Source: Candidatus Ruminimicrobiellum bubulum
GTDB lineage: Bacteria > Elusimicrobiota > Endomicrobiia > Endomicrobiales > Endomicrobiaceae
NCBI GenBank assembly: GCA_017651625.1
Contig: JAGCCP010000045.1
Span: 1 to 42,707, forward strand
Direction: 5' to 3'
DNA: 42,707 nt
This document shows, piece by piece, positions 1 through 42,707 of this stretch (position 1 is the first letter of the stretch; each line of letters opens with the position of its first letter). The notes beneath the pieces are model-generated. The model saw only the letters and a list, made by a program, of their open reading frames with translations. It was not told the origin of the DNA and made no database searches. A program made the translations under genes and the position numbers.

Positions 1-43
1 CTAAACAAACAACAACTAAAAGTATTATTATTTTCTTTATCAT
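1..43 (-). CDS. N-terminus of an exported protein, cut by window edge
   Basis: Reading the minus strand from an ATG at 41-43, the first 14 codons give M-I-K-K followed by a run of hydrophobic residues (IIILLVVVCL), the start of a signal peptide or membrane anchor. A strong ribosome binding site (GGAGG, plus positions 48-52) lies just upstream. The gene begins 17 bases after the TetR stop codon, so the two form one transcript. By analogy with cecR-type loci, where a TetR gene precedes an HlyD-like membrane fusion protein of an efflux pump, this could be an efflux adaptor, but only the signal sequence is visible and the function is inference. Confidence 0.6.
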   Translation of the reverse strand, partial: MIKKIIILLVVVCL

Positions 44-59
44 ATTGCCTCCTTCGCTG

Positions 60-683
60 CTATTCAAACATCACGGATATATATTTTTTCAAATTGTTTC
101 TTATTATTTTTATATCTTCATCCGTAAAGGCTTTTTTATTTACCATTTTTAAAGAAAAAGCAGAAAATAGTTTAGGTGAATTTATTTGTGAAATGAAAAA
201 TATTACGGACAATATCACTTGCCTGTCTGTTTCTTTTTTATTTAAGATACTTGCAAAAAGTTTGTTCATAAAATTTAATGCGGGAACGTTTATTTGTGCT
301 CTTGAATTTTGTTGTTCTCTGAACATAAACAACAATACATCGTTAGAAATTTTGGTATATAGAAAATCTATCATCTTGTTTCCGTAATTATACAGGAAAT
401 CTAATTTTTCTTTTTTTGAAAGTTTTTTTAAATCCATATCGAAATCAACAAAAGTTTTTACATATTCCGTAAGATTTTTGGTTAAATTATCTATTATGGC
501 TTGATACAGTTCCTGTTTTCCTCCGAAATAGTAAGAAATCATACTTATATTTATGTTTGCCTGTTTACAGATAGTTCTTGTACTTACACCGTCAAAACCG
601 TTTTCTGCAAAAAGTTTTGTTGCCACTTCAAGTATTTTACTTTTTGAATTTTCATTTTGAACTGATTCTTTTATTTTTTTCAT
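60..683 (-). CDS. TetR/AcrR family transcriptional regulator
   Basis: A 207-residue protein with a typical TetR DNA-binding domain at about residues 15-62: a first helix with ILEVATKLFAENGFDG, then STRTICKQANI and the recognition-helix end MISYYFGGKQELY. The C-terminal ligand-binding half is divergent and does not reveal the inducer. The 'ISYYFGGK' form resembles CecR/YbiH-type members, which control neighbouring efflux genes. The gene is followed after 17 bases by a truncated exported-protein gene, and its promoter contains a palindrome that fits an auto-regulatory operator. Family assignment is firm; the efflux link is inferred from position. Confidence 0.93.
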   Translation of the reverse strand: MKKIKESVQNENSKSKILEVATKLFAENGFDGVSTRTICKQANINISMISYYFGGKQELYQAIIDNLTKNLTEYVKTFVDFDMDLKKLSKKEKLDFLYNYGNKMIDFLYTKISNDVLLFMFREQQNSRAQINVPALNFMNKLFASILNKKETDRQVILSVIFFISQINSPKLFSAFSLKMVNKKAFTDEDIKIIRNNLKKYISVMFE

Positions 684-707
684 GATATATCTCCTTTTCC
701 TATAGAT

Positions 708-736
708 AGTATATCAAACAAACGTTTGATTGTCAA
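708..736 (-). promoter_or_regulatory. Sigma70-type promoter of the tetR operon
   Basis: On the minus strand TTGACA (731-736) and TATACT (708-713) are separated by exactly 17 bases, a near-perfect housekeeping promoter 25 bases upstream of the TetR start codon. The whole spacer is occupied by a palindrome, so repressor binding would block RNA polymerase directly. Confidence 0.85.
713..732. promoter_or_regulatory. Putative TetR operator palindrome
   Basis: CAAACAAACGTTTGATTG (715-732) is an 18-base palindrome centred between 723 and 724, with one mismatched pair; the inner CAAACGTTTG is perfect. An alternative view is the perfect 7-base inverted repeat at 713-719 and 724-730. Size and symmetry suit a TetR dimer, and it fills the -35/-10 spacer of the regulator's own promoter. 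Confidence 0.72.
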
Positions 737-750
737 TGTTTTTTTAAATA

Positions 751-781
751 AAAAAAGCAAGTGTTTCTAACTTGCTTTTTT
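751..781 (-). terminator. Rho-independent terminator, probably bidirectional
   Basis: AAAAAGCAAGT and ACTTGCTTTTT form an 11-base stem around a seven-base loop, with A and T runs on both sides. It lies 20 bases beyond the stop codon of the cyclophilin-like gene and closes the acetyltransferase-hydrolase-cyclophilin operon on the minus strand, just before the tetR promoter. Confidence 0.85.
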
Positions 782-800
782 ATACCGTGTAAAATTTAAA

Positions 801-1244
801 TTAATTGTTTCCCGTTAAAACAACTTTTATATCTTTTTTGCCTAATGCGGTTTCAATATCTGCAGGATTTTCTATATGTCCTATTTTTGTATAACTGTAA
901 GATGTTGTGAAACTTTTATAGAATATTACAAGACAACTGTTACCGAAAAGCATAACGTCGCCTTTTTTAATGTTTTTTACCGATTTTGAATCAGTAGGAA
1001 GTGTAAAATCCAAATAACAATATTTTTCGTTATTGTTTAAGTCCGACATTTCTAACGTTATCGGGAGCTTTTGATATAATTCTTTTACTGTTCTGTTGTT
1101 TTCAACAATAACCGTAAATGTTTTATTATCAATTTGAATATTCATTTTTTGACTGTTCCCCGTTTGTTGAGCATATACCGCAAAAACATAAACAAGCAAT
1201 GCTCCCGATAACAATAATGAAAACAAAATAAGTTTTGTTTTCAT
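801..1244 (-). CDS. Exported cyclophilin-like fold protein
   Basis: A 147-residue protein with an N-terminal signal segment (about residues 1-25, ending VYAQQ). The mature part matches the bacterial cyclophilin-like family: VKELYQKLPITLEMSDLNNNEKYCYL, then KKGDVMLFGNSCLVIFYKSF and SYSYTKIGHI. Members have a cyclophilin-type beta barrel but generally lack the eukaryotic prolyl-isomerase active site, and their biochemical role is unknown. They are commonly seen beside flavodoxins, aldo/keto reductases and alpha/beta hydrolases, as here. The start codon overlaps the hydrolase stop codon by one base (TAATG), so translation is coupled. Last gene of its operon, closed by the hairpin at 751-781. Confidence 0.85.
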   Translation of the reverse strand: MKTKLILFSLLLSGALLVYVFAVYAQQTGNSQKMNIQIDNKTFTVIVENNRTVKELYQKLPITLEMSDLNNNEKYCYLDFTLPTDSKSVKNIKKGDVMLFGNSCLVIFYKSFTTSYSYTKIGHIENPADIETALGKKDIKVVLTGNN

Positions 1245-2302
1245 TATTTTAAATATGTCTTAAAAAACTGTTCTATTTTATCAAAAGGAATTACATCAAC
1301 GTTATCGTATAAATCCACATGACTTGCACCCGGAATAATCATAATTTCTTTGTTATCTTTATATTTGCTGCCTTCACCTTGAACCATATCTATATAAGCA
1401 TCTTTACTGAAATAGCAGGAATGTGCTTTTTCACCGTGTATCATTAACACTGCACTTCTTATTTCTTTGGTGAAAGTAAGTTCAGGTGTATTAATAAATG
1501 AAAGTGCGGATGTTTTGTTCCAACCCGTGTTTGAGTTCAAACTTCTTTTATGGTAACCTCTGGGTGTTTTGTAATATGCATAGTAATCTTTTACAAATTG
1601 CGGTGCATCTGCAGGTAACGGATCAACAACTCCGCCGGCAAGTTCATATTTCCCGCTTTTAAAATCTTTTATTCTTTGTGCATTCAATTCCTGTTTTAAA
1701 GCATAAAGTTCATCTTCTGTCATTTGATCGAAATAACCTTTATGGTTTACTCTGCTCATGTTATACATTGTGGATGTAACCGTTGCTTTTATTCTTGTAT
1801 CTATACTTGCAGCATTTAAAGCATGTCCGCCCCAACCGCAAATACCGATAATACCTATTTTGTCAGGATCAACATTGTCTTGAGCGGATAAAAAATCCAC
1901 TGCTGCTTGAAAATCTTCCGTATTGATATCAGGTGATGCCACATATCTCGGTTCACCTTTACTTTCACCCGTATATGAAGGATCAAATGCTAGTGTAATA
2001 AAACCTTTTTCAGCCATAATTTGTGCATACAATCCGGAACTTTGTTCTTTTACTGCGCCGAACGGACCGGAAACTGCAATTGCTGCCAACTTTTCACCTT
2101 TCTTATATGTTTTAGGAGTATATAAATCGCCTACAAGTTCTATACCGAATCTGTTTTTAAAACTTACTTTTTTTACATCTACTTTTTCACTTTTAGGAAA
2201 AACTTTGTCCCAACCTTTAGAATCTTTTTTTGATGCTGCCATAACACTTCCTCCCGAAATTAACAATACCGCCAACAAACTTGTTACTAATTTTTTAAAC
2301 AT
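1244..2302 (-). CDS. Exported alpha/beta hydrolase (dienelactone hydrolase-like)
   Basis: A 352-residue protein with a clear signal peptide (MFKKLVTSLLAVLLISGGSV, cleavage near VMA-AS). The mature part is an alpha/beta hydrolase: an oxyanion-side strand LAAIAVSGPFGA, then the nucleophile elbow GICGWGG with cysteine in the nucleophile position, as in dienelactone hydrolases, and a C-terminal GASHVDLYD holding the likely catalytic histidine. The substrate cannot be read from sequence. It sits 10 bases after the acetyltransferase gene and overlaps the cyclophilin-like gene by one base, so the three are one operon. Similar exported hydrolases occur in gut bacteria beside flavodoxin and reductase genes. 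Confidence 0.88.
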   Translation of the reverse strand: MFKKLVTSLLAVLLISGGSVMAASKKDSKGWDKVFPKSEKVDVKKVSFKNRFGIELVGDLYTPKTYKKGEKLAAIAVSGPFGAVKEQSSGLYAQIMAEKGFITLAFDPSYTGESKGEPRYVASPDINTEDFQAAVDFLSAQDNVDPDKIGIIGICGWGGHALNAASIDTRIKATVTSTMYNMSRVNHKGYFDQMTEDELYALKQELNAQRIKDFKSGKYELAGGVVDPLPADAPQFVKDYYAYYKTPRGYHKRSLNSNTGWNKTSALSFINTPELTFTKEIRSAVLMIHGEKAHSCYFSKDAYIDMVQGEGSKYKDNKEIMIIPGASHVDLYDNVDVIPFDKIEQFFKTYLK

Positions 2303-2312
2303 GCTGTCCTCC

Positions 2313-2900
2313 CTATTTTATTTCTATTTGTTTTATAACTCTTGCGGGACTTCCAACCGCTATTGAATTCGCGGGAACATTTTTTGTCACAACACTTCCC
2401 GCACCGATAACCGCACCGTTGCTAATTTCAACTCCGGGCAAAATTGTACAATCGGAACCTATCCAAACATTTTTACCTATCTTTACGGGACTCGGATGCA
2501 AATTTGCTCTTTTGTCAGGATTGAAATCGTGGTTTAATGTTGCAATTGTTGTATTGTGCCCTATTAAAGAACCGTCACCTATTTCTATGCCGCCCTGATC
2601 CTGAAAACGGCAACATGCATTTATGAAAACATTTTTGCCTATCTTAATATTCTTACCGCAATCCGTATAAAAAGGCGGAAAACATCTGAAAGATTTATCT
2701 ACTTGTGTTCCGGTAAGCTTTGAAAACAATTCTACTATTTGTTCCGGAGTATTATATTTATTATTTATTTCACTTGTTATTTGTAATGCTTCCTGAGCCA
2801 ACTTATGAAATATTATAAACATTTCGGATCCGTCACAAATTTCTTCTTTTGTTGCCATTGTTTTTCTAAACTGTTCTATATTTATTGCTTTTTCATTCAT
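2313..2900 (-). CDS. Sugar O-acetyltransferase, left-handed beta-helix (Maa/LacA family)
   Basis: A 195-residue hexapeptide-repeat acetyltransferase. The N-terminal helical part (about 1-70) is of the maltose-acetyltransferase type; after residue 80 isoleucine-rich hexapeptide repeats follow (IKIGKNVFINACC, IEIGDGSLIGHNTTI, VKIGKNVWIGSDCTI, VEISNGAVIGAGSVV). The catalytic histidine should be the one in ATLNHDF. It transfers acetyl from acetyl-CoA to a sugar or similar hydroxyl; the acceptor is unknown. First gene of the operon with the hydrolase and cyclophilin-like genes. A paralogue of identical length lies at 10634-11221, also in a redox cluster. Confidence 0.9.
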   Translation of the reverse strand: MNEKAINIEQFRKTMATKEEICDGSEMFIIFHKLAQEALQITSEINNKYNTPEQIVELFSKLTGTQVDKSFRCFPPFYTDCGKNIKIGKNVFINACCRFQDQGGIEIGDGSLIGHNTTIATLNHDFNPDKRANLHPSPVKIGKNVWIGSDCTILPGVEISNGAVIGAGSVVTKNVPANSIAVGSPARVIKQIEIK

Positions 2901-2919
2901 AGTATTTTCCTTTTTTATT

Positions 2920-2948
2920 ATTATCCGTTATTTCTTTAAAAATAGCAA
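2920..2948 (-). promoter_or_regulatory. Promoter of the acetyltransferase-hydrolase operon
   Basis: On the minus strand TTGCTA (2943-2948) and GATAAT (2920-2925) are 17 bases apart, with an AAGGAAA ribosome site further down before the ATG at 2900. It lies in the gap shared with the divergent lysR gene, the usual arrangement for control by a LysR protein. Confidence 0.6.
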
Positions 2949-3010
2949 ATACTTATATTTTATATTTAGATATGCTTGAAAAGCATAACAGAAAATTATA
3001 TTATTTGTAT

Positions 3011-3904
3011 ATGGATATAAGAGTTTTAAAATATTTTTTAGCCGTGGCACGGGAAGGCTCCATAACAAAGGCCGCTAATGTGTTACACGTTACACAACCT
3101 ACACTTTCCAGACAACTACAGGATTTGGAAAAAGAATTACAGCATAAACTTTTTGTCAGAGGACAACATTCCGTTTCACTTACAGAAGAAGGGCACATTT
3201 TAAGGCAAAGAGCCGAAGAAATTATTGATATGGTAGAAAAAACGAAAAACGAGTTTCTTTCAACGAAAGATATTATAAAGGGAACAGTTTATATCGGCAG
3301 CGGTGAAAGTGATGCCATAAGTTTAATAACCAATATTGTAAAAACTGTTCAAACGGAATATAAAGAAATAAAGTTCGATTTTTTAAGCGGAAATGCAGAC
3401 GATTTATGCGAAAAGTTAGATAAAGGGTTACTTGATTTCGCTGTTTTAATAGAACCGGTAAACATATCCAAATACGATTATATAACCTTACCCAAGAAGG
3501 ACAGGTGGGGAATAATCATGAAAAAGAATTGTTCTTTAGCAAAGAAAGAAAATGTTAAGTTTGAAGATTTAAAAAGTTTACCGCTTATAGTTTCAAGTCA
3601 ATTACTGAAAAAAACTTCAGTTAACGACATATTTTTTAAATGGTTTAAAGGGAACTTAAAGAATTTAAATATTGTTGCAACTTACAATCTTTTTTATAAT
3701 GCGGGATTAATGGTAAATTCCGGTGTAGGATATGCTTTAATTTTAGACAAACTTGCAAACACGGCATCAAGTTCGAACTTAACTTTCAAACCGTTAAGCC
3801 CGAAACTTGAATCCAATTTAAATATCGTTTGGAAAAAATCCCAACTGTTTTCTCCCGCCGCCAAAGTGTTTTTGGAAAAGCTGAAAGAAAAGTTTCGAAA
3901 ATAA
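3011..3904 (+). CDS. LysR family transcriptional regulator
   Basis: A protein of about 297 residues with the classic LysR winged helix at the start (MDIRVLKYFLAVAREGSITK, then AANVLHVTQPTLSRQLQDLE) and a periplasmic-binding-protein-like effector domain after about residue 85. An in-frame ATG at 2972 would add 13 residues; I chose 3011 because family members start at 'MDIR', although neither codon has a good ribosome site. It is transcribed away from the acetyltransferase-hydrolase-cyclophilin operon and towards the CMD-cupin gene, so both are candidate targets. The effector is unknown. Confidence 0.93.
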   Translation: MDIRVLKYFLAVAREGSITKAANVLHVTQPTLSRQLQDLEKELQHKLFVRGQHSVSLTEEGHILRQRAEEIIDMVEKTKNEFLSTKDIIKGTVYIGSGESDAISLITNIVKTVQTEYKEIKFDFLSGNADDLCEKLDKGLLDFAVLIEPVNISKYDYITLPKKDRWGIIMKKNCSLAKKENVKFEDLKSLPLIVSSQLLKKTSVNDIFFKWFKGNLKNLNIVATYNLFYNAGLMVNSGVGYALILDKLANTASSSNLTFKPLSPKLESNLNIVWKKSQLFSPAAKVFLEKLKEKFRK

Positions 3905-3906
3905 AA

Positions 3907-3934
3907 AAAGCAGGGGAAAGTTTTCCCCTGCTTT
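3907..3934 (-). terminator. Strong rho-independent terminator between lysR and the CMD-cupin gene
   Basis: AAAGCAGGGGAAA and TTTCCCCTGCTTT form a 13-base perfect inverted repeat around two bases (in practice a slightly shorter stem with a four-base loop). On the minus strand it is followed by a T run, so it terminates the CMD-cupin gene; on the plus strand it also follows the lysR stop within three bases. Confidence 0.82.
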
Positions 3935-3941
3935 GAAATAT

Positions 3942-3970
3942 TCTTCTAATCTTCCAATCTTCTAATCTTC
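3942..3970. repeat. Short tandem repeat in intergenic gap
   Basis: Three to four copies of an eight-base unit, CTTCTAAT or CTTCCAAT, lie between the terminator and the end of the CMD-cupin gene. Related TAATCTT-type strings occur in other gaps of this window (for example 33945-33960), suggesting a dispersed low-complexity repeat family. Confidence 0.55.
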
Positions 3971-3975
3971 TGCCG

Positions 3976-4983
3976 TTATGGTAACTTGTCGTATTCTTCG
4001 TCCGAAACTTCTTCGCACCATTCGGTTGAACCGCCTTCGGACGGAACTTCTATTGCTATATGGCTAAACCAGCTGTCTTTTGCCGCACCATGCCAATGTT
4101 TTGTTTCTGCGGGAATATTTACAACATCACCTTTTTTAAGTTCTTGTGCGGGTTTACCGGCTTCTTGATAGTATCCTCTGCCGCCGGTAACCAAAAGAAT
4201 TTGTCCGCCTTTGTGATGTATGTGCCAATTGTTTCTGCATTTAGGTTCAAATGTTACATTTGCCGTTACAACTTGTTCGGTAGTTAATATATTCAAATAA
4301 CTTTGACCTATAAAATATTTTGAATATGGGTTAGGTTCACCGATAGCAAATACTTCTGTTTGCGGTTTTGATGTCATTACGAGAATTTGTGTTACTTGTC
4401 CGTCGGTTAAACCGTTATTTTTACCTATTTGAATATGTGCTTTAAGTTGAGAATCAACTCCTTCAATTGAAGATAATGCCGCAATTGTTGCAATTTCTCT
4501 TTCTTTATAAGATAAGATTCCTCTTGAAAAAATATCTCCGAACAAATGTTCTTTTAAATAATCGTCTATTGCAGGTGCAAACTCAAAAAGTTCTCCTTCA
4601 ACTTTTTGTCCTACAAGTTCTGTTTGAATTTTTGTTCCTATTTTATTTTTATCTTCTTTTTTTGATAACGGTTTTCCTGCTTTACCTTCAATAAAAGAAC
4701 CGTCCTTAGTCGATTGAAGTAAAACACCTAAAGCATTTAAGCTTCTCGGGAAACCGCAATATGCATAAAGTTGAACCATAATTTCTTTTATTTCGTTTAC
4801 GGTTAACCCGTCACCTAAACTTTTGTCTACCGCTTTTCTTAAATTTTGTAAGTCGCCTGTAGCGGTATACTGAGCAACGGAAACAATATTTTTTTCTTTT
4901 GTAGTTAATAAAGCATCGGCAAAAATGTTTCCTGCCGCAAAAAACAGAACGGCAATTAAACTTATGGATATTCTTTTTATCAT
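3976..4983 (-). CDS. Exported carboxymuconolactone decarboxylase-cupin fusion protein
   Basis: A 335-residue protein with a signal peptide (MIKRISISLIAVLFFAAGNI, then FADA). Two carboxymuconolactone-decarboxylase-like helical repeats follow: about residues 40-110 (VNEIKEIMVQLYAYCGFPRS) and about 145-215 (YKEREIATIAALSSIEGVDS). The C-terminal third is a cupin barrel with metal-ligand histidines in NNWHIHHKGGQ and ETKHWHGA. CMD proteins are related to AhpD peroxidase-type enzymes; the actual reaction of these exported fusions is unknown. A ribosome site AAGGAG precedes the start. Convergent with lysR and separated from it by a strong terminator. Confidence 0.9.
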   Translation of the reverse strand: MIKRISISLIAVLFFAAGNIFADALLTTKEKNIVSVAQYTATGDLQNLRKAVDKSLGDGLTVNEIKEIMVQLYAYCGFPRSLNALGVLLQSTKDGSFIEGKAGKPLSKKEDKNKIGTKIQTELVGQKVEGELFEFAPAIDDYLKEHLFGDIFSRGILSYKEREIATIAALSSIEGVDSQLKAHIQIGKNNGLTDGQVTQILVMTSKPQTEVFAIGEPNPYSKYFIGQSYLNILTTEQVVTANVTFEPKCRNNWHIHHKGGQILLVTGGRGYYQEAGKPAQELKKGDVVNIPAETKHWHGAAKDSWFSHIAIEVPSEGGSTEWCEEVSDEEYDKLP

Positions 4984-5063
4984 GGTTTATACTCCTTAAT
5001 ATAAAATAAATTAAGCTATATTATATAAAATTTAATAATTGAAAACGAAAAGATTTAAAATAA

Positions 5064-5093
5064 GCACTCAATTTGGTAAAATATACCGAGTGC
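5064..5093. promoter_or_regulatory. Dyad overlapping the probable promoter of the TSCPD gene
   Basis: GCACTC (5064-5069) and GAGTGC (5088-5093) form a perfect inverted repeat. Within it GGTA (5075-5078) and TACC (5084-5087) form a second one. The dyad spans TAAAAT (5077-5082), a plausible -10 box for the gene starting at 5116, so it may be an operator or a 5'-leader structure. No specific regulator can be named. Confidence 0.4.
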
Positions 5094-5115
5094 AAAACTA
5101 TTATTGGAGTCATTT

Positions 5116-5370
5116 ATGAAAACTTATACCGTAAATACAAGAGGAATATGTGCGGCACAAATTTCTTTTTCATTAGACAAAGAAAACGTTTATAATATTA
5201 AGTTTGTGGGCGGATGTCCCGGAAACTCATCGGCAATAAGTAAACTTCTTGAAGGAACAAACGCAAAAAGAGTAGTTGAACTTTTAAAAGGTAACGATTG
5301 TGACGGTAAAGGAACATCTTGTGCGGACCAACTTGCATGCGGTATAGAAAAAGCTCTAAAAGGAAAATAA
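5116..5370 (+). CDS. TSCPD domain protein (TIGR03905-type)
   Basis: A small protein of 84 residues consisting of one TSCPD domain: ICAAQISFSLDKENVYNIKF, then GGCPGNSSAISKLLEG and cysteines in NDCDGKGTSCADQLACGI. The same fold is found at the C-terminus of vitamin B12-dependent ribonucleotide reductases, where its cysteines are redox or metal related, but the role of stand-alone members is unknown. The start is the ATG at 5116 because TTGGAGT immediately upstream is its ribosome site; an in-frame TTG at 5104 lies inside that site and is not the start. The next gene begins 14 bases after the stop. Confidence 0.88.
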   Translation: MKTYTVNTRGICAAQISFSLDKENVYNIKFVGGCPGNSSAISKLLEGTNAKRVVELLKGNDCDGKGTSCADQLACGIEKALKGK

Positions 5371-5384
5371 AATATAGCTTGAAC

Positions 5385-7796
5385 ATGAAAACATTCCTAT
5401 CTTTTTTAGTAAAAATCTTTTTTATATTTTTGTTGATGATCGGAATCGAATATGCGATAACACATCAAATACAATATCTCTTTATAGAAGCATATTTGAT
5501 TGCATCGATAGCTATTGTAATTACTTCTTATTTATATCAAACAAAATATTATTTAAAATTTCTCGCTTATTTTATAGTGTTTACAAGTGTTTTATATTTT
5601 AAAATAATTGATAATTCTTGCACCGATTACATTTTAAAACAAACAGTAGCTTTTTATATCGGCATAACTAATATTATTCTAATTGTTTCTTCTGTTTTTA
5701 ACAAGAAAAGCAAAATAATAAGTTATATTGTTGCGTTTGCTTTGTTACTTCCTACAATATTTATTTGGCAATATTTTTTCATTTCCGGCGGATTTGTTAC
5801 CGCAGACACGATACTTGCGATTCTTCAGACTAACTTTCAAGAAGCACAAGATTATATATATGATTTTATGGGAATAAAACAGTGTATAGGGCTAATCGGG
5901 CTCTTGCTTGTTTCTTTTATGGTTATAAATTACGGTACTAAATTAAAGTTAAAAGATATAAGCAAAAAAATGTTGTTGCTTTTATTGATATCTATGTGTT
6001 TAAACGGGTTTTTAGTTTACAACTTTAAAGGTAATGTTGTTGCAAATGTAATGCAAGATATGGAAAAGTATATCGATGAATATAAAGAATTTAAAAGATT
6101 GTCTGCCGAAAGAAAATTTGAAGATATAAAATTCGACAAAACAAAAATAAATAAAGGAATATATATTGTTGTAATAGGGGAATCTCAAACAAAAACGCAT
6201 ATGTCCGCATACGGATATGGTAAACAAACTACGCCATGGTTGGAAAGTATGGAACAAGACAAAAATTTTATAAAATTTACAAATGTTTATGGTTGCCATA
6301 CACAGACAGCACAAGTTTTGGCATATGCACTAACATCTAAAAACCAATACAACGACATTCCTATATCTAATGCTCTTTCGGTTATAGATATAGCAAAAGC
6401 TCTTGATATTCAAACCGCATGGTTAAGTAATCAAAACAGATTTTGTTTGTATGATAATATAGTCAGCGTAATCTCGGATTCCGCTCAACAACAAAGATGG
6501 TTGAACAAAAGTTTTGAAGGTGTAAATAAATACAATTATACCAACACGATTTTTTATGATAAAGCTCTTGTCGATGTGCTAAACAAAATAACATTATACG
6601 ACAACATGTTAATAATAATACATTTGATGGGTAACCATACCATTTATGAAGACAGATATCCGAAAGAATTTAGTGTATTCGACGAAGAACAAGATGATAA
6701 AATTGCACAATATGATAACAGTGTTTTGTATAACGATTATGTTGTAGAAAATATTTTCAGGACCGTAAAAAATATGCCCAAATTTAAAGCTTTAATATAT
6801 TTTGCCGATCATGGTGAAGATGTTGATGAAGGGATAGGTCATGATGCTACTCAGTTTGATTTGAACGTGGTAAAAGTGCCCATGTATATTTATTTTTCAG
6901 ACGATTACATAAAAAATAACAGTGCTATATATAACAATTTGCGTAAAAACAAAGATTGTTGTTTTACAAATGATTTAGTCTTCAATTTGTTATTCGGAAT
7001 TTGGAATATAAAAGTATCCGGAGTTTACGAGAAGAACAATGATATTACAAGTAACAATTACGATAGCAATATAAATAGGTTTAGAGTTCTTTACGGAAGA
7101 GAGACTGTTATAGACAGGAAGAATTTTTTAAAAATTAATAATGTCGTTCCAACAAATCGCAGTAATAAAAGAAATATAAACATTCCTAAAGGGAAAGTGT
7201 GGTTACATGCGACAAACAGCAGAAAAAAATTACAAAACAATATTGATAATTATGATGGTTTTGAAATTGATATTAATTTCAGTGATTCGGGAAATTATTT
7301 TAATGTGGATCGTTATAATACTTACGGAAACGAAAATTTGGCCAACATGTTAAAAGACATAGACGGGTTAGAAAAAAAATATTTGTGGTTTGATTTTAAA
7401 AATTTATCGGAAACAAACAAAAGTGTAACAGTAACTTTGTTAAACAAAATAGTAGAAGAAAATAATTTAAAGAAAGAAAATATAATTGTTGAAAGTAAAA
7501 ATGCAATGAGTTTAAATCTTTTTTCAAAAGCAGGATATTACACTTCTTTGGATTTAAATTTATATAGCTATAACGATATCAATAATTTGCCTCGTTTAAT
7601 GAAAGAAAACATAAAAAAAGCGGAACAAAGTTTAGTTGATTTTGTGTCTACCGATTCGACACATTTTGATGTAGTAAGATATTGTTTTCCGAATATGTCG
7701 CACCTTTTTTGGGTGGATGGGGATATAAAAACAAAAAGAAAACAAGATAAGTTTATTTTCGGGCATGACAAAAATGCCTACATCATTTTAAATTAG
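5385..7796 (+). CDS. EptA-type phosphoethanolamine transferase fused to a GDPD-like domain
   Basis: An 803-residue inner-membrane enzyme. About five transmembrane helices fill residues 1-220. A sulfatase-fold domain follows, with the family residues at the expected spacing: E266 in VVIGES, nucleophile T306 in GCHTQT (40 residues later, as I recall for Neisseria EptA E240/T280), H418 in MGNH, D475-H476 in FADHGE and H486. Such enzymes move phosphoethanolamine from lipid donors onto lipid A or glycans outside the inner membrane. Unusually, residues ~600-803 form an extra domain with H608, E627 and D629 (LHATNS, GFEIDI), WFDFKNL and IIVES, resembling glycerophosphodiester phosphodiesterase/FAM151-type barrels, but the usual second histidine (HD) is not seen. 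The ATG at 5385 is chosen because upstream codons overlap the TSCPD gene. It ends directly against rarA. Confidence 0.85.
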   Translation: MKTFLSFLVKIFFIFLLMIGIEYAITHQIQYLFIEAYLIASIAIVITSYLYQTKYYLKFLAYFIVFTSVLYFKIIDNSCTDYILKQTVAFYIGITNIILIVSSVFNKKSKIISYIVAFALLLPTIFIWQYFFISGGFVTADTILAILQTNFQEAQDYIYDFMGIKQCIGLIGLLLVSFMVINYGTKLKLKDISKKMLLLLLISMCLNGFLVYNFKGNVVANVMQDMEKYIDEYKEFKRLSAERKFEDIKFDKTKINKGIYIVVIGESQTKTHMSAYGYGKQTTPWLESMEQDKNFIKFTNVYGCHTQTAQVLAYALTSKNQYNDIPISNALSVIDIAKALDIQTAWLSNQNRFCLYDNIVSVISDSAQQQRWLNKSFEGVNKYNYTNTIFYDKALVDVLNKITLYDNMLIIIHLMGNHTIYEDRYPKEFSVFDEEQDDKIAQYDNSVLYNDYVVENIFRTVKNMPKFKALIYFADHGEDVDEGIGHDATQFDLNVVKVPMYIYFSDDYIKNNSAIYNNLRKNKDCCFTNDLVFNLLFGIWNIKVSGVYEKNNDITSNNYDSNINRFRVLYGRETVIDRKNFLKINNVVPTNRSNKRNINIPKGKVWLHATNSRKKLQNNIDNYDGFEIDINFSDSGNYFNVDRYNTYGNENLANMLKDIDGLEKKYLWFDFKNLSETNKSVTVTLLNKIVEENNLKKENIIVESKNAMSLNLFSKAGYYTSLDLNLYSYNDINNLPRLMKENIKKAEQSLVDFVSTDSTHFDVVRYCFPNMSHLFWVDGDIKTKRKQDKFIFGHDKNAYIILN

Positions 7797-9116
7797 TTAT
7801 TTATGTTTTTTCTTCCAGTCTTTGATTTGTTTTAATCTTTCTTTATATTTGGATTCCAACCCTTGTTCCGTAGGGTAATAATAAGTTTTATCTTTTAAAG
7901 AGTCCGGTAAGCACTGCATATTTGTAAGTTTATCTTTTGTATCGTGTGCATACTGATAACCTTTACCGTAATTTAATTCTCTCATAAGTTTTGTCGGTGC
8001 ATTTCTTATTACCAAAGGTACAGGTTCTGCAAGGTGCTGTCTTGCATCTTCCGCGGCAAGATGATAAGCGGTATCCATAGCATTGGATTTCGGTGCTAAA
8101 GACATATAAACAACCGCTTCTGTTAAATGTACCGTACATTCTGGCATTCCTATAAAGTGGCAAGCATGGTATGCGGCGACCGCAATTTCCAATGCCCTGG
8201 GATCTGCAAGACCTACATCTTCACTTGCAAACCTTGTAACTCTTCTTGCGACATATAACGGATCTTCACCCGCTTCCAACATTCTTGCAAGCCAATAAAC
8301 CGCAGCATCCGGATCCGAATTTCGCATGGATTTATGAAGAGCTGAAATTATGTTGTAATGTTCTTCTCCGTTTTTATCATATAACAAATTTTTTCTTGAA
8401 ATACACTGTTCCAAAGTTTCTTTTGTTACGGTAATTTTTCCTTTTTTATCTATATCCCCGTTCAAAATTACCATTTCCAAAGTTGAAAGGGCGGTTCTTG
8501 CATCACCGTTAGCAAATTCGGCGATAATATTAAGCATCTCGTCGGAAATTACAACTTTTTCTTTGCCGAACCCTCTTTCATCGGTAACTGCTCTTTGTAA
8601 AAGTTTTACCAAATCTTTAGTTTCTAAAGGTTTAAAAACAAAAACTTTACAACGTGACAAAAGTGCGGAATTAATTTCAAAGGAGGGGTTTTCGGTTGTT
8701 GCTCCTATTAAAATGATGCTGCCTTTTTCCACAAACGGTAAAAAAGCATCTTGTTGTGCTTTATTGAAACGATGAATTTCGTCTACAAACACTATAGTTT
8801 TTTGACCGAATTTTCTGTTATTTTCGGCTTGAGCCATAACTTCTTTAATATCTTTTATTCCGCTTGTAACTGCGGAAAAATCTATAAATTTTGAGTTTGT
8901 TTTGTTGGCAATAATTCTTGCAAGGGTCGTTTTTCCTATTCCGGGATTACCCCAAAATATAATGGAAGAAATCTTATCGCTTTCTATAAGTTTCCTTAAA
9001 ATCTTACCTTCGCCGACCAAATGTTGTTGACCGACAAATTCTTCCAAATTTCTCGGTCTTAATCGCCAAGCTAAAGGTTGATTTGTATTATCTTCAAATA
9101 ATGTTTCTTCTTCCAT
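7797..9116 (-). CDS. rarA: Replication-associated recombination ATPase RarA (MgsA)
   Basis: A 439-residue AAA+ ATPase of the clamp-loader clade. N-terminal motif LAWRLRPRNLEEFVGQQHLV, Walker A GNPGIGKTT, Walker B IVFVDEIHR, sensor 1 LIGATTENPSFE, and the C-terminal tetramerisation region DPDAAVYWLARMLEAGEDP. RarA acts at stalled replication forks and interacts with SSB. Normal length. It follows the NimA-like gene by one base and ends with its stop codon touching the stop of the convergent transferase gene, with no terminator between. Confidence 0.97.
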   Translation of the reverse strand: MEEETLFEDNTNQPLAWRLRPRNLEEFVGQQHLVGEGKILRKLIESDKISSIIFWGNPGIGKTTLARIIANKTNSKFIDFSAVTSGIKDIKEVMAQAENNRKFGQKTIVFVDEIHRFNKAQQDAFLPFVEKGSIILIGATTENPSFEINSALLSRCKVFVFKPLETKDLVKLLQRAVTDERGFGKEKVVISDEMLNIIAEFANGDARTALSTLEMVILNGDIDKKGKITVTKETLEQCISRKNLLYDKNGEEHYNIISALHKSMRNSDPDAAVYWLARMLEAGEDPLYVARRVTRFASEDVGLADPRALEIAVAAYHACHFIGMPECTVHLTEAVVYMSLAPKSNAMDTAYHLAAEDARQHLAEPVPLVIRNAPTKLMRELNYGKGYQYAHDTKDKLTNMQCLPDSLKDKTYYYPTEQGLESKYKERLKQIKDWKKKHK

Positions 9117-9117
9117 A

Positions 9118-9594
9118 CTATTTTTCCGTTATTCTTTTACCGGTAATATGTTCGCAGGTAAGCTCCAAACACATCACGTTTTTGGCATACTTTTCTATCA
9201 TTATATCAATTTCTGAAGTATCTTTTGTAAATTTTAAAGATAAGTTTCTGCAAATTTCCACAGCCTTATTAAAATCTTCAACGATTTTTATTTTGCCGAA
9301 CACTATAACACTTTTAAAATACAGTGCCCAATGATCATCTTTTTTGTATCCTTTATCATAAACACAAAACGAAACTTTTTTATGCTTTTTTATTGAATCT
9401 ATTTTGTGCCCTTCTTTAGCACCATGAAAATAAATTTTGTTTTCTTGTTGATTATAATAAAAATCTATTGGAATGCCGTAAGGATAATCTTCATCACCCA
9501 AGACGGATAACACACCTCTGACTTCCGTGTTTAATATTTCAACACATTCTTCTTGTGTTAATTGTTGTTTAAATCTTCTCATCGGTCTAAACAT
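9118..9594 (-). CDS. Pyridoxamine 5'-phosphate oxidase-like FMN protein (NimA-like)
   Basis: A 158-residue split-barrel flavoprotein of the Pyridox_ox_2 family. Landmarks are MRRFKQQLTQEECVEIL, PYGIPIDFYYNQQENKIYFH, GAKEGHKIDSIKKHKKVSF and the ending CLELTCEHITGKRI. Relatives bind FMN; some (Nim proteins) reduce nitroimidazoles, others are uncharacterised reductases. It lies two bases after the ferredoxin gene and one base before rarA, as part of the redox operon, which supports a flavin-dependent role. The exact substrate is not readable. Confidence 0.9.
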   Translation of the reverse strand: MFRPMRRFKQQLTQEECVEILNTEVRGVLSVLGDEDYPYGIPIDFYYNQQENKIYFHGAKEGHKIDSIKKHKKVSFCVYDKGYKKDDHWALYFKSVIVFGKIKIVEDFNKAVEICRNLSLKFTKDTSEIDIMIEKYAKNVMCLELTCEHITGKRITEK

Positions 9595-9596
9595 TG

Positions 9597-9989
9597 TTAA
9601 CTCAACTTTTTATACAATTCGGCAACGTCTTTTAACAATATAGGAATATCTAATTTTTGAGGACATTTGGATTTACATATTCCGCAACTTACACATTTAT
9701 CGGCTCTGTTTTCTTCTTTAATGCTTTCATAAGCGGAAATAAAATTTTCTTTTTTGTTGTCCGCTTTAAATTGGTTGTAAATATTGAAATTTTTCGGAAT
9801 ATCTATTCCTAAAGGACAACCTTCGCATTGCTGACAATATGTACATGTAATTGTGCCTGAAGATGCAGTGGCTGAAGATTCTTTTTCTGTCGAATTTTTT
9901 ATGTCAGCATGAACTTTGTTATATACACTCAGAGCAAGTGTACCTATTGCTGCAAATAGACCAGACTTCAAAAATTGTCTTCTGTTCAT
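9597..9989 (-). CDS. Tat-exported 2x[4Fe-4S] ferredoxin-like protein, barrel-less paralogue of the aldo/keto reductase
   Basis: A 130-residue protein with a twin-arginine signal (MNRRQFLKSGLF) and two cysteine clusters: CTYCQQCEGCPLGID and CVSCGICKSKCPQKLD, which should hold two [4Fe-4S] centres. Both ends are very similar to the 416-residue reductase at 11774-13024: the first 25 residues match closely and so do the last ~88 residues from SSGTITCTYC on, but the whole TIM barrel of about 285 residues is absent. It thus looks like an internally deleted duplicate that became a stand-alone electron carrier. The reading frame is intact and has a ribosome site (CGGAGA), so it is likely functional. 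Confidence 0.88.
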   Translation of the reverse strand: MNRRQFLKSGLFAAIGTLALSVYNKVHADIKNSTEKESSATASSGTITCTYCQQCEGCPLGIDIPKNFNIYNQFKADNKKENFISAYESIKEENRADKCVSCGICKSKCPQKLDIPILLKDVAELYKKLS

Positions 9990-10040
9990 AAAAATCTCCG
10001 TACTTTGTTAAGTTATGAAACTATCGGATTACAAATGTTA

Positions 10041-10622
10041 TTATAACCACTTTGATGCCCAATCCTGAAGATCTTTTTCGGAAACTCCTGAAGAAAATCT
10101 CTTACCGCTATCAACTTTTGCATTCGGTGCTAACTTCTGCATAATGCTGCCGGAATCGCCCATTCCAGAACCGCCTGATGTTGCAAAAGGAACAACTTGT
10201 TTACCGGAAAAATCGTAACTTTCCATAAATGTATCTATAATTGAAGGTTCTCTGTACCACCAAATAGGGAAACCTACAAAAACAACATCATATTTGCTCA
10301 TATCCGCAACTTTATTTGCAATGGCAGGTCTTGAATTTCTATCGTCCATTTCTACTGAACTTCTGCTCTTTTTGTTTGTCCAATCCAAATCCGCACTTGT
10401 ATAAGGTTGTGCAGGTTTTATTTCAAATAAATCTGCTCCGATTGCTTTAGAAAGCCTGTCCGCAACTTTTGCGGTTGTTCCGCTTGCACTGAAATATGCC
10501 ACCAAAACTTTTTTGTTACTTTTAGATTCTGCCATAACGTTTCCTCCGTTACTGTTTTTAAATACAAAAATTGTTCCTGCAAAAACTATAACTAAAGCCG
10601 CTATAAAAAATTTTAATTTCAT
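10041..10622 (-). CDS. Exported or membrane-anchored flavodoxin
   Basis: A 193-residue flavodoxin with an N-terminal hydrophobic segment (residues 3-20, FFIAALVIVFAGTIFVF), so probably exported or anchored outside the inner membrane. The flavodoxin domain starts at KVLVAYFSASGTTAKVADRL, where the S/T-rich loop binds the FMN phosphate, and continues with DVVFVGFPIWWYREPS and VPFATSGGSGMGDS. It should act as an FMN reductase or electron carrier, presumably for the Tat-exported iron-sulfur proteins of the same operon. It lies 11 bases after the acetyltransferase gene. Confidence 0.9.
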   Translation of the reverse strand: MKLKFFIAALVIVFAGTIFVFKNSNGGNVMAESKSNKKVLVAYFSASGTTAKVADRLSKAIGADLFEIKPAQPYTSADLDWTNKKSRSSVEMDDRNSRPAIANKVADMSKYDVVFVGFPIWWYREPSIIDTFMESYDFSGKQVVPFATSGGSGMGDSGSIMQKLAPNAKVDSGKRFSSGVSEKDLQDWASKWL

Positions 10623-10633
10623 TTTTGTACTCC

Positions 10634-11221
10634 TTATTTTATTTTAATTTTCTTTAATGCTTTTGCAGGGTTTCCCGCTATTATCGAATTTGCCGGGACA
10701 TTTTTTGTAACGACACTTCCCGCACCGATTGTAACATTATTTCCTATTGTAACTCCGGGTAAAATTGTTACATTTCCGCCTATCCAAACATTGTTTCCTA
10801 TATTTACGGGTTTTGCAATATCAACAATTTTGTTATTAACAAATCTTTCTTTAGGGTTTGTTGAATGGTATGCCGTATATATATGAACTCCGGGACCAAA
10901 CAACACCTTGTTACCGATTTTTATTTCAGCACAATCGAGAAATACACAATTTGTGTTCAAATAAACATTGTTCCCAACAGAAATATTCATACCGTAATCA
11001 CAATAAAAGAACGGTTCAATATAAATATTTTCGCCTACAGAGTTAAAAAGTTTTCTTAAGATTTTTTCTCTGAGTTTCGGTTGTTTATAACTTGTTTTGT
11101 TATATTTTTCTATTTTGTCTCTACACAAGAAAAAAAGTTTTCTGATTTCCTTATCACTTGCATCATAGGGAAAACCTTTAAGCATCTTTTCTTTTTCTGT
11201 CATCTTTTTGTTTAGTTTCAT
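10634..11221 (-). CDS. Sugar O-acetyltransferase, left-handed beta-helix (Maa/LacA family), second copy
   Basis: A 195-residue hexapeptide-repeat acetyltransferase. The N-terminal maltose-acetyltransferase motif (KEKMLKGFPYDASDKEI) is better preserved than in the copy at 2313-2900. Helix repeats include NISVGNNVYLNTNC, IKIGNKVLFGPGVHI and VNIGNNVWIGGNVTI; the catalytic histidine is probably in YTAYHSTNP. The start codon overlaps the stop of the FMN reductase gene by one base (TAATG). Acceptor unknown. Two equal-length paralogues in two neighbouring redox clusters suggest a duplicated module. Confidence 0.92.
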   Translation of the reverse strand: MKLNKKMTEKEKMLKGFPYDASDKEIRKLFFLCRDKIEKYNKTSYKQPKLREKILRKLFNSVGENIYIEPFFYCDYGMNISVGNNVYLNTNCVFLDCAEIKIGNKVLFGPGVHIYTAYHSTNPKERFVNNKIVDIAKPVNIGNNVWIGGNVTILPGVTIGNNVTIGAGSVVTKNVPANSIIAGNPAKALKKIKIK

Positions 11222-11760
11222 TACATGCTTTTTCCCAAAGTATAAGCTTTTTTTAACAGTTTCGGCATATTTTTCACATCGTTAGGCCCTTCAGCACCGC
11301 CACCGGAAAGAACTTTCTTTAGTTTTACATTTTCAAAACAGTCTATCCAACCTTGAACACCGGTAATAACTTTATCTGCGACATTTTTGCTGTCTTCGGT
11401 AGATGTTGTAACCAGATAAACTTCTCTGAATTTATAGTTTGAAGAATATAATGAGTTTGCTCTGTCTATAACAGTTTTCATTTGACCTGCCATTTCATAA
11501 TAATAAACAGGAGTCGCCCAGACTATAACATCTGAATTTTTAATTTTTTCGGTTATTTTGTTGGCATCATCTTTTATTGCACATTTACCTAACTTTTGAC
11601 AAGCAAAACAACCTTTACAAAAAGCTATCTTTTTATTTTTTAATGAGATAAATTCAACTTTATGACCTTTTTCTTTAGCTCCTTTTTCCACTTCCTTTGC
11701 TAAAATTTCAGAATTCGAACCGGCTCTTAAACTTGTTGAAATTATCAAAACTTTTTTCAT
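11221..11760 (-). CDS. NADPH-dependent FMN reductase / iron-sulfur flavoprotein-like
   Basis: A 179-residue flavodoxin-fold protein without signal peptide. It begins MKKVLIISTSLRAGSNSEIL, the FMN-phosphate loop of the family, has a cysteine set CKGCFACQKLGKC that is typical of iron-sulfur flavoproteins, and the flavin-contacting stretch VIVWATPVYYYEMAGQMK. It may pass electrons from NAD(P)H or ferredoxin to partner proteins in the cytoplasm. It begins 13 bases after the reductase gene and overlaps the next gene by one base. Confidence 0.9.
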   Translation of the reverse strand: MKKVLIISTSLRAGSNSEILAKEVEKGAKEKGHKVEFISLKNKKIAFCKGCFACQKLGKCAIKDDANKITEKIKNSDVIVWATPVYYYEMAGQMKTVIDRANSLYSSNYKFREVYLVTTSTEDSKNVADKVITGVQGWIDCFENVKLKKVLSGGGAEGPNDVKNMPKLLKKAYTLGKSM

Positions 11761-11773
11761 AAAAAGGCCTCCG

Positions 11774-13024
11774 TTAACTCTTCAACTTTTTGTATTGTTC
11801 CGCAATATCTTTTAAAAGTGTCGGAATATCCAATTTTTGAGGACATTTCGGTTTACATATTCCGCAACTTATACATTTATCCGCTCTGTTTTCTGCTTTA
11901 ATACTTTCATATGCGGCAATAAAATTTTCTTTTTTATTATCTGCTTTATATTGGTTATATATATTAAAATTTCTCGGAATATCTATTCCTACAGGGCATC
12001 CGTCGCAATACTTACAATATGTACATGTGATAGCTCCAGAAGATTTATAAACGGCAATCGCATTAGCAAGAATTTTTTCTTCTTTTTCTGTTAACGGTTT
12101 AAAGTTTATAAATGTGTTAACGTTGTCTACCATATGTTCCATTTCCGTCATACCGCTTAATACGCAAAAAACATTTTCCAAAGAGGCAACATATCTTAAC
12201 GACCATGATGACGGGGAAGCGTCGGGATTTTCTTTTTTCAATAAATCAACAGCAGCTTGATTAAGTGTAGATAATTGTCCGCCTTTTAACGGGTTCATTA
12301 CTACTACAGGAAGACCTGCTTTTGTTGCTATTTCGTACTGTTTTTTTGCATTAACGCCGTACCAACCGCTGCTATCGGTTTTTTCCCAATCTATTAAGTT
12401 GATAGGTAGTTGAACAAAATCCCATTTGTATGTGCTGATAACTTCTTCCAAAAGTTCCGGTGTATCGTGAATAGAAAATCCTAAAAATTTTATTTTCCCT
12501 TCTTTTTTCTTTTGTGAAAGTTGTTCATAAATATCGTATTCTTTTACCGTTTTCCATGCACTTTTATTTATGTTGTGAGCAAGATAAAAATCGAAATAGT
12601 CCACCTGACATTTTTTTAATTGTTCGTTAAATGTTGCTAAAACACTATCTCGGCTACCGAGAAGGCTTAACGGAAGTTTATCTGCTAAATAGAAACTGTT
12701 TCTGTGATATTTTTTTAATACTTTACCTGCGGTAAGTTCGGACTTGCCTCCGTGATAAAACCATGCGGTATCAAAATAGTTGATACCATGTTCCATTGCA
12801 TAATCTACCATTTTTTGAGTTGCTTCAACGTCGGGTTCACCGAATTTTTGAGGAAGTCTCATAAGACCGAACCCGATAGCGGAAATATCAAGATCTCTAA
12901 ATTTTTTTGTATAAACTTTCCCTACAAGTTTTTTTGTTTCCGCGGTAACTTTTTTGCAAGCGGACAATACGACGGCACCTATCGTAGTAAAAAGTGTCGA
13001 CTTTAAAAACTGTCTTCTGTTCAT
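11774..13024 (-). CDS. Tat-exported aldo/keto reductase with C-terminal 2x[4Fe-4S] domain
   Basis: A 416-residue protein. A twin-arginine signal with a cysteine (MNRRQFLKSTLF, then VVLSACKK) suggests Tat export, possibly as a lipoprotein. An aldo/keto reductase barrel follows (about 35-325): IGFGLMRLP, DTAWFYHGGKSE with the catalytic Asp and Tyr, the Lys in LADKLP and the His in YLAHNIN. The C-terminus (about 330-416) carries two ferredoxin-type clusters, CTYCKYCDGCPVGID and CISCGICKPKCPQKLD. Such fusions are common in anaerobes; substrates are unknown. First gene of the redox operon running to rarA. Confidence 0.93.
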   Translation of the reverse strand: MNRRQFLKSTLFTTIGAVVLSACKKVTAETKKLVGKVYTKKFRDLDISAIGFGLMRLPQKFGEPDVEATQKMVDYAMEHGINYFDTAWFYHGGKSELTAGKVLKKYHRNSFYLADKLPLSLLGSRDSVLATFNEQLKKCQVDYFDFYLAHNINKSAWKTVKEYDIYEQLSQKKKEGKIKFLGFSIHDTPELLEEVISTYKWDFVQLPINLIDWEKTDSSGWYGVNAKKQYEIATKAGLPVVVMNPLKGGQLSTLNQAAVDLLKKENPDASPSSWSLRYVASLENVFCVLSGMTEMEHMVDNVNTFINFKPLTEKEEKILANAIAVYKSSGAITCTYCKYCDGCPVGIDIPRNFNIYNQYKADNKKENFIAAYESIKAENRADKCISCGICKPKCPQKLDIPTLLKDIAEQYKKLKS

Positions 13025-13056
13025 AAAATTTCTCCGGACTTTTTATTTGTTTACAA

Positions 13057-13087
13057 ATTATATCAGTTAAAGCAACTCTAATGTCAA
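13057..13087 (-). promoter_or_regulatory. Probable promoter of the aldo/keto reductase operon
   Basis: On the minus strand TTGACA (13082-13087) and TATAAT (13057-13062) are both consensus boxes but 19 bases apart, wider than ideal, which may mean an activator is needed. A CCGGAG ribosome site follows at 13032-13037 before the ATG at 13024. Confidence 0.55.
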
Positions 13088-13100
13088 TAAAACTAAAAAA

Positions 13101-13835
13101 TTATTTTAAATGTTTTTCAAGTTCGCCGAAAAATTCAGTAGCTTTTGTTTGGAAATAGTAATCGGTTATTTGACCGGTAAAAGCCGATTCCAAAGTGTTA
13201 ACTTCAATAATTTTAGCTCCGTATTTTTGTGATGTAAAAGGTAAATAACAAGCAGGCATCACCTGCCCTGCCGTTCCTACGATAATAACTAAATCTGCTT
13301 TTATTGCCATATTTGTAGCTTTGTCGTAATTATTTTTATTTATTCCTTCACCGTAAAAAACAAAATCGGGTTTAAGTATTCCGTTGCAGGACGGACATCT
13401 CGGAATATCTTTTGATATATCTATCTCGGAAGTTTTATATCTTAAACCGCAATCTATACAAGCCAGTGTATTGATTGTTCCGTGAAATTCTACAACATTT
13501 GTTGAACCTGCGGCTTGGTGAAGCCCGTCGATATTTTGAGTAATAATACCTTTTATAATACCTTTTTTTTCAAGGTCGCCTAAAACTTGATGTGCTTTGT
13601 TAGGTTGTGCCGTTCCCATGGAATTGAAGAAAATTTTTCTCATTTCTTCCCATGATTTTTTAGGGTTGGAATAGAAAAAACTTAACTCTATAAATTTCGG
13701 ATCGTATTTGTTCCACAGACCACCCGCACCGGTAAAAGGAGGGATACCGCTTTCAACGGATATTCCGGCCCCCGTAAAACCGATAGCATATTTTGATTTT
13801 TTTATCAGGTCTGCAACTATTTCAATGTTATTCAT
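13101..13835 (-). CDS. SIR2-family NAD-dependent protein deacylase
   Basis: A 244-residue sirtuin. NAD-binding motif GFTGAGISVESGIPPFTG, TQNIDGLHQAAG, catalytic histidine in VEFHGT, and a four-cysteine zinc site (CIDC and CPSC). It should remove acyl groups from lysines using NAD. One oddity: family members nearly always have Arg in the 'FRG' that follows GIP-x, whereas this protein has T35 (PPFTGAGGLW). It is the last gene of the thiL-tsaE-tsaB run, 18 bases after tsaB. Confidence 0.93.
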   Translation of the reverse strand: MNNIEIVADLIKKSKYAIGFTGAGISVESGIPPFTGAGGLWNKYDPKFIELSFFYSNPKKSWEEMRKIFFNSMGTAQPNKAHQVLGDLEKKGIIKGIITQNIDGLHQAAGSTNVVEFHGTINTLACIDCGLRYKTSEIDISKDIPRCPSCNGILKPDFVFYGEGINKNNYDKATNMAIKADLVIIVGTAGQVMPACYLPFTSQKYGAKIIEVNTLESAFTGQITDYYFQTKATEFFGELEKHLK

Positions 13836-13853
13836 AAAAATATTACACCCCTT

Positions 13854-14501
13854 TTATTTTTGTTTTTCTTCCGCCCAAGATTTTCTGCCATATACAGGTT
13901 CAATATTTTTAAATAATGTTCCGTCGATATTTTCTGCCATAAGTGCCAACGTTGATGCTTTTGGGAAATGTAAGTTAGGTTGTAAATTTACGGAACTTTT
14001 ACCGAGCTCTTTAGATAATATTGTTTTGTAAGTCGTTACTGCATTACCGATAATTATAATTTTATCTTTATATTTTTTTAGTTTTTTTACAAAAGTTTCT
14101 ATCGGTAATATAACAATCTTTCCTTTTTCTTTTATATAAACTTCATTTCTTAAAGCATCTATTGCCGGAACGATTTTTATGTTTTTTATGTTCAACTGGT
14201 TTTGCAATATTTCTAAAGTGTCAACTGATACTATAGGTTTATTCAATGTTTGTGCTAAAGTTTTTATTACCGACATCGCAACTCTTATTCCTGTAAAACT
14301 TCCCGGTCCGCAGGAAACGGCAAATTTATCGATATCTTTAAGTTCCCATTTTGCACCTTTAACTATTTTTTCTACCAAAGGAACCAAAACGTCGGAATGA
14401 ATTTTGCCTGCATTATAAAAATATTCCGTTACAATATTGGAATTTTCACTTATTGCTATACTTAATGATGACCCCGAAGATTCAATAGCTAAAATTTTCA
14501 T
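13854..14501 (-). CDS. tsaB: tRNA threonylcarbamoyladenosine biosynthesis protein TsaB
   Basis: A 215-residue ASKHA-fold protein beginning MKILAIESSGSSLSIAISE, with DVLVPLVEKIV and the family signature VSCGPGSFTGIRVAMSVIKT. TsaB pairs with TsaD and TsaE to make t6A37 in ANN-decoding tRNAs. It overlaps tsaE by four bases, consistent with coupled translation of the two partners. Confidence 0.95.
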   Translation of the reverse strand: MKILAIESSGSSLSIAISENSNIVTEYFYNAGKIHSDVLVPLVEKIVKGAKWELKDIDKFAVSCGPGSFTGIRVAMSVIKTLAQTLNKPIVSVDTLEILQNQLNIKNIKIVPAIDALRNEVYIKEKGKIVILPIETFVKKLKKYKDKIIIIGNAVTTYKTILSKELGKSSVNLQPNLHFPKASTLALMAENIDGTLFKNIEPVYGRKSWAEEKQK

Positions 14502-14962
14502 AAAAATCTCTCTATTTTAATTTTTCTGCCGCTATCTGTATAATCTATATTTATTTCCCATCTTTGTTTAATATTATAATATTTTAGTCTGTCGCACCAC
14601 TCAATTAAAGAAATTCCGTCTCCGAACAAATATTCGTCTATACCTAAATCTAAAGTGTTATTTTCGTCGAGTCTGTACAAATCCAAATGATATATCGGAC
14701 AAAGTTTTGATTCAAACTCACTAACAAGCATAAAACTTGCACTTCTGACAAATTTTTTTATTCCGAAATAGGATAATATACCTTGAATAAAAGTTGTTTT
14801 TCCCGCACCTAAATCTCCGTTAAAAAAAACGATATCTTTCGGTTTTAATATTGAAGCAAACTTTTTACCTAATTCTCTTGTTTGGGTGTCGGTTTCGGTA
14901 TAAAAAGTTTTGTTTTTAAAAGTGTTTATATCCGTTGTATTTAACTTTTTTTGGTTTACCAT
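14498..14962 (-). CDS. tsaE: tRNA t6A synthesis ATPase TsaE
   Basis: A 154-residue P-loop protein with Walker A GDLGAGKTTF, the stretch LVSEFESKLCPIYHLDLYRL and IDEYLFGDGISLIEWCDRL, all typical of TsaE. It powers the TsaB-TsaD complex in t6A formation. The start at 14962 makes it overlap the thiL 3' end by 47 bases. No later ATG is available before the conserved core, so either the overlap is real or a non-ATG start further in is used. Confidence 0.93.
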   Translation of the reverse strand: MVNQKKLNTTDINTFKNKTFYTETDTQTRELGKKFASILKPKDIVFFNGDLGAGKTTFIQGILSYFGIKKFVRSASFMLVSEFESKLCPIYHLDLYRLDENNTLDLGIDEYLFGDGISLIEWCDRLKYYNIKQRWEINIDYTDSGRKIKIERFL

Positions 14963-15899
14963 TTTGTAAATATGTTACCTTTCCGTTATTTATATATCCT
15001 ATACAAGTTACATTCGGTAAAAGTTTTTCCAACTTTGTTTTATCTTTTTTGTTTATCGTAAAAACAAGTTCGAACTCTTCACCGCCGAACAAAGCACAGT
15101 TATATAATTTGTTGTAATCTTTATTGGTATATTTTATTAAATTTTGAGATAAAGGTATCTTTTCCATGTTTATAACAGCACCTTTATTTTCGGTTAATAA
15201 TTCTATGGATTTAAAAAGTCCGTCCGAAGAATCGGTCATGGAAGTAACAGTCATATTTTTTGATATTAAGTTGGCTTCTTTCAATCTTGCTTGCGGAACC
15301 AAATGCTTTTTTATGAGATTTCTTTCATAATCTTTTAAACTTTTTCTCTTTGATAATATTTCAAGGCCGGCACAACTGTCACCGAAAGTGCCGCTAACAA
15401 ATATTAAATCACCGTTTTTTGCACCTGTACGGGATATGGGTTTATCATAACATATGCCTATTAGGGTTACCGATATTGTTATATCTTTTGCACAAACAGT
15501 GTCACCACCGGAAAGATGAATATCGTACTTGTCGCATGTACTTTTTATGGAACTAAACAATTGTTTTACAAAATCAATCGAAGTGTTTTTCGGTATTCCC
15601 AAAGAAATAAAAGCATATAAAGGTTTTGTATTGCCCATTGAAGCAATATCGCTTACATTTACTTCTATTGCTTTTTGACCTATCTGTTTAGCGGTTGCCC
15701 ACTCTCTTTTAAAGTGTATATTTTCAATTAAAATATCGGTTGTTACTATATATTTTGATTTTGTGTGCGGGTTGAAAGAAAAACAGTCATCGCCTATATC
15801 CAAACATATATTGTGATGTTTTTTTGGTTTGGTATTGTGCTTTTTAATAAAGTCTATTAAACCGAACTCACCTAAATTTTCTATTGTTTTGGTTTTCAT
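14916..15899 (-). CDS. thiL: Thiamine-monophosphate kinase ThiL
   Basis: About 327 residues from the ATG at 15899. It starts MKTKTIENLGEFGLIDFIKK and carries the ThiL metal/nucleotide motifs DIGDDCFSF, TTDILIENIHF, VNVSDIASMG and HLSGGDTV. It phosphorylates thiamine monophosphate to the active cofactor. An upstream in-frame ATG at 16025 would add 42 hydrophobic residues that overlap glmU; it is rejected because the conserved N-terminus begins at 15899 and a TATAAT box lies seven bases before it. First gene of thiL-tsaE-tsaB-sirtuin. Confidence 0.94.
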   Translation of the reverse strand: MKTKTIENLGEFGLIDFIKKHNTKPKKHHNICLDIGDDCFSFNPHTKSKYIVTTDILIENIHFKREWATAKQIGQKAIEVNVSDIASMGNTKPLYAFISLGIPKNTSIDFVKQLFSSIKSTCDKYDIHLSGGDTVCAKDITISVTLIGICYDKPISRTGAKNGDLIFVSGTFGDSCAGLEILSKRKSLKDYERNLIKKHLVPQARLKEANLISKNMTVTSMTDSSDGLFKSIELLTENKGAVINMEKIPLSQNLIKYTNKDYNKLYNCALFGGEEFELVFTINKKDKTKLEKLLPNVTCIGYINNGKVTYLQNGKPKKVKYNGYKHF

Positions 15900-15906
15900 A
15901 AAACTA

Positions 15907-15912
15907 ATTATA
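15907..15912 (-). promoter_or_regulatory. -10 box of thiL, apparently giving a leaderless mRNA
   Basis: TATAAT on the minus strand is followed by only seven bases (TAGTTTT) before the ATG at 15899, so the expected transcription start falls at or next to the start codon. There is no ribosome binding site. No convincing -35 hexamer is visible at the normal distance. Confidence 0.55.
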
Positions 15913-15924
15913 CTATATTTAAGT

Positions 15925-15953
15925 TTGAAAAACATATAATAATTTTGTAAAAT
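15925..15953 (+). promoter_or_regulatory. Promoter of glmU operon
   Basis: TTGAAA (15925-15930) and TAAAAT (15948-15953) are 17 bases apart, 28 bases before the glmU start. It is back to back with the thiL promoter in an 82-base divergent gap. Confidence 0.7.
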
Positions 15954-15981
15954 TCTAAGGCTAATATAATGTAGGTAAATT

Positions 15982-17340
15982 ATGAACAATATATATAGTG
16001 TTATACTTGGGGCCGGTGAAGGCACAAGAATGAAGTCTTGTTTGCCAAAAGTTTTGCATAAAGTTGCAGGGAAAGAGTTAATTTCCCATGTAATAGATTG
16101 TTTGAACAGTGCAGTAAAGATGCAAAAACTTGTAGTTGTTGTAGGCAGCGGTTCCGATTTGGTTATTGAACATTTAAAAAAATATAATGCAGACTATGTT
16201 TTTCAAAAAGAAAGACTTGGTTCTGCACATGCTCTTTTGCAAGCTAAAAACAAGTTGAAAAATCTTGATGGTAATCTGATTGTTATGTGCGGAGATACAC
16301 CGCTTGTACAATCTAAAACTATTAAAGATTTATTGAAATATCATACAAAAAATAAAAATAATGCCACTGTTTTATCGGGCATTGTTCAAAATCCGTTCGG
16401 ATACGGAAGGATTGTAAGAGATTCGAAAGGAGCTGTTAGTTGCATAGTTGAAGAAAAGTCCGCAACTAACGAACAAAAAGCTATAAAAGAAATTAACAGC
16501 GGCATATATTGTTTTGATTTGAAAGTTCTTTGGAAGGCATTAAGTAAAGTAGATAATAAAAACAGTAAAAAAGAATATTATCTTACCGATGTAATTGAAA
16601 TATTAAATAAAGGCGGCTATAAAACCGATGCCGTAGCTCTTACTACGGAAGAAGAAATATTGGGTGTAAACGACAGAAAACAACTTGCTGTTGCCGAAGA
16701 TATTTTGAGAACAAGAAAAAATAATGAGCTTATGGCAAACGGTGTTACGATAGTTGATCCTAAAACGACATATATAGACAGTGATGTTGTTATAGAGCAG
16801 GATACTGTAATAAAACCTAATACATTTATTGAAGGTAAAACAAAAATCGGTAAAAATTGTGTTATAGGTCCGGATACAACAATAACGGATTCCGTAATAA
16901 AGGAAAATGTTTTTATAACTTATTCTTATATTGAAGAATCCGAAATTGAAAACGGTGTAAAAATAGGACCTTTCGCACATATAAGACCTAAATCTTTACT
17001 TAAAGAAAATGTTAAAGTAGGAAATTTCAGTGAAGTAAAAAAATCCGTTGTAGGATATGGTTCGAAGGTTAACCATTTATCTTACATAGGTGATGCAACA
17101 GTAGGTAAAAATGTAAACATAGGTGCAGGTACAATCACTTGCAACTATGACGGCAAAAACAAATTTCAAACTGTTATACAAGATGATGTTTTTGTCGGTT
17201 CAAACGTAAATCTCGTTGCTCCGGTAAATATAGGAAAAAAAGTTCTTATAGCTGCCGGTTCAACAATAACCGATAATGTCTCGCCAAATAAGCTGACTAT
17301 AGCGAGGGCAAGACAGATAGTAAAAGTAAGAAAAAAATAA
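15982..17340 (+). CDS. glmU: Bifunctional UDP-GlcNAc pyrophosphorylase / GlcN-1-P acetyltransferase GlmU
   Basis: A 452-residue protein of normal length. The N-terminal uridylyltransferase domain has LGAGEGTRMKSCLPKVLHKV and MCGDTPLV; the C-terminal half is a left-handed beta-helix with hexapeptide repeats and the acetyltransferase signature GNFSEVKKSVVGYGSKVNHL plus AGTITCNYDG. It makes UDP-GlcNAc for peptidoglycan and lipid A from glucosamine-1-phosphate. The prs gene starts nine bases after its stop, and glmU-prs is a widely conserved pair. Confidence 0.97.
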   Translation: MNNIYSVILGAGEGTRMKSCLPKVLHKVAGKELISHVIDCLNSAVKMQKLVVVVGSGSDLVIEHLKKYNADYVFQKERLGSAHALLQAKNKLKNLDGNLIVMCGDTPLVQSKTIKDLLKYHTKNKNNATVLSGIVQNPFGYGRIVRDSKGAVSCIVEEKSATNEQKAIKEINSGIYCFDLKVLWKALSKVDNKNSKKEYYLTDVIEILNKGGYKTDAVALTTEEEILGVNDRKQLAVAEDILRTRKNNELMANGVTIVDPKTTYIDSDVVIEQDTVIKPNTFIEGKTKIGKNCVIGPDTTITDSVIKENVFITYSYIEESEIENGVKIGPFAHIRPKSLLKENVKVGNFSEVKKSVVGYGSKVNHLSYIGDATVGKNVNIGAGTITCNYDGKNKFQTVIQDDVFVGSNVNLVAPVNIGKKVLIAAGSTITDNVSPNKLTIARARQIVKVRKK

Positions 17341-17349
17341 GAGGCCAAA

Positions 17350-18276
17350 ATGAAGCTAAAACTTATCGCAGGTAATGCAAATCCAAAATTAGCACAAGAA
17401 ATTGCCGGGAAAATGGGTATAGAATTAAGTCCTGCAACAATAGGAAGATTCAGTGACGGTGAAATTCAGGTAAAAATTACAAACAGTGTTAGAGGTGCCG
17501 ATTGCTATATTCTTCAACCTACATGCGCTCCAGTAAACGAAAACATTATGGAATTGTTGGTAATAGCCGATGCTTTGAAAAGAGCATCCGCAAGAAGAAT
17601 AACCGCAGTTATTCCTTATTATGGTTATGCAAGACAAGACAGAAAAGCAGAACCCAGAGTTCCTATTACATCAAAACTTATAGCAAACCTTATAACGGCT
17701 TCAGGTATAGATAGAGTTTTAACCGTAGATTTACATGCAAGACAAATTCAGGGATTTTTTGATATTCCCGTAGATCACTTGTATGCAAGACCGGTTTTAT
17801 TCCAATATTTTAAAGATTTGAATTTGGATAATCCTATAGTTGTTTCACCTGATGCAGGCGGTGTGGAAAGAGCAAGATCTTTTGCAAAACTTTTAAATGC
17901 GGATTTGGCTATAGTTGATAAAAGAAGACCGAGACCCAATGAAGCCGCTATTATGAACATTATCGGTGATGTTAAAGGAAGAAATGCAATTATTCTTGAC
18001 GATATGATAGATACCGGCGGAACATTAACGAAAGTTGCAAATGCAATAAAAGATGCAGGGGCAATTAAAGTTTATGCTGCAGCATCGCACGGTGTATTAT
18101 CCGGAGAAGCTATTGATAAAATACAGAAATCCGCTTTGGAAGAAGTTGTTATAACAAATTCCATTACGCACGATACGGCATTACCGAAAATTAAAGTTTT
18201 GTCCATAGCATCATTGCTTGCGGAAGCAATAACAAAAATATATAACGATGAGTCACTTAACACACTTTTCGTTTAA
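17350..18276 (+). CDS. prs: Ribose-phosphate pyrophosphokinase (PRPP synthetase)
   Basis: A 308-residue class I PRPP synthetase. Motifs: GRFSDGEIQVKI, PYYGYARQDRKAEPR, VDLHARQIQGFF and the PRPP loop LDDMIDTGGTL. It converts ribose-5-phosphate and ATP into PRPP for nucleotides, histidine and tryptophan. Lies between glmU and the L25 gene in one operon. Confidence 0.98.
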   Translation: MKLKLIAGNANPKLAQEIAGKMGIELSPATIGRFSDGEIQVKITNSVRGADCYILQPTCAPVNENIMELLVIADALKRASARRITAVIPYYGYARQDRKAEPRVPITSKLIANLITASGIDRVLTVDLHARQIQGFFDIPVDHLYARPVLFQYFKDLNLDNPIVVSPDAGGVERARSFAKLLNADLAIVDKRRPRPNEAAIMNIIGDVKGRNAIILDDMIDTGGTLTKVANAIKDAGAIKVYAAASHGVLSGEAIDKIQKSALEEVVITNSITHDTALPKIKVLSIASLLAEAITKIYNDESLNTLFV

Positions 18277-18310
18277 AAATAAATTGGCAGAAATATAAAT
18301 GGAGGAAGTT

Positions 18311-18973
18311 ATGAAGCAGGTAGTATTAGAAGCAGAATTGAGAGATGTATCAAAAAACTTGAATGTTCTTAGAAGTTCAGGAAAAGTTCCGGCAGTATTT
18401 TATGGTAAAAAGGAACAACCTATAGCAATAAGTGTTGATTCAAAGAAATTTATGTCTATAGTAGAAAAAGAAGGAGCAAATGTTATCATTGAATTAAAAT
18501 TCAAAGATTCTTCAAAGCCGGCTATTGTTAAAGAATTGCAAAGACATATTCTTACACAAGCTCCTAACCATATAGATTTTCAATCTATTTCATTAACAGA
18601 AAAAATTGAAATTCTTGTTCCTATACATGTTGAAGGTATTGCAGACGGTGTTAAGAATGCAGGCGGTACATTGGAACACGTTATGAGAGAAATTAAGGTT
18701 CAATGTTTACCTACGGATATGCCTTCAAAAATCAGTGTTGATGTTACGGCATTGAAAGTTGGAGACGATATCACTGTTGCACAGTTGCCTAAGATTGATG
18801 GTGTTGAATATGTTCATCACGATAAAGATGCAGTAGTTGTTACAGTTATAGGTCAAACGATTGAAGAAGAAAAACCTGCAGAAACAGCAGAAGCACAAGC
18901 TCCTGAAGTTATAAGCAAAGGTAAGAAAGAAGAAGAAGGTGCTGCAGCAGCTGCAGATGGTGCAAAGAAATAA
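18311..18973 (+). CDS. rplY: 50S ribosomal protein L25 (general stress protein Ctc form)
   Basis: About 220 residues: an N-terminal L25 domain that binds 5S rRNA (LRSSGKVPAVFYGKKEQP, HIDFQSISLTEKIEILVPIH) and the C-terminal beta domain of the longer Ctc form, ending in a glutamate/alanine/lysine-rich tail. The ATG at 18311 is the start because GGAGGAAG at 18301-18308 is its ribosome site; the in-frame ATG at 18299 overlaps that site. Followed after 39 bases by pth, a common pair. Confidence 0.96.
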   Translation: MKQVVLEAELRDVSKNLNVLRSSGKVPAVFYGKKEQPIAISVDSKKFMSIVEKEGANVIIELKFKDSSKPAIVKELQRHILTQAPNHIDFQSISLTEKIEILVPIHVEGIADGVKNAGGTLEHVMREIKVQCLPTDMPSKISVDVTALKVGDDITVAQLPKIDGVEYVHHDKDAVVVTVIGQTIEEEKPAETAEAQAPEVISKGKKEEEGAAAAADGAKK

Positions 18974-19012
18974 TTTTGGAAGAATAGAAATATTTTCTAA
19001 TCTTATTGAATT

Positions 19013-19588
19013 ATGCCAATTAAATTTGTTGTAGGCTTGGGTAATCCGGGCGAAAAATATAGTAATACTCGTCATAATTTCGGTTTTAAAGCAGTTGATA
19101 AAATTGTTGAACAAGAAAATTTTTCTTGGAAAAACTGGAATGATATGGCGAGTATTACATTTTATAAGAGAAACGGAGAAAATATACTTATAGCTAAGCC
19201 AATGACATTTATGAATAATTCCGGGTTTCCCGTTGTAGCTCTATTGAAGTATTATAAGATTTTACCTCAAGAGATGTTGGTTTTATACGATGACTATTCT
19301 ATACCGATAGGTGAATATAAGTTTAGAGCAACTGGTTCTTCCGGCGGACACAACGGTGTAAATTCGATTATTACACAAACGGGAACAACTGCTTTCCCGA
19401 GAATGAAGTTAGGTATGGGACCGTTACCTAAATATGCAAAAATAGTGGATTTTGTTTTATCAAGGTTCAATGATGAAGATACGGAAAAAATGAAATCTGT
19501 ATTAGATAAAGTAAAAGATATTGTCGACACAATAATAGATTTGGGTTTTGATAAAGCAATTTCAAGAATAGCACAAAATAAAAAATAA
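19013..19588 (+). CDS. pth: Peptidyl-tRNA hydrolase
   Basis: A 191-residue enzyme. VVGLGNPGEKYSNTRHNFGF contains the catalytic His and nearby Asn; AKPMTFMNNSG and LVLYDDYSIPIGEYKFRATG (catalytic Asp) and GSSGGHNGV follow. It frees tRNA from peptidyl-tRNAs dropped by ribosomes. No ribosome binding site is seen before the ATG. Part of the glmU operon, nine bases before metF. Confidence 0.97.
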   Translation: MPIKFVVGLGNPGEKYSNTRHNFGFKAVDKIVEQENFSWKNWNDMASITFYKRNGENILIAKPMTFMNNSGFPVVALLKYYKILPQEMLVLYDDYSIPIGEYKFRATGSSGGHNGVNSIITQTGTTAFPRMKLGMGPLPKYAKIVDFVLSRFNDEDTEKMKSVLDKVKDIVDTIIDLGFDKAISRIAQNKK

Positions 19589-19597
19589 GAAACTAAA

Positions 19598-20467
19598 ATG
19601 AAAATAAAAGAACTTTTTGAAAAAAAAGAAAAAACATTTTCTTTTGAAATATTTCCTCCGAAAACTCCGGAGGGAGATATAAAATTAATACATGAAACAT
19701 TAAAAGAGCTCTCTTTGTTAAAGCCGGATTTTGTTTCTTGTACTTACGGTGCTGCCGGCGGAAACAAAGATAAAACTTTAGCATTGGTTGAACATATTCA
19801 AAAAGCTTATAATATTCCGTCGATGGCACATTTAACATGTATAAGTCATACTAAAGATGAAATATATGAAATAGTAAAAAAAATAAAAACCAAAGGTATA
19901 CAAAATATTCTGGCATTAAGAGGCGATCCTCCGAGAGATAATCCGGATATGGTTCCCGGTATAGATAACTATAAACACAGCAGCGAATTAATAACATTCT
20001 TAAAACAAGAATATAAAGATGAATTCTGTCTAGGTGTTGCCGGTTTTCCGGAAAGACATCCGTTATCTCCGACAAAAGAATCCGATATAAAATACTTAAA
20101 ACATAAAATTGATTGTGGTGCAGACTTTATAATAACGCAACTTTTTTTTGATAATCAAATTTATTTTGACTATGTTAAATCAGTTAGAAGTGCCGGTATA
20201 ACAAAAAGGATAATTCCGGGAATTTTACCTATAACGTCTTATGACGGTTTAATAAAATTTTGTAAAACTTGCGGAGCAACCGTTCCGGAAAAAGTTCATA
20301 AAATATTTGCTCCGATTAAAGATGATTCCAAAAAAGTTATGCAGGCCGGAATAGATTTTGCGATAAATCAATGTAAAGAGCTTTTGTCTAACGGTGCACC
20401 GGGAATACACTTTTATTCTTTAAATAAAGTCCAGCCGTTGAAAGATATAATAGAGTCGGTTAGATAG
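19598..20467 (+). CDS. metF: Methylenetetrahydrofolate reductase
   Basis: A 289-residue FAD-dependent TIM barrel. FSFEIFPPKTPEGD, PDFVSCTYGAAG, HLTCISHTKDEI, ILALRGDPPRD and FIITQLFFDNQIYFDYV are all diagnostic. It reduces 5,10-methylene-THF to 5-methyl-THF for methionine synthesis or the methyl branch of anaerobic C1 metabolism. Last gene of the glmU run; a new promoter precedes the following gene. Confidence 0.96.
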   Translation: MKIKELFEKKEKTFSFEIFPPKTPEGDIKLIHETLKELSLLKPDFVSCTYGAAGGNKDKTLALVEHIQKAYNIPSMAHLTCISHTKDEIYEIVKKIKTKGIQNILALRGDPPRDNPDMVPGIDNYKHSSELITFLKQEYKDEFCLGVAGFPERHPLSPTKESDIKYLKHKIDCGADFIITQLFFDNQIYFDYVKSVRSAGITKRIIPGILPITSYDGLIKFCKTCGATVPEKVHKIFAPIKDDSKKVMQAGIDFAINQCKELLSNGAPGIHFYSLNKVQPLKDIIESVR

Positions 20468-20483
20468 CGAAAAAAAATTGTTA

Positions 20484-20512
20484 TTGATAAAAAAGAAATA
20501 ATAGGTTATAAT
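20484..20512 (+). promoter_or_regulatory. Promoter of the porV-like/M6 protease pair, near-leaderless
   Basis: TTGATA (20484-20489) and TATAAT (20507-20512) are 17 bases apart. Only eight bases separate the -10 box from the ATG at 20521, so the mRNA should begin at or within a base or two of the start codon. No ribosome site is present. Confidence 0.7.
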
Positions 20513-20520
20513 CTAAGAAT

Positions 20521-21420
20521 ATGAAATCAAAAGTTATTATAACACTTTTGTCGGTTATAATATTTGCACAGTTTGTTTTTGCAAAAGATGTCGGAACTAC
20601 TATGTTCCAAATTTTGCAAATGCCTGTTACGGCTTACGATGCAGCACTTGCAAATACTTCCGTTTCAGGTGAAGTTTCCGCATTAGTAAATCCGTCTTTA
20701 ATTCCTTTTTTGTTTCGTTCGTTAACATTATCACATGTTGTTTATTTTGAAGGTATGAGATATAGTGTGGGTGATATAAATGTTCCTTTAAGCGGTAAAT
20801 CGGGTATCAATTTAGGTTTTTGCTATTTTGATTCCGGAGATATGGACAGAATGAAAGAAAGCGGTGGTAGTTATAAAACAAACGGAACATTTAGTGCTAA
20901 CGATAAAGTTTTTAGCTTATCTTACGGAACAAGACTGGGTTCCATGTTTTCCGCAGGCTTATCATTGAAATATGTGGAACAAAATATAGATGATGTTTCA
21001 TATTCTAACTTTTTAGTTGGTTTAAACGGGTTATGTTTTGTTTCAAATACTGTGTTTTTCACGGCAGGTATACAGAATTTCGGTTCGGATGTTAAAGGAT
21101 ACAGTATGCCCACAAGTTTATATTGCGGTTTGACGGCTACTCTTAACGATAACACAGTGTGGGTTTTTCAACTTGACGATTATTATAATGAAGATTTGTG
21201 TGAATTTAAAATCGGTCTTGAAAAGAAAGTTGATAAACTTGCGATGAGGTTCGGATATGTTGTGCCCAGCAAAGATTATAACGGAACAAACAATGCTTTT
21301 TTTACAAATTTAACGCTCGGTTTAGGGCTTGATTTATCAGTTTTTGTTATTGATTATGCATGGTTACCGAAAGGAGATTTAGGTAATGTGCATATGTTTA
21401 CTGTGAGGGTAAATTTTTAA
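20521..21420 (+). CDS. PorV/PorQ (UPF0164)-like outer-membrane beta-barrel protein
   Basis: A 299-residue exported protein with a signal peptide (VIITLLSVIIFAQFVFA). The mature N-terminus GTTMFQILQMPVTAYDAALA, then VSGEVSALVNPSLIPFL, is the typical 'A-x-N-P-A' opening of PorV/UPF0164 proteins, followed by alternating amphipathic strands ending in an aromatic-type C-terminus (FTVRVNF), as in outer-membrane barrels. In Bacteroidota PorV is the shuttle of type IX secretion that hands C-terminal-domain cargo to the surface. The next gene, four bases downstream, encodes a protease with such a C-terminal domain, which supports but does not prove that role. Confidence 0.82.
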   Translation: MKSKVIITLLSVIIFAQFVFAKDVGTTMFQILQMPVTAYDAALANTSVSGEVSALVNPSLIPFLFRSLTLSHVVYFEGMRYSVGDINVPLSGKSGINLGFCYFDSGDMDRMKESGGSYKTNGTFSANDKVFSLSYGTRLGSMFSAGLSLKYVEQNIDDVSYSNFLVGLNGLCFVSNTVFFTAGIQNFGSDVKGYSMPTSLYCGLTATLNDNTVWVFQLDDYYNEDLCEFKIGLEKKVDKLAMRFGYVVPSKDYNGTNNAFFTNLTLGLGLDLSVFVIDYAWLPKGDLGNVHMFTVRVNF

Positions 21421-21424
21421 TACT

Positions 21425-23389
21425 ATGAAAAAAATATTTATATCGGTATTCATTTTTGTAAATTTAGTTTTATGTGATTTGTCTTTTGGTGTTATGGCTA
21501 ATCCTAACATCAGGCAAATGAAACAACCCGATGGCACACCTGTAAATGTATATTTATGTGGAGATGAATTTTACAGTTGGTTCGAAGATGAAGACGGATA
21601 CACCGTTATACAAAATGCTCAAACGAAAGAGTGGTCTTACGCTAAACAAAATGACTTCGGCGAATTGGAACCTTCCGACAATCTTGTCGGAAAAGTAAAA
21701 CCTGCGGATTTAAACCTAAAAAAATCTTTAAAAGATGAAAACAAATTATTTAAGGCAACTCAAAAAAGAGAACAACGTGATAGTAAAAATTTGCAAAAAG
21801 CTCAATCTTTATCTAAAGATAAAACAAATTCAGAATCCGTACAGAAAATAGATCTGTCCACTATTACCAAATTTACAGGAAAAAAAACGAGTTTTGTGAT
21901 GTTGATAGAATTCTCCGACTTAAAATTCAGAGACAATCCGCCTTTTGTCTCTTTGAGTAACGAGCAAATACGTACGACTTTTGATCAATTGCTTAATAAA
22001 AAAGGTTATAGCAGTGATGGTGCGGTAGGTTCTGTAAAAGATTATTTCGATAAAGTTTCTTACGGAAAACTTACATACACTTCCGTAGTTTCGCCGATAA
22101 TAACTTTAGAAGACAGCTATCTTGATTTCGCTTGGAATCAGTCCGGCGGTGAAGAAGCCGCTGTCGAAAATCTTCAAAAAGCAATAATAGCTTCCTTAAA
22201 GAAATTGGAAAGTCAAGGATACAATTTTAAAGATTTGTGGCCCGGAAAAACAGAACCGGATTTATTTTTTGTTATTCATGCCGGTGGTGGAGCCGAAAGT
22301 GGTAATATGAGTTTTATATGGTCTCATCAGGCACCTATGGATAGCACTAAAGTAGATGGTATTACTTTTTCGAAGTATTGTACCGCTCCGGCGGGAAGAG
22401 GATATGACGGAGACGAAGGCCTTATAAGAATAGGCGTTATCTGTCATGAGTCCGTGCATTTTTACGGAGTACCGGACTTATATGATATTACTTATGCATC
22501 AAGTGGTCTCGGTAACTTTTGTCTTATGGCTGCCGGAGAATGGAACGGCGATGATGGTAAGAGACCTGGATATCCGTGTGCTTGGGTAAGAGAAAAATTG
22601 GGATGGATGGGAGAGTTTCAAACTGCCGTTGAAGGTATAAACAGTATCGGGGAGTCTGCAACTGATGAAAATGCTTTTTATAAGTTTGCTCCTTCGAATT
22701 TTGATAGCAGAGAATATTTTTTAATGGAAAATAGGCAATCCGTAGATTTTGATAAGGATTTACCGGGTGGCAGAAGAGGTATATTAATTTATCATGTGGA
22801 TGAAAGACAAAGCGGTAATTATAGAACTATCGGTAATCCCAATTACTTGGTTCAATTGGAGGAAGCCGGTTCGGGAACATCTAATTGGAGAAATTTCCCT
22901 TTGATGAAAAGAAGAGGACAATCCGGTTCCGACTCGGATTATTTCAGAAAAGATACGGTAGCATATTTTAATGATGAGTGTACTACAAGTCCGGATAGCA
23001 AAAGTTATAGTGGCTTGTTATCGAATATAAAAATATCCGAAATTTCTTCAAGTGGTTCAAATATGAGTTTTATTTACGGGAAAGATATTATTATAGATGA
23101 TGATATTTCTCATGTTAAATGTTATCCTAATCCGATAAGGGACGGATATATTAAAATAACGGGGCTTCCCACGACGACAAAAGATTTCAGTGTTGAAATA
23201 TTTACGATCACATCTAAATTGGTAAAATCTTTTTCTGTAGAAGATACTGAATATACTGATGATGGTTTTAGATTTTTAAAATGGGATTGTAAAAATGAGT
23301 CCGGAGAAGAAGTTGCTCCGGGAGTTTATCTTATTTTAGTTAAAAATAATTCAAAGAAAAAAGTTTTTAAAGTTGCGGTAATAAGATAA
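21425..23389 (+). CDS. Secreted M6-family metalloprotease with C-terminal FlgD-like sorting domain
   Basis: A 654-residue secreted protease. Signal peptide (residues 1-25), an N-terminal propeptide-like part with GTPVNVYLCGDEFYSWFEDE, a charged linker (95-145), then the M6 domain. The zinc motif H341-E-S-V-H345 followed by FYGVPD (D351) is the immune-inhibitor-A pattern HExxHxxGxxD. The last ~90 residues (CYPNPIRDGYIKI ... SGEEVAPGVYLILV) are a FlgD-Ig/type-A sorting-like domain, similar to the tail of the GH81 protein at 30121. It likely degrades extracellular proteins. Coupled to the PorV-like gene with a four-base gap. Confidence 0.88.
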   Translation: MKKIFISVFIFVNLVLCDLSFGVMANPNIRQMKQPDGTPVNVYLCGDEFYSWFEDEDGYTVIQNAQTKEWSYAKQNDFGELEPSDNLVGKVKPADLNLKKSLKDENKLFKATQKREQRDSKNLQKAQSLSKDKTNSESVQKIDLSTITKFTGKKTSFVMLIEFSDLKFRDNPPFVSLSNEQIRTTFDQLLNKKGYSSDGAVGSVKDYFDKVSYGKLTYTSVVSPIITLEDSYLDFAWNQSGGEEAAVENLQKAIIASLKKLESQGYNFKDLWPGKTEPDLFFVIHAGGGAESGNMSFIWSHQAPMDSTKVDGITFSKYCTAPAGRGYDGDEGLIRIGVICHESVHFYGVPDLYDITYASSGLGNFCLMAAGEWNGDDGKRPGYPCAWVREKLGWMGEFQTAVEGINSIGESATDENAFYKFAPSNFDSREYFLMENRQSVDFDKDLPGGRRGILIYHVDERQSGNYRTIGNPNYLVQLEEAGSGTSNWRNFPLMKRRGQSGSDSDYFRKDTVAYFNDECTTSPDSKSYSGLLSNIKISEISSSGSNMSFIYGKDIIIDDDISHVKCYPNPIRDGYIKITGLPTTTKDFSVEIFTITSKLVKSFSVEDTEYTDDGFRFLKWDCKNESGEEVAPGVYLILVKNNSKKKVFKVAVIR

Positions 23390-23425
23390 AAATTTAATTG
23401 ATAATTTGTAATATATAATTTATAT

Positions 23426-23851
23426 TTAAAAGATGTTCTTGTATTTCAAGAGCATCTTTTTTTCTATAGTATAAACTTCATATCTTAAAGCTTTATATTT
23501 TAATGCAATATCAAAGTCTATAATTTTCGAGTATTCTTCCAATACTCTTAAAGACTCTTCGGCTCTTTTAAAATTTGCTATTACTATATTTTTTAAATTT
23601 TGTCTTGATTGTTCTTTAGCTTTTCTACCTGAATCTTTTATGCTGTCTCTTGCTGTAAGCATTTGTTCGTATTGGTCTGTTAAATATTTTGAAGATAAGT
23701 GTCTTACTTTTCTTATTTTTTTATATAAAGTTTCGTCACATAAAACAAATCTGCAGGTATCTTCAACTACCCGCAGACCTTCTTTACATCTATTTAAATT
23801 AGTATCTAAAATTCTTATAAATCTCTTTTCCAATTTTAACTTTTCAACCAT
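23426..23851 (-). CDS. Stand-alone ThiD2-like protein
   Basis: A 141-residue all-helical protein. ILDTNLNRCKEGLRVVEDTC, KVRHLSSKYL, LTARDSIKD and NFKRAEESLRVLEEYSKI match the ThiD2 domain that is fused to the N-terminus of thiamine-phosphate synthase in many bacteria. ThiD2 has been proposed to replace the HMP-phosphate kinase step; biochemical details are thin. Here it stands alone at the end of the efp-accB-accC-gmhA-rfaE2 operon. Its last codons coincide with a terminator hairpin at 23428-23460. Together with thiL at 14916 it implies thiamine phosphate synthesis or salvage. Confidence 0.8.
   Translation of the reverse strand: MVEKLKLEKRFIRILDTNLNRCKEGLRVVEDTCRFVLCDETLYKKIRKVRHLSSKYLTDQYEQMLTARDSIKDSGRKAKEQSRQNLKNIVIANFKRAEESLRVLEEYSKIIDFDIALKYKALRYEVYTIEKKMLLKYKNIF
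23428..23464 (+). terminator. Terminator inside the 3' end of thiD2, used by the M6 protease gene
   Basis: AAAAGATGTTCTTG (23428-23441) pairs with CAAGAGCATCTTTT (23447-23460), one G-T pair, loop TATTT, followed by more T on the plus strand. It lies 38 bases after the protease stop. On the other strand the same bases encode the last 11 residues and stop of the ThiD2-like protein, so the signal is shared by convergent genes. Confidence 0.8.
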
Positions 23852-23870
23852 TCAACCCTTCAACGAAAAA

Positions 23871-24353
23871 TCATTTTGTGATTCTTCCATATCTTTCAAC
23901 GATAAGTTTTATTAAATTCGTCGTAGATTTCCCTTCAACGAGGGGATATCTGTAAACTTTTTTTACAAATTCTCTGCCTACAATATCTTGTATTTTATAA
24001 TCTCCGCCTTTAACAAGAATATCCGGTTTTAGTTTACTTAATAATTCGTACGGGGTTTGTTCTCCGAACACTACAACATAATCTATACAACTTAAAGCTG
24101 CCAGTAATTTTGTTCTGTCTGTTTGCGGAACTAACGGTCTTTTAGGACCTTTAAGTCCTGCTAAAGATTTATCGGAATTTATTGCAACTATCAAAACATC
24201 GCCCAAAGTTTTTGCTTTTTGGAACAAACTCACATGGCCGATATGCAATAAATCAAAACAACCGTTAGTAAAAACAATTTTCTTGTTTTCTTTTTTAAGT
24301 TGTTTAACAATTTCTATTATCTTTTTTCTTGAACAGATTTTTTTATTCTGCAA
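23871..24353 (-). CDS. rfaE2: D-glycero-beta-D-manno-heptose 1-phosphate adenylyltransferase (HldE C-terminal domain type)
   Basis: A 160-residue nucleotidyltransferase. FTNGCFDLLHIGHVSLFQKA holds the HxGH site; GLKGPKRPLVPQTDR, DYVVVFGEQTPYELL and DILVKGGDYKIQDIVG are typical of RfaE domain II. It makes ADP-heptose from heptose-1-phosphate and ATP for the LPS inner core. The kinase half found in fused HldE is absent, so a separate kinase gene is expected elsewhere. It overlaps gmhA by 11 bases. Confidence 0.94.
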   Translation of the reverse strand: MQNKKICSRKKIIEIVKQLKKENKKIVFTNGCFDLLHIGHVSLFQKAKTLGDVLIVAINSDKSLAGLKGPKRPLVPQTDRTKLLAALSCIDYVVVFGEQTPYELLSKLKPDILVKGGDYKIQDIVGREFVKKVYRYPLVEGKSTTNLIKLIVERYGRITK

Positions 24354-24918
24354 AGATTTTTTCCTCTACCAATTTTGCAAGTATATGTAAAACTAATATG
24401 TGGCACTCTTGAATTCTTCCTGTAACTTTTGAAGGTGCTCTGTAGCACATATCCGACAAAAGTTTTAATTGTCCGCCATCTTCACCGGTAAGACCTATAA
24501 CAAAAAGACCCATTTCTTTAGCTTTTTCAACGGCTTTTATAACGTTTTCGGAATTTCCTGATGTTGTTATTGCAATTACTATATCACCTTTATTTGCGAA
24601 AGCTTCTACTTGTCTTGAAAATACATATTCATATCCGAAATCGTTACCTATTGCCGTAAGAGAAGAAATGTTTTCCGTTAATGCTATTGATGGTAATGCT
24701 TTTCTGTTCTTTTCGAATCTGCAAACGAGTTCCGCCGCAAAGTGTAATGCATCGCAAGCCGAACCGCCGTTACCGAAAATAATTGTTTTTTTACCGTGCT
24801 GATATGCTTCGTTTATCTTATTTGCTATAGACTGTATATATACTAACTGACCTTCGTCCAACATTTTTGTTTTTGCATCAATACTTTCTTGAATTAAAGA
24901 TATAATTGTGTTTTTCAC
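24343..24918 (-). CDS. gmhA: Sedoheptulose-7-phosphate isomerase
   Basis: A 191-residue SIS-domain protein. FGNGGSACDALHFAAELVCR, LPSIALTENISSLTAIGNDF and ITTSGNSENVIKA are GmhA signatures; the zinc-site Glu and the late His in QECHILVLHILAKLV are present. First step of ADP-heptose synthesis. It directly precedes rfaE2 and follows accC by 17 bases. Confidence 0.95.
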   Translation of the reverse strand: MKNTIISLIQESIDAKTKMLDEGQLVYIQSIANKINEAYQHGKKTIIFGNGGSACDALHFAAELVCRFEKNRKALPSIALTENISSLTAIGNDFGYEYVFSRQVEAFANKGDIVIAITTSGNSENVIKAVEKAKEMGLFVIGLTGEDGGQLKLLSDMCYRAPSKVTGRIQECHILVLHILAKLVEEKIFAE

Positions 24919-24935
24919 TTTTATCCTCCAAGATT

Positions 24936-26285
24936 CTATTTATTGAAAACGTATTTAGGTAAAAAGTCCGTACAAATATTTCCTTCATGGAAATATTCGT
25001 TAGCCATAATTTTTGCATGTAACGGAGCTGTATTTTTTATTCCTTCAATAGTAACTTCTTTCAATGCTCTGGACATTTTTGAGATAGTCTCTTCTCTTGT
25101 AGGAGCATAAGCTATAACTTTTGCTATAAGACTATCATAAAAAGGAGGTATTGTATAACCCGAATATACATGGGTATCAACCCTTATTCCCGGTCCGCCC
25201 GGCAAATAAAGTTTTCCGATTTTTCCCGGTGAAGGTATAAAATCTTTATCGGGATCTTCGGCATTGATTCTGCATTCTATTGCATGATTTTTTATTTTTA
25301 TCGCACTTGAATCAAACGAAAGTCTTTCGCCTGCTGCAAGTCTGATTTGTTCTTTTACTAAATCTATACCTGTAACAACTTCGGTTACCGGATGTTCTAC
25401 CTGTATTCTTGTATTCATTTCCATGAAATAAAAATCCATGTGCTTGTCTACAAGAAACTCTACCGTTCCTACGGTTATATATCCTACGGCTTCAGCTGCA
25501 CTTTGTGCGGCTTTTCCCATTTTCTTTCTTAAAGATTCCGAAATAAAAGGTGAAGGACTTTCTTCAACTAATTTTTGGTGTCTTCTTTGAATTGAACAAT
25601 CTCTTTCGGGAAGATAGATAACTTTACCTTTAGCGTCTCCCAATATTTGAAACTCTATATGGTGAGGTTCCTCAATATATTTTTCCATATAAACGTCAGG
25701 GTTACCGAAATTAGCTTTTGCTTCGGTTTGTGCCATGATGATGGAATTTCTTAAAGCTTCCTGACTTACAACGACTCTCATACCTTTTCCGCCGCCGCCG
25801 GCAGTAGCTTTTATTATTACAGGATATCCGATTTTTTCTGCAAGTTTGTATATGTTAGGATCATCCGCGGAAATAGGACCGTCGGAACCCGGAACAACGG
25901 GAACCTTGGATTTTATCATAAGTTGTCTTGCTGCAATTTTGTCGCCCATTTTTTCAATAGAACTTCTTCTCGGACCGATGAAAGTTATACCGCAACTTTC
26001 ACAAACTTCGGCAAAATATGTGTTTTCCGCTAAGAAACCATATCCGGGATGAATTGCATCCGCTCCGGTAATTTCAGCAGCCGATATTATGCTGGGAATA
26101 TTTAAATAACTTTCGCTGGCTGATGCAGGTCCTACACAAACGGATTCATCTGCCATGGTTACATGCATGGATTCTTTGTCGGCTTCGGAATGAATTGCAA
26201 CCGTTTTTATACCGAGCTCTTTAGCTGCTCTTATTACTCTGCAAGCTATTTCGCCTCTGTTGGCAATTAATATTTTTTTAAACAT
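24936..26285 (-). CDS. accC: Acetyl-CoA carboxylase, biotin carboxylase subunit
   Basis: A 449-residue ATP-grasp enzyme. ILIANRGEIACRVIRAAKEL, HPGYGFLAEN, KATAGGGGKGMRVV, ERDCSIQRRHQKLVEESPSP and MEMNTRIQVEHPVTE are all diagnostic. It carboxylates biotin on AccB in the first step of fatty-acid synthesis. It has a CCGGAGAA ribosome site and lies 20 bases after accB. Confidence 0.98.
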   Translation of the reverse strand: MFKKILIANRGEIACRVIRAAKELGIKTVAIHSEADKESMHVTMADESVCVGPASASESYLNIPSIISAAEITGADAIHPGYGFLAENTYFAEVCESCGITFIGPRRSSIEKMGDKIAARQLMIKSKVPVVPGSDGPISADDPNIYKLAEKIGYPVIIKATAGGGGKGMRVVVSQEALRNSIIMAQTEAKANFGNPDVYMEKYIEEPHHIEFQILGDAKGKVIYLPERDCSIQRRHQKLVEESPSPFISESLRKKMGKAAQSAAEAVGYITVGTVEFLVDKHMDFYFMEMNTRIQVEHPVTEVVTGIDLVKEQIRLAAGERLSFDSSAIKIKNHAIECRINAEDPDKDFIPSPGKIGKLYLPGGPGIRVDTHVYSGYTIPPFYDSLIAKVIAYAPTREETISKMSRALKEVTIEGIKNTAPLHAKIMANEYFHEGNICTDFLPKYVFNK

Positions 26286-26305
26286 TTTTATTCTCCGGAC
26301 TACAG

Positions 26306-26716
26306 TTATTCAGCGGCAGTATCTACCAAAAATAATTCTTGTCCGTATTCTACGGATTGTCCGTTGGTTACGGAAATTTTTACAACTTTACCTTTAGTGG
26401 TAGACATAACATCTTTTATTATTTTCATAGCTTCAATAGCACCGACTTTTTGACCGATTTCTACATGGCTGCCTTCCGATATATAAGGAGGTTTGTCGTG
26501 TGAAGAAGCATTATAAAACGTACCAACCATTTTTGACTTTATTGGCACTATCGTATCGTTCTTTTTTACAAGTTCTTCTTTTTTTGGAATTTCTATTTTC
26601 GGTGTTACTTCACTCTTTTTTATATAGATAGAAGTGTCACCGGCTTCATATTCCATTTCTTCGATATCCGTTTCTCTTATGGATTCTAAAAATTTTTTAA
26701 TTTCATTAGTGTTCAT
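26306..26716 (-). CDS. accB: Acetyl-CoA carboxylase, biotin carboxyl carrier protein
   Basis: A 136-residue carrier protein. An N-terminal helix-rich part (MNTNEIKKFLESIRETDIEE), a lysine/proline linker and a C-terminal biotinyl domain with the thumb region and biotinylation motif VGAIEAMKIIKDV (usual form EAMKM). Partner of AccC, whose gene follows. The carboxyltransferase genes are not in the window. Confidence 0.96.
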   Translation of the reverse strand: MNTNEIKKFLESIRETDIEEMEYEAGDTSIYIKKSEVTPKIEIPKKEELVKKNDTIVPIKSKMVGTFYNASSHDKPPYISEGSHVEIGQKVGAIEAMKIIKDVMSTTKGKVVKISVTNGQSVEYGQELFLVDTAAE

Positions 26717-26734
26717 AATACCTCATACAAACAA

Positions 26735-27298
26735 TTATTGTGAAATTCTTTCTACGTATTCTCCGGTTCTTGTATCAACTTTTATTCTGTCCCCTTCTTT
26801 AATGAACAAAGGAACTTTTATTTCCGCACCTGTTTCGATTTTTGCAAACTTTGTTAAGTTTGTTACGGAATCACCTTTTATTCCCGGTTCTGCTTCAATG
26901 ATAGTCATTTCAACTATCAAAGGCATATCTATACCGATTAATTCTTCTTCCAAATATATTGCATCTATTTCCTGGTTTTCTTTCAAATATTTTTCTTTAC
27001 CGTCTAATTTTTCTACCGGAACTTCAATTTGTTCGTACGTGTTCATATCCATGAAGTTGTACTTGTCACCGTCGGCATACAAGAACTGTTTTTTATGTCT
27101 TGTTACTGACAATTCTTCAAATTTTTCACCGGACTTAAATGTTCTATCGATAGTACCGCCTTTCTTTACGTGTCTTAATTTAACTCTCATAACGGCACCG
27201 CCTTTACCCGGTTTATGGTTTTGGAACCATGTTATTTGGTAAGGCTCATTATCTACTAAAATTACCATTCCGTTTCTAAAATCTGCTGTGGAAATCAT
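26735..27298 (-). CDS. efp: Translation elongation factor P
   Basis: A 187-residue three-domain EF-P. MISTADFRNGMVILVDNEPY, then QNHKPGKGGAVMRVKLRHVK, where the lysine of the PGKGG loop reaches the peptidyl-transferase centre and may be modified. The C-terminal signature EPGIKGDSVTNLTKFAKIET is present. It relieves stalling at polyproline. First gene of the efp-accB-accC-gmhA-rfaE2-thiD2 operon. Confidence 0.97.
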   Translation of the reverse strand: MISTADFRNGMVILVDNEPYQITWFQNHKPGKGGAVMRVKLRHVKKGGTIDRTFKSGEKFEELSVTRHKKQFLYADGDKYNFMDMNTYEQIEVPVEKLDGKEKYLKENQEIDAIYLEEELIGIDMPLIVEMTIIEAEPGIKGDSVTNLTKFAKIETGAEIKVPLFIKEGDRIKVDTRTGEYVERISQ

Positions 27299-27357
27299 TT
27301 TACGCTCCTATTACATATAAAAAATTAATTCAAAGTTGCTTTAAAACATGTCTAATA

Positions 27358-27387
27358 ATTTTATCTAAAAAGCAGATATGTTGTCAA
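27358..27387 (-). promoter_or_regulatory. Promoter of the efp-accBC operon
   Basis: On the minus strand TTGACA (27382-27387) and TAAAAT (27358-27363) are 18 bases apart, leaving a leader of about 50 bases before efp. It sits directly downstream of the terminator of the preceding peptidase gene. Confidence 0.75.
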
Positions 27388-27390
27388 ATT

Positions 27391-27411
27391 AAAAATCGCT
27401 TCGCGATTTTT
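27391..27411 (-). terminator. Terminator of the M24 peptidase gene
   Basis: AAAAATCGC and GCGATTTTT form a perfect nine-base stem around TTC, with the compact GCGAAGC-type tip. It separates the M24 peptidase gene from the efp promoter. Confidence 0.75.
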
Positions 27412-27476
27412 AGCTTAAAGCTTATAGCTTAGAGTTTAAAGTTTATAAATAAACCATAAACTACAAACTATAAACA
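27411..27476. repeat. Mosaic intergenic low-complexity repeat
   Basis: This gap is built from short related units: AGCTTAAAGCTTATAGCTTA followed by AAACCATAAACTACAAAC-type units. Positions 27411-27427 are the exact reverse complement of 39487-39503 (17 bases) and 27451-27462 of 33878-33889 (12 bases), so the units are dispersed across the window. No coding potential. Confidence 0.6.
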
Positions 27477-27479
27477 GGT

Positions 27480-28496
27480 TTAGTATTTTGCGGTTGTTAA
27501 AACTTTGTATCCTTTTTTTGTGACAAGAACGGTATCTTCTATTCTTACTCCGAATTTCTTGTCCAAATATATTCCGGGTTCTATGGTTATTACCATTGAA
27601 TCTTTTAAAATTTCTTTTGATTTTGAACTTACGGATGGAGCTTCATGTATATTTAGGCCGACACCATGACCTGTTGTATGTATAAAGTTTTTTTCATAAC
27701 CTTCTTTTTTTATTTCTTCTCTTGCGAAGGAATCTATATCGCTTGCTTTCATATCTTGTTTTACATTTATTAAAGCTTTATCATGAGCAAGTTTTACTAT
27801 GTCCCATATTTTCTTTTGTTGTTTGTTTTGTTTTCCCACAAAAAAAGTTCTTGTTAAATCTGAACAATAACCGTTATAAATGCACCCCATATCTATAAGA
27901 ACGATATCATTTTTTTGTATTTTTCTATTGCCGCTTATATGATGCGGATTTGCCGAGTTCGGACCTGAAGCAACTATCGTTTTAAAACTTTGTACTACAT
28001 GCTTTTTAGCAAATTCTTCTTCTATTTTAAAGTGAATATCAAGTTCCGTCATTCCGGGAACAACTTTTTTCTTTACTGTTTCGAAAACTTCCGAAACAAT
28101 AATACATGCTTTTTGGATATTTTTTATTTCTGCTTTGTTTTTTATTATTCTTTTTTTAGAAAAAGTGTCTGTATCGGCACTAAATGTTATATTGCTTTTT
28201 TGAAGTTTAGTGTTTAATAATTGAAAAAGATTATAATCGATATCGGTTGTATCAATACTTAAATTTTTAATCTTATACTTTTTACATATTTCGATAAGTT
28301 CATCACTGAAAGAAGTTTTTATAACAAAAATTTTTGCTTTATTTTTAAAATGTTGTTTTACTTGCCCGAAAATCATTTGCGAAGTTATCACAAAAAATTT
28401 ATTTTTATGCATTAATAACCAAAATCCGTCAAATGTTGCTTTGGTAAGATAAAAGATGTTTTTACTGTTGGTTAAAAGTAAAGCATTTTGTTTCAT
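27480..28496 (-). CDS. M24-family aminopeptidase (Xaa-Pro peptidase, PepP/PepQ-like)
   Basis: A 338-residue 'pita-bread' metallopeptidase. An N-terminal creatinase-like domain (1-115) precedes the catalytic domain with the five metal ligands: the two Asp in DMGCIYNGYCSDLTRTF, His in HTTGHGVGLNIHEAP, Glu in ITIEPGIYL and Glu in VRIEDTVLV. It should cleave Xaa-Pro peptides in the cytoplasm. A CAGGAG ribosome site and a TATAAT box (28523-28528) precede it. Often found upstream of efp, as here. Confidence 0.94.
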   Translation of the reverse strand: MKQNALLLTNSKNIFYLTKATFDGFWLLMHKNKFFVITSQMIFGQVKQHFKNKAKIFVIKTSFSDELIEICKKYKIKNLSIDTTDIDYNLFQLLNTKLQKSNITFSADTDTFSKKRIIKNKAEIKNIQKACIIVSEVFETVKKKVVPGMTELDIHFKIEEEFAKKHVVQSFKTIVASGPNSANPHHISGNRKIQKNDIVLIDMGCIYNGYCSDLTRTFFVGKQNKQQKKIWDIVKLAHDKALINVKQDMKASDIDSFAREEIKKEGYEKNFIHTTGHGVGLNIHEAPSVSSKSKEILKDSMVITIEPGIYLDKKFGVRIEDTVLVTKKGYKVLTTAKY

Positions 28497-28585
28497 AAAA
28501 AACTCCTGAAAATATATTAAAAATTATACTATATTTACAATATTATTCATAATAAAAAAGCCTTTAAAAAAAAGTAAGTATATTG

Positions 28586-28591
28586 TATAAT
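28586..28591 (+). promoter_or_regulatory. -10 box for the receiver-domain gene
   Basis: TATAAT lies 42 bases before the ATG at 28634; TTTAAA at 28563-28568, 17 bases upstream, is the best available -35 box. The leader carries TTAGGA as ribosome site. Confidence 0.5.
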
Positions 28592-28633
28592 TTAACATAT
28601 ACGCAGTATATACAAAGTTTTTAGGTTAGGAAA

Positions 28634-29008
28634 ATGATTAAGATTTTAGTTTGTGATGATGAAATTTTTGCAAGAGATGCAATGGCAAAAATCATCAGAA
28701 GGAAAGGTTTTGATGTCGTTGTTGCTTCCAACGGGGAAGAGTGCATAGATTTGTTTAAGAAAGAAAACCCCGAGGTAGTTTTTTTGGATGTTATGTTGCC
28801 CGACTTGGACGGCGATCACATTCATAAATATTTAAAAGAATTAAAAGAAAATGTAAATGTTTACTATATTACCGGTTCGGACACTCTTTTTACGAGAGAA
28901 AATGCTATAATGGCAGGAGCTAAAGGGTATTTACAAAAGCCCGTTGATATAGATGCTTTATTTGAAACATTAGATGCAATAAAAAGAGATTTTGGAGAAC
29001 AAAATTGA
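28634..29008 (+). CDS. Single-domain response regulator (CheY-like receiver)
   Basis: A 124-residue receiver domain with nothing else attached. ILVCDDEIFARDAMAKIIRR has the acidic pair, VVFLDVMLPDLDG the phosphoacceptor Asp, YYITGSD the conserved Thr and GYLQKPVD the Lys. It likely relays phosphate between proteins or acts by protein contact. No kinase is adjacent; the nearest is at 35032. Its stop overlaps the start of the next gene (TTGA), so it is translationally linked to an unknown membrane protein and then to GH81 and M23 genes. Confidence 0.93.
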   Translation: MIKILVCDDEIFARDAMAKIIRRKGFDVVVASNGEECIDLFKKENPEVVFLDVMLPDLDGDHIHKYLKELKENVNVYYITGSDTLFTRENAIMAGAKGYLQKPVDIDALFETLDAIKRDFGEQN

Positions 29009-30102
29009 AAATAAAAAAAATATTGTCCGTTTTGTTAACATTATGCTTATTCGTTAATGTTTCTTTTGCGTTTGATCCTTATGCCGATGAAGAAGTAGAA
29101 AAAAAATCATACAAAAAATTATACTATGGTATCGCACTTACGTTGCTTGGCGGTTTTCTTGCATACGATGGTTTTTCATTAGAAAAAGTCGATGTTTCAA
29201 AACCGAGCGTGGATTTTCTTACCGTATCCCATTCCGAATGGGTACAGAACCCTGTTGCTTCTGAATTTTCATATCAGATGAGATCAGGGGTTTCTTTAAA
29301 CAATGTTAAAAATACAGATCCAGATGAGACTCCTTTGGTAGATGAGTGGACTGACTATACAATATATGAGATATTGAAGCCGGACGGAAAACCTTTCAGC
29401 CCTCCCAGTCAAACATATGATCCGCAGTATTATGATGAGTACGCTATAGAGCCGAATATTTTGTACAACAATGGTAATGTAGATTTGAGGAATATTACCA
29501 TAGAAGTTAGATATATATACAGCGATGGTTCTTATATAGGCGATCAACAAGGCACTCCGGTAACTGTAGAAGGATATCATACGGCAGGAACAAATAGCAG
29601 CGTGACAACACCCCCGACAGGAGAGAGTGGAGATATAATATACGATTACGAGCATATTGAAAAATTGAATGATTTGAAAAAAGGAGATTCTATAACTTGG
29701 CAAGATATTTGGGAGTGTAATGCGGCCGGAACTCTCGCACCTATGGGGAAAGGAAGAAGTGCTCATGTTGAATGGCATAAAGGGACAGGAGATCAATCCA
29801 ATAAAGAATTTTATAATGACGGAACAACCGGTCTTAACTTAGGAAAAGATTCAACTGTTCTCATGGAAGTTAGAGTAAAATTGAACAAAAATCAGCAATA
29901 TACTCCTATATACGAAACAAGACATAAAAGTGACCTTGAAGGTGTTGCTGGAATTTTTGTCGGTATTGCAGGTATTTACTTTATAATCGATCATTTTTTT
30001 GATATGCACAAGTTTAATGCTTATGCAAAAAGGCATAGCTTGAATTTAAGAGTTGCAACCGCTTCAAATCAGTACAAGTTGATGTTACAAAAAAGAATAT
30101 AA
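29005..30102 (+). CDS. Unknown exported/membrane protein coupled to a receiver gene
   Basis: I do not recognise this 365-residue protein. It has a signal peptide (ILSVLLTLCLFVNVSFA), a hydrophobic helix at about residues 40-58 (YYGIALTLLGGFLAYDG), a long polar, beta-rich middle with many Tyr/Asp/Gly/Thr residues, and a second hydrophobic helix near 315-333 (VAGIFVGIAGIYFIIDHFF) followed by a basic tail. The start is TTG at 29005, overlapping the receiver stop codon; no ATG occurs before residue 92. The layout suggests an inner-membrane protein with a large loop outside. Its neighbours point to envelope or polysaccharide use; function unknown. Confidence 0.8.
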   Translation: MKIKKILSVLLTLCLFVNVSFAFDPYADEEVEKKSYKKLYYGIALTLLGGFLAYDGFSLEKVDVSKPSVDFLTVSHSEWVQNPVASEFSYQMRSGVSLNNVKNTDPDETPLVDEWTDYTIYEILKPDGKPFSPPSQTYDPQYYDEYAIEPNILYNNGNVDLRNITIEVRYIYSDGSYIGDQQGTPVTVEGYHTAGTNSSVTTPPTGESGDIIYDYEHIEKLNDLKKGDSITWQDIWECNAAGTLAPMGKGRSAHVEWHKGTGDQSNKEFYNDGTTGLNLGKDSTVLMEVRVKLNKNQQYTPIYETRHKSDLEGVAGIFVGIAGIYFIIDHFFDMHKFNAYAKRHSLNLRVATASNQYKLMLQKRI

Positions 30103-30120
30103 AAGAAAAAATATAGGAGT

Positions 30121-32913
30121 ATGATGAAAAACCCTTTTGTGCTTTTTACGGCTTTGCTGCTTTTTTCTTCGATTTGTTTTGCAGTTCCGTCTCAACCTAC
30201 AGACAGATCTTCTTTTAGCACATCGGTTCCGTCTCAATATACACCGCCGGAACCGACTTACATAACAACAAACATTCAAACACCTATTCCGACAAACAAG
30301 TTTTTTAATTCGGTAATCAAAAATCCTACATATAACAATAAATATTCTGTGGATATGTATACATACCCACAGGTTGTAAGAGCTGAAGGTACGGGCCTTT
30401 TAATAGAATTTCCGGAAGTAAAACATTCCACTGTTGAATACCCGGAGATAGGATATTCTGCGGATAGGATGACTTTTAAAGATAACGATTATGATCATGA
30501 TGCCGATGAGCATGCTAACACAATAGCTGTTTCGATTTCCACCACGGTTTCAAACGGATACAGTATAACATTTCCGTCGGCAAAGCTGGATGGCTATTCC
30601 GATTTTGCCGCAACTATTAAATGGGAAAAAGAAGATAATGAAGATAACTATTGGATGAAATCGACAATAGTTCAAGGATCACCTTTTTCTTATTATGAAT
30701 TTTGTGAAGGTGTTTACCCTTCGCTTGGTTTTCCTTATGAATGGGGAAATTTTTGGGACGGTTCAACTCCCGGTTATACTTTGTACGATGCGGCAACAGG
30801 AGAACAAGTAGAAGAGTCTGCTTTGGAATATGCGGCAGATGCGGTAATTTTACATGTTCATCTTGAAACAAAAGATCTTTATTACGGAATATTTGTTCCG
30901 CAAGGAACAAAATTTGTTCAAGACAGCAACAATTTGAGAGGCGGAACAAACTATTTTCCTTGGGTTAGAACCGTAATAGATTTTTCCGGTGACGAAAGAT
31001 ATATGTCGATAGCACTTCTTCCTTCAGCAAGTTTGGAAGAAGCTGTGGAAGATGTAAGTGATTATTACAAATATGCATACAATTTCGTTACCGATACAAA
31101 AGTAAGTTGGGAAGTGTCTTCCTCCGATTATTCTTCAAAAACTACTTTCAACATAACAACCACAAAAAAAAGAACTGTTGAAGGACAACGAGACGGAACA
31201 ATATTCTGCTTGTATCCTCATCAGTATAATAATGCATCCTCGGTTGATTATCTAAACAATAAAACATTTAACACTTTAAGAGGAAAATTAAAGTTAGCAA
31301 AAGGCAGCGGGTTTTCTACAAAAGTCGGTTTTAAAGGAATCATTCCTTTTTTTCAATATGATGTAGAAGATATAAAAGAAGATTTATCCTTTTATTTAAA
31401 AAACGATGCTAACGAAATAAAAGTAGATACAAATCCTTACTACGATAATCCTTACAGAGCGGGTAAAATAATTGCAAAACTTGCCAACCTTTTACCTATA
31501 GCAGATAACTTAAAAGATGATCCCGAAGGTGCAAGTATAAAAACCAGTATCACCGTAAAACTGAAATCTTTATTAAAAAATTGGTTAACTTTTTCCGCCG
31601 GTGAGAATGCCAGATATTTTGCTTATGATGACACATGGGGTGGGCTTGAAGGAATAAAAGATGATGTATTTTACTCATTCAGATATAACGATCATCATTT
31701 TCATTTCGGTTATTTTATTTATTCCGCGGCAATACTGGCGATGTACGATGCGGATTTTGCTAACGAGTATGGGCAAATGGTAAATTTTTTAATAAAAGAT
31801 ATTGCAAATACAAAAAGAAACGATCCGGATTTTCCTTTTATGAGACATTTTGATTTCTATGAATCTCACAGTTGGGCGAATGGTATGGGTGGTCAAGACA
31901 ATGGCGGTATAGATCAAGAATCGTCTTCGGAAGCAATGAATGCGTGGAGTGCAATATATTTGTGGGGACTTGCTACAGGCAATAAAGAATACGAGAATCT
32001 CGGAATATATTTGTACTCCAACGAATATGAAGCAATAAAATATTATTATTTCGATATAGACGGAGAAATTTTTCCTTCGGAATATGGTCATAATTCTGTA
32101 GGAAGACTTTTCGGAGGTTTATTTTCCTATGATTTGTTCTTTTATCCGATGATTCCTCAAACAATAAAAGGAATACAAGTTTTGCCGATGACTCCGGCAA
32201 TGACATATTTGGCTTATGATGGATATTATTTGGACGATTTTTATGACCAATCTTTAACGGAAAGCGGAGCTAACGAGCAACAATGGTACGATATTTGGGC
32301 AAGACTTATTTCTTTGCGCGATCCTCAAGAGGCTATATCAAAATTCGATGCTTATAAACAAACGGAGCCGGAAGAAGGCAGTTCAATGAGTTTCACTTAT
32401 CATTTTATAAATTTCTTTGACAAGTACGGAACGCCGGTATTTACACATAGTGCAGATACATCAAGTTATATGGTTTTGGAAAAAGACGGAATAAATACTT
32501 ATTGTGCTTATAATCCAGGTAACAGTTCAAAAAATGTTACATTTTACAGTCCTTCGGGAGAACTTTTAGGTTATTTACATGTACCTAAAAAATCTTTTGC
32601 GATGACACAAGATTTATCTAAAGATGTACCGTCGGAAAAAATCATGGTATATCCCGTTCCGTATAAGCCTAACAGCGGCGGAAGGTATGGTGGAGACGGA
32701 ATACATTTTTCAAATGTTGATGAAGGAACCAATATACAAATATTTAATATTGCAGGTGAAAAAGTATTTGAAACAACGGTTGACAGTTCCGATGACTTCT
32801 TGTGGAAAGCAAAAAATAATGCCGGTAACGATATTGCTTCCGGTGTATATTTCTACTATATAAAAACGTCGGAAGGTACTAAGGTTAAAGGCAAACTTGC
32901 CATAGAGAGATAA
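30121..32913 (+). CDS. Secreted GH81 endo-beta-1,3-glucanase with C-terminal sorting-like domain
   Basis: A 930-residue secreted enzyme. Signal peptide (LLFSSICFA), then a GH81 catalytic region to about residue 770. Diagnostic motifs: IPTNKFFNSVI, YNDHHFHFGYFIYSAA with D524 and H528, and DQESSSEAMNAW with E600 and E604. The D524-to-E600 spacing of 76 matches what I recall for Bacillus halodurans GH81 (D466/E542). It should cut laminarin-, callose- or yeast-type beta-1,3-glucan internally. The last ~90 residues (VYPVPYKPNSGG ... GNDIASGVYFYYIKT) are a FlgD-like/type-A sorting-like domain, as in the M6 protease. AGGAG precedes the doubled ATG. Confidence 0.93.
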   Translation: MMKNPFVLFTALLLFSSICFAVPSQPTDRSSFSTSVPSQYTPPEPTYITTNIQTPIPTNKFFNSVIKNPTYNNKYSVDMYTYPQVVRAEGTGLLIEFPEVKHSTVEYPEIGYSADRMTFKDNDYDHDADEHANTIAVSISTTVSNGYSITFPSAKLDGYSDFAATIKWEKEDNEDNYWMKSTIVQGSPFSYYEFCEGVYPSLGFPYEWGNFWDGSTPGYTLYDAATGEQVEESALEYAADAVILHVHLETKDLYYGIFVPQGTKFVQDSNNLRGGTNYFPWVRTVIDFSGDERYMSIALLPSASLEEAVEDVSDYYKYAYNFVTDTKVSWEVSSSDYSSKTTFNITTTKKRTVEGQRDGTIFCLYPHQYNNASSVDYLNNKTFNTLRGKLKLAKGSGFSTKVGFKGIIPFFQYDVEDIKEDLSFYLKNDANEIKVDTNPYYDNPYRAGKIIAKLANLLPIADNLKDDPEGASIKTSITVKLKSLLKNWLTFSAGENARYFAYDDTWGGLEGIKDDVFYSFRYNDHHFHFGYFIYSAAILAMYDADFANEYGQMVNFLIKDIANTKRNDPDFPFMRHFDFYESHSWANGMGGQDNGGIDQESSSEAMNAWSAIYLWGLATGNKEYENLGIYLYSNEYEAIKYYYFDIDGEIFPSEYGHNSVGRLFGGLFSYDLFFYPMIPQTIKGIQVLPMTPAMTYLAYDGYYLDDFYDQSLTESGANEQQWYDIWARLISLRDPQEAISKFDAYKQTEPEEGSSMSFTYHFINFFDKYGTPVFTHSADTSSYMVLEKDGINTYCAYNPGNSSKNVTFYSPSGELLGYLHVPKKSFAMTQDLSKDVPSEKIMVYPVPYKPNSGGRYGGDGIHFSNVDEGTNIQIFNIAGEKVFETTVDSSDDFLWKAKNNAGNDIASGVYFYYIKTSEGTKVKGKLAIER

Positions 32914-32918
32914 AAATA

Positions 32919-33857
32919 ATGAAGAATATTGTTATAAGATGGTCTGTTTTTTTTATTTGTTTATTTGTTGTTTATTTTGTTGCAAATGCAAAAGTTCATG
33001 CAATTGCTCAGGCTAATTTACAGTCGGCAATGGTGGTAAACTTACCGCAATATACAAAACAGGAACTTATTGACGATGTAAAAGCAAGAATGACATATTT
33101 GCTTACAAGAACAAAAGGGGTAAAGTTTCTTATACACAAAGTAAAAAGAGGAGAAAATCTTTGGGGTATAGCAAAAAAACACGGATATTCCGTTCATACT
33201 GTAATAGGTTGTAATCCTCAAATGAAAACTTACAATGTAAGCACAAATGAAAAATTATTAATGCCTTCGATAGGAGGAAATCTTCATCCCGTAAGTGCGA
33301 CCGACACTTGGGAATCAATTGCGGAAAAGTATAATATAGAAGAATCTGTTCTGAAAGAAACTAATTTTGGAATAACAGACTTAACAAATGCTCCGTATGT
33401 CTTTATTCCGGGCAGAAAACCTGCCGTTGATTTAATGAACGAATCTATGCAGGAAAAATATGCATTAAGAGATTTGTTCAGATCTCCTCTTGCCGGCAGA
33501 CTTTCAAGCACTTTCGGAACAAGAAGACATCCCGTAACCGGTAAAGTAAGTAAACACGGCGGAATAGATATTGCCGTAAAAACCGGGACTTTGGTAGGTG
33601 CTGCTGCCGACGGTATTGTTACTGTTGCAAGTACTAACGTGGGTCATTACGGTACGGCGGTTTTTATCGACCATCAAAACGGATATATCACTCATTACGG
33701 ACATTTATCTAAAATTCTTGTCAGAGTAGGCCAAAAAGTTAAAGCTGGTCAAATCATAGCCAAAAGCGGTTCTACCGGAAGATCTACCGGACCGCACTTA
33801 CATTTTACCGTCAAGAAAAACGGTGTAAGTTTAGATCCGCTAAAATTCTTGTGTTAA
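32919..33857 (+). CDS. LysM and M23 peptidase domain protein
   Basis: A 312-residue protein with an N-terminal membrane anchor or signal (residues 5-25), two LysM-type modules at about 68-165 (HKVKRGENLWGIAKKHGYSV and the weaker HPVSATDTWESIAEKYNI), and a C-terminal M23 domain: RHPVTGKVSKHGGIDIAVKT and HLHFTV supply the zinc ligands (H-x3-D and HxH). It should bind and cleave peptidoglycan cross-links or act as an amidase activator. It starts five bases after the GH81 stop, so it belongs to that operon. Confidence 0.94.
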   Translation: MKNIVIRWSVFFICLFVVYFVANAKVHAIAQANLQSAMVVNLPQYTKQELIDDVKARMTYLLTRTKGVKFLIHKVKRGENLWGIAKKHGYSVHTVIGCNPQMKTYNVSTNEKLLMPSIGGNLHPVSATDTWESIAEKYNIEESVLKETNFGITDLTNAPYVFIPGRKPAVDLMNESMQEKYALRDLFRSPLAGRLSSTFGTRRHPVTGKVSKHGGIDIAVKTGTLVGAAADGIVTVASTNVGHYGTAVFIDHQNGYITHYGHLSKILVRVGQKVKAGQIIAKSGSTGRSTGPHLHFTVKKNGVSLDPLKFLC

Positions 33858-33877
33858 AAAAACACTAAGTGTTTTTT
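33857..33877 (+). terminator. Terminator of the GH81-M23 operon
   Basis: AAAAAACAC and GTGTTTTTT form a nine-base stem with loop TAA, starting within the stop codon of the M23 gene. The T run on the plus strand fits rho-independent termination. Confidence 0.72.
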
Positions 33878-33960
33878 AGTTTATGGTTTATGGGGTTATC
33901 GGTTATTTTTTAATGTAGTTTGTCGTTGAACCTATACCCCTATCATCTTATAATCTTATA
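33878..33960. repeat. Mosaic intergenic repeats between M23 and the NERD regulator
   Basis: Units TTATGGTTTATGGGGTTAT at the left and ATCTTATAATCTTATAA at the right recur within the gap and elsewhere. Positions 33878-33889 reverse-complement 27451-27462. Bases 33918-33935 resemble a decayed copy of the GTCATTC-type repeat at 39442 and 40039. Confidence 0.5.
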
Positions 33961-33963
33961 ACC

Positions 33964-33986
33964 AACAAATTGCTCCGCAATTTGTT
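33964..33986 (-). terminator. Terminator of the kinase/NERD-regulator operon
   Basis: AACAAATTGC and GCAATTTGTT form a perfect ten-base stem with a three-base loop (TCC), one base beyond the stop codon of the regulator gene on the minus strand. The T-tail is weak, so efficiency is uncertain. Confidence 0.6.
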
Positions 33987-33987
33987 T

Positions 33988-35022
33988 CTATTTCGTTAAG
34001 TTTTCGAGGATTAAATTCTTTACTTTGTCGGTAACGTTTCGTTTAGGCGAAGCAAAAACCGTTTTTATTATAAAATCGGAAGTTAATTCTTTTGCTTTTA
34101 CAAATTTTGTGTATCTGTTACTGTTTTGTAGATTAAGACCGCTTATATCGGTAGAATCCGTAAATACCGCAAATGTTTGTATGAACGGTCTGTAAAATTC
34201 GTCACGAATATTAAAATTGTTTTCTTTTAATATCTTTTCTATTTTTTTACTTACTTGTTTAAATTGGTTGTCGGTCTGTTCAAAAAGGTTTCTTCTTTTT
34301 TCGGATAACAGTTCTTTTCCGTCAATTATGATTTTTGTATCTTCATTTGCACTACCTATAAGTTTTGCATTAGGAAAATATTTCGTTTCGAAAATTAAAA
34401 CGGCAAAAGGCAAAGGCGGTTTTGTAAATGCTACAACATCTATTTCCTGACCCAAAATAACAGCATTCTTTTTAGGCGATAAAATAACTTTACTAAATTG
34501 TGATACTTTGTTAAATATTTCTTCTTCAAACATTCTTCCTGCACCTGTTTGAGCTTGTTGTTTATTGTCTAACATAGAAGATAAAAGAGTATTTTGCGAC
34601 TGTAAATCTTGAACTGTTTTATTTAAAGAATTTTCTTGGGCTCTAAGAGCTTTTCTTACTTTTACTATTAATTCCGTCTCGGTAACAGGTTTAGACATAA
34701 AATCAAAAATCATATCACCCGCAACTTCCGTTACGGACTCTCCGTAAGTTTTTTCCATTGCCGACAACAAAATAACTTGTACCGAAGGTGCAGTTTGTTT
34801 TATGAACGGTAAAATGTCTATTCCCGTTTCACCTACACCGAAATGGATATCCAAAATTAAAAGATTTATGGTGTGTGGGTTGTTAAGTAGAAATTTTTTT
34901 ATTTCGAGGGTCGAAGAAAATTGTTTCACTTCAACATTATCGAAATGTTTAAGAATAGTTCTTTCGAGAGCATTTCTTATATTTGCATCATCATCGGTTA
35001 AAGCAATAATTTTCTTCTCCAT
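33988..35022 (-). CDS. Response regulator with NERD/PD-(D/E)XK nuclease-like output domain
   Basis: A 344-residue protein. Residues 1-130 are a receiver domain: KIIALTDDDANIRNALERTI (acidic residues), LLILDIHFGVGETG (phosphoacceptor Asp) and FMSKPVTETEL (Lys). A coiled-coil-like linker follows (ENSLNKTVQDLQSQNTLL). From about 165 a second domain opens with GRMFEEEIFNKV and shows E193-I-D195 (GQEIDVVAFT) then E212-T-K214 (VLIFETKYFPNAKLIG), the spacing of NERD or PD-(D/E)XK nuclease folds. The C-terminal ~90 residues are unassigned. No DNA-binding helix-turn-helix was seen. It follows its kinase gene by nine bases. A nuclease-like output for a two-component system is unusual; activity is inference. 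Confidence 0.78.
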   Translation of the reverse strand: MEKKIIALTDDDANIRNALERTILKHFDNVEVKQFSSTLEIKKFLLNNPHTINLLILDIHFGVGETGIDILPFIKQTAPSVQVILLSAMEKTYGESVTEVAGDMIFDFMSKPVTETELIVKVRKALRAQENSLNKTVQDLQSQNTLLSSMLDNKQQAQTGAGRMFEEEIFNKVSQFSKVILSPKKNAVILGQEIDVVAFTKPPLPFAVLIFETKYFPNAKLIGSANEDTKIIIDGKELLSEKRRNLFEQTDNQFKQVSKKIEKILKENNFNIRDEFYRPFIQTFAVFTDSTDISGLNLQNSNRYTKFVKAKELTSDFIIKTVFASPKRNVTDKVKNLILENLTK

Positions 35023-35031
35023 CTTTTCTCC

Positions 35032-37038
35032 TTACATTTTATACATCGGTATTGAAATATTTGTTTTCAATCCCGTTTCGTTTTTGTCCGTAATATTTGC
35101 CGCGGTTATTTTTCCGTTTAATATAGATACAAAATAGGCTGTATGTATTGTTCCTTCGCCGAGTCTTTTACCTTTAGAACTTTCAATTTGTTCTTTATAA
35201 AGTTTTTGTAATTTTGATTCTTCCACACCGCCGGCATTATCCGTAATTGATATTATCAAATTTTTTAAGTCTTGTGATACTTTTAATGAAATATTTAATT
35301 TCGCGGTAAAATTGTCGTCGAGTAATAATTTTTGTAAAGCGAATATCGAATTATCCAAAATATTGTTTATTGCAATAAAGATCAATCTGTTGGTATAACA
35401 ATAAAATCTTGTTATATCTTCATCGAATTTATCAAAGGTAATTTTTATATACGGAGACAATTTTAAATTATAAAATTCTATTTGATTTTCTATTTGTTCC
35501 TGAATATAAGAAACGGTATTTTTAGATAATTTTCCGGTTCCTAATTCTTCAATATGTTCTCTTGTGTTTTTTTGATTTTCCAAAATCGCATCTTTATAGG
35601 GTTTTACTATTTTTTCATATACTTCCGACAACAAATCGTTGAATCCCGTATTGGTTTTTTCCAACTCGTTTATCAAATCGTGTCTGCTGCTCCTTAACAG
35701 TTCGACGGTATCTTGCGACCAATTAAGTTCCAATGCCTGAAGTTTTTGTCTTTGTGTATCGAAAGAATCGGAAATTTCCGTTATTGTTTGTTTCTTTATC
35801 AGTTCGTTTTCAAGAGTAATATCTCTGGTCATATTGTTATTGTATTTGTCTATAAGAATGAAAGTAACGAGAAGAATTATAAGCCATAAAAAATTGCTTA
35901 CGTTTGCCGGAGAAACCGAGTTGGATTGATAGTATCGTATAGGTGTTATTCCCGTCAAATTCACAATAATCGACCCATATATAAGAACAATAACGATAGA
36001 TATTAAAAATAAAGTTAATATAAAATTCATTATATCGGAATCAAACTCTTTCTTGTTTAAAATGTTTCTTTGCAAATAGCTGAAGTCAAAAGAGTTTTTT
36101 CGAATAGGAATTATTACTTTTAAAAAAAGCAACAATATTATTATAATCAGCGGAATAGAAATCATTTCCAAAAAGATAAATCCTTGAATGGAATTAACGG
36201 AAATATCGGTCATAATGGTAGTTAGTATTGTATTTGAAACGGATTTTACGGTGGTAATGTATATGTATCCCGTAACGATAAAAGTTATAAACTCTACAAC
36301 AGATATGTTCGACATACAAATTTTAAACCAAAAGATATTATTGTTTTTTACTTTCCTCTGATAATGTTGAGTAAACATCGTTGTATTATATTTTAAAATT
36401 GTCATGGAAATAATTGATCCTATAAATACCGTAACTATAATGTTTGGAATTTCTATAAAAGTTTCCGCAATATAGTTTGCAACAATCGATAAGAATCCGG
36501 AATTGTCTATAAGGAAAAGGTTTCTGAAAAGTTCCGTAAAGTAAATAGAATAAGGTTGTTTAAATATTGCATCATGGAAAATTACGTTTTTAACTATCGA
36601 AGAGGGAATAGATATTATTAAACCTGCCGCTATTGCCGCAAACAGCACAAATTTTATAGCTATAAAAAAAGTTTGTTTGAAACTGTTTTTGTTTTTGCTT
36701 TTTGTATTAAATATTATTAAGTTTCCGGTTTCGGCAAGCCAACCCCAAACAAGGGCTCCCGTCATATTTATAACGGCAACATAAATAAAGTGCGGTGAAG
36801 TAATATTTGATAAAACTATAGGTGTTGCAATTGCCGCAATCAAAGCCCAAACTGTTCCCAATGTCATTGCGACAACGAAAGTTCCCACCATATCGAAAGT
36901 CAAAAATCTGTAACTGTTTTCATAAACAAAACTATGTCCTGCCCAATTTAACAATACGGCAAAACAAGTTACAAGAATATGAAATCTTTTTTTATAAAAA
37001 GAATCATATATATCGGAAAATGTATCTTTGATACCCAT
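35032..37038 (-). CDS. Polytopic membrane sensor histidine kinase
   Basis: A 668-residue kinase. Residues ~20-400 hold about ten predicted membrane helices in two blocks; the first (DMVGTFVVAMTLGTVWALIA, then ITSPHFIYVAVINMTGALVW) resembles small-solute-binding membrane sensors. A helical linker leads to a phosphoacceptor helix with H453 in RSSRHDLINEL and then an ATPase domain with N box INNILDNSIFAL, G1 ITDNAGGV and G2 LGEGT. The R-H-D-x-x-N histidine box is of the CitA/Spo0B-like type. It surely phosphorylates the regulator encoded nine bases downstream. The signal sensed is unknown. Its promoter gives almost no leader. Confidence 0.9.
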   Translation of the reverse strand: MGIKDTFSDIYDSFYKKRFHILVTCFAVLLNWAGHSFVYENSYRFLTFDMVGTFVVAMTLGTVWALIAAIATPIVLSNITSPHFIYVAVINMTGALVWGWLAETGNLIIFNTKSKNKNSFKQTFFIAIKFVLFAAIAAGLIISIPSSIVKNVIFHDAIFKQPYSIYFTELFRNLFLIDNSGFLSIVANYIAETFIEIPNIIVTVFIGSIISMTILKYNTTMFTQHYQRKVKNNNIFWFKICMSNISVVEFITFIVTGYIYITTVKSVSNTILTTIMTDISVNSIQGFIFLEMISIPLIIIILLLFLKVIIPIRKNSFDFSYLQRNILNKKEFDSDIMNFILTLFLISIVIVLIYGSIIVNLTGITPIRYYQSNSVSPANVSNFLWLIILLVTFILIDKYNNNMTRDITLENELIKKQTITEISDSFDTQRQKLQALELNWSQDTVELLRSSRHDLINELEKTNTGFNDLLSEVYEKIVKPYKDAILENQKNTREHIEELGTGKLSKNTVSYIQEQIENQIEFYNLKLSPYIKITFDKFDEDITRFYCYTNRLIFIAINNILDNSIFALQKLLLDDNFTAKLNISLKVSQDLKNLIISITDNAGGVEESKLQKLYKEQIESSKGKRLGEGTIHTAYFVSILNGKITAANITDKNETGLKTNISIPMYKM

Positions 37039-37044
37039 ATTAAT

Positions 37045-37073
37045 ATAATAGGAATAAAATGAAATTTTTGCAA
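37045..37073 (-). promoter_or_regulatory. Promoter of the histidine kinase operon, near-leaderless
   Basis: On the minus strand TTGCAA and TATTAT are 17 bases apart, and only six bases (ATTAAT) lie between the -10 box and the ATG at 37038. No ribosome site is visible. This would make the kinase mRNA start at or next to its first codon. Confidence 0.5.
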
Positions 37074-37097
37074 GATATTTTTATAATGTATAAAAAT

Positions 37098-37127
37098 TTG
37101 ACAAAATTTATAATATTGTTGTATAAT
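37098..37127 (+). promoter_or_regulatory. Promoter of tRNA-Asp
   Basis: TTGACA (37098-37103) and TATAAT (37122-37127) are 18 bases apart, both perfect consensus, 22 bases before the tRNA. Confidence 0.8.
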
Positions 37128-37149
37128 ACCAAAACAAGTTTTTGGCTTT

Positions 37150-37228
37150 GGGAATGTGGTGTAGCCTGGTTTAACACACTGCCCTGTCAAGGCAGAGACC
37201 GCGGGTTCAAATCCCGTCGTTCCCGCCA
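37150..37228 (+). tRNA. tRNA-Asp (GTC)
   Basis: A full cloverleaf: acceptor GGGAATG pairs with CGTTCCC, anticodon stem CTGCC/GGCAG with loop CTGTCAA giving anticodon GTC at 37186-37188, T-stem GCGGG/CCCGT around TTCAAAT. The discriminator G is followed by an encoded CCA (37226-37228), unlike the other three tRNAs in the window. Confidence 0.95.
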
Positions 37229-37286
37229 AGAACTAGAATAAAAGTCCTTTCTTATTCAGATAGGGCTTATTTTTTTTGGTGATAAA

Positions 37287-38075
37287 ATGAAATTCGATAA
37301 ATTTACCAATGTAGCTATAAAAAGTGCATATAAAGGTGCAGAAGTTTTATTAAAATATTTTAACAATATAAAGAAAATTGAATATAAGGGTAGAATAGAT
37401 CCCGTAACAATAGCAGACAAAACTTCTCAAAAAACAATAATCGATAACATTAAACAATATTTCCCGTTACACGACATTATTGCGGAAGAAAAAGACGAAA
37501 GTTTATCTCAGAACACTAATGATTATTGTTGGATTATAGATCCGTTAGATGGAACGGTAAACTATGTTCATGGTGTTCCGACTTTTGCAATATCCATAGG
37601 ATTAAAATATAAAAATGAAATAATATCTGGTGTAATATATGCTCCTGCTTTAAAAGAAATGTTTGTTGCGCAAAAAGGTAAAGGTGCATATTTAAATAAT
37701 AAAAAAATAACCGTTTCGAAAGTAAAGGAAATGGTAAAAGCATTACCTGTAACAGGGTTTCCTTATTATGTAAAAGAAAATCCCAACAGAGTAATAAAAA
37801 ACTTTAAAAATATAATGCTTGAAACTCAAGGGTTAAGAAGATTTGGTGCCGCTTCGGTAGATTTGGCTTATGTTGCTTGCGGAAGATTCGATTTCTTTTG
37901 GGAAGAAGGTTTGAAACCTTGGGATGTTGCAGCAGGAATTGTTATATTAAAAGAAGCAGGCGGAAAAATAACCGATTTTTTTGGCGGTAAAGATTTTCTC
38001 TTTGGTAAAACAATCGTTGCTTCAAACAAAATATTACATAAAGATATATTAAAGGTATTAAATGAAACAAAGTAA
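37287..38075 (+). CDS. Inositol monophosphatase family protein
   Basis: A 262-residue Mg-dependent phosphatase. AEEKDES carries the first acidic residues, IIDPLDGTVNYVHGVPTF the DPxDGT metal site and WDVAAGIVILKEAGG the C-terminal WDxAAG motif. Members act on inositol-1-phosphate, PAP (3'-phosphoadenosine 5'-phosphate) or related substrates; sequence alone does not decide. It overlaps nth by 14 bases. Confidence 0.93.
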   Translation: MKFDKFTNVAIKSAYKGAEVLLKYFNNIKKIEYKGRIDPVTIADKTSQKTIIDNIKQYFPLHDIIAEEKDESLSQNTNDYCWIIDPLDGTVNYVHGVPTFAISIGLKYKNEIISGVIYAPALKEMFVAQKGKGAYLNNKKITVSKVKEMVKALPVTGFPYYVKENPNRVIKNFKNIMLETQGLRRFGAASVDLAYVACGRFDFFWEEGLKPWDVAAGIVILKEAGGKITDFFGGKDFLFGKTIVASNKILHKDILKVLNETK

Positions 38076-38694
38076 AGTTGATGAAATAGTAAAAATACTT
38101 AATAAAGAATATGGTGATGTTGATATTGCTCTAAATTTTTCAAATGTGTTTGAACTTATGGTTGCAACCATACTTTCGGCGCAATGTACAGATAAAAGAG
38201 TAAATATTGTTACTTCCGCATTATTTAAAAAGTATAAAACTATAAAGGATTATGCTGATGCAGATTTGAAAGAGTTTGAACAAGATATAAAGTCTACCGG
38301 ATTTTACAGGAACAAAGCAAAAAACATTATAGCAACGGCAAATATTGTATTGGATAAATTTAACGGTGTTGTTCCTAAAACAATGGAAGAACTTATAACG
38401 CTTAAGGGTGTAGCGAGAAAAACCGCAAACATAGTTTTAGGCAGCGGTTACGGAATAAATGTAGGTATTGCGGTTGACACTCATGTTATAAGATTAACAA
38501 ACCTTATCGGTTTATCAAGAAATTCGGATCCGAAAAAAATCGAACAAGATTTAATGAAAATTGTTCCGAAAAAATATTGGAGTAATTTATCTTTTACAAT
38601 ACAAACATTGGGCAGAAGAGTATGTATTGCCAGAAGACCAAAATGCGATATTTGCCCTATAAACCATTTATGCAATCATTATAAAAAGAGATAA
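38062..38694 (+). CDS. nth: Endonuclease III
   Basis: A 210-residue DNA glycosylase/AP lyase. LMVATILSAQCTDKRVN, the helix-hairpin-helix LKGVARKTANIVLGSGYG with the catalytic Lys, VDTHVIRL with the catalytic Asp, and the [4Fe-4S] cluster C-x6-C-x2-C-x5-C in CIARRPKCDICPINHLC. It removes oxidised pyrimidines. Starts inside the preceding gene. Confidence 0.97.
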   Translation: MKQSKVDEIVKILNKEYGDVDIALNFSNVFELMVATILSAQCTDKRVNIVTSALFKKYKTIKDYADADLKEFEQDIKSTGFYRNKAKNIIATANIVLDKFNGVVPKTMEELITLKGVARKTANIVLGSGYGINVGIAVDTHVIRLTNLIGLSRNSDPKKIEQDLMKIVPKKYWSNLSFTIQTLGRRVCIARRPKCDICPINHLCNHYKKR

Positions 38695-38700
38695 TAAAAT

Positions 38701-39177
38701 ATGTCTATAGAAAAAGTAAAACAATATTTTAAACAGTTTTCGTTAGAAAACAAAATAAAAGAGTTTCCTGTATCAAGCGCAACGGTAGATCTTGCCGCTA
38801 AGGCATTAAATTGTCAGCCTTGCAGAATTGCAAAATCGCTTTCTTTTAAAATTGCGGATGATAAAGCCGTTATTGTTGTTGCTGCAGGTGATGTTAGAGT
38901 TGATAACAAAAAATTTAAAAACTTTTTTCAAAAGAAACTAAAAATGTTGTCCGGTAACGAAGTAAAAGATTTTACGGGACATGAAATCGGTGGTGTATGT
39001 CCGTTTGCGATAAATAATGGTGTGGATGTATATCTTGATATTTCTCTTAAACGATTTGATACGGTTTTTCCGGCATGCGGAAGTTCTAACAGTGCAATAG
39101 AGTTAACTATGGAAGAACTTGAAAAATATTCATCAAATTTTAAACAATGGATTGATGTTTGCTGTCAACCTAAATAG
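38701..39177 (+). CDS. YbaK/EbsC-type Cys-tRNA(Pro)/prolyl-tRNA deacylase
   Basis: A 158-residue YbaK-fold protein. FPVSSATVDLAAKALNCQPC, IAKSLSFKI with the conserved lysine, VVVAAGDVRVD and IGGVCPFAI are family marks. Relatives hydrolyse mischarged tRNA-Pro; which mischarged amino acid is removed cannot be told. It follows nth after six bases. Confidence 0.93.
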   Translation: MSIEKVKQYFKQFSLENKIKEFPVSSATVDLAAKALNCQPCRIAKSLSFKIADDKAVIVVAAGDVRVDNKKFKNFFQKKLKMLSGNEVKDFTGHEIGGVCPFAINNGVDVYLDISLKRFDTVFPACGSSNSAIELTMEELEKYSSNFKQWIDVCCQPK

Positions 39178-39184
39178 TATTTAA

Positions 39185-39213
39185 TTGACGTTTTTTTAAT
39201 ATTTTTATATACT
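39185..39213 (+). promoter_or_regulatory. Promoter of the tRNA-Cys/tRNA-Val pair
   Basis: TTGACG (39185-39190) and TATACT (39208-39213) are 17 bases apart, 33 bases before tRNA-Cys. Confidence 0.72.
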
Positions 39214-39246
39214 TTACAAGCTTTATTTATTATAAATAGTAAAAAT

Positions 39247-39320
39247 GGTGCGATGCCCGAGTTGGTTAAGGGGACGGTCTGCAAAACCGCCTTGCATCGG
39301 TTCGAATCCGATTCGCACCT
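39247..39320 (+). tRNA. tRNA-Cys (GCA)
   Basis: Acceptor GGTGCGA pairs with TCGCACC, discriminator T as expected for cysteine, anticodon loop CTGCAAA with GCA at 39281-39283, T-loop TTCGAAT. CCA is not encoded. The outermost anticodon-stem pair is an A-C mismatch. Confidence 0.95.
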
Positions 39321-39330
39321 TTTTTATTTT

Positions 39331-39404
39331 GCTCGGTTAGCTCAGTTGATTAGAGTGCTTCCTTGACGTGGAAGAGGTCGTAGGTTTGACTCCTACACCG
39401 AGCA
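39331..39404 (+). tRNA. tRNA-Val (GAC)
   Basis: Acceptor GCTCGGT pairs with ACCGAGC, anticodon stem CTTCC/GGAAG, loop TTGACGT with anticodon GAC at 39365-39367, discriminator A, no encoded CCA. It lies 10 bases after tRNA-Cys and is probably cotranscribed. Confidence 0.95.
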
Positions 39405-39441
39405 CTACAGAACAATTAGTAATTAAGATAGGCTGTTGCAG

Positions 39442-39462
39442 TTTGTCATTCTGAACTTGATA
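39442..39462. repeat. GTCATTC-type dispersed repeat, copy 1
   Basis: This 21-base string matches 40039-40059 at all but two positions (GTCATTCTGAACTTGAT against GTCATTCCGTACTTGAT). Strings of this type are a familiar REP-like intergenic sequence in many bacterial genomes. This copy lacks the second arm of the hairpin. Confidence 0.55.
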
Positions 39463-39486
39463 TGGGTGTTTGTAGTTATCGTTAAA

Positions 39487-39503
39487 CTATAAGCTTTAAG
39501 CTA
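39487..39503. repeat. Intergenic repeat shared with 27411-27427
   Basis: CTATAAGCTTTAAGCTA is the exact reverse complement of 27411-27427, 12 kb away and in a different intergenic gap. It is itself a near-palindrome (AGCTT-T-AAGCT). Confidence 0.6.
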
Positions 39504-39524
39504 TAATCTTTTTGGAGGTATACT

Positions 39525-40022
39525 ATGGCAAGTAATTTTTCATTTGATATTGTATCGGAAGTAAATTTTATGGAAGTTGATAATGCTATAACTCAGGCAC
39601 AAAAAGAACTTTCACAAAGATACGATTTTAAAGGTTCAAAATCTTCAATAGATTATAATAAATCGGATAAAAAAATCACTTTAATCGGTGATGATGAATT
39701 TAAACTTAAAGCATTAATAGATATAGTTGAAGGAAAGTTTGCAAAAAGAGGTGTTCCTTTAAAATCTATGGAATTTAAAGCTAAAGAACAAGCTTTTGAA
39801 GGAACAATCAGACAAGTTATAGAACTTATCAGCGGTTTACCGAGCGACAAAGCAAAAGAGTTAACGAAAATGATAAAAAACGAAAAGTTCAAAGTTAATA
39901 CACAAATCGAAGGTTCTAAAATAAAAGTGACTTCACCTAAAAAAGATGAACTTCAAGCGGTAATAGCATTTTTGAAAAATGCAAAGTTTTCATTGCCTTT
40001 GCAATTTACGAATTACAGATAG
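39525..40022 (+). CDS. YajQ family nucleotide-binding protein
   Basis: A 165-residue YajQ/UPF0234 protein: FSFDIVSEVNFMEVDNAI, QRYDFKGSKSSID and the ending ISGLPSDKAKELTKMIKNEK plus FTNYR, close to family length. Some YajQ proteins bind cyclic di-GMP. It has a strong GGAGG site at 39514-39518 and stands alone between tRNA genes. Confidence 0.95.
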   Translation: MASNFSFDIVSEVNFMEVDNAITQAQKELSQRYDFKGSKSSIDYNKSDKKITLIGDDEFKLKALIDIVEGKFAKRGVPLKSMEFKAKEQAFEGTIRQVIELISGLPSDKAKELTKMIKNEKFKVNTQIEGSKIKVTSPKKDELQAVIAFLKNAKFSLPLQFTNYR

Positions 40023-40038
40023 AATTTTTTGCGAACGA

Positions 40039-40089
40039 TTTGTCATTCCGTACTTGATACGGAAGTTATTAAGTGTTGGTCCGAAGGAC
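40039..40089. repeat. GTCATTC-type dispersed repeat, copy 2, with hairpins
   Basis: TTCCGTA (40046-40052) and TACGGAA (40058-40064) form a perfect seven-base inverted repeat with loop CTTGA. A second small hairpin GTCC-GAA-GGAC follows at 40079-40089. The left part matches 39442-39462. It lies 16 bases after yajQ and may double as an RNA 3'-end structure. Confidence 0.6.
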
Positions 40090-40172
40090 ATCGAAATTAC
40101 TAATCATTAATTTCTAATAGTCGTTTGTTTTTTTTTACTAAAAATTTTGTATAATAAAAAAATAAAGCATTT

Positions 40173-40259
40173 GGAGAGATGGCCGAGTGGTTGAAGGCGC
40201 AGTCCTGGAAAGACTGTTTATCGGTGACGGTAACAAGGGTTCGAATCCCTTTCTCTCCG
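40173..40259 (+). tRNA. tRNA-Ser (GGA)
   Basis: Acceptor GGAGAGA pairs with TCTCTCC, anticodon stem CAGTC/GACTG, loop CTGGAAA with anticodon GGA at 40207-40209, and a long class II variable arm TTATCG-GTGA-CGGTAA. Discriminator G, CCA not encoded. A TATAAT box lies at 40150-40155. Confidence 0.96.
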
Positions 40260-40318
40260 TTTTTTTTACTCAAAAAACAGTTCTACACATTTTCATCCCA
40301 TATAATACATAAATATAA

Positions 40319-40346
40319 TTGACTTTTTTTATAGAAATGATATAAT
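40319..40346 (+). promoter_or_regulatory. Promoter of the autotransporter-like gene
   Basis: TTGACT (40319-40324) and TATAAT (40341-40346) are 16 bases apart, leaving a leader of about 58 bases. Confidence 0.7.
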
Positions 40347-40370
40347 GATAGCGTATAATCGTATGCTATC
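40347..40370. promoter_or_regulatory. Dyad at the transcription start of the autotransporter-like gene
   Basis: GATAGC (40347-40352) and GCTATC (40365-40370) form a perfect inverted repeat around 12 bases, beginning directly at the end of the -10 box. It could be an operator or a leader hairpin; it also contains a second TATAAT (40354-40359). Confidence 0.45.
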
Positions 40371-40411
40371 TTTACATTTTTAATTTTATGATTGTACAAG
40401 GAGAGAAAAGA

Positions 40412-42707
40412 ATGAAGAAATTAATAGTTGGGAGTTTTGCATTTGTAGTAGCATTGTTGCTATGTACGAGTGTGTTTGCAAAAACGTTGGATATTTACAC
40501 TTTTGAAGGGCCAGATGGGTTGGTAGATAGAGGAGAAAGTGAACCCATAGGTAACGGGGATGTTTTAAACATCAAGAGTCCTTATATCAGTCAGCATAAG
40601 GATAACTACAAAAACGACATTTTGAATAAAGGTATTACCATAAATGGTGACGGAGAAGTATCCGGTACTACCGCTGTTACCGAAAGCGGGGAACGTGTTA
40701 CGATAGACGGTGGCAGATATGATGGCTTTTATATGGATGCAACAGCTTCTTCCACGATGAATAATTTGGATTTAACAGGTTTTTCCGGAGCGATTATTAT
40801 GCTTGGTGAATATGCACAAGGGGAAGAAGGATCAAATTACTTGACTGCAAATGATAGTATTTCACCAAAACTAACCTTAAATGATGTTAATATTTATGGT
40901 AATGGATACATTAGAGCTATAGGAAAAGGTTCTGAACTTAACATTGTTTCTAATGCTGATCCCGAAGATGAGTACTATACGTACATCGGTAATGATAATG
41001 GCCTTTATGTTGCTTATGGAGCAACGGTAAACTTTAAAGGTAACAATATAGAGCTTGCAGATTATACAACATTACATAACGGAACGATAAATAATAGCAG
41101 CAATTTGCTGTTCTACAACTGCGAGATGAGTTTGAATGATGAATCTGTATTCAATAATAGTAAAACATTGGATAATAATTATGGTTGCATAAATGTTTAT
41201 GATAACAGTGTGTTCAATAACAAAGGTACAATGAACAATAGGGGGACTGTTTATTTAGGTGCTAGAGGCCCGAAATTCTATAGTGCTCCAAATGCTCTCG
41301 ATTACATTGATATGATATCGCAAGAGCCTATTTATATTGATGGGCATCCCGTATACAATAACGACGGAGAGTTATACAATGATGGCCAAGTTGTAATAGA
41401 TTATAATGCAACATTCAACAATAACAACTATATCGATAATGCAAATAGTATAGCAGTTCTTGACGGTGGTTTGTTTAATAATAAAGGTACCATAGATAAC
41501 GAAGGCGGAATATTTGTTTTTGGTCAATTTGAAAACAAAGGTAATGTTAATTCTACCGAGTATCTTTATATAGGTAAAAGAGGTGAGGACGGAGGCGATG
41601 TTAGACCTCCGGTTATTACTGATCTTAGGGCAATATCAAAAGATGCTTATGATTATGATTACGATGAAGAAGATGAGTTGTCGGAGTATGCCATATTTAA
41701 CAACGACGGAACATTGGTTTACGATTACGGTCTTATAGATGAAGACGGTATATTAAATAATAACGGAACAATAATTTCCAACGGAACCGTAGATGACAGA
41801 TATGTAACAATATATGGTGAACTTAACAACAAAGGTAAAATTGATGCAAAGTATCTTTGGTTAGGTTCAGGACAGATTACCGGCGGCGGAATCGTTACCG
41901 GCGCTGTATTATTGGAACAAAAGAGCAGCAAAATTTCAAAAGCGGCAGCTTATGAGCCGTCATCACATCTTATACCTATACTCAAAAATTATGGCACCGT
42001 AAATGTGTCTGAAGGTATCGGTGGTGAAGATATATCATATATATATAATGCCGGAACGATAAATTTAGGCGGAGAAGAGAATGATAGATTCGAAGGATCT
42101 CTTATAGTTGACGGAGGAACAATAAATTTATTGACAGATGCAACTTACTTTAATTATGCTAAAAAACATTCTTATATAAACGGAACATTGAACTTGATAA
42201 ATGATAGTATTGATGATCTTAATATGAACAGTTTGTATTTAGAGGGAACAACGAATTTGCAATTAGATGTAAAATTGGCAGAAATTGAGGGAGATTATAT
42301 AAATGTAGATGGAATGGCTGATTCCGTTTATGATGAAGAAGATCAAAATGATTATATTAAAAAGGCGGAAGCCGTTACCTCTGTAAATGATGGTAGATTC
42401 TATATCAACAAAATTAAAATTATGACCGACACGGAAGAAAAGAGAACGGAAATTCCTATAGCAAATATAACTCCTCAAGAATACATAAACTTGGGTGTAC
42501 ATAGAGCATTCGGTGTATACGAATATAAAGTAATAATAACTTCAGAAACATCTTCAGACTCAGATCCACAATTGGAAAAAGCATCCAGTGATCCTACAGT
42601 AGGAGATGGTACAGCAGGATATGACCAAGATTATGATGAAGAAGAAAATCTTGATGAAGAGGGAAGTGAATACGGGAACACATTGGTGTTCATAAGAAAA
42701 GATAATA
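40412..42707 (+). CDS. Large autotransporter-like surface protein, C-terminus beyond the window
   Basis: An open frame from the ATG at 40412 runs 765 codons to the window edge without a stop. A signal peptide (LIVGSFAFVVALLLCTSVFA) precedes a passenger of asparagine- and glycine-rich beta-helix-like repeats of the form 'FNNKGTIDN', 'NNNGTIISNG', 'FENKGNVNS', 'LNNKGKID'. Near the edge is a strongly acidic stretch (YDEEENLDEEGSEYG). Such repeats are typical of autotransporter adhesin passengers, with the outer-membrane barrel at the far end, here not visible. AAGGAG at 40398-40403 is the ribosome site. Monocistronic as far as seen, after tRNA-Ser. Confidence 0.82.
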   Translation, partial: MKKLIVGSFAFVVALLLCTSVFAKTLDIYTFEGPDGLVDRGESEPIGNGDVLNIKSPYISQHKDNYKNDILNKGITINGDGEVSGTTAVTESGERVTIDGGRYDGFYMDATASSTMNNLDLTGFSGAIIMLGEYAQGEEGSNYLTANDSISPKLTLNDVNIYGNGYIRAIGKGSELNIVSNADPEDEYYTYIGNDNGLYVAYGATVNFKGNNIELADYTTLHNGTINNSSNLLFYNCEMSLNDESVFNNSKTLDNNYGCINVYDNSVFNNKGTMNNRGTVYLGARGPKFYSAPNALDYIDMISQEPIYIDGHPVYNNDGELYNDGQVVIDYNATFNNNNYIDNANSIAVLDGGLFNNKGTIDNEGGIFVFGQFENKGNVNSTEYLYIGKRGEDGGDVRPPVITDLRAISKDAYDYDYDEEDELSEYAIFNNDGTLVYDYGLIDEDGILNNNGTIISNGTVDDRYVTIYGELNNKGKIDAKYLWLGSGQITGGGIVTGAVLLEQKSSKISKAAAYEPSSHLIPILKNYGTVNVSEGIGGEDISYIYNAGTINLGGEENDRFEGSLIVDGGTINLLTDATYFNYAKKHSYINGTLNLINDSIDDLNMNSLYLEGTTNLQLDVKLAEIEGDYINVDGMADSVYDEEDQNDYIKKAEAVTSVNDGRFYINKIKIMTDTEEKRTEIPIANITPQEYINLGVHRAFGVYEYKVIITSETSSDSDPQLEKASSDPTVGDGTAGYDQDYDEEENLDEEGSEYGNTLVFIRKDN

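Follow-up and report, generated by a model that had tools for sequence, protein, structure and literature searches.

The window analysed here (42,707 nucleotides, one contig of a genome of 1.88 Mb) encodes a membrane sensor histidine kinase and a response regulator, which by their sequences are most likely dedicated partners in a two-component system whose output is enzymatic. Behind its receiver and a helical linker, where a DNA-binding domain would be usual, the regulator carries a predicted nuclease-like NERD domain of the PD-(D/E)XK type; from sequence and structure models taken together, we think it probable that the complete chain operates, i.e. that a NERD nuclease is gated by phosphorylation and activated via parallel dimerisation. 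The features of the system, in window positions, are as follows.

35032-37038, minus strand: sensor histidine kinase, membrane, 668 aa (open reading frame; hydropathy; HATPase_c in orthologues; conserved motifs)
33988-35022, minus strand: response regulator, 344 aa, with receiver, likely coiled coil and predicted NERD domain (open reading frame; Pfam Response_reg, 2.6e-10; 30 aligned orthologues)
34648-35022, minus strand: receiver domain, residues 1-125 (Pfam stretch 6-122; conserved phosphorylation residues)
34549-34647, minus strand: linker, residues 126-158 (predicted long helix; conserved heptad columns)
33991-34548, minus strand: predicted NERD-type PD-(D/E)XK domain, residues 159-344 (Pfam NERD in orthologues; hhalign; predicted fold; Foldseek)
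33964-33986, no strand assigned: 10-bp hairpin straight after the regulator stop codon (pattern scan, consensus match only)

The kinase gene lies 5' of the regulator gene, with a gap of 9 bases, and both flanks of the pair carry plus-strand genes. On one side a LysM/M23-type peptidase-like gene converges on the pair, and on the other a tRNA-Asp gene and an inositol-monophosphatase-like gene diverge from it (the two protein names were assigned by eye from sequence); the hairpin at 33964-33986 is a possible terminator between the convergent genes. Directly before the tRNA-Asp gene (gtc), and divergent from the kinase gene, there is a perfect TTGACA-18-TATAAT match (window 37098-37228). On the regulator side, the plus strand at 28634-33857 encodes the LysM/M23-like peptidase and a large secreted protein whose C-terminal end is sorting-like; several rumen and digester genera retain this block next to the pair, and in termite lineages only its peptidase adjoins the pair, sometimes.

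The kinase is intact as judged from its motifs, with an RHD-type H-box (H453 within an RHDL motif), an N-box (N559, D562, N563) and G-boxes (D600-x-A-G-G and G627-E-G-T), all of which are invariant across 15 orthologues save for one change at N601. HATPase_c was matched in 15/15 of these kinases (best 9.3e-9); the window copy scored 20.3 bits, under the curated cut-off of 26.4, and a match of SPOB_a over the H-box region was weak. The hydropathy profile has nine main hydrophobic regions, and since one of these is wide enough for two helices, the kinase would have nine to ten membrane helices.

The receiver scored 40.9 bits against Pfam PF00072 (Response_reg; cut-off 30.2). By its sequence it is canonical, with a complete set of phosphorylation residues: the acidic pair D10/D11, the phospho-acceptor D58 and K111 are invariant in 30/30 orthologues (55-95% identity to the window copy), and position 87 is S in 25 and T in five of them. 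No helix-turn-helix was matched in the regulator by the Pfam scan, in agreement with the earlier reading. Against Pfam and NCBIfam, the window regulator matched in its receiver only, and against PDB sequences it gave receiver matches only, besides chance-level Slx1 and RecA. Cor1, YhdB and similar weak Pfam matches in the C-terminal part lay well under cut-off and were rejected as coiled-coil or chance matches.

In the model of the regulator, a helix (residues 115-157) leads out of the receiver, with low model confidence at residues 134-158. The linker shows the heptad V137-L140-N144-L147-L151 (spacing 3-4-3-4), of which L140, N144 and L147 are invariant in the 30 orthologues. In zippers of the GCN4 type, which are parallel and dimeric, an asparagine is found at an 'a' position of the heptad. 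The invariant N144 is reminiscent of this, so the linker is likely a parallel coiled coil, and we infer that the regulator dimerises.

The C-terminal region of the regulator is, with high confidence, a NERD domain, as the earlier note had proposed; three legs carry this prediction, i.e. the curated Pfam profile, a profile alignment, and the fold. A profile search of this region found NERD (PF08378) in the orthologues and not in the window's own regulator, which has diverged too far for Pfam: at a permissive limit the profile matched the C-terminal domains of 20 out of 28 orthologues (best 7.5e-6), and the full-length orthologue L040 scored over the curated cut-off (23.0 vs 22.1 bits). When the output-domain profile was compared with NERD proteins of the phylum by hhalign, a score of 36.7 was obtained (P 4.2e-5), and without guidance the alignment placed G/E166, D195, E212-x-K214, N-x3-Q (Q249) and the following strand in register with NERD. 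The controls scored 10.9 (reversed profile) and 11.9 (receiver against NERD), and 199 of 200 column shuffles scored 19.9 or less; when the one family relative (L060) was left out, the score was 21, close to the shuffled controls. One of the 200 shuffled NERD profiles scored 134.8, far above the others, which is unexplained. YraN/UPF0102 was rejected as a nearer relative, since its profile-profile alignment spanned just 37 columns, at P 0.006. PF08378 also matches short GEIDIIA...FVEVK proteins that resemble YraN/UPF0102, for example at G000:C57:77833-78075 and in open frames of ~125 aa in most Elusimicrobiota genomes, so that NERD counts by profile alone are too high.

Modelled alone, the output domain reached a pLDDT of 90 and a pTM of 0.87, with the order helix, three strands, further hairpin strands, helix, strand. 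The predicted core is an alpha-beta-beta-beta-alpha-beta PD-(D/E)XK fold with E166 on helix 1 and the other candidate catalytic residues on strands 2 (D195) and 3 (E212 and K214), and from these places in the secondary structure the candidate residues would cluster in space. The nearest solved structures in Foldseek include SfsA, EndoMS, FokI, BspD6I, Bax1, Avs3, MunI, MGME1, Hachiman and Shedu; the top neighbours are mostly PD-(D/E)XK proteins, at weak similarity (best E 3.3e-3, TM 0.25-0.4). The full model also matched a phage 'Nuclease-related domain protein' (4.6e-4) when compared with predicted structures of viral proteins. What had been described as an unassigned C-terminal part turned out to belong mostly to the same fold, as the NERD alignment continues through the strand at 280-287, and a single domain, modelled with confidence, extends as far as the C-terminus.

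The motifs G162-x3-E166, E193-x-D195 and E212-x-K214 lie exactly at the positions given in the earlier note, and the candidate catalytic set is intact as claimed: E166, D195, E212, K214 and Q249 are invariant in the 30 aligned orthologues, as are G162 and Q253, and E193 is replaced by Q once. With 53 of 167 columns invariant, the chance that all five residues of the set would be so is 0.003. On the two points on which the nuclease reading was to stand or fall, the fold is predicted to be restriction-endonuclease-like and the residues are conserved.

Of 100 related genomes, 31 contain the kinase, and exactly these 31 contain the regulator; in the other 69 neither was found. The proposed pairing is conserved, including in two genomes (G011 and G018, with the regulator in L017 and L044) that keep both genes unlinked. 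Where the two genes are adjacent, the pair sits among differing neighbours in different genera, and the comparison of neighbours between genera yielded no conserved operon partner beyond the kinase. The pair is under strong purifying selection (dN/dS 0.02-0.09 for the NERD part, and similar for the receiver). There is one copy per genome, and kinase distances correlate strongly with regulator distances (r ~0.9), which is expected under vertical inheritance; shared descent alone would give the same correlation. No relatives were found in plasmids and viral contigs.

The output domain occurs in 32 of 295 genomes of the phylum, all of the family Endomicrobiaceae, which are gut bacteria, relatives of rumen and termite symbionts. 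A pattern search of 84,980 species, with patterns that recognise close relatives only, returned Elusimicrobiota only, nearly all with Endomicrobia or Ruminimicrobiellum-type names; in the searches made, the pair was found only in Endomicrobiaceae. Many reduced genomes of one genus (g8) are without the pair, and this genus probably represents the flagellate endosymbionts Endomicrobiellum (PMC11257099). In genome G048 (L097:409-2064), a deletion has joined the two genes and taken with it the G-boxes of the kinase as well as the receiver; in the fused gene, the NERD part keeps its motifs and is 92% identical to L028, the 5' part of the kinase is broken by stops, and the fusion is either natural decay or an assembly chimera. 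As reduced genomes have lost the pair or carry it in decayed form, it appears dispensable where genomes shrink, and a link to life outside hosts or between them is probable.

The NERD domain could instead be a nucleic-acid- or protein-binding output, with the phosphorylated regulator binding DNA, RNA or a partner and not working as a nuclease. Most response regulators act by binding, and the best Foldseek neighbour of the output domain, SfsA, has the PD-(D/E)XK fold and an archaeal relative with a solved structure that includes DNA. The function of NERD domains had not been studied experimentally before SmdA of Staphylococcus, a division-linked protein which is tied to cell morphology and whose NERD-like domain matters for this without several conserved NERD residues (PMC9040797). 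However, orthologues down to 55% identity show no change at any candidate catalytic residue, the lysine among them, a degree of conservation that pure binding would not require; we consider a binding output unlikely, if by no means far-fetched.

For the gated nuclease itself, the earlier note had raised defence and competence as possible roles. In a defence or abortive-infection system, the kinase would sense infection and the regulator would destroy host or phage nucleic acid; NERD domains are present in PglW of type 2 BREX and in a subset of DndF (PMC12839542), as well as in Mokosh type I (PMC10952713), and one orthologue showed a weak match to MkoA (0.0015). The window pair, however, has no PADLOC match and no recognised defence neighbours, its neighbours vary between genera, the correlated distances and the single copy fit vertical inheritance, and no relatives were found in the plasmids and viral contigs searched, so that defence is very unlikely. 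Control of DNA uptake or recombination would fit the general link of NERD and YraN-like domains to DNA processing. However, ComEC is present in most relatives with or without the pair (e.g. in the pair-less G012, G014, G015, G017 and G019), and none of the genes beside the pair was recognised as a competence gene; competence seems extremely unlikely as a role. More likely than phage defence is a physiological response that is inherited with the chromosome, in which nucleic acids are processed or turned over under envelope or environmental stress.

For the phosphorylation-gated NERD nuclease, we would expect the membrane kinase to sense an envelope or environmental signal, to autophosphorylate at H453, and to pass the phosphate to D58 of the regulator. 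Because a long helix with a coiled-coil heptad joins the receiver to the output, phosphorylation most likely acts via a parallel dimer of the regulator, which it would drive or re-register; the dimer would then bring the NERD domain, a predicted phosphodiesterase of the PD-(D/E)XK fold, into its active state for cutting DNA or RNA. Judged by sequence and predicted structure, the cell may in this way turn on nucleic-acid cutting when its sensor fires. If this is true, phosphate flow in a two-component system would directly switch a restriction-type nuclease; the poorly understood NERD domain would also gain a system that can be switched on in the test tube, and what NERD domains do would become directly testable.

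That response regulators can have enzymatic outputs is generally established (PMC5847659), and in PorX a receiver is reported to be joined to a PglZ phosphodiesterase that acts on oligonucleotides (PMC12839542). The 'new kind of output' of the earlier note is therefore worded somewhat too strongly. No description of a receiver-NERD or nuclease-output regulator was found in the open literature searched. It is possible, at slightly less than an even chance in our estimate, that this is the first two-component system with a phosphorylation-gated PD-(D/E)XK nuclease as output, which would act directly on RNA or DNA and not via transcription-factor binding.

PorX resembles the regulator of the window as a response regulator with a nucleic-acid phosphodiesterase output, and its receiver was among the sequence and fold matches; in contrast, PglZ has a nucleotide-pyrophosphatase-type fold and not PD-(D/E)XK, and the Pfam scan found no PglZ in the window regulator. 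Receiver-enzyme regulators of the DgcR type, with DgcR also among the receiver matches, share the long helix from receiver to enzymatic output, but the output of DgcR makes c-di-GMP, and no GGDEF was found in the window regulator by the Pfam scan. SfsA, EndoMS/NucS and FokI-type PD-(D/E)XK proteins are the nearest solved folds of the output domain, and differ in having no receiver and only ~5-13% identity. A fusion of NERD to a signalling module, a kinase, exists already in PglW and DndF (PMC4365076, PMC12839542), and nine further NERD proteins of the phylum, when examined, all turned out to have no receiver. With the NERD proteins at large (PF08378; single-domain proteins, NERD-UvrD helicases, PglW), the output domain shares the predicted fold and the motif order G-E / D / ExK / Q, whereas the signalling module to which it is joined here comes from a two-component system, being a receiver that has a histidine kinase of its own.
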